Part shown: positions 1 to 32,477 of the stretch, in pieces | Layout: every line of letters starts with the position of its first letter | Position numbering within the stretch: position 1 is the stretch's first letter | Assembly: GCF_018448905.1 (NCBI RefSeq) | Contig: NZ_RCWA01000031.1 | Coordinates: 1-32,477 of the forward strand | Direction of reading: 5' to 3' | Length of the DNA stretch: 32,477 nucleotides | Source: Photorhabdus heterorhabditis | GTDB lineage: Bacteria; Pseudomonadota; Gammaproteobacteria; Enterobacterales; Enterobacteriaceae | Position numbers and translations under genes: made by a program | Notes under the pieces: model-generated | The model's database searches: none | The model's input: only the letters and a program-made list of their open reading frames with translations | Told to the model about the DNA's origin: nothing

Positions 1-8
1 ACGCTCGA

Positions 9-75
9 AACACTCAGAGCCTACGTTCAGAGTCAGTCAACGCCTGAGTGTTCTTGAAAGCCCCACGGGCTTTTC
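9..75 (+). terminator. Hairpins at the window start; probable terminator of an upstream gene
   Basis: A 7-bp stem (57-63 with 67-73, loop CAC) is followed by a short T run, as in a rho-independent terminator. Just before it a 9-bp perfect inverted repeat (9-17 with 44-52) could form a longer hairpin. The gene they serve lies left of the window. yceB starts 67 bases after the T run. The terminator reading is an inference from structure only. Confidence 0.45.
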
Positions 76-141
76 GCCTTATATCCCCGCCCGCACTGGG
101 CAAGGGTTTACGGCGTTTTTCGCTAAAATAAAGGAGTCGAT

Positions 142-705
142 ATGAGAAAATTTTTCTTGGGGGCAGTATTGCTGCTAGCGGGGTTAATCAGTGGTTGCGA
201 TCAATTCAAAGATATCAGTATCAGCGAAGAGCTGATCAATGACTATCTGGTGAAACATGTTCATTACCAGAAAAAGATTGAATTACATGGTCTTGCTAAT
301 GCAGATATAAAATTAACAGAACTTTCCAGCCAAATTGGCCGGGCAGAACCAGACAAAATAGCATTAACTGGCCGCGCAGAAGTCAATATTACATCCCTGC
401 TTGGCCCGGCAAAAGCCGATATGAAGTTAACACTAAAAGCCCAACCTGTATTTGATCCAGAAAAAGGGGCTATTTTTCTGAAAGCGTTAGAAGTCATTGA
501 TTACCAAATCACACCGGAAAAAATGGAAAAACCGGTTAACGCACTGGTTCCTTACTTGAACAAATCACTTAGCGCTTTCTTTGATACTAACCCGGTTTAT
601 GTATTGAAACCCGATCACAGTAAAGCTGAAGCCGCCGCCAAAAAATTGGCAAAAGGGTTAGAAATCAAACCTGGCAAATTTGTTATTACACTTACCGATA
701 AATAA
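142..705 (+). CDS. yceB: YceB-like DUF1439 lipoprotein
   Basis: Envelope lipoprotein of the YceB/DUF1439 family (187 aa); its biochemical role is not established. The N-terminus is a lipoprotein signal: Arg-Lys, a hydrophobic stretch, then lipobox LISGC with the acylated Cys at residue 19. The mature part (20-187) carries family features such as SSQIGRAEPDK and FDPEKGAIFLKALEV, close to E. coli YceB as I recall it, and the length is typical. The start is supported by AAGGAG five bases before the ATG. The residue after the Cys is Asp, which in enterobacteria signals inner-membrane retention, whereas I recall Asn there in E. coli YceB. The gene is convergent with ycdY and shares a strong bidirectional terminator with it. 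Family assignment is confident. Confidence 0.9.
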   Translation: MRKFFLGAVLLLAGLISGCDQFKDISISEELINDYLVKHVHYQKKIELHGLANADIKLTELSSQIGRAEPDKIALTGRAEVNITSLLGPAKADMKLTLKAQPVFDPEKGAIFLKALEVIDYQITPEKMEKPVNALVPYLNKSLSAFFDTNPVYVLKPDHSKAEAAAKKLAKGLEIKPGKFVITLTDK

Positions 706-713
706 TTTTCATA

Positions 714-748
714 AAAGAGGCAAATAATTGAACATTATTTGCCTCTTT
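714..748. terminator. Bidirectional rho-independent terminator between yceB and ycdY
   Basis: Perfect 15-bp stem (714-728 with 734-748) and 5-base loop, with an A run on the left and a T run on the right, so it can work on both strands. It lies between the stop codons of the convergent genes yceB (705) and ycdY (761). Confidence 0.85.
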
Positions 749-760
749 ATCATTTCAAAA

Positions 761-1300
761 TCAAGCGTCTAACTCTTCTCTTAACGCCTGCAATGCTTCG
801 CGGGTAATGATTGCGAGTGTCCGATAAAAACCCGTTGTCGCATGGGCTTCCACTTTTCCTAAAAATTGCCCACACCACGGCAGAAGATATTCATCAAACA
901 GCGCAATCTGCCCCTGAACCTCATCCTCTGCTGCCTTATCTTCCAGCCATGACGCGGCTAATAGCAGAGATCCAAACTGATCGGACGGCGCATCTGACAA
1001 TGGCATACCCCGTTCAATCAGAAATTGACAAACACCATCTTCACTCTCACCGGTATAGCCAGAACGACGACCAGATACACTGGCATCATCTCCACAAAAC
1101 AGTGCGATATAATCAGCTTGCATTGCTGGTAGATCACAATCTTGTTGCAAACGATCCAGCAACGCATCCTGTTCCAATGGCCAAGACTGCTTCAATTTAC
1201 CTTCTGCAATCATCGTCAGAAGAGGTTCCAGAACGGCATCTTGTGGCTGGCGATTAAATAAAGAGCCTAAGATACGGCAAACAATTGAAAATTCATTCAT
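761..1300 (-). CDS. ycdY: TorD/DmsD-family chaperone YcdY
   Basis: Cytoplasmic all-helical chaperone of the TorD family (179 aa from the ATG). In E. coli, YcdY assists the zinc phosphatase YcdX encoded beside it. The protein starts MNEFSIVCRILGSLF and contains LLLAASWLEDKAAEDE and LLPWCGQFLGKVEAHA (about residues 109-150), which match my recollection of YcdY closely. I chose the ATG at 1300; an in-frame TTG at 1312 would add four residues but matches the family less well. The gene follows ghrA by 71 bases in the same direction, so the two are probably cotranscribed. The ycdX gene that lies between them in E. coli is missing here, leaving the chaperone without its usual adjacent partner. Confidence 0.88.
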   Translation of the reverse strand: MNEFSIVCRILGSLFNRQPQDAVLEPLLTMIAEGKLKQSWPLEQDALLDRLQQDCDLPAMQADYIALFCGDDASVSGRRSGYTGESEDGVCQFLIERGMPLSDAPSDQFGSLLLAASWLEDKAAEDEVQGQIALFDEYLLPWCGQFLGKVEAHATTGFYRTLAIITREALQALREELDA

Positions 1301-1371
1301 CTCAGTTTCCAAAAAATAGCTATTTTGCCGCTATTGTCCCTAATAACCGTCCCTACTGTAAAGAGACGTGA

Positions 1372-2313
1372 TTAATATCCCAATTCCATATCCACAACAC
1401 CGGTTGGTAATTCACCTTTTTCAATTCGCTGAATATTTTCACTAATCGTATTCATAGCAATATCAGGAATAGTAATAGCAGCAACATGTGGAGTAACCGT
1501 TATACGAGGATGAGTCCAAAACGGATGCATTTCCGGTAAAGGTTCCTCAACAAATACATCCAATGAAGCCCCTGAAATATAGCCTTTATTGATTGCCACC
1601 AACAGATCATGTTCTATCAAATGGGAACCTCGCGCGATATTAATCAGATAAGAACCTGGTTTTAACTGACTGAACAACGATAAATTCAGAATACCTCGGG
1701 TTTTTGGTGTATCTGGTAGCAGATTGATAAGCACCTTACTCCCTGAGAGAAAATCGCCCAATTGATCTTTACCGTGAAAACTTTCTACCTTATTAATCTG
1801 CTTTGGAGTACGGCTCCAACAACGGACAGCAAGCCCCCATTCAGCCAATGTTTCTGCGACATCACTTCCTAAAACACCCGCGCCTAGTACACCTACGACA
1901 AAATCTTTGCGATCATGTGGCTCAAATTGCTTCCACACACGCAGCCCCTGTTGCAACTTATACTCATCCATGCGTCGCAAATAGTGTAAAACCGTTGCTA
2001 CTGCATACTCCTTCATTTGCAGCCCCATGCCTGCATCTTCAAGCCGCATCAGTGGCACACCGGCGGGTAATGTTCCTGGTTTTTGCTGTTCCTGTTTTAA
2101 AATCGCTTCTACACCGGCACCTAATGCAAAAATCCCCTTCAACCCAGAGCGATTTGCCAGCATTTCATAGGGTGGCAACCAAACCATTGCATAATCTGCG
2201 TGCTGATTATCACCGCGTTTCCATTGACGGATATTAATATTCGGCAGTCGTTGTTGCATGCCTTGAATCCACTGATTGGCATCAAAAAAAGGGTGGTAAA
2301 AGATAATCTCCAT
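1372..2313 (-). CDS. ghrA: Glyoxylate/hydroxypyruvate reductase A
   Basis: NAD(P)H-dependent cytoplasmic reductase of glyoxylate to glycolate and hydroxypyruvate to glycerate; D-isomer-specific 2-hydroxyacid dehydrogenase family, 313 aa, the usual length. The Rossmann nucleotide-binding loop is GVLGAGVLGS at residues 141-150. Expected catalytic residues are Arg228 in NIARGSHL, an acidic residue around 257 in DVFVEEPLP, and His276 in TPHVAAIT. The N-terminus MEIIFYHPFFD matches GhrA. The gene starts an operon with ycdY. Its promoter must lie in 2314-2556; I found no convincing -35/-10 pair there. Confidence 0.93.
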   Translation of the reverse strand: MEIIFYHPFFDANQWIQGMQQRLPNINIRQWKRGDNQHADYAMVWLPPYEMLANRSGLKGIFALGAGVEAILKQEQQKPGTLPAGVPLMRLEDAGMGLQMKEYAVATVLHYLRRMDEYKLQQGLRVWKQFEPHDRKDFVVGVLGAGVLGSDVAETLAEWGLAVRCWSRTPKQINKVESFHGKDQLGDFLSGSKVLINLLPDTPKTRGILNLSLFSQLKPGSYLINIARGSHLIEHDLLVAINKGYISGASLDVFVEEPLPEMHPFWTHPRITVTPHVAAITIPDIAMNTISENIQRIEKGELPTGVVDMELGY

Positions 2314-2556
2314 GACTGTTTATCCTCATCTTATTTTTTTCATACAGGGTTATCTGATTAACAGTAGGTTGCAAGTCCCTTTGTTAATCGTCATTACGAA
2401 AATTTTGAGAATGTTAAGTAGTTAACGAATTCATTTTTTTCTTATTAAAAGACTTGAATCTAACTATTTCGGCGTCATCAGATGGATATCAATTCATCGA
2501 ATTGGCGTTTATTTCGCTAACCAATCAAAAAACCAAAGAAAAATATCAGAAGAGTG

Positions 2557-2585
2557 TTGACGCTTGTAACGCTTTTCCCTATAGT
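2557..2585 (+). promoter_or_regulatory. Sigma-70 promoter of tRNA-Ser
   Basis: TTGACG at 2557-2562, a 17-base spacer and TATAGT at 2580-2585. A GC-rich discriminator follows, typical of stable-RNA promoters under stringent control. The tRNA begins about 45 bases after the expected start of transcription. The rest of the spacer from 2314 to 2556 is AT-rich and shows no gene. Confidence 0.75.
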
Positions 2586-2638
2586 AGCGCCCCGTTGCAG
2601 CGACGATGTTAAACAAAGTTACTGGAATGAAAAAACAT

Positions 2639-2728
2639 GGTGAGGTGTCCGAGAGGCTGAAGGAGCACGCCTGGAAAGTGTGTATACGTGAAAACGTATC
2701 GAGGGTTCGAACCCCTCTCTCACCGCCA
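2639..2728 (+). tRNA. serX: tRNA-Ser(GGA)
   Basis: Complete type-II tRNA of 90 bases with encoded CCA. The acceptor arm 2639-2645 pairs with 2718-2724 (last pair G-T) and the discriminator is G2725. The anticodon loop CTGGAAA gives anticodon GGA, which reads UCC and UCU. The long variable arm (stem ATACG/CGTAT) is characteristic of serine tRNAs, and the T arm is GAGGG-TTCGAAC-CCCTC. It closely resembles E. coli serW/serX; the position next to ghrA/ycdY matches serX. It borders the accessory lux block, and tRNA genes are common integration sites. Confidence 0.97.
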
Positions 2729-2740
2729 AATTTGAAAGAA

Positions 2741-2769
2741 AGCTCAGGTTCACCACCTGGGCTTTTTTA
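2741..2769. terminator. Rho-independent terminator after tRNA-Ser; may also stop lux readthrough
   Basis: A 9-bp stem (2741-2749 with 2755-2763, one G-T pair) with loop TCACC is followed by TTTTTT on the plus strand. On the minus strand the same hairpin is followed by CTTTCTTTC, so it could also end transcripts running out of luxE. No clearer intrinsic terminator is visible between luxE and this point. Confidence 0.8.
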
Positions 2770-2864
2770 TTGCATATACCTCCGATGCAGGGAGGGTCGA
2801 GAACCCTCGTCAGGGTTTGACAAAACGTTAGTGAGTTTATCGCACAAGTCATTAAGCAAAAGAG

Positions 2865-3977
2865 TCAACGACCAAATGCTTCAGTTAAGCTTAAAGCACA
2901 ACCTTTTTGTGTCCTCGTATTAACGCGACGTAAAATTTCAACCAGTACACCAGGATACTTATCATATTCTCTGCTAATTATCCCGATATCATCGGTAACA
3001 ATAAATGCCGGGTAACTCGTTGATGACGCATCCATATAACTCATCAAACCCGGCATTCCATCCGGTACCGGTTTCAATGTTTCAGGATCAAGTGCTCGCG
3101 CATATACCCACGGCGGAACATGTTTACGTTGCATCTCATCTTCAAAGAAACAAGTGTTGAGTTCAACTTGATTAAAGGTATCACGGATCTGGCTAATATT
3201 ATCGAGGTTGAATGTGTCGAATAAAAGATGATTAAAGTCGTCACGTTTCAAAGACTCTTTTTCGTGATTTTTCCAGCCTCCCCCCGTGATGATATAAAGA
3301 CTTTTATCTCCAGAGAATGAGATATTTTTATCTTTCATATAACGGCAAAGCAAATAAATAAAGTACGGCGAACCAATAAGACAAATATCTTTCCCTTGAC
3401 GTTGTATTCGCTCAAGACTATTTAATGTCTGAACAAAATCTATGCGCTCTTCTGTTACGGTGAATGATGTAGGATATAACAATTCTACCAGGCTCATAAC
3501 ATATTTAAACCAAATATTATGAGCATTAAATCTATCTGGTCCCAGATTGACCAATTCCATTTGATGATCAAACCAACTACCAATATATTTCATGCCATAA
3601 CTCACAGAGCCTAAAAGTCTCTCAATACTTAGTCTGTCACGTGGCACCTGACTTTTTAAACCATTCGTCCCACTACTAGTAAACCAACTTTCAATTTCGT
3701 TCTCCTTAGAAGTTAATAAGCGAGTAAACTTAAAAACTGATGTTGGGAATACAGGTATGTCATCAATTTCCGTCATATTGTCATCTACTTTATGTGCCTG
3801 ACAGTAGTGACGGTATTCCTGACAATGTTTATAGTGATTACGAAACGCATCAAGCACAAGTTTTTTTCTGATCTTTTCCTGTTTATCGTAAGACCAGGCT
3901 AAGGGATCACTCGAAAAAATCAAATCATCAATTTCTGAGCTTGCTGTGATTTCTTGTTTATCAACATATGAAGTCAT
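2865..3977 (-). CDS. luxE: LuxE acyl-protein synthetase
   Basis: ATP-dependent long-chain fatty acid:protein ligase (370 aa). With LuxC and LuxD it forms the fatty-acid reductase complex: LuxE activates the fatty acid as acyl-AMP, takes it onto a cysteine and passes it to LuxC. Seen: [10 protein letters not shown] and IITGGGWK, adenylating-enzyme-like motifs, and Cys360 near the C-terminus in [12 protein letters not shown], the position of the acylated cysteine in the family. I set the start at MTSYVDKQ; the frame stays open 13 codons further, but that part lies in an ERIC element and is not conserved. GAGG ten bases upstream is the likely ribosome-binding site. Last gene of the lux operon, 185 bases after luxB. 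Confidence 0.96.
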
Positions 3978-3997
3978 ACCTGTTTTACCTCGGTAGC

Positions 3998-4122
3998 TAT
4001 ACCCGTTATCTTTCAAGTTGCCTCTTTGTTGGCTGCACTCACCCCGGTCACAGAATTTGCTATATGCTCCCGGGGATTCGCTCCCTTACCGTCTCGATGC
4101 ATCTTGAAATCCATAGCGTATA
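3998..4122. repeat. ERIC element between luxB and luxE
   Basis: About 125 bp, with ends TATACCC and GCGTATA (imperfect terminal inverted repeat). The core contains CTCACCCCGGTCAC and GCTCCCGGGGATTC, which match the conserved ERIC primer regions. It lies inside the lux operon, so the luxB-luxE mRNA carries its large palindromic structure. From memory, ERIC sequences were reported at this spot in terrestrial lux operons. Confidence 0.9.
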
Positions 4123-4162
4123 ATATTAAAGAGTATGGCAGAGTTACTGCCATACCCTTTTA

Positions 4163-5137
4163 TTACATGTGATACTTCTTAATATTATCATTAACAATAT
4201 CAATTGTGTTTATTTGATGCGTAAAGTCATTCATTGATTCAAAGGACAATAATATGTCTTTTGCACCACATTTTTCAATTGCCAATTTAGCCGAAGCTAT
4301 GCACTCCATATAATTACCGATAGCGTTTTCTGTAATTATTTCTTCAAGTTTCTTTTCGAAATTTTCATTAGGGTGCATTTCAAGAACATAATCACTAATA
4401 AATGCACGCGTTTCTTCTTTAGCTTTCTTACTATCTTCGTTATAGTTAACCAATATCATTAACTGATGGTCTATTTCTGACAGGTCAATACCATATTTAT
4501 CTGCTATAGCTTGATATCTTTCCGCATATTCATGTTTAACATCATTGGAATCATCCCACTTAAAGATTAGAGGAATGCCTTTTTTCGCAGCCCACTCAAC
4601 AACATGATGACTTGTTGCTGTTACATATTTCCGAGGTCCGCCTTGCGTATAAGCATGGGGGTTTACAGATATTTTGGGGAAATTATAAAAATCGTTATCT
4701 GGATTACAATAACCTGTTGTTAACGCATCGTTAATAATTTCATAGCACTCTTCAAATAATTGCTGCTGATATTGTTCAGGGCGATTAAAAAAATGCATTT
4801 CATCCTTTTTTTCACAATCACTAAATCCTAAAATAAATCTTCCTTCGCTTAACTGATCCAATAAGCACGCTTCCTCCGCTATGCGGACAGGATGATGAGT
4901 TGTAATGATATGGTTCAATGAACCAATTTTAATCTTTTCTGTCAGGCCAAGTAAAAAACCAGAAACAGTCAGAGGAGCGCCGACAACGCCATTATCTGAA
5001 AAATGATTTTCACACACCAAAATCTGTTTAAAATTCAATTTATCGACATATTCTGTTATTTCCTGCATGCGAGCTATACTTTGCTCTTGAACAGTTGTTG
5101 AATTGATCAAGTTAAGGAAGAACAATCCAAATTTCAT
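4163..5137 (-). CDS. luxB: Bacterial luciferase beta subunit LuxB
   Basis: Beta subunit (324 aa) of the heterodimeric flavin monooxygenase luciferase. It adopts the same TIM-barrel fold as LuxA and stabilises the active conformation, but has no active site of its own. Homology to LuxA is visible along the chain: the N-terminus MKFGLFFLNL versus [10 protein letters not shown], and HHPVRIAEEACLLDQLSEGRF versus [20 protein letters not shown]. It lacks LuxA's reactive Cys106 context (FSDCEKKD versus ICRGLYNKD) and the protease-sensitive insertion. The start is 14 bases after the luxA stop codon, with AAGGAAAA upstream. It is followed by the ERIC-containing gap before luxE. Confidence 0.97.
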   Translation of the reverse strand: MKFGLFFLNLINSTTVQEQSIARMQEITEYVDKLNFKQILVCENHFSDNGVVGAPLTVSGFLLGLTEKIKIGSLNHIITTHHPVRIAEEACLLDQLSEGRFILGFSDCEKKDEMHFFNRPEQYQQQLFEECYEIINDALTTGYCNPDNDFYNFPKISVNPHAYTQGGPRKYVTATSHHVVEWAAKKGIPLIFKWDDSNDVKHEYAERYQAIADKYGIDLSEIDHQLMILVNYNEDSKKAKEETRAFISDYVLEMHPNENFEKKLEEIITENAIGNYMECIASAKLAIEKCGAKDILLSFESMNDFTHQINTIDIVNDNIKKYHM

Positions 5138-5151
5138 TTTATTTTCCTTAG

Positions 5152-6234
5152 CTAATATAATAGCGAACGTTGTTTTTCTTTAAGAAACGGCATCACACCA
5201 GACTGGAAGAGCTTCATGGAAGCAATAATTTCATCCACTGTTCCATTAGCTTCAAACCCACAACAAATATTTGATATTCCTGTGGCATCAATGTCTGTTT
5301 GAATTATATCAATACATTCCTGCGGAGTTCCCACAGGATTGATTTCGTAGCTGTAATCAACGCGACGATTAGTATTTTTATGTCCTTTTAAGACAAAATC
5401 GCGCCATTGTCCTTTATTAAAATCATAACCCTTTGTTTTGTCTGAATCATCAAAAATGGTCGTGGCATTAACATAGGAGTCATACCAATGTCCCAGAAAA
5501 TTCCGGCAAATTTCTTTCGCTTTCATTGAATCATGATCTATAGATGTTATATATGATAAGCAATGGTCGATATTATGAATATCGTGCCCATATTCTTGAG
5601 CTACCTCGTTATAAAGCTCAATTTGTGCTTTCTTTTCGTTAGTATTTATAATCCAACTTAAAATCATCGGTAAACCATGTTGAGCGGCCCATTCAGTCGT
5701 AGAAGCAGATTCAGCAACGACATAAATAGGTGCACCACCTTGACTATATGTCGTCGGCAGCACTTTTACCTTATGGAACTTGATATGTTCGTTGTCGGCT
5801 TCCATATATCCCTCTGTCATTCCATTTCGTATCAACCGATACCAGCACTCCATTAAGGCGCGACTGTTATTCATATCTGTACCAAATACGCGAAAATCTT
5901 TATTGTAAAGCCCCCGACAAATACCAAACCGAAATCGTCCTTTTGACATTTGATCCAGCAGATTCACATCTTCAAGTTGGCGTGCTGGATGAGCGGTGGG
6001 GAGAACAATAGCCGCAGTCCCTACATTCAATTTCTTGGTTGCACCAAGTAAATAAGCAGCAGCCACATAAGGGTTACCAAGCAAACCAAACTCCGTGAAA
6101 TGATGCTCAAGTAACCATACGGTATCAAAACCGCATTCCTCAGAAACGCGGCCTAATTTAACCAACCGTTTCATTACCTCTGTTTGAGAAAATTGGGGGG
6201 GTTGGTATGTAAGCAAAAAGTTTCCAAATTTCAT
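5152..6234 (-). CDS. luxA: Bacterial luciferase alpha subunit LuxA
   Basis: Catalytic subunit of luciferase (360 aa): FMNH2 + O2 + long-chain aldehyde gives FMN, acid, water and blue-green light. The active-site residues known from Vibrio harveyi are in register: His44 and His45 in [10 protein letters not shown], Cys106 in [10 protein letters not shown], and Asp113. The extra loop around residues 255-295, absent from LuxB, is the alpha-specific protease-labile region. The start is preceded by AGGACTCTCT. luxA lies 57 bases after luxD and 14 bases before luxB, in the conserved lux order. Nothing suggests inactivation. Confidence 0.98.
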
Positions 6235-6291
6235 AGAGAGTCCTTATATTTCTATTTGAGTGATAGAATTAACCATCTATCTCAATAGGTT

Positions 6292-7215
6292 TTAAGACAG
6301 CGCAATTGCTTGATTTTCAATTTCAATTTTCATTCGACGTTCATTGACTGCCGCAATGGTTAAATGTTCGAATGACGGTTCAATAATATCGACATCAATA
6401 TCCAGACGACCATTATCCATTGCGATAGCGGCTTTCGTAACCGATTGATAAAAATTGCGCAGGACCACTAAGTTCTCACCCAAATCATGTGAGCTTCCTA
6501 GTAAAGAATATATCTTGCATTGCTGACTACCCATGCTTGATAGTAATGTAATCACTTCATCTTGCTTTACCCAATCGTCATTATTTGCAGTAAAAGCAAT
6601 AAACGGTACATCAAGATGCATCATGCTATTAATTGTAGAAGTTAAATCTTCCCAGCCAGAATCAAAGCAATCTCTCGCAAAAACCTCAGCACCCAATTTA
6701 TGGCCTTCAAAATCTAAATTATCTGGCAATTCATCAATGGGTAAGCTGAGATAATCAAATCCTAAAGCTCTTTCAAGAGTATATCTTAAATTAACCACAC
6801 CGACCGCAGTGATTAAAAACGAAACATGGATTTCAGATAGACTGGCATAAGCTATCCGCGCAGATAAGCTTGAAGCCAGCATACCGAGGTTATTTATGTT
6901 TCGGGTATTTAACCAATCAACTACGGCTAACAAACTCTGTTTTCCTATAGACATGGTAAATTCATCAATTGTCCCTGAACTTAATCCAACGTGGTGAAGA
7001 GAATCATAACGGATCACATGAAATCCATTCTGCGACAAATATTCTGCCAGCCCCGCAAAATGATCCATCCTGCGGGCAAAACCCGATGCAATAATAAGGG
7101 TATTCTTTCTCTTTGGACTATTTTCTTTTGGCAGCGTCTCCCAGACATGAATTTCTTTATTTTCTTCAACACCAATAATATGGTCGATGGTTTTATATCT
7201 GGATTTATTTTCCAT
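6292..7215 (-). CDS. luxD: LuxD myristoyl-ACP thioesterase (acyl transferase)
   Basis: Alpha/beta hydrolase (307 aa) that releases tetradecanoic acid from acyl-ACP and so diverts fatty acid to the luminescence pathway. The catalytic triad fits V. harveyi Ser114-Asp211-His241 with an offset of two: Ser116 in LASSLSAR, Asp213 in ANNDDWVK and His243 in GSSHDLGE. The stretch VSFLITAVGVVNLRYTLE is also as in the family. Length is usual. The gene starts 12 bases after the luxC stop codon, consistent with translational coupling. Strong assignment. Confidence 0.97.
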   Translation of the reverse strand: MENKSRYKTIDHIIGVEENKEIHVWETLPKENSPKRKNTLIIASGFARRMDHFAGLAEYLSQNGFHVIRYDSLHHVGLSSGTIDEFTMSIGKQSLLAVVDWLNTRNINNLGMLASSLSARIAYASLSEIHVSFLITAVGVVNLRYTLERALGFDYLSLPIDELPDNLDFEGHKLGAEVFARDCFDSGWEDLTSTINSMMHLDVPFIAFTANNDDWVKQDEVITLLSSMGSQQCKIYSLLGSSHDLGENLVVLRNFYQSVTKAAIAMDNGRLDIDVDIIEPSFEHLTIAAVNERRMKIEIENQAIALS

Positions 7216-7227
7216 ATTTTTTACCTA

Positions 7228-8670
7228 TTATGGGACAAATACCAGGAACTTATCTTCTTCCAGGAATCGAGTCTGTTCTATTTCAACCGCAACATCCTTA
7301 GAAGTATAGTGGGATGGTCTTTCATGAGAAATATATGTCACTAATCGTTGTAACGGTCTCATTCCGTCATGGGCGCCACCAACTCGAAATATGTTATTCA
7401 TTCCTGCTTCTACAATCCTTTCTGCACCTTTTAATGCTAATGCATCTCGATACTTAAGCGCGGCCTCCCAAGGAAAAACAGATATGGTTTGCGTTTTATT
7501 TTTTCGCACATAAGGCAATATTTGCTCAATATTATCGACGTGATGAAGGTACACACATCTGCCAAGTGGTTGATTAAGTTCCACACCTGCATTTGACTCA
7601 ATAACCATCCAGCGCTGATGAACATCAACCTCTACTTTTAATCCAGCAAATAAACATTCTTTTTGAACTAAGGAATAGGCTGCCTTTTCATCAAAATCTT
7701 TTTTGGTGTTGGGTAATATATGCGCATATAAGTTCAGTTTTTCTATCAACGTTAACTTAAACTCTTCATAGTGACTTCCCATGTAGTATATGTTTTGGCT
7801 GGAAAAGCAAGCTTGCTGATCGTAAAAACAAACATCATGAGCCGCCCCTGTAGCGGCGGATATTAAGTCAACGGGGTTATCAATAATGCAAAAACTCTTC
7901 TTAGGACCAAACTTAATGACATCAATATCGGGTGGCACATGCTTTACCGCCCAATTAATCGCATCTTCTCCTCCCCAAGCGACAACAACATCCGCATGTT
8001 GCATAATTTCTTTTGCGAGTGATATATCACCTTGATGTTGCCAATATATGACTGACAAAGAACGCGTTACCGGATGATGAGGGTCCACATCGATAAAACT
8101 TAATGCTAATGCATTAGCGGTAAAAGGATCGGTTGATGAAGTTTTTATGATGCATTGATTCTTTGTTAAAATTGCACGTAATATAGACAGCACACCAGAT
8201 AATGGTACATTACCCGTCAACAGATGTATGGACTTTCCTTTCGGAAAAGCTCTAACATAACTTTCATCCTGAGGTAGCCATTCATCCATAATATGGCGAG
8301 AACCAAGTTCATTTTTTACAATATCATAAAGACTACCTTTAGAGCACAAAATCATAGATATCCAGTTGGCCTCTAGCTTAGCCATTTCTGCTGAATACCC
8401 CATATATCTTTTTAGATCACGAATATATGTCCTGCGTCTTGTATATTCTTCATTTTTCCATCTTTGCCCTACCGTATAGAGAAAGTTGATGATGTTATGC
8501 AACTGCAATTCATTATTTTCATTATAATCAATAATGTTTTTTACTTGAGAATCATTCAAGATTGGCAAATGAATATTATCATCACCAAAATTAATGGATT
8601 GCACTAAATCATCACTTTCAGGAAATATTTCGACTCGACCGTTAATAATGAATGAAATTTTTTTAGTCAT
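7228..8670 (-). CDS. luxC: LuxC long-chain acyl-protein/acyl-CoA reductase
   Basis: NADPH-dependent reductase (480 aa) that converts the acyl group delivered by LuxE into fatty aldehyde, the luciferase substrate. It belongs to an aldehyde-dehydrogenase-like fold; the catalytic cysteine is Cys288 in QQACFSSQN, equivalent to V. harveyi Cys286. Other family marks are LTGNVPLSG (151-159) and [11 protein letters not shown] (230-240). I chose MTKKISFI as the start because known LuxC proteins begin there; an ATG three codons earlier has no better ribosome-binding site. First gene of luxCDABE, with a leader of roughly 135 bases if the proposed promoter is right. No luxI/luxR genes are present in the window. 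Confidence 0.97.
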
Positions 8671-8811
8671 ACTTGCCATCCATTTAATAGGGCAATTTCA
8701 ACTTAAATTGCTGTTTAACTATCTTGCAAACACGCTACAACTTTCTGCTTAAGACTGTCAGTGTGACTGAGTGAACCATCAACACACAACTCCCGTTTGA
8801 CAATATCTGTT

Positions 8812-8840
8812 AAAATAGCAAACGAAAATTTTCACATCAA
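8812..8840 (-). promoter_or_regulatory. Candidate luxCDABE promoter
   Basis: On the minus strand TTGATG (8835-8840), a 17-base spacer and TATTTT (8812-8817) form the best sigma-70-like pair upstream of luxC. Transcription would start near 8805, giving a leader of about 135 bases. The leader contains the small dyad TCAGT-GTG-ACTGA. I see no lux box or good CRP site. The rest of 8671-8950 is AT-rich and non-coding. Confidence 0.4.
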
Positions 8841-8950
8841 CAAGATTTGTTAATAAAAAGTTTCAATCAAATAAAAATATTTCAAATTAAAAGAATCTCA
8901 ATTTTTTTATACGTGATAATATTCATGGAAATTATTATCTGGCTTATAAG

Positions 8951-9380
8951 TTAAGTTATATATATCACATAAACCGGTTTCATGCCTGAACCAGCAGGAA
9001 AAACCAGAATATAATCGCGGAAATCCTTTTCTTCCAGCATCGGTAACGATTCAATATCGTTCCATACTTTATCCAAAAAAGATAAAGAGATTACTCCGCG
9101 CTAAAAATTCAATTAATTATTCCATTTTTGGTTAAGCCAATTCATCTTCAATTTAACGTCTCCATATTAACCGGCGCGGTGGTCAGCTGATTAGGCTGCT
9201 CCTGTTTTTCATAACTGTCCATCTCCGAATTAATGAACTGGGCACGACAGGGGCACAGGTCACCTTATCCCCTTCACGCACGGTTGCTCGACCATTAAAT
9301 GTCATGGTTTGGTCACCGGTAATAATCTGGCCGTCACAAGTGGTCTTGTCACCAACGAGCAAAAAATATCCGATTGCCAT
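8951..9380 (-). pseudogene. Remnant of a PAAR-domain T6SS effector with pyocin-S-like domain
   Basis: Three pieces in one direction. (1) From ATG 9380, about 42 codons encode a PAAR N-terminus (VGDKTTCDGQ, REGDKVTC), the metal-binding tip that caps the type VI spike. (2) The frame then jumps by one base into CPCRAQFINSEMDSYEKQEQ, ending at TGA 9148-9150. This is the usual continuation of such proteins, so a stretch between KVTC and CPCR has been deleted out of frame. (3) After a short spacer, 8951-9100 reads [15 protein letters not shown] and [19 protein letters not shown], like the pyocin-S-type domain following PAAR in Photorhabdus/Xenorhabdus effectors, ending in TAA. No toxin domain remains. 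It lies directly upstream of the lux promoter. The PAAR assignment is firm; the pyocin-S link rests on memory. Confidence 0.75.
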
Positions 9381-9856
9381 CTATTTGCTTCTCCATTGGC
9401 TAACCCGTTGGAGAGTGGCTCTGACTGAAATCATCATCATGTTCTCACCGTTTATTCGTTAACATAGATGATGAATAATCCGTCAGATTTTCCTTAGAAA
9501 TCATATAGAAACATTCTGAAAATTGCGGATTTTATCGCCTCAAATGCGGGCAAAAACTCATTATTTACAACAAAATAAAAACATATAATGAACACTCAAG
9601 TCCGCAAAACTATCGTGCTCTTCTGTTGAAAAAGGAAATACAGCTGTAGTATTAAGTTGCCAATAAGTCAGCAATCAATGCAATTTTTAATCAAAAATTA
9701 ATACAAATTGTTACCTTTCCCTTTTGCTTTTTATTTTACTGTCGCTAAGCTATTAACCCGGTTAGCACTATCGTTTTGAACTCAAAGCATTATTACCGCA
9801 ATTTGGGTTTTGATTCCCTTATTGCTTTTTTTATTATTTTTTTGGCTTATGCACAG
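9381..9856. other. Intergenic region upstream of dauA
   Basis: About 475 bases of AT-rich DNA between the PAAR remnant and dauA. A possible dauA promoter is TTGTTA (9708-9713), an 18-base spacer and TATTTT (9732-9737); this is weak. I see no RNA gene or further coding remnant. Confidence 0.4.
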
Positions 9857-11572
9857 ATGAAAACTCGTAGAATGAACGGCATACGGCCGTTTAGTGCTGT
9901 TATTGAGGCTTGTTGGAAAGAACCATACTCTTTTACCCGTTTAATTAAAGATATTATTGCCGGTATTACTGTCGGTATTATCGCCATCCCACTCGCTATG
10001 GCGTTAGCTATCGGGAGTGGTGTTGCCCCGCAATATGGGCTTTATACCGCAGCTATCGCCGGTATTGTTATTGCAATCACTGGCGGCTCTCGCTATAGCG
10101 TCTCCGGTCCTACCGCCGCTTTCGTCGTCATTCTCTACCCGGTATCTCAACAATTTGGCCTGAGTGGCTTGCTGATTGCGACGTTGATGTCGGGCATTAT
10201 CCTGCTGGTAATGGGATTAGCCCGTTTTGGTAAGCTGATAGAATATATCCCGCTACCTGTCACACTGGGTTTTACTTCTGGAATCGCTATCACTATCGCA
10301 ACCATGCAAGTCAAAGATTTTTTTGGTCTGCAACTGGAACATGTACCAGAGAATTATATCAATAAGGTTGCCGCTCTATTTCATGCGCTGCCAACACTAC
10401 ATCTGAGTGATACGCTGATCGGCCTGACTACCCTTTCAGTTCTCATTTATTGGCCTAAGCTAGGGCTAAAATTACCAGGGCATCTTCCTGCTCTAATCGC
10501 AGGATCTGCCGTGATGGGAATAATGAGTTTATTTGGTCAGGATGTGGCTACCATTGGTTCTAAGTTCAGTTATATTCTGAATGATGGCACACAAGGCCAA
10601 GGTATCCCGCCAATCCTGCCTCAATTTGTTTTACCGTGGCATTTGCCTGATACGGGTTCCCATAACATTGATATCAATTGGGCCACAGTTTCAGCCCTAT
10701 TGCCCGCCGCCTTTTCAATGGCCATGTTGGGCGCGATTGAATCGCTGCTCTGTGCCGTCGTTTTGGATGGTATGACAGGCAAAAAGCACCATTCAAACAG
10801 TGAATTGATTGGTCAGGGATTGGGAAATATTGTCGTTCCCTTTTTCGGTGGCATTACCGCCACCGCAGCAATTGCCCGTTCAGCTGCCAACATCAGAGCC
10901 GGTGCAACATCTCCCGTTTCAGCTATTGTTCACTCTCTACTGGTTCTACTGACTTTATTAGTATTAGCTCCCATGCTCTCTTATCTTCCGCTCGCCGCTA
11001 TGTCTGCCCTGTTGCTGATAGTTGCCTGGAATATGAGCGAAGTACATAAAGTTATCGATCTAATTCGCCGCGCGCCAAGGGATGACATTATTGTTCTGGT
11101 GCTTTGTATGTCGCTCACGGTGCTGTTTGATATGGTTATCGCAATTACGATTGGTATCGTATTGGCTTCGCTGCTGTTCATGCGTCGAATCGCCAATATG
11201 ACCCGCATTAGCCAATTGTCACAGACAGATAGAGACAAAAACCTATTGGTTGTTCGGATCAATGGCCCGCTATTCTTCGCTGCGGCTGAGCGTATTTTCA
11301 CGGAATTAAAAGAAGAAAGTGCAGGTTATCAGACGATCCTTATGCAGTGGGATGCTGTTCCTGTACTGGATGCGGGCGGGTTGCATGCTTTCCAGCGCTT
11401 TATTGATGAAGTGGGAAAAGATAAATATATCGCTGTTTGTGATATTCCATTCCAGCCGTTAAAAACTCTGGTCAGAGCCAGAATTCAACTCATTGAAAAT
11501 CACCTTAGTTTCCATGCAACATTGCCACAAGCCATGGAAGAATTACATTTCAATTGCAAAACAGTTAACTAA
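9857..11572 (+). CDS. dauA: SulP-family C4-dicarboxylate transporter DauA
   Basis: Inner-membrane SulP/SLC26 transporter; in E. coli DauA (YchM) takes up succinate and other C4-dicarboxylates aerobically. The protein (571 aa from this start) has a hydrophobic transport domain (about residues 20-430) with the signatures [29 protein letters not shown] (split over helices 1-2), [16 protein letters not shown] and [22 protein letters not shown] cytoplasmic STAS domain (about 440-555) includes [17 protein letters not shown]. The frame is open back to a TTG at 9776; I prefer ATG 9857 because [16 protein letters not shown] then aligns with the start of E. coli DauA, though its ribosome-binding site is weak. 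In E. coli it is near prs; here it is convergent with kdsA. Confidence 0.9.
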
Positions 11573-11610
11573 AACCGCGATAAAGAGTCATTTAACTTTT
11601 TTCAAAATAA

Positions 11611-11640
11611 TGGCGCTGTAATCCAGCGCCAAACTTATTA
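11611..11640. terminator. Terminator between dauA and kdsA
   Basis: 8-bp perfect stem (11611-11618 with 11624-11631). On the minus strand it is followed by TTATTTTG and lies about 40 bases after the kdsA stop codon, so it fits kdsA best. On the plus strand the tail AACTTATTAATC is poorer, but it may also serve dauA. Confidence 0.65.
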
Positions 11641-11671
11641 ATCATTTGATGCGTTACATCAGAAAACGACT

Positions 11672-12568
<897 letters not shown>

Positions 12569-13378
12569 TCAGTGCAGCACAACACATTGCTGCTCAATGG
12601 AATATATCTGCATTCTGATCATTTCTGCGACAGGGTCCTCTGGACAGTGTTCCACAAAATAATTCAAATCAGAAACCGCAATATGAGTACAATCAAGTTC
12701 GGCATAAATCAGCCCTCTATCACGTATTTCATATGGATCATCCGGATCAAACATCAGAACAACTTCACTGGCTTTCAACGCCAATTCCATCTGCACTTCT
12801 TCCATTAATGCGACTTTTATTGTATCCAGCACTTTGCGTACAATGCTGATGTTATCGGCTTCCTGTAAATCATCCGCCGCTAATTTAGCAGTCTGGCTGA
12901 TATTACCTTTAAGCCACACATCAAGCGTGTATTCACTCAAAGTTTCGCCATTGATTGGATTAATAAACCTCACAGGTTTATCCGGGCAATCAACACGCAG
13001 AATCAATTGTGTTGGAAAAACAACCGGCATACATGGTAGTCCTAAAGCCTGAGCAATATGGATAAGAATTATCCCTAAAACCACCGGAGACCCTTGACGA
13101 GAATGCAGTACTTTATCCAACCACAACATATCTGACAGGCAATAAACACCACTGGCACCGCCAAATTTCCAACTTCGATAAAAAAGCTTCAGCAATTTTT
13201 CCAGTTGTTCTTCTATAGTCATCTGTGGAGATATTTCCTGCCTGGCTTCATCAATCAATGCCTGAAGCTGCATCTCCACTGAAAGCTGAGGAAAGTCAGA
13301 ACGAATGGCTCTCGATATTAACAAGATACCGCTACTTAAAGATGCGTTATTAAATTCATAATCAGCTATGGCTTTCAT
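12569..13378 (-). CDS. sirB1: SirB1/YchA family protein
   Basis: Protein of 269 aa, the length of E. coli SirB1 (YchA), with a transglutaminase-like N-terminal region and a TPR-like C-terminal region (about 180-260); its molecular role is poorly defined. Typical stretches are LFYRSWKFGGASGVYCLSDMLWLDKVL (as two parts), VVFPTQLILRVDCPD, DVWLKGNIS and DPDDPYEIRDRGLIYAELDC. ATG 13378 gives MKAIADYEFN, matching the family; it lies inside the end of prmC, overlapping it by 17 bases, so translation is probably coupled. The sirB2 gene usually found between prmC and sirB1 is absent. Confidence 0.92.
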   Translation of the reverse strand: MKAIADYEFNNASLSSGILLISRAIRSDFPQLSVEMQLQALIDEARQEISPQMTIEEQLEKLLKLFYRSWKFGGASGVYCLSDMLWLDKVLHSRQGSPVVLGIILIHIAQALGLPCMPVVFPTQLILRVDCPDKPVRFINPINGETLSEYTLDVWLKGNISQTAKLAADDLQEADNISIVRKVLDTIKVALMEEVQMELALKASEVVLMFDPDDPYEIRDRGLIYAELDCTHIAVSDLNYFVEHCPEDPVAEMIRMQIYSIEQQCVVLH

Positions 13379-14210
13379 CACTTTTCCATTGGCCAAGTGT
13401 TATTCGTTCGTTACCGCCATAATCCTGAAAAGTAGCCACTTGCTGATAACCACTCTCAGAGAATAGGCTTCTTACAACGTCTCCCTGTTTCCAACCATGC
13501 TCCAGTAACAACCATCCATCAGGTAACAAAAAATTACGCGCTAGATCAATAATCGTATTCAGATCAGCGGTGCCCTGTTTTGCCGCAATTAATGCACTCT
13601 CTGGCTCAAACCGAACGTCCCCCTGAAACAAATGTGGATCTGCTTGATCTATGTAAGGTGGATTACTCACAATCATACCAAATTGTTGATTATTCAATGA
13701 AGAGAACCAACTGCTCTCCAGAAAATCCACATTTTGTATTTTCAGTTTTTCAGCATTGCCCTGTGCCAACATAACCGCATCAGGATTGATATCAACACCA
13801 GTAACCCGACAATCAGGGCGCTCACTGGCAATGGCTAACGCAATCGCCCCCGTTCCTGTGCCCAAATCCAGAATGTGACAAGATGTTAGTGGTAACCGTT
13901 CAAGCGCTTTTTCAACCAGACATTCAGTATCAGGACGCGGGATCAATGTGGCAGGAGAAACATTTAATGACAACGACCAGAATTCGCGCTCGCCGGTAAT
14001 ATAAGCAATGGGTTCACCTTTTGCCCGGCGAGCTAATAAAGTTTCAAGCTGGCTAAACTGCTCTGGAGAGATCTGAGTTTCCCCGAATGCCAGTATATAA
14101 GTCCGGGAATGGCGAGTGACGACCCCCAACAAAATCTCTGCATCCCGTTTAGGGCTGTCACTTGCTGATAACTGTATTGTGGCTTGTTTGAGCCAACCCT
14201 GATAATCCAT
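13362..14210 (-). CDS. prmC: Release-factor glutamine methyltransferase PrmC
   Basis: SAM-dependent methyltransferase (282 aa, formerly HemK) that methylates the Gln of the GGQ motif in release factors 1 and 2. SAM motif I is DLGTGTGAIALAIA (115-128); the catalytic NPPY is at 183-186 in VSNPPYID; the N-terminal helical substrate-binding part precedes it. ATG 14210 overlaps the prfA stop codon in the arrangement TGATG, so prmC is translationally coupled to its own substrate's gene. A TTG one codon earlier is an unlikely start. The 3' end overlaps sirB1. Confidence 0.96.
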   Translation of the reverse strand: MDYQGWLKQATIQLSASDSPKRDAEILLGVVTRHSRTYILAFGETQISPEQFSQLETLLARRAKGEPIAYITGEREFWSLSLNVSPATLIPRPDTECLVEKALERLPLTSCHILDLGTGTGAIALAIASERPDCRVTGVDINPDAVMLAQGNAEKLKIQNVDFLESSWFSSLNNQQFGMIVSNPPYIDQADPHLFQGDVRFEPESALIAAKQGTADLNTIIDLARNFLLPDGWLLLEHGWKQGDVVRSLFSESGYQQVATFQDYGGNERITLGQWKSDESHS

Positions 14211-15292
14211 CAATCCTGCTCTGACAAAGCTGATAATTGATCGGCCTGATACTCATTAACAATCGGTTGAATAAGCATATCCAATTTTCCTTCCATCACT
14301 TCATCAAGGCGATACAACGTTAGGTTAATGCGGTGATCCGTCACCCGTCCTTGTGGGAAATTATAAGTACGGTTGCGATCTGAACGGTCACCGGAACCCA
14401 GCAAATTACGGCGCTCAGAAGCTTCTGCCTCTTGACGTTTACGAACTTCAGCGGCGCGAATACGTGCCGCCAATACAGACATTGCTTTCGCTTTGTTTTT
14501 ATGCTGTGAACGTTCATCCTGACATTCAACCACAATGCCAGTTGGAATATGCGTGATACGGATTGCTGAATCCGTAGTGTTTACATGCTGCCCACCCGCA
14601 CCAGATGAACGGAACGTATCAATACGCAAATCACCTGGGCTGATTTCTGGCAACTCTGCTTCCGGGATCTCCGGCAAAATTGCAACGGTACAAGCAGAAG
14701 TGTGAATACGCCCTTGTGATTCGGTTTCTGGTACACGCTGAACACGATGGCCGCCAGATTCAAATTTCAGATGACCATAAACCTGTTCACCAGAAACTTT
14801 TGCAATAATTTCTTTGTAACCACCGTGCTCACCATCATTGGCGCTCATCACTTCTATTTTCCAACGGCGAGATTCCGCATAACGACTGTACATACGAAAC
14901 AGATCCCCGGCGAAAATAGCCGCTTCATCACCACCGGTTCCAGCACGAACTTCAAGAAAACAGTTACGCTCATCATCAGGATCTTTCGGCAACAGCAGCA
15001 ATTGCAGCTGCTGCTCCAGCTCCTCATTACGTACTCTGGCGTCCTTGATCTCTTCCTGTGCCATTTCCCGCATTTCAGGGTCATCAAGCATTATTTCAGC
15101 CGCTTTAAGATCATCCTGAACGGTACGCCAGGTCTTAAAACAATTAGTCACATCAGTCAGTTGAGCATATTCCCGTGACAAAGCACGGAAACGTTCCTGA
15201 TCAGCAATCACACTGGCATCACCGAGATGAGCCAAAACTTCTTCGTGACGTTCTTGTAATGCTTCCAATTTAGCAACAATAGAAGGCTTCAT
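14210..15292 (-). CDS. prfA: Peptide chain release factor 1
   Basis: Cytoplasmic class-I release factor (360 aa) that terminates translation at UAA and UAG. The codon-recognition PxT tripeptide is PET at 188-190 in RVPETESQG (PAT in E. coli as I recall), and the peptidyl-tRNA hydrolysis motif GGQ is at 233-235 in [14 protein letters not shown]. Length and domain order are standard. It starts 31 bases after the hemA stop codon and ends in a one-base overlap with prmC, the classical hemA-prfA-prmC operon. Confidence 0.98.
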
Positions 15293-15323
15293 TCGTGGTT
15301 TCAGACCCTATTCAGAGATATGG

Positions 15324-16586
15324 TTAATTCTGTTCCAGCCCAAGGCTGTCACGTAATAAATTAAGACGCTCCAAGTCACCATTACTGGCAGCCTGTTGGA
15401 GTGATTTGGTAGGGGCATGCATCAAGCGGTTCGTCAATTGATGGGTCAACTGATTTATTACCTGCTCGATATCAGCCCCCTGGTTGATAGCAGACAACGC
15501 CTTAGCGGTCATTTCAGCCCGCACCCGCTCTGCCTGATTACGATATTCACGGATTGAGTTTACCGCTCCTTGTGAACGCAACCAGTCCATAAAATAACCG
15601 CTTTCTTGCTGAACAATATATTCAGCCTGGATAGCCGCTGCTTTACGTTGTGCAAGATTCTGCTGAATAATTGCTTGTAAGTCGTCAACACTGTAGAGAT
15701 AGACATTATTCAGTTTTTCCACATCAGGCTCTATATCACGGGGAACTGCAATGTCAATCAGCAACATCGGTTGATTACGGCGTAACTTTAATGCACGTTC
15801 AACCATGCCTTTCCCAATGATGGGCAAAGGGCTAGCGGTTGAACTGATAACAATATCAGCTTCAGCTAAACGTATATCAATTTCAGGCAAGGTAATCACT
15901 TCAGCCTGAACTTCATTAGCCAATATCTGCGCCTTCTCTTTCGTCCTGTTAGCGATCATCATATGATGCACCCGATGCTCTTTCAGGTGGCGGGCTGCCA
16001 GCTCAATGGTTTCACCCGCACCTACCAGCAAAATATTCAGCTCAGACAGTGATTCAAAAATCTGCCGAGCCAATGTACAAGCCGCAAAAGCAACTGAAAC
16101 CGCATTTGAGCCAATCTCAGTTTCCGTTCTGACGCGCTTGGCAACAGAAAATGATTTCTGAAACAATCGCTCCAACTCACTTGATAAGGATTGGCTGTGC
16201 TGCGACTCCGCAAATGCTTTCTTCACTTGCCCAAGAATCTGAGGTTCCCCAAGTACCAATGAATCCAGCCCACTCGCCACTCTCATCAAGTGGCTAACGG
16301 CTTCATTATCGTGATGCCAGTAAACACTGGATCTCAAATCTCTGGGATTAAGCTGATGGTATTCACATAACCAGTTAATTAACTGTTCATACAGATTATC
16401 CTGTTGCTCTACACTGAGGTAAAGTTCTGTACGGTTGCAGGTTGACAGCACAACTCCCCCCCTCACCAGTGGTTGCTGGAGAAGGTTATCAAGTGCCTCC
16501 CCAATAGCATCAGGGGAAAAAGTCACCCGTTCACGTAGGGATACAGGTGCAGTCTTGTGGTTGATACCAAGTGCTAACAAAGTCAT
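15324..16586 (-). CDS. hemA: Glutamyl-tRNA reductase
   Basis: First enzyme of C5-pathway tetrapyrrole synthesis: NADPH-dependent reduction of glutamyl-tRNA(Glu) to glutamate-1-semialdehyde. 420 aa, normal length. The catalytic nucleophile is Cys50 in [11 protein letters not shown]; the NADPH-binding loop is [11 protein letters not shown] (about 185-195); the C-terminal helical dimerisation domain follows residue 320. N-terminus [19 protein letters not shown] is characteristic. The gene is divergent from lolB and leads the prfA-prmC-sirB1-kdsA series. A TAGAAT on the minus strand at 16692-16697 could be a -10 box, but no good -35 accompanies it. Confidence 0.98.
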
Positions 16587-16842
16587 ATGAACTGCATTGA
16601 GTTATCAGCTGAGAAACAATTCATCGTAAAAGCAAAAACGTTTTATTTGATGAAATCATCACCCTTAATAAGGACTCTTCTTAAGCTGTGCATTCTACTT
16701 GATACGCCAGACCAATAAAAGACAATCAGCAACGTCTGATATCATTATTCAGAATATTTTTTCGAAATTTAACTGGATTAATACTTTATTCTTCATTATT
16801 AAGTAATGTAAAAATTTTCATGCTGTTAAACAGAGATTATCG

Positions 16843-17484
16843 ATGAAGCCAATGAAAAAATTATCACTCTTCTGCCTACTACCACTCCGCCTACTGCCAC
16901 TCTCTTGTGTGCTACTCACCGCTTGTACATTAACAACACAGCCGGTAGGAACCGGGTCCGCTGATTCTCCTCAGTGGCAAGCACGCGCACAACAATTACA
17001 GCAATTGAATCAATATCAAACCCGTGGATCTTTTGCTTATCTGACCAATGAGAAAAAAGTTTATGCGCGTTTTTTCTGGCATCAATATAACCCAGAACGC
17101 TACCGTTTATTGCTGACTAATCCCCTGGGCAGTACTGAATTAGAACTAATCGTTCAACCCGGTATGACTCAGTTAACAGATAACCAAGGCAAAAAATATT
17201 TCAGTGATAATCCTGAAGAGATAATTTATCAACTCACCGATATGCATATTCCACTGGATAATCTGCGCCATTGGATAACCGGTCTGCCCGGTGAAGCAAA
17301 AGACTTTAAACTTGATTCTGGCTATTTATTGAAAACCGTCAGTTATCGACACAATGGCGAAACATGGTTAGTTAATTATCAATCCTACGATACCTCAACG
17401 ATCCCCGCCCTTCCTAACCGTCTTGAGCTGACCCAAGGCGATCGCCGCATTAAACTAAAAATGGATAACTGGACCACAAAATAA
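16843..17484 (+). CDS. lolB: Outer-membrane lipoprotein receptor LolB
   Basis: Outer-membrane lipoprotein (213 aa) that receives lipoproteins from the periplasmic carrier LolA and inserts them in the outer membrane. The signal peptide is positively charged and hydrophobic, with lipobox LTAC and acylated Cys28; the +2 residue is Thr, compatible with outer-membrane sorting. The mature part shows the LolB pattern: [30 protein letters not shown] and HWITGLPG. It is divergent from hemA, and its stop codon overlaps the ispE start by one base. Confidence 0.95.
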
Positions 17485-18359
17485 TGACATTAACCTGGCC
17501 TTCACCGGCAAAACTTAACCTATTTCTCTACATCACCGGTCGTCACGCCAATGGCTACCACCGATTACAAACGCTATTTCAGTTTCTTGATTATGGCGAC
17601 GAAATTACAATTACCCCACGCCAAGATAATGAAATTCGGTTACTGACACCAATAGAGGGTGTGGAACACGATAACAACCTGATCATCCGCGCCGCACGTC
17701 TATTGCAATCCTACAGCCACCAACATGGCACTGGCATTGCTCATCAAGGCGCTGACATCAGTATCAGCAAACGTCTGCCAATGGGCGGTGGATTAGGTGG
17801 CGGCTCATCGAATGCCGCTACTGTGCTTATCGCACTGAATTATCACTGGCAAACGGGCTTCACAGACGAAACACTGGCAACCCTTGGCGTGAGTCTTGGT
17901 GCTGACGTCCCCGTCTTTATCAAAGGTCACGCGGCGTTTGCAGAAGGTATTGGTGAAATCCTGCAAATAGCAGAACCAGAAGAAAAATGGTATCTGGTTG
18001 CTCACCCTGGTATTGAAATCTCAACCCTGCGCATCTTCACAGATCCAGAATTAAAACGTGATACACCAATTCGCTCTCTGGCCGCATTATTAAAGGCTCC
18101 GTACGCAAATGATTGTGAACCTCTTGTAAGAAAACGTTTTCGTGAGGTTGAACAGCTTCTTTCATGGCTGCTAGAATACGCGCCGTCGCGCCTGACCGGA
18201 ACCGGTGCATGTATATTCGGTGAGTTCGAATCAGAAGCATCGGCCCGTAAGGTGTTAAATAAAGCCCCTGAGTGGTTGCATGGTTTTGTTGCGCGTGGCG
18301 TAAACAATTCACCTTTGCACAATTTTCGCTCTGGGATACCCGTGTTATTGAACCAATGA
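17484..18359 (+). CDS. ispE: 4-diphosphocytidyl-2-C-methyl-D-erythritol kinase
   Basis: GHMP-family kinase (291 aa) of the non-mevalonate isoprenoid pathway; phosphorylates the 2-hydroxyl of CDP-methylerythritol with ATP. Expected catalytic residues are Lys10 in SPAKLNLFL and Asp141 in GADVPVF. The glycine-rich ATP-binding loop is [15 protein letters not shown] at 98-112. ATG 17484 uses the last base of the lolB stop codon. It is in an operon with lolB and probably prs. Confidence 0.97.
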
Positions 18360-18363
18360 ATAA

Positions 18364-19371
<1,008 letters not shown>

Positions 19372-19406
19372 TAAATAAGTTGCACTCATATATCGCTATT
19401 TAAGAA

Positions 19407-19441
19407 AAAACCCGTTGTACAAGAGCTTCAACGGGTTTTCT
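19407..19441 (+). terminator. Rho-independent terminator of prs
   Basis: 11-bp stem (19407-19417 with 19429-19439) with an 11-base loop, a GC-rich middle, an A run before and TTTTC after; it lies about 36 bases after the prs stop codon. The flanking A and T runs could let it act on both strands. Confidence 0.85.
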
Positions 19442-19481
19442 GCTGACTCTGGAATAGTAATACTTCTCCATTAGCACAAAC

Positions 19482-19608
19482 TATACCCGTCATCTTTCAA
19501 GTTGCCTCTTTGTTGGCTGCACTCGCTCACCCCAGTCACCTAGTTATCTATGCTCCCGGGGATTCACTCCCTTGCCGTCGAGATGCGTCTTGAAATCCAT
19601 AGGGTATA
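19482..19608. repeat. Full-length ERIC element after prs
   Basis: 127 bp bounded by TATACCCGTCAT and ATAGGGTATA, with the conserved cores CGCTCACCCCAGTCAC and GCTCCCGGGGATTCAC. It lies between the prs terminator and the end of ychH. Confidence 0.93.
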
Positions 19609-19626
19609 TAACTAACTCTATTTTTG

Positions 19627-19902
19627 TTATGGATACCGATGACTACCACGACGATAACGCTCATCATAGTTTCTTAGCCACCAGTAACGATCTGCTACAC
19701 CTTCCCGACCGCCAACACCGGCACCAGCCAGCCAAACAAGAGCACCAATAAAGACCCCCAATAGCGCGGCTTCAGATAAAAACTCAGGCCAGCCAAGGCT
19801 GAAAATGTGGGGCAGTAATGTATAAACCAGACTACTCACTATAGTGAACATACCGATGCCCATTAATACATTACCCACTATGAAGGCACTTTGACGTTTC
19901 AT
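19627..19902 (-). CDS. ychH: YchH-family small membrane protein
   Basis: Inner-membrane protein of 91 aa related to E. coli YchH, a stress-induced protein of unknown mechanism. Two hydrophobic helices are visible (about 8-30 and 38-62). They are followed by the family's basic C-terminus GGREGVADRYWWLRNYDERYRR; E. coli YchH ends with a very similar motif. AGGTAACAT precedes the ATG. As in E. coli it lies near prs. It is the last core gene before the accessory cluster and is enclosed by ERIC elements. Confidence 0.88.
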   Translation of the reverse strand: MKRQSAFIVGNVLMGIGMFTIVSSLVYTLLPHIFSLGWPEFLSEAALLGVFIGALVWLAGAGVGGREGVADRYWWLRNYDERYRRGSHRYP

Positions 19903-20028
19903 ATGTTACCTCCAACACTCTTCGTAAATACACACTCTCCGTGAACACTAAGAACCAAAAACTCCAAAGTTAATGCTTACTAAAAGCCTATGCCAATAGG
20001 CGTAATTGAGGCAGTGACTATCTATGGC

Positions 20029-20083
20029 TATTACCCGTTATCTTTCAAGTCATTGCGATCCATCTTGAAATCCATTGGGTATA
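20029..20083. repeat. Internally deleted ERIC element
   Basis: Only about 55 bp: it keeps the left end (TTACCCGTTATCTTTCAAGT) and the right end (CATCTTGAAATCCATTGGGTATA), but the central part with the two ERIC primer motifs is missing. It is a short derivative that still has complementary ends. Confidence 0.8.
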
Positions 20084-20286
20084 GATAGTATAGCCCTATT
20101 TGGTAAAAGGTCATTGCGGGTACGATCACAACTAAAGGAGATTTAATAGCCACCCCCTAATCATTATAAGAAATAACATGAAAAAATAATGAATTGAGTA
20201 ACCTGAACTTCACTCAAAGTGACACTCAGGTTTTTAACTAAATATTGATGTATAACAATGATAGTTGTGAAATTCCATCCAAGTTA

Positions 20287-20413
20287 TATATCCGTCATCT
20301 TTCAAGTTACCTCTTTGTTGGCTGCATTCACTTACCCCAGTCACATCGTTATCTATGCTCCTGGGGATGCGTTCACTTGCCGCCGCGCTGCAATTTGAAA
20401 TCTATTGGGTATA
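20287..20413. repeat. Full-length ERIC element
   Basis: 127 bp from TATATCCGTCATC to ATTGGGTATA, with cores CACTTACCCCAGTCAC and GCTCCTGGGGATGCG. It lies in the spacer between ychH and the accessory cluster. Apart from this and the deletion derivative, 19903-20566 holds no gene that I can support. Confidence 0.92.
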
Positions 20414-20566
20414 TATATCTTCAATCAGTGCTTCTTATCGAGATAATAAAAATCGTCTTATTTTCAAACTGTATGATAACGGCTAAAAATAGGGGGATTT
20501 CTCCAATTTTTCAATAAGTAATCATACAATCAGCATCCCCCCCAAATATCCAGAGCCTACTAGTGA

Positions 20567-21532
20567 CTAACATAGCCCTGGGGTTAACGTTATCCACGTT
20601 TGATAATACATCAGTCCATCTATACAACTTATACCAACAGATGAAAATTTACTCATAGGAATATGATGATGAGGCGAACACTCTTGAGCATAAGTAGAAT
20701 AAACACTAAAGCTAAAATATCCATTTTTATCGGTAGTCATATTTTTGTCTTCATCACTCACTGACAGATAAGATCCCGTAGATACTGCCATGGTTACATT
20801 AGGTTCACCTATACCATTCTTATATAAATATCCAGTTATAATACCGCTCGAAAATGAATACAACTCAGACGGAGATTTTGTGATCTTTAACTGATATGGA
20901 TTATATGTGAAATCCACAGCTATACCCTTTATAATATTTCCCACTTGTGCTATTAGTATCAACCTGCCATCGCTATCAGATTGTATTGAAACCGTTATTT
21001 TACCATCTTTATCTGTTATACCCGACGATGGAAATACCTTTCCCCCAATATCTGCCTCAAAGGTTATTTCTTGGCCTTTAATTCCTTTACCAAACTGATC
21101 ATACACAGTTGCAACTACGATATTCTCATCGGTACTATTAGCCCATACATTATTTTTTTCTCGGTCAAGATTAATACCTGTCACACATTGAGGGACAGCA
21201 GTAAACTCTATCTGGAGAGGAGAGGCTTTTATTTGAGTATCACCGTCCAAACAGGCATCTACATTTCCTTGACACGGAGTTGAACCAACAGAGATAATTT
21301 CAACTGATGCTTCACCCATTACTCCTGTATTTTTTGTAATTTTACGCTCATTATTTTCTTTAAATACCATAGATTCATTATCTAATGTTAAAATTATATT
21401 CATCCCATGCAATAAATAACCATCTTGAATTACGTTTATACCAACATATATAGGCTTATCCGCAATTTCTATTTTTTTACTTGATACCCAACTTAATGTT
21501 TTAGCATCTTTTGGTGCTTGTTCATCATTCAT
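20567..21532 (-). CDS. Ig-like (invasin Big_1-type) protein without secretion signal
   Basis: Protein of 321 aa built of beta-sandwich-like domains. Residues 105-212 have the Big_1 pattern of invasins/intimins: WANSTDENIVVATVYDQFGKGIKGQ, then TDKDGKITVSIQSDSDG and IAQVGN. Residues 12-105 and 213-321 look like further Ig-like units (VMGEASVEI; TTDKNGYFSFSVYS). The C-terminal part has cysteines and ends in Cys. There is no signal peptide, lipobox or membrane helix. AGGAGAATGAA before the ATG is a good ribosome-binding site. It follows the 441-aa gene by 99 bases in the same direction and is the last gene of the accessory cluster. Function unknown; it may act with the adhesin or be a detached adhesin module. 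Confidence 0.75.
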   Translation of the reverse strand: MNDEQAPKDAKTLSWVSSKKIEIADKPIYVGINVIQDGYLLHGMNIILTLDNESMVFKENNERKITKNTGVMGEASVEIISVGSTPCQGNVDACLDGDTQIKASPLQIEFTAVPQCVTGINLDREKNNVWANSTDENIVVATVYDQFGKGIKGQEITFEADIGGKVFPSSGITDKDGKITVSIQSDSDGRLILIAQVGNIIKGIAVDFTYNPYQLKITKSPSELYSFSSGIITGYLYKNGIGEPNVTMAVSTGSYLSVSDEDKNMTTDKNGYFSFSVYSTYAQECSPHHHIPMSKFSSVGISCIDGLMYYQTWITLTPGLC

Positions 21533-21631
21533 TTCATTCTCCTAATTTATCACTATTATGTATATATGTTATCATCGATTTAAAATTAAAAATAAAATGA
21601 TTTCAACTTGATAATAACAATATTCCTTACA

Positions 21632-22957
21632 CTAAATAGAAGGAAAATATTTAAAATTAATAGAAAATTGAATCGACTTATCAGTATCGGGTAAACTTAT
21701 TATCACATTATTTTTTTCTGCTTTAGTATTAGTTATATGGAAAGTTGTACAACCATCCTGACTAATTGCAACCTGCAACTCTCTCTCGTTATCACCAAAA
21801 CCTGAAATTATCGAGGAGCCATCAGTACGAACAAGTAATCTGTTGCCAGAATAGATAGTACGGTCCACAATCACATAACCACTACAAACACTCACGCCAT
21901 CAGCAGGTACTTCAGAGGTAAATGCATAAGCTTTGATAATATCTACTCCATCCCTCCACTCACTAAATATTGCCTGACCTACACCTGGTGTTATAGCCCC
22001 ATCCTCCGCAGAAACAGTACAGCGAAAACTACCCGTTGTCTCAGATTGCAAATGGAAATAAGCCAGCCCGAAACTATTGGGAGCAAACTGATATTTTGTA
22101 CCATCCCCTTCAATAATATTGCCCGACTCAACACTAGCCGATAACCTTTTTCCTGGTGGCCCATAAACCGCCACCAAATTTTTCGATTTTATTCTGGGAT
22201 ATTCATTAGATACTATCGGCGCACCTTCACTAATTGATATTATGACAGATGACATATCCATTAGTGACAATATCACTGAACCTGGAGCAGAAATAGCATT
22301 ACCAACCTCATAATACCCGGTTCCCACTCCCTCTTGACCCAAACAAAGTACATTTTCCACCGGCACCACTAAAGAAACATAACCCTGCTTAACATCCTCA
22401 TCACTGACTGTTATTGGTTGTGCATCCCAAGCAGCCCTCACAATCGGATCATAGTTAAAATTATGTCCTTGCCAGTGGAATATAACGCTATCGCCTTTCT
22501 GCATCTGCCTATAACTGATATGCACATTTAACCCATGATGTTGTACAAGAGATGAATAGTGAATAACGCCAGATGTTGCATCTGGATAAACTGATGGTAA
22601 TAATTTTATCGATGGCGAATTAATAATTTTAATAACAGCCGGCTTAGAGAAATTTTCATTCTCGAAATCATCCGCTGATGTATAAGTCACATTATAGCAA
22701 CCATCTGGTATTTCAGAGAACGGCATAATTACAGTAAAAAAATCAAGATTAATATTCTGAACATAATAGGGGCGAGAAAAAATTCCCCCAACACTGACCA
22801 CGATCACATCCCAGGTTTCTATATCCTCATAATAAGGTACTTTGATAATTAAATCTTGGTTCTGTTGAACAGAAACATCAATCAAGCCATCATTATCTGC
22901 TTGCGGCAATTTTGGCGACGATAAAGGAATAAGTGTATTGTCGTGATTGGTAATCAT
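21632..22957 (-). CDS. Multi-module beta-sandwich protein, 441 aa, unknown function
   Basis: Three parts are visible. Residues 8-112 (SSPKLPQADNDG, IIKVPYYEDIETWDVIVVSV) and 113-235 (VHISYRQMQKGDSVIFHWQG, ITVSDEDVKQGYVSLVVPV) resemble Ig-like modules with a G-D-x-V strand followed by a conserved 'ITVSxxDV..G' strand, seen in many large bacterial surface proteins. Residues 236-441 form a domain shared with the 228-aa protein encoded just before it: SSVII, YPRIKSKNLVAVYGPPGK, VPADG..CSGYVIVDR. No signal peptide or membrane helix. The ATG overlaps the upstream gene's stop (ATGA) and has the strong site GGGAGGTGA, so the two are cotranslated. Not recognised as a named family. Confidence 0.75.
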   Translation of the reverse strand: MITNHDNTLIPLSSPKLPQADNDGLIDVSVQQNQDLIIKVPYYEDIETWDVIVVSVGGIFSRPYYVQNINLDFFTVIMPFSEIPDGCYNVTYTSADDFENENFSKPAVIKIINSPSIKLLPSVYPDATSGVIHYSSLVQHHGLNVHISYRQMQKGDSVIFHWQGHNFNYDPIVRAAWDAQPITVSDEDVKQGYVSLVVPVENVLCLGQEGVGTGYYEVGNAISAPGSVILSLMDMSSVIISISEGAPIVSNEYPRIKSKNLVAVYGPPGKRLSASVESGNIIEGDGTKYQFAPNSFGLAYFHLQSETTGSFRCTVSAEDGAITPGVGQAIFSEWRDGVDIIKAYAFTSEVPADGVSVCSGYVIVDRTIYSGNRLLVRTDGSSIISGFGDNERELQVAISQDGCTTFHITNTKAEKNNVIISLPDTDKSIQFSINFKYFPSI

Positions 22958-23640
22958 ATTTCACCTCCCATTGGAATCGGTCTAAACGATAAAACAAAAT
23001 TGACTGTATCCCCTGAATCTGAATCAGGTGCTGTTAGCCAAACATTAACTTTACCTACTGTATTGCTAGTCACATTCACTGTCGCACTGCCATCCTCCTT
23101 TAATGGAATATCTGCCCAGTCTTTATTATAACCCTCAATGACTGCATTATTATTCACTCTTATACGGATTTGATTAATATCATCATTATTTTCGCGATCA
23201 ATAAAAAGATATATCGAGCAAGGCGTCCTCCCATCTGCCGGAGCACCTGTGGTATAATTATAGGCGGTAAATACTATAGCTTCATCAGACTGACGATAAT
23301 TACCAAAAATAAGCGGGAAAGATATTACCTTATTCATATCCTCTTGTGGGGAAATCATCACAAAAGCCGAAAACTCTTCGCTATTTTCAATATTTTTATG
23401 TTCAAACGGAGAACGAACATAAAAATGTCCTGCTCCAGTCTCATCTAACGTCAATGTGATCTGATCCACATCAATATTATCATCTACAATAGAAGCACCG
23501 ATAGATGTCGTAGCATAGAATTTATATCCAGGTAGACCATATAGAGTCACAATATTTTTGGGATTAAGATTAGGGTAACCGGTTAAATCACTTATCGCCG
23601 CGTTTTCTGTGATAATCACACTTGAGATGCCGTTATTCAT
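22954..23640 (-). CDS. Stand-alone paralogue of the 441-aa protein's C-terminal domain
   Basis: 228-aa protein whose whole length aligns with residues 236-441 of the next gene: SSVIITENA, YPNLNPKNIVTLYGLPGYK, GAPADGRTPCSIYLFIDR and VNFVLSFRPIP correspond in order. It is cytosolic-looking, with no secretion signal. GGTG before ATG 23640 is a plausible ribosome-binding site. The end overlaps the 441-aa gene by four bases. A decayed copy of its 5' end and upstream flank lies at 27276-27520. Function unknown. Confidence 0.75.
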   Translation of the reverse strand: MNNGISSVIITENAAISDLTGYPNLNPKNIVTLYGLPGYKFYATTSIGASIVDDNIDVDQITLTLDETGAGHFYVRSPFEHKNIENSEEFSAFVMISPQEDMNKVISFPLIFGNYRQSDEAIVFTAYNYTTGAPADGRTPCSIYLFIDRENNDDINQIRIRVNNNAVIEGYNKDWADIPLKEDGSATVNVTSNTVGKVNVWLTAPDSDSGDTVNFVLSFRPIPMGGEI

Positions 23641-23760
23641 ATTGTCACCATTAACTCCATGATTTATTAATTGAAAATAAAATAATAACGTTTAAGAAAA
23701 TATTGTAGTTACGCAATAAATAAATCGCCAGTTCACAAACAAAGAATATGGCTAGAAGAA

Positions 23761-23784
23761 TGGAAAACGCTCACACATTTCCCA
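23761..23784 (-). terminator. Terminator-like hairpin after paralogue A
   Basis: On the minus strand a 10-bp stem (several G-T pairs) with loop GTGA is followed by TTCTTCT. It occupies the same place as the clearer hairpins after paralogues B and C, about 30 bases past the stop codon. Confidence 0.5.
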
Positions 23785-23813
23785 TAAACAAATAAAAGCT
23801 CAATCAGTTAAAT

Positions 23814-25316
23814 TTATTGTCCAGGTGGAACCGTGTCAATACGTCCAAACCAAATCTTGGAACTCTTTATATTTACGCTATAAGTGACATAAACTAATCC
23901 CGGTCCATCACGATATGAGTCTACACCTGTAAAAGGTGCCTGACCTAATAGAATAATAGCCTCTCCTGCCGCCACTTCATCGGCAGTTACCGTATGAGGT
24001 TCAAGAGAATAAATTTTTGAAGATGGACTATGATTGACAACACCATTAACGTAAATGCGTACATTAATAACACTATCCACATCTATTCCATTGTTTTTAC
24101 CCACAGCAATATGCGCATCTAGCCCTCCACCTAAAATTTTTGCACGATTGATCTTACCTCGCTGTTTAAGTTCACTCTGATCTTTATGAGTGAAAATTCT
24201 AGGTGCCGCTAATGTACGCCTAATCTCTGGTGGTTGATTTGGTACTGACCTCGTTAAATAAAAATAGAGGGAAGATGATATAGCTACGTTTCCCATTGTA
24301 TCAGCCACATAATAGTATAATTCATTATCGCCAATATTTGGAATACTGGCATATGGAGCTGAAATAAATGGTATATCTAACTGATTCAGATCAGTAATGA
24401 CAGTAGATGTACTTTGTATTTCATCATTATCGTCCCTGATCATTAAGAAGATTCTATCTTTCGGTTTAGCACCTTCATAAAATGGGATACTCACATGAAA
24501 ACCCGTGCTACTATTTTCTACTGATGGTATTAATCTATCGCCATCTAACTCTTTAATATCTGGCGTTGCCAGCGTTGGAGCAATATCCTCTGTAATAAAC
24601 AGAATATTTGACGAAGATTTCCTTGAAAAACCCTGCAACTCTGTAAACATATTAACTGTATAGTTACCTCCCTCTCCCTTACTAGGAAAAACTCTTAAGG
24701 CAGCAAAACCTTTACTATCCGTATTAATATAGTATTTACTATTACTGAGTTCTTGAATAAAAGGAAATATTTCTTCCGTAAGTTTCCTTCCCTCATAACC
24801 AAAAATACGTACCATCCTATCAGTTACCAAGGGAATTTGAAAATAAGGCAACGGATCATCTGTTTTATTCAGCGCATAGATATTAACAACGAGGCTGCCG
24901 TTAAACTCAGAAGGTTGCTCATCATCCGCTACCGGAGATAAGTCTTTTACCAACGAATCGCCAATAATCATAGGTTCAAACGCTGCATGTGAAAAACCAT
25001 TTTTATCAATAGGATGAAATGCTATCTCTAATTTAGCATCAAGGTCCGTAGTCTTATCCATTGAAAATATTATGGTAAAATCACCGGCACCAGAATGAGC
25101 AGTAACAACAAACTTTGCAGTGCAGATATTATTCTTGACATCCCTTGCAATACGAGAGATTTCATCAAAACTGACATCTTGCTGGTCACTGTACACTATA
25201 TCAGTCGTTTCTGTTACTTTATGAATCTCATCACCTGAATAAGTCACAGTAATAACAACTGGGCACTCTTCTAAAACCGTTATTCCTGAAACAATATCTG
25301 CTGTAAGTATCGACAT
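23814..25316 (-). CDS. 500-aa tandem paralogue A, Ig-like modules, unknown function
   Basis: First (leftmost) of three close paralogues. Layout: N-terminal beta-rich domain 1-125 (ITVLEECPVVITVTYSGDE, NGFSHAAFEPMIIGDSLVKDLSP); middle domain 140-245; an Ig-like module 252-355 (FHVSIPFYEGAKPKDRIFLMIRD, YYYVADTMGNVA); and a second module 366-495 (SVINVRIYVNGVV, HTVTADEVAAGEAI). The last two resemble the first two modules of the 441-aa protein. No signal peptide, lipobox or membrane segment. The frame opens at 25346, but I place the start at MSILTAD because ATGAGG lies six bases before it and the paralogues agree from there. It is followed by its own terminator-like hairpin and then the 228-aa gene. 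No named family recognised. Confidence 0.8.
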   Translation of the reverse strand: MSILTADIVSGITVLEECPVVITVTYSGDEIHKVTETTDIVYSDQQDVSFDEISRIARDVKNNICTAKFVVTAHSGAGDFTIIFSMDKTTDLDAKLEIAFHPIDKNGFSHAAFEPMIIGDSLVKDLSPVADDEQPSEFNGSLVVNIYALNKTDDPLPYFQIPLVTDRMVRIFGYEGRKLTEEIFPFIQELSNSKYYINTDSKGFAALRVFPSKGEGGNYTVNMFTELQGFSRKSSSNILFITEDIAPTLATPDIKELDGDRLIPSVENSSTGFHVSIPFYEGAKPKDRIFLMIRDDNDEIQSTSTVITDLNQLDIPFISAPYASIPNIGDNELYYYVADTMGNVAISSSLYFYLTRSVPNQPPEIRRTLAAPRIFTHKDQSELKQRGKINRAKILGGGLDAHIAVGKNNGIDVDSVINVRIYVNGVVNHSPSSKIYSLEPHTVTADEVAAGEAIILLGQAPFTGVDSYRDGPGLVYVTYSVNIKSSKIWFGRIDTVPPGQ

Positions 25317-25403
25317 ATTAAACCTCATATTAAAGTTAAACACCAAATAATATAGCTCGGCAATAAAGAAATATTTAGTTCACAAAACAAGCAACATGTC
25401 CGG

Positions 25404-25431
25404 AAAAATGGAAAACGCCTACGCATTTTCC
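25404..25431 (-). terminator. Rho-independent terminator after paralogue B
   Basis: Minus strand: 9-bp stem (25423-25431 with 25410-25418, one G-T pair), 4-base loop, then ATTTTTCC. It lies about 30 bases after the stop codon. Confidence 0.65.
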
Positions 25432-25461
25432 ATAAACAGGTAAAAGCTCAATCAGTTAAAT

Positions 25462-26970
25462 TTATTGCCCAGATGGAACAGTATTAATATGTCCAAACCA
25501 AATCTTAGACTCTTTTTTGTCTACGCTATAAGTGATATAAACCGAGCCTGGCGTACCATCACGATATGAATCTACACGAGTAAAAGGCGCCTGACCAAGC
25601 GGAATAATAGCCTCCCCAGCAGCCACTTCATCGGCAGTTACCGTATGAGGATCAAGAGAATAAAGTCGTGAGGACGGGTTATCATTTACAATACCATTAA
25701 CGTAAATACGTACATTAATAACACTATCCACATCTATTCCATTGTTTTGACCCACAGCAATATGGGCATTCAACCCTCCTCCTAAAATATTTTCAAGATT
25801 GATCCTACCTGACTGTTTAAATTCCAACTGCTGTTTATGAGCAAAGATTCTGGGTACTGCTAATGTCCGCTTAACTTCTGGTGGTTCATTCGGTACTGAC
25901 CCTGTTAAATTAAAATAGAGGGCAGAAGACATAGCTATATTTCCCACTACATCAGCCACATAATAACATAATTCATTGTCGCCAATATTTGGAACGCTGG
26001 CATATGGAACTAAAATAAATGGATTATCCAGCTGATTCAGATCAGTAATTACAGCAGACGCACTTAGCGTTTCGTCATTATCTTCTCTAATTACTAAAAA
26101 AATCCTATCTCTCGGTTTAGCACCTTTATAAAATGGGATACTCACATGAAACCCCGTGCTACTATTTCCTACTGATGGAGTTAATCTATTATTTCCATCC
26201 AGCTCTTCAATATCTGGCGCAGGAAGCGCTGGAGCAGTGTCTTCTATAATAAACAGAATATTTGATGAAGCGTTCTTTAAAAAACCCGGCAATTCTATGA
26301 ACATATCAACGGTATAATTACCACTCTTCTCCTTACGAGGGAAAACCCTTAAAGCAACAAAACCTTTATCATCTGTATTAATATAGTATTTATTATTATT
26401 GTAATGTAGAGCAAGAGGCAATATTTCTTCCGTAATATTTTCTCCATCATACCCAAAAACCCGCACTAAATTATCAATTACCAGAGGGATTTGAAAATAG
26501 GGTAACGGCTCATTTGTTTTACTCAACGCATAGATATTAATAAGCAGGCTACCATTCAATTCAGAAGGTCGTTCATCATCAGCTGCCGGAGATAAATCTT
26601 TTACCAACGAATCACCAATAATGATAGGTTCAAACGCTGCATGTGAAAAACCATTTTTATCAATAGAATGAAATGCAATCTCCAATTCAGCATCAGGGTC
26701 CGTAGCCTTATCCATTGAAAATACTATGGTGAAATCACCAACGTCAGAACCAGCAGTAACAACAAATTTTGCAGTACAGGTATTATTCTCGACATCTCTT
26801 GAAATACGAGGGGTCTTATCAAAACGGGTATTTTCTGGGTGACTGTACATTATGTCAGTCGTTTCCGTTACTTTATGTGTATCATCACCTGAATAAGTCA
26901 CAGTGATAACAACTGGGCACGCTTCTAAAACCGTTATTCCTGAAACGATATCTGTTGTAAGTGTCGACAT
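25462..26970 (-). CDS. 502-aa tandem paralogue B, Ig-like modules, unknown function
   Basis: Second of the three paralogues, with the same four-part layout as A. Differences from A are scattered substitutions, mostly in loops (YSHPENTRFDKTPR near residue 42; LALHYNNNKYYIN near 187), plus a two-residue length difference. The intact frame and conserved blocks (GFSHAAFEPIIIGDSLVKDLSPAADDE, NNGIDVDSVINVRIYVNGIVN) suggest it is or was recently functional. Start MSTLTTD is set by ATGAGG before the ATG. Its leader is interrupted by an ERIC element 28 bases upstream of the start codon, so its expression may differ from the other copies. Confidence 0.8.
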   Translation of the reverse strand: MSTLTTDIVSGITVLEACPVVITVTYSGDDTHKVTETTDIMYSHPENTRFDKTPRISRDVENNTCTAKFVVTAGSDVGDFTIVFSMDKATDPDAELEIAFHSIDKNGFSHAAFEPIIIGDSLVKDLSPAADDERPSELNGSLLINIYALSKTNEPLPYFQIPLVIDNLVRVFGYDGENITEEILPLALHYNNNKYYINTDDKGFVALRVFPRKEKSGNYTVDMFIELPGFLKNASSNILFIIEDTAPALPAPDIEELDGNNRLTPSVGNSSTGFHVSIPFYKGAKPRDRIFLVIREDNDETLSASAVITDLNQLDNPFILVPYASVPNIGDNELCYYVADVVGNIAMSSALYFNLTGSVPNEPPEVKRTLAVPRIFAHKQQLEFKQSGRINLENILGGGLNAHIAVGQNNGIDVDSVINVRIYVNGIVNDNPSSRLYSLDPHTVTADEVAAGEAIIPLGQAPFTRVDSYRDGTPGSVYITYSVDKKESKIWFGHINTVPSGQ

Positions 26971-27271
26971 ATGAAACCTCATATTAAAGTTAAACGCCTA
27001 TACCCGTTATCTTTCAAGTTGCTTCTTTGTTAGCTGCTCTCGCTCACCCCGGTCACATAGTTTGCTATGCTCCCGGGGATTCACTCCCTTGCCGCCGCGA
27101 TGCATCTTAAAATCCATAGGGTATATAAGTAACAAACACTTAATTTTCTGTCAAAATAATGCGTTTACACAACGATGCTTACTATTTATTACCCTATTAT
27201 CTCCTTCCTGTTTGTCACACAAACAAATATTTACTTTAGCTATTAATGTAATAGCAATAAACCCACTATTC
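26971..27271 (-). repeat. Duplicated leader of paralogue B with adhesin-tail remnant, split by an ERIC
   Basis: 26971-26998 and 27126-27271 together repeat the stretch found upstream of paralogue C (29058-29217) and between the adhesin stop codon and the decayed copy (29755-29858). The part 27217-27271 reads on the minus strand as SGFIAITLIAKVN. This corresponds to GGFVAVMVTAKVN inside the adhesin, fused directly to the bases around the adhesin's stop codon. It is a relic of a copied adhesin 3' end with an internal deletion. Confidence 0.7.
26999..27125. repeat. Full-length ERIC element in the leader of paralogue B
   Basis: 127 bp from TATACCCGTTATC to ATAGGGTATA, with cores CGCTCACCCCGGTCAC and GCTCCCGGGGATTCAC. 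The paralogous leaders at 29058 and 29755 lack it and show the uninterrupted sequence (..AACACCAATCAGTAACAAAC). Confidence 0.93.
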
Positions 27272-27275
27272 ATAA

Positions 27276-27378
27276 CATAAGCTTTATATCCAAATATATC
27301 CTATATGGTCACAATATATCTGGGGCTAAAACTACGATAATTGTTACATCACTTTTCGCCATATTGACCATTATTCAT
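27276..27378 (-). pseudogene. Decayed 5' end of a 228-aa-type gene
   Basis: From ATG 27378 the minus strand matches the start of the 228-aa gene (ATGAATAA.GG; ATATTGTGAC.ATAT; GGATATAAA). It is shortened, frameshifted and stopped after about nine codons. The homology continues upstream of the ATG through 27379-27520, matching 23641-23784 in front of the intact gene. So paralogue C was once followed by a 228-aa-type gene, just as paralogue A still is. Confidence 0.7.
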
Positions 27379-27489
27379 ACTGCCACCATTAACTCCGTGA
27401 TTCATTGGTTGAAAGTAAAATGACAACGCTTAATAAAATATTATAGCTTGGTAATGAAGAATCGCCAGTTCATCAATAAGAAATATGTT

Positions 27490-27520
27490 CAGAAAAGTGG
27501 AAAATGCGTGAGCATTTTCC
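27490..27520 (-). terminator. Rho-independent terminator after paralogue C
   Basis: Minus strand: perfect 9-bp stem (27512-27520 with 27499-27507), loop TCAC, then ACTTTTCTG. It is the best preserved of the three hairpins that follow the paralogues at the same distance. Confidence 0.7.
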
Positions 27521-27554
27521 AACAAACAGATAAAAGCTCAATCAGTTAAATTTA

Positions 27555-29057
27555 TTACCTAGGTGGAACAGTATCAATATGTCCAAACCAAATCTTAGAT
27601 TCGTTTTTGCCTACGCTGTAAGTGATATAAACCAAGCCTGGCGTACCATCATCATATGAATCTATATTAGTAAAAAACGCCTGACCAAGTGGAATAATAG
27701 TCTCTCCTGCCGCCACTTCGTCGGCAGTTACCGTATGAGGATCAATAGAATAAATTTTCGAAGATGGATTATCATTGATAATACCATTAACGTAAATACG
27801 TACATTAATGACATTATTTACCTCTATTCCACTGTTTTTACCCACAGCAATATGGGCATCCAACCCTCCACCTAAAATATACTTAAAACTAATCTTACCT
27901 GGCCAACTAAATTCCTTCTGTCGTTTATGATTAAAGATTCTAGGTCTCGCTAATATACGCTTAATCTCTGGTGGTATATTTGGTGTTGATCTCGTTAAAT
28001 TAAAATAGAGGGCAGATGACATAGTTATGTTTCCTATTACATCAGCTACGTAATAGTATAACCCATTATTGCCAATATTTGGAATACTGGCATATGGAAC
28101 TAAAATAGATGGGATATCCAACTGACTCAGATCAGTAATGACAGTGGACGCACTTGGCGTTTCATCATTATCTTCTCTGATCATTAAGAAAATTCTATCT
28201 CTTGGTTTAACACCTTCATAGAACGGGATACTCACATGAAAACCTGTATTGCTATATCCTGTTGATGGCGTTAATCTATCACCGTCCAGCTCTTCTATAT
28301 CTGGCATCACCAGCGCTGGAGCAATGTCTTCTGTAATAAACAGAATATTTGATGAAGATTTCCTTGAAAAACCCTGCAATTCAGTGAACATATTAACTGC
28401 ATAGTTCCCCTCTTCCTCCTGACTGGGAAAAATCTTTAAGGCAACAAAACCTTTATCATCTGTATTAATATAGTATTTATTATTATTCAGTTCTTGAATA
28501 AAAGGAAATATTTCTTCCGTAATTTTTTCCCTATCATACCTAAAAATACGTACTAATTTATCCGTTACCAGGGGAATTTGAAAATAGGGTAATGGATCAT
28601 TTGTTTTACTCAGAGCATATAGATTAACGAGGAGGTTACTATTAAAATCAGAAGGCTCCTCATTATCTGCTGCCGGAGATAAATCTTTTATCAGCGAATC
28701 ACCAATAATGATAGGTTCAAATGCTGCATGTGAAAAACCATTTTTATCAATAGAATGAAATGCAATTTCTAATTTAGCATCGGGGTCCGTAGCCTTATCC
28801 ACTGAAAATTCTATGGTAAAATCACCAGCGCCAGAAGCAGCAGTAACAACAAATTTCGCAGTGCAGGTATTTTTCTCAACATCTCTTGGAATACGAGGAA
28901 TTTTATCAAAATAGGTATTTTTGGGGGTACTGTGCACTATGCCAGTCGTTTCCGTTACTTTATGAGTATCATCACCTGAATAAGTCACTGTGATAACAAC
29001 TGGGCACGCTTCTAAAACCGTTATTCCTGAAACTATATCTGCGGTAAGTGTCGACAT
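27555..29057 (-). CDS. 500-aa tandem paralogue C, Ig-like modules, unknown function
   Basis: Third intact paralogue, same layout as A and B: N-terminal domain 1-125, middle domain 140-245, modules about 252-355 and 366-495. It shares with A the stretch FIQEL.N.KYYINTD and NMFTELQGFSRKSSSNILFITEDIAPAL, where B differs, so exchange between copies or a separate duplication order is possible. Its C-terminal linker (KEFSWPGKISFKYILGGG) is the most divergent part. Start MSTLTAD is preceded by ATGAGG. No secretion signal. It is preceded by a duplicated adhesin-tail/leader segment and followed by the decayed 228-aa-type gene. Confidence 0.8.
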   Translation of the reverse strand: MSTLTADIVSGITVLEACPVVITVTYSGDDTHKVTETTGIVHSTPKNTYFDKIPRIPRDVEKNTCTAKFVVTAASGAGDFTIEFSVDKATDPDAKLEIAFHSIDKNGFSHAAFEPIIIGDSLIKDLSPAADNEEPSDFNSNLLVNLYALSKTNDPLPYFQIPLVTDKLVRIFRYDREKITEEIFPFIQELNNNKYYINTDDKGFVALKIFPSQEEEGNYAVNMFTELQGFSRKSSSNILFITEDIAPALVMPDIEELDGDRLTPSTGYSNTGFHVSIPFYEGVKPRDRIFLMIREDNDETPSASTVITDLSQLDIPSILVPYASIPNIGNNGLYYYVADVIGNITMSSALYFNLTRSTPNIPPEIKRILARPRIFNHKRQKEFSWPGKISFKYILGGGLDAHIAVGKNSGIEVNNVINVRIYVNGIINDNPSSKIYSIDPHTVTADEVAAGETIIPLGQAFFTNIDSYDDGTPGLVYITYSVGKNESKIWFGHIDTVPPR

Positions 29058-29217
29058 ATTAAACCTCATATTAAAGTTAAACACCAATCAGTAACAAACA
29101 CTTAATTTTCTATCAAAATAATGCGTTTATACAACGATGCTTACTCTCTATTACCTCCTTCCTGTTTGTCACACAAATAAATTATTCACTTTAGCCATTA
29201 CTGTAATAGCAATATAT
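29058..29217 (-). repeat. Duplicated leader of paralogue C with adhesin-tail remnant
   Basis: 29058-29165 repeats the sequence between the adhesin gene's stop codon and the next start (29755-29858). 29169-29217 reads YIAITVMAKVNN on the minus strand, a relic of the adhesin's GGFVAVMVTAKVND, joined by a deletion to the stop-codon region. It probably carries the promoter of paralogue C, but I could not choose a convincing -35/-10 pair. Confidence 0.7.
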
Positions 29218-29754
29218 TCTTTATCCAAAAGATATCGTAAAATAGGATACGGTGCTTCCTCCTCACATTCAAAAAACTAAGTCGGAAACTATCAGCATAT
29301 GAGTCCATATATGAAAAAAGCGACTGACCAAGCTGAATAACACTTATTATAACCTCCGTATCTTCCTTAGATTCATGTATGAGGATCAATAGTAATAAAT
29401 ACTTAAATCTAACTCCTCTCCCATAATACCATCAGCGTAAACACTTACATCAATAACATCATCTACATTGATTTCAACTTCCAGCCCTACAACATAAGCA
29501 TCCAAGTCCCTTCCTTGAATAATCAAATAATTGATTTTCCCTCACTGTTCAAGTTCTAAATAATCTTGATGAGTAAAAATTCCAGCTACAGCTAATGTAC
29601 GAGAAACCTCTGTGATCGTTCATTAGGGACTGGATCGATTCAAATAACGAGAAGATAACATGGCTACATTTTCACTATAAGTAGCAGTAATGACAACTGA
29701 ACACTCTTCTAAAATCGTCATTCCTGAAATTATATCTGCTGTAAGTGCTAACAT
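29218..29754 (-). pseudogene. Decayed fourth copy of the 500-aa gene
   Basis: From ATG 29754 the frame reads LALTADIISGMTILEECSVVITATYS, like the other copies' N-terminus. It then jumps to ENVAMLSSRYLN, equivalent to about residue 342 (MGNVAISSSLYF), so some 310 codons are deleted. It stops soon after. Further left, pieces of the C-terminal module are still readable in shifted frames, for instance EVIISVIQLGQSLFSYMDSYAD against GETIIPLGQAFFTNIDSYDD. It is the copy closest to the adhesin gene. Confidence 0.85.
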
Positions 29755-29858
29755 ATTAAACTTCATATTAGAATTAAACACCAATCAGTAACAAACACCT
29801 AATTTTCTATCAAAATAGTGCGCTTCAACAATAATGCTCACTACCTATTATTTCCTTC
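29755..29858 (-). repeat. Adhesin downstream flank, ancestral leader of the 500-aa family
   Basis: Sequence between the adhesin stop codon and the decayed copy's ATG. It recurs in front of paralogues C and B, where it is attached to relics of the adhesin coding end. It therefore marks the original junction of adhesin and 500-aa gene. Confidence 0.7.
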
Positions 29859-32477
29859 CTACTCTTCACATAAAACTATATAAGCCACTGCATTTAGATC
29901 GTTATTATCCAGCAAATGAGCCTGAATTTCCTCTTGTCCTGCTACATACAACCCTCCCATTGTTATTTTGTTATTAACTAGCCCTGTAGTTGGATTACCT
30001 AACAAACCTTTTTTCAGAAGATTTAAATTCAAATCATTAACCAGATAATCAATTGAGCTACCAAGATCACTCTCCTTTATCCTATTTCCTCTTGTACAAC
30101 GAGGTAAAGGTTTACTCTTGTCAATACGACCCTCCGAGTAAGCGTAACCAATCCCCGGCCCTGTCGAGCTAGAACTATCAATAATTACAAAGTGGTTAAT
30201 TTTCACATCGGGAATAACATATTTTAAATACCGACCCGATTCTGGGTGTGTAAATGTCGCAGTTAATGTAACCGTTCCTGCTTTTTTAACTTGAAAATAA
30301 TGTCTATCCACATCAACTACGTTCCTATTACTTGAGTCATATACTCCAGTATAATCAGCTATAGTTGATTCTCCAGGCAAATACTCGGGTTCAAACCTCA
30401 TTTTTGGCCAAGCAAAATTCATTCTTTCTTTTGGAACCGAACGCCCGGGTCCTTTTCCATCTTTAGGGTGATAATCCACTATAAAGAAGTTAGCAACATC
30501 CTGCTCATTAGCCTTAATTTCCACTGTTTTATTCTTAGAACCAACAGATGAATCATTCACTTTAGCCGTTACCATAACAGCAACAAACCCGCCACTTTTA
30601 CTATATACCTGATATTGCGCTTTCCCATCAGCATCTGTTTTACCATCACCCACTACCTGAGTAACCAAGTTTTTATCAATAATGGTAACCCCCTCACTAT
30701 TTGTTGCACTCCAAGCCACCGCAACACCACTTTTAGCCTGCCCGGAAAAATCTTTTACTGTGGCAGTGAAGGTGTAAGTATGTTCCGCGCCTTCTCCTTC
30801 TGTTACGTGATCTGGACTAACAGTAAGAGAAGCAAGCTCATCAGGGCTGATAAAACTGACTTTTTTATCCGCATTCATTGGCGTCTGCTGGTTAGCCGTT
30901 TTTGCAGACACTTGTACATCAATCGCTACCACTGTACTGCTTAAGGTCACCGTTAGTTGACCCTGCGCGTTACTCACCGAATTGCTCTGTTTCGTCAGTT
31001 TTAACCCGTCAACTTTTGGGTCTGTCTGCCAGTCAATATTGATCGGTTGACCCACCACCAGATTGCCATGCCCATCTTTCACCGTCGCCGTGAAGGTATA
31101 ACTGTCCGTGCCGTTGTTGTAGCGCTTCCCGTCTTTATCCACATCCACCATCACGTCGGCGACATAATAGCTGCTGCTCAACTCCTCAAAGCTGACCTTT
31201 CGATCAGTCTCGACCCACGACGAGTTACCCGCCGTTTTCGCCGATACCTGCACATCAGATACCACCGCCGTGCTGGTTAAGGTCGCGGTGACCTGCCCCT
31301 GCGCGTTACTCACCAAATTGCCCTGTTTTGTCAGTTTTAACCCGTCAACTTTTGGGTCTGTCTGCCAGTCAATCTCGATCGGTTTATCCACCACCAGATT
31401 GCCATGCCCATCTTTCACCGTCGCCGTGAAGGTATAACTGTCGATACCGTTGTTGTAGCGCTTCCCGTCTTTATCCACATCCACCGCCACGCTGGCGACA
31501 TAATAGCTGCTGCTCAGCTCTGTAAAGCTGACTTTTCTATCCGCATTCACCGCCGCCGTTTGCTGGCTGGCCGTTTTCGCCGACACCTGCACATCCGTCA
31601 CCGCCGCCGTGCTGGTTAAGGTTGCGGTAACCTGCCCCTGCGCGTTACTCACCGAATTGCCCTGTTTCGTCAGTTTTAATCCGTCAACCGCTGGGTCTGT
31701 CTGCCAGTCAATATCGATCGACTGACCCACCACCAGATTGCCATGCCCATCTTTCACCGTCGCCGTGAAGGTATAACTGTCGATACCGTTGTTATAGTGC
31801 TTCCCGTCTTTATCCACATCCACCGTCACGCTGGCGACATAATAGCTGTCGCTCAGCGCCTCAAAACTGACTTTCCTATCCGCTTTCACCGCCGCCGTTT
31901 GCTGGCTGGCCGTTTTCGCCGACACCTGTACATCCGATACCACCGCCGTGCTGGTTAAGGTCGCGGTCACCTGTCCCTGCGCGTTACTCACCGAATGGCT
32001 TTGTTGAGTCAGTTTTAACCCGGCCTCCGCTGGGTCTGTCTGCCAGTCAATCTCGATCGGTTTATCCACCACCAGATTGCCATGCCCATCTTTCACCGTC
32101 GCCGTGAAGATATAACTGTCCGTGCCGTTGTTGTAGCGCTTCCCGTCTTTATCCACATCCACCGTCACGTCGGTGACTCGATAACTGCCGCTCAGCGCCT
32201 CAAAGCTGACTTTCCTATCCGCATTCACCGCCGCCGTTTGCTGGCTGGCCGTTTTCGCCGATACCTGTACATCCGTCACCGCCGCCGTGCTGGTTAAGGT
32301 CGCGGTGACCTGCCCCTGCGCATTACTCACCGAATTGCTCTGTTTCGTCAGTTTTAACCCGGCCACCGTTGAGTCTGTCTGCCAGTCAATCTCGATCGGT
32401 TTATCCACCACCAGATTGCCATGCCCATCTTTCACCGTCGCCGTGAAGGTATAACTGTCCGTGCCGTTGTTGTAGCG
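29859..32477 (-). CDS. Invasin/intimin-like adhesin with tandem Big_1 repeats (5' end outside the window)
   Basis: The frame is open to the right edge, so at least 872 C-terminal residues are present and the start is not. From the edge inward there are one partial and four complete, very similar repeats of 112-113 residues (DRKVSFEALS.SY.V..VTVDVDKDGK, ..VKDGHGNLVV, WQTDP, VSNAQGQVTATLTST). A divergent Big_1-type domain follows (ASLTVSPDHVTEGEG .. GKTDADGKAQYQVYSKSGGFVAV). A ~230-residue C-terminal region has two cysteines, PRCTRGN and VLCEE at the very end, as in the disulphide-closed tip domain of invasin/intimin-type proteins. Such proteins normally have an N-terminal signal and an inverse-autotransporter barrel that display the repeats on the cell surface. 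Those parts are not visible here, so the class is inferred from repeats and tip. Confidence 0.82.
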   Translation of the reverse strand, partial: RYNNGTDSYTFTATVKDGHGNLVVDKPIEIDWQTDSTVAGLKLTKQSNSVSNAQGQVTATLTSTAAVTDVQVSAKTASQQTAAVNADRKVSFEALSGSYRVTDVTVDVDKDGKRYNNGTDSYIFTATVKDGHGNLVVDKPIEIDWQTDPAEAGLKLTQQSHSVSNAQGQVTATLTSTAVVSDVQVSAKTASQQTAAVKADRKVSFEALSDSYYVASVTVDVDKDGKHYNNGIDSYTFTATVKDGHGNLVVGQSIDIDWQTDPAVDGLKLTKQGNSVSNAQGQVTATLTSTAAVTDVQVSAKTASQQTAAVNADRKVSFTELSSSYYVASVAVDVDKDGKRYNNGIDSYTFTATVKDGHGNLVVDKPIEIDWQTDPKVDGLKLTKQGNLVSNAQGQVTATLTSTAVVSDVQVSAKTAGNSSWVETDRKVSFEELSSSYYVADVMVDVDKDGKRYNNGTDSYTFTATVKDGHGNLVVGQPINIDWQTDPKVDGLKLTKQSNSVSNAQGQLTVTLSSTVVAIDVQVSAKTANQQTPMNADKKVSFISPDELASLTVSPDHVTEGEGAEHTYTFTATVKDFSGQAKSGVAVAWSATNSEGVTIIDKNLVTQVVGDGKTDADGKAQYQVYSKSGGFVAVMVTAKVNDSSVGSKNKTVEIKANEQDVANFFIVDYHPKDGKGPGRSVPKERMNFAWPKMRFEPEYLPGESTIADYTGVYDSSNRNVVDVDRHYFQVKKAGTVTLTATFTHPESGRYLKYVIPDVKINHFVIIDSSSSTGPGIGYAYSEGRIDKSKPLPRCTRGNRIKESDLGSSIDYLVNDLNLNLLKKGLLGNPTTGLVNNKITMGGLYVAGQEEIQAHLLDNNDLNAVAYIVLCEE
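30870..32477 (-). repeat. Tandem 336-339-bp repeats coding for Ig-like domains
   Basis: Units on the minus strand: 32220-32477 (partial), 31881-32219 (339), 31542-31880 (339), 31206-31541 (336) and 30870-31205 (336), each beginning at the Asp codon of DRKV(S). Long stretches are the same in all units, notably around VDKDGK and VKDGHGNLVV. Unit 31206-31541 ends in GNSSWVET instead of SQQTAAVNA. The array is prone to copy-number change by recombination and to assembly collapse. Confidence 0.92.

Follow-up and report, generated by a model that had tools for sequence, protein, structure and literature searches.

Predicted Ig-like proteins without a visible export signal in an inherited gene block beside an inverse autotransporter adhesin of Photorhabdus: possible partners of a type V adhesin

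What role can be played by a series of co-directional genes that follow an adhesin gene and whose products carry no visible signal for leaving the cell? This question is raised by a locus of Photorhabdus heterorhabditis contained in the window, i.e., the whole stretch of 32,477 nucleotides that was analysed. We suggest, with a probability of roughly 0.45, that the block is an adhesion unit, in which signal-less Ig-like proteins would be accessory partners of a type V adhesin and would reach the outside independently of Sec, with lysis as a possible means.

The adhesin gene reaches the window end, where an assembly gap of 6 N (contig positions 32478-32483) splits it, and beyond this gap the same contig carries the IAT β-barrel (PF11924) at 34607-35395, with an E-value of 2.1e-107. 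In the part of the adhesin that lies in the window, the Pfam search recognised six stretches of Big_1, that is, an Ig-like passenger, and a complete relative of the adhesin (L045) combines an IAT_beta match of 362.7 bits with a hydrophobic N-terminus. On these sequence features, with the barrel and the passenger taken from its own contig and the N-terminal signal from the relative, the adhesin is an inverse autotransporter (type Ve).

After the adhesin there come, all on the minus strand, a relic, three paralogues of about 500 aa, and proteins of 228, 441, and 321 aa (Table 1), so that the open reading frames plus the relic bear out the seven co-directional genes or relics, one of them decayed, that the initial annotation had described behind an invasin-like adhesin. 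The listed open frames measure 510, 506, 510, 228, 441, and 321 aa, and the three paralogues likely start at their second ATG (ATGTCG), six bases past a GAGG motif. Other genomes of the genus likewise show relic matches in the interval that separates the adhesin from the first intact copy. Promoter and terminator scans of the locus showed no enrichment over shuffled sequence, with seven hairpins found overall vs. 5.7 expected. The two genes at the block edge, which we take to be prs and a ychH-like gene, respectively, are the same pair in 11 of 11 genus loci. A gene of 560-645 aa adjoins the block.

Table 1. Features of the locus, with positions in the window
Feature	Position	Strand	Remarks
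IAT (invasin-like) adhesin, 3' part	29859..32477	-	Big_1 repeats of 336-339 bases and C-terminal domain; open at window end
Relic of 500-aa family	29395..29766	-	residues 1-32 abut 348-441; stops inside
Leader before f1	29053..29082	-	conserved; GAGG and ATGTCG start
500-aa family copy f1	27555..29057	-	no visible signal; likely start 29057 (500 aa)
Terminator-like hairpin after f1	27498..27521	-	10 pairs, T-rich tail
Leader before f2	26966..26995	-	same leader as f1, one mismatch
500-aa family copy f2	25462..26970	-	no visible signal; likely start 26970 (502 aa); modelled copy, residues 3-109 predicted Ig-like
Leader before f3	25312..25341	-	same leader as f1
500-aa family copy f3	23814..25316	-	no visible signal; likely start 25316 (500 aa)
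228-aa protein	22954..23640	-	lowest dN/dS of the set; ATGA overlap with next start
441-aa protein	21632..22957	-	modelled C-terminal domain like intimin/invasin Ig domains
321-aa protein	20567..21532	-	Big_1 domain; fastest evolving
Block edge	18367..19902		two genes: 18367-19371 (+) and 19627-19902 (-)

The block is a single inherited unit, present in 11 of the 13 genus genomes with three to seven intact 500-aa copies in each, and missing as a whole from the other two. Judging by the gene order in genome G008, it would correspond to plu2057-plu2064; PMC2266911 mentions both plu2057 and plu2064, and within the accessible parts of the literature the sole mention found of plu2057-2061 and plu2063 was that of plu2057 in this same paper. 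The locus occurs in most of the Photorhabdus species examined, and attachment to insects or nematodes is a candidate function for it.

The paralogues f1, f2, and f3, initially annotated as near-identical, share 75-78% protein identity and show dS values of 0.35-0.40, which means that they are not. In the tree, each of them joins the same-position copies of P. australis, P. noenieputensis, P. luminescens, and G008 (supports 0.995, 1.0, and 1.0, respectively), while a four-member subclade within the f2 group has a support of only 0.141. They are, by this tree, old orthologous groups in this lineage, and a recent amplification in this strain is ruled out; what stands of the former idea of an expanding family is that other Photorhabdus species hold more 500-aa copies. 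As for selection for dose or diversity, dose is unlikely because the 500-aa copies diverge by about 25%, whereas diverged copies and a variable last protein would fit a diversification of binding.

The median dN/dS was 0.40 for the 500-aa family (48 open copies from 12 loci), 0.23 for 12 open 228-aa genes, 0.28 for 12 open 441-aa genes, and 0.70 for the 321-aa protein. Purifying selection on the 228-, 441-, and 500-aa families is therefore clear, and it is weaker on the 321-aa protein, which is either weakly constrained or diversifying. These values rule out neutral decay for the first three families, and the neutral evolution of the paralogues that had been contemplated at the outset is at odds with the 500-aa median. 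For the same reason there is very little chance that the block is lineage baggage made of duplicates with little present use, a view that can call on the relic, on the two genomes without the block, and on the ratio of the 321-aa protein, but that is disfavoured for the 228-, 441-, and 500-aa families by the number of open copies and their low ratios.

Regarding the nature of the proteins, a Big_1 domain (PF02369) is recognised in the 321-aa protein with 82.9 bits, above the curated cut-off of 34.9, and the 441- and 228-aa proteins, with Big_1 scores of 17.4 and 19.0 bits under that cut-off, have one domain in common at 31% identity, so the first reading of one Big_1-like protein and two sharing a domain was right. 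The 500-aa family gave no match to Big_1 or any other family in a Pfam search up to E 1, and neither the 500-aa nor the 441/228 profiles matched in a sequence search of solved structures. When the predicted models were compared with known structures by VIA-align, the f2 model (mean pLDDT 58.7) and the C-terminal domain of the 441-aa model (mean pLDDT 53.0) gave the resemblances entered in Table 1. The array proteins may therefore be Ig-like in fold, with low to moderate confidence, which agrees with the β-sandwich reading made from the sequence.

A tandem, repeat-rich locus, with a family relic adjoining the 3' end of the adhesin, could also be thought of as a store of spare or silent modules recombining into the adhesin, as had been proposed. 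We give this next to no chance and dropped it after comparing the adhesin with the array by DNA and by profiles, since the adhesin part shares nothing with the array DNA beyond a 13-base match (E 0.79) and the 500-aa profile has no match to the C-terminus of the adhesin. A weak match to this C-terminus came from the 321-aa profile alone (E 0.00026), as expected for Big_1. Moreover, the array starts have ribosome-binding sites, and dN/dS is well below 1 in three of the four families.

The best 12-residue hydropathy mean in the first 40 residues of the six array proteins is 0.32-1.96, vs. 3.16 over the first 60 residues of the complete adhesin relative, and thus no signal peptide is visible by hydropathy on any of the six, in agreement with the initial annotation. 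An outer-membrane barrel alone does not transport proteins across the inner membrane, and this weighs against the view that the adhesin barrel helps to export the array proteins across the envelope, in a two-partner manner like that of ZirTS and by means of a cryptic signal. ZirT is indeed needed for the secretion of ZirS (PMC2270342), and SinH/SinI and IatB have been described as analogous (PMC6714894), but Sec signals are present on ZirS as well as on every one of the four proteins of the Yfr4 operon, and hydropathy revealed none here, so we consider this pathway improbable. The export by another route that was proposed from the start, i.e., a non-Sec path, stays a live option.

Relatives outside the genus were sought among the best three or best five candidates per genome. 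They occupy 25 reciprocal loci, 17 of them beside an IAT gene, four beside a classical autotransporter, three beside neither, and one at a contig edge; these loci span ten genus handles, with IAT adjacency in eight (g13, g65, g99, g101, g119, g124, g142, and g165), and several share a genus or a site, so that they are not independent. Against the proposed partnership, such an Ig neighbour was found at only 7 of the 59 IAT loci surveyed, which were hand-picked among about 150 matches listed and are mostly frames of >730 aa; the counts are lower bounds because Ig neighbours were sought with three profiles only. The locus L124, where the IAT has a signal-less Big_1 neighbour of 1206 aa, was placed among the comparison loci, L150, with a masked neighbour, was left out of the count, and at L099 the IAT barrel beside the relative was confirmed. 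Altogether, signal-less Ig-like genes adjoin type V adhesins in eleven or more genera, all belonging to a single bacterial family (g1, g13, g17, g49, g65, g99, g101, g119, g124, g142, and g165), although the listed starts of the L157 923-aa and L167 332-aa frames are somewhat hydrophobic (2.6 and 2.3, respectively), which makes their signal-less status less clear.

This association, together with the co-inheritance in 11 of the 13 genus genomes, supports the earlier suggestion that the array proteins could be partners of the adhesin, and we give even odds, approximately, to an extracellular partnership. Alternatively, they could work intracellularly, for instance by holding the adhesin as holdases, or by regulating it, until it is exported, in line with the lack of a visible signal, the strong constraint on the 228- and 441-aa proteins, and the cysteines (five in the 441-aa and six in the 321-aa protein), which are compatible with a cytosolic life. 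We find such a role rather unlikely: Big_1 domains typically occur in proteins of the cell surface, the rate of evolution of the 321-aa protein is high, and the lipoxygenase (L149) and RCC1 (L167 and L104) domains on signal-less proteins adjoining type V genes would be odd for a chaperone.

On the side of lysis, two related Ig clusters outside the genus contain holin/endolysin or lysozyme genes, but lysis genes occur at only 2 to 3 of the 25 non-window loci with small genes listed, where 9 of 115 small frames, picked by eye, were scanned. Four lysis queries had no match, and hence no lysis cassette of the type 10 kind appeared, in the window and the searched genus loci. A lysozyme homologue was present at one of 53 comparison IAT loci, a biased comparison since it used only homologues of four lysis proteins from positive loci. 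A general rule of lysis linkage is unsupported, given that the lysozyme of L164 has 17 other matches in the same genus, of which the three next-best homologues sit in other settings, and that the other genome of the L167 genus has no relative of the L167 332-aa protein. We therefore regard the release of the array proteins by lysis as doubtful, while keeping it as a possible route.

Phage-derived devices also appear near such genes: in P. namnaonensis, full-length homologues of the 321-aa protein are encoded within a PVC-type operon, flanked by its tape-measure gene and its AAA ATPase gene, and sheath and tube genes adjoin one IAT plus Ig cluster. The array proteins might thus be carried by, or decorate, contractile injection particles or another such device instead of being adhesin partners, but the PVC-linked copies occur in only 1 of 13 genus genomes and the IAT adjacency in 17 of the 25 relatives outside the genus speaks against it, which leaves this idea a small chance.

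Coming back to the adhesion unit, the inverse autotransporter would display its long Ig-like passenger, and the separate multi-domain Ig-like proteins would act with it extracellularly, either by extending it, by capping it, or by binding their own targets. Made without a Sec signal, they would most likely exit by a non-Sec route, perhaps via the lysis of a subpopulation, type 10-like or as in the release of contractile particles, and the 500-aa copies would be kept diverged rather than identical, with the last protein being the most variable. A bolder and unlikely extension is that signal-less Ig-like proteins constitute a widespread, unnamed client class of inverse and classical type V adhesins, kept in the cytosol until programmed lysis of some cells sets them free (with lysis genes sometimes in the cluster), and then captured as a public good by a neighbouring autotransporter, on the host or on surviving cells. 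Should the association prove functional, signal-peptide filters would have led to a whole class of adhesin partners being overlooked; the fields of type V adhesins and lysis-based release would be joined, and these proteins would be expected on the surface only where two conditions coincide, an open non-Sec route and the presence of the neighbouring autotransporter.

Among the known systems, Tc proteins are without signals. In the type 10 secretion of the Yersinia entomophaga Tc toxin, subpopulation lysis releases large proteins (PMC10847048, PMC10101115), and no mention of Ig-like, immunoglobulin, or invasin was found in the accessible parts of these papers. The likeness lies in large-protein release by lysis and in the lysis genes inside the two Ig clusters related to the Photorhabdus array; the difference is that the Photorhabdus locus gave no such cassette in the four-query search, with the release route there being only proposed. 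For the layout itself, initially held to be without a described counterpart, there are precedents in the Yfr4 operon (PMC3008723), ZirTS (PMC2270342), and SinHI/IatB (PMC6714894). In Salmonella, zirS begins 26 bp downstream of the gene of ZirT, the IAT-type barrel (PMC2270342) that is a platform for both ZirS and ZirU (PMC6714894). Both loci have an IAT barrel gene and, directly after it, a gene for a separate protein, Ig-like in Photorhabdus by prediction; however, ZirS carries its Sec signal and depends on ZirT for its secretion, whereas in Photorhabdus no signal is visible, the partner genes include several paralogues, and the adhesin is far larger. SinH/SinI and IatB/EcSMS35_2660, called analogous to ZirTS, likewise pair an IAT with a barrel-less downstream protein (PMC6714894), with a single partner gene in place of the Photorhabdus family. 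The Yfr4 operon of Yersinia frederiksenii and the Ahy1 operon of Aeromonas hydrophila also have an IAT and then separate proteins that resemble passengers and have been suggested to lengthen the passenger or to supply it, but each of the four proteins encoded by the Yfr4 operon bears a signal sequence (PMC3008723), vs. none of the six Photorhabdus partners visibly. The arrangement of an IAT with separate partners is therefore already known, and it is the absence of a visible signal that sets the Photorhabdus locus apart.

It was downstream of an invasin-like adhesin that the initial annotation placed a co-directional series of genes without visible export signals, and this arrangement proved real, since a relic of a decayed 500-aa family copy and six open frames were found there on the minus strand, encoding three 500-aa paralogues (f1, f2, and f3) and then proteins of 228, 441, and 321 aa. 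By hydropathy, used in place of SignalP, the N-termini of these six array proteins are not strongly hydrophobic: over their first 40 residues the best 12-residue mean is 0.32–1.96, against 3.16 in the first 60 of a complete adhesin relative. The adhesin itself is broken at the end of the window (32477) by a six-N assembly gap (contig 32478–32483) within its repeats, and an inverse autotransporter (IAT) barrel (PF11924) lies past the gap on the same contig; the complete adhesin relative at locus L045 has a barrel and nine Big_1 stretches. The middle 500-aa copy is 75–78% identical to the other two, and a common leader precedes each copy, with GAGG six bases before ATGTCG (three sites at ≤1 mismatch in the scan vs. 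none expected). In some relatives the ATG further upstream does not share the reading frame, which makes ATGTCG the likely start. The 228 and 441 genes share an ATGA overlap. Separately, a 136-base repeat, presumably a dispersed ERIC/MITE-type element by its resemblance, occurs in three window copies that are 81–90% alike, one of them directly before the f2 leader.

Features of the adhesin locus (contig positions) and of loci fetched from relatives (L)
Feature	Position	Strand	Context
Invasin-like adhesin, 3' part	29859-32477	minus	
Decayed 500-aa family copy (relic)	29395-29766	minus	after adhesin
IAT barrel (PF11924)	34607-35395		past the gap
136-base repeat	19481-19616, 20286-20421, 26998-27133		
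Two full-length 321-aa homologues, 29-31% identity	L052:5439-7577	(+)	P. namnaonensis PVC-type operon
Signal-less 1049-aa protein, Big_1 + lipoxygenase domain	L149:13626-16772	(-)	adjoins IAT
RCC1-repeat + Big_1 protein	L167:9831-12194	(+)	near IAT
RCC1-repeat protein	L104:6591-11069	(-)	near classical autotransporter
132-141 aa protein	L169:4490-4888, L171:9767-10183, L049:2698-3120, L051:605-1021		end of g13 clusters

The block is a conserved putative adhesion unit. The same 11 of 13 Photorhabdus genomes contain the 500-aa family (plus one other genome; 59 searched, own included), the 441-aa protein (plus two others; 59 searched), and the 321-aa protein (with weak matches in three others; 34 searched), and the adhesin C-terminus is confined to these 11 (33 searched). 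We take the edge genes to be prs, ychH, and pth; the 321-aa end adjoins ychH and prs in all 11 genus loci, and the adhesin end, visible in four (our own, L040, L042, and L046), adjoins a gene of 560–645 aa. Every part of the block is missing from the two remaining genomes (G006 and G011), where ychH adjoins the 560–645-aa gene and pth, or pth. Intact 500-aa copies number three in five genomes, four in four, six in one, and seven in one, with at least four in the P. akhurstii locus, which is broken by a contig end. In the tree, window f1, f2, and f3 each group with the same positions of neighbouring species, and P. namnaonensis and P. caribbeanensis have extra copies. The relic is old, given that relic matches beside the adhesin also occur in other genomes of the set.

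The 228-, 441-, and 500-aa families are clearly constrained, with median dN/dS values (Nei–Gojobori, 12 loci, pairs with dS > 0.05) of 0.23, 0.28, and 0.40, respectively, the last with a maximum of 0.60 (1128 pairs in all). The 321-aa protein is the most variable (median 0.70, maximum 1.27), its pN/pS rising to 1.24 near residues 241–280. Cysteines 22 and 69 are at least 90% conserved across the 500-aa family.

Outside the genus, searching with a profile built on the 500-aa family with relatives gave matches in 13 of 392 family genomes, and with a 441/228 profile in 16 of 295. Among 25 listed non-Photorhabdus loci, 17 adjoin an IAT (L049, L096, L098–L103, L131, L148, L149, L157, L165–L168, and L173), in same-strand, divergent, or convergent order and in some with one to several genes intervening; in four the neighbour is a classical autotransporter (L051, L169, L171, and L104), three have neither beside them (L097, L170, and L172), and one at a contig edge (L178) was left out of this judgement. 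Signal-less Ig proteins themselves thus lie mostly beside type V genes. Additional domains occur in some of them, lipoxygenase in L149 and RCC1 repeats in L167 and L104. If a chance of 5% is assumed for each locus, the probability of 17 of 24 is about 2e-17; as the loci are not independent, this says only that chance fails as an explanation. In the reverse direction, 59 hand-picked IAT loci were surveyed for Ig neighbours within three genes; these were signal-less at seven (L124, L131, L148, L149, L157, L163, and L164), a minority arrangement among IATs therefore, and had a hydrophobic N-terminus at three (L110, L122, and L125). The signal-less Ig clusters of one genus (g13) end with a protein of 132–141 aa, whose L049 copy had no match in Pfam or PHROGs.

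As to how such proteins might leave the cell, a phage lysozyme in L164 is flanked on both sides by Ig genes that lack a clear signal, and so are a holin and M15 endolysin in L167 (the holin below the Pfam cut-off, PHROGs 6.7e-11); a lambda-S-type holin lies near the L171 cluster. Sheath and tube genes stand beside the L157 IAT, and the P. namnaonensis 321-aa homologues lie between the tape-measure and AAA ATPase genes of a PVC-type injection system operon, being missing from all the other genomes among the 13 of the genus. We hypothesize that the array proteins may be released by lysis; against this, four lysis queries had no match in the window or genus loci, the lysis-family scan covered 9 of 115 small frames near Ig clusters, and the lysozyme–Ig linkage of L164 was not found at three related lysozymes.

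IAT operons with separate passenger-like proteins have been described (Tsai et al. 2010, PMC3008723), as has the ZirT-dependent secretion of ZirS, which has a Sec signal, by ZirTS (PMC2270342), with which SinHI and IatB are grouped (PMC6714894); lysis-based release is reported for the Tc toxin of Yersinia entomophaga (PMC10847048). In the parts consulted of the open-licence papers on IATs, ZirTS, and lysis release, no account of type V adhesins with signal-less Ig partners was found. All Yfr4 partners, like ZirS, carry signals, where the six array proteins show none, and it is by this absence of a visible signal, together with tandem diversification, that the block stands out as a variant of the IAT-plus-partner arrangement.
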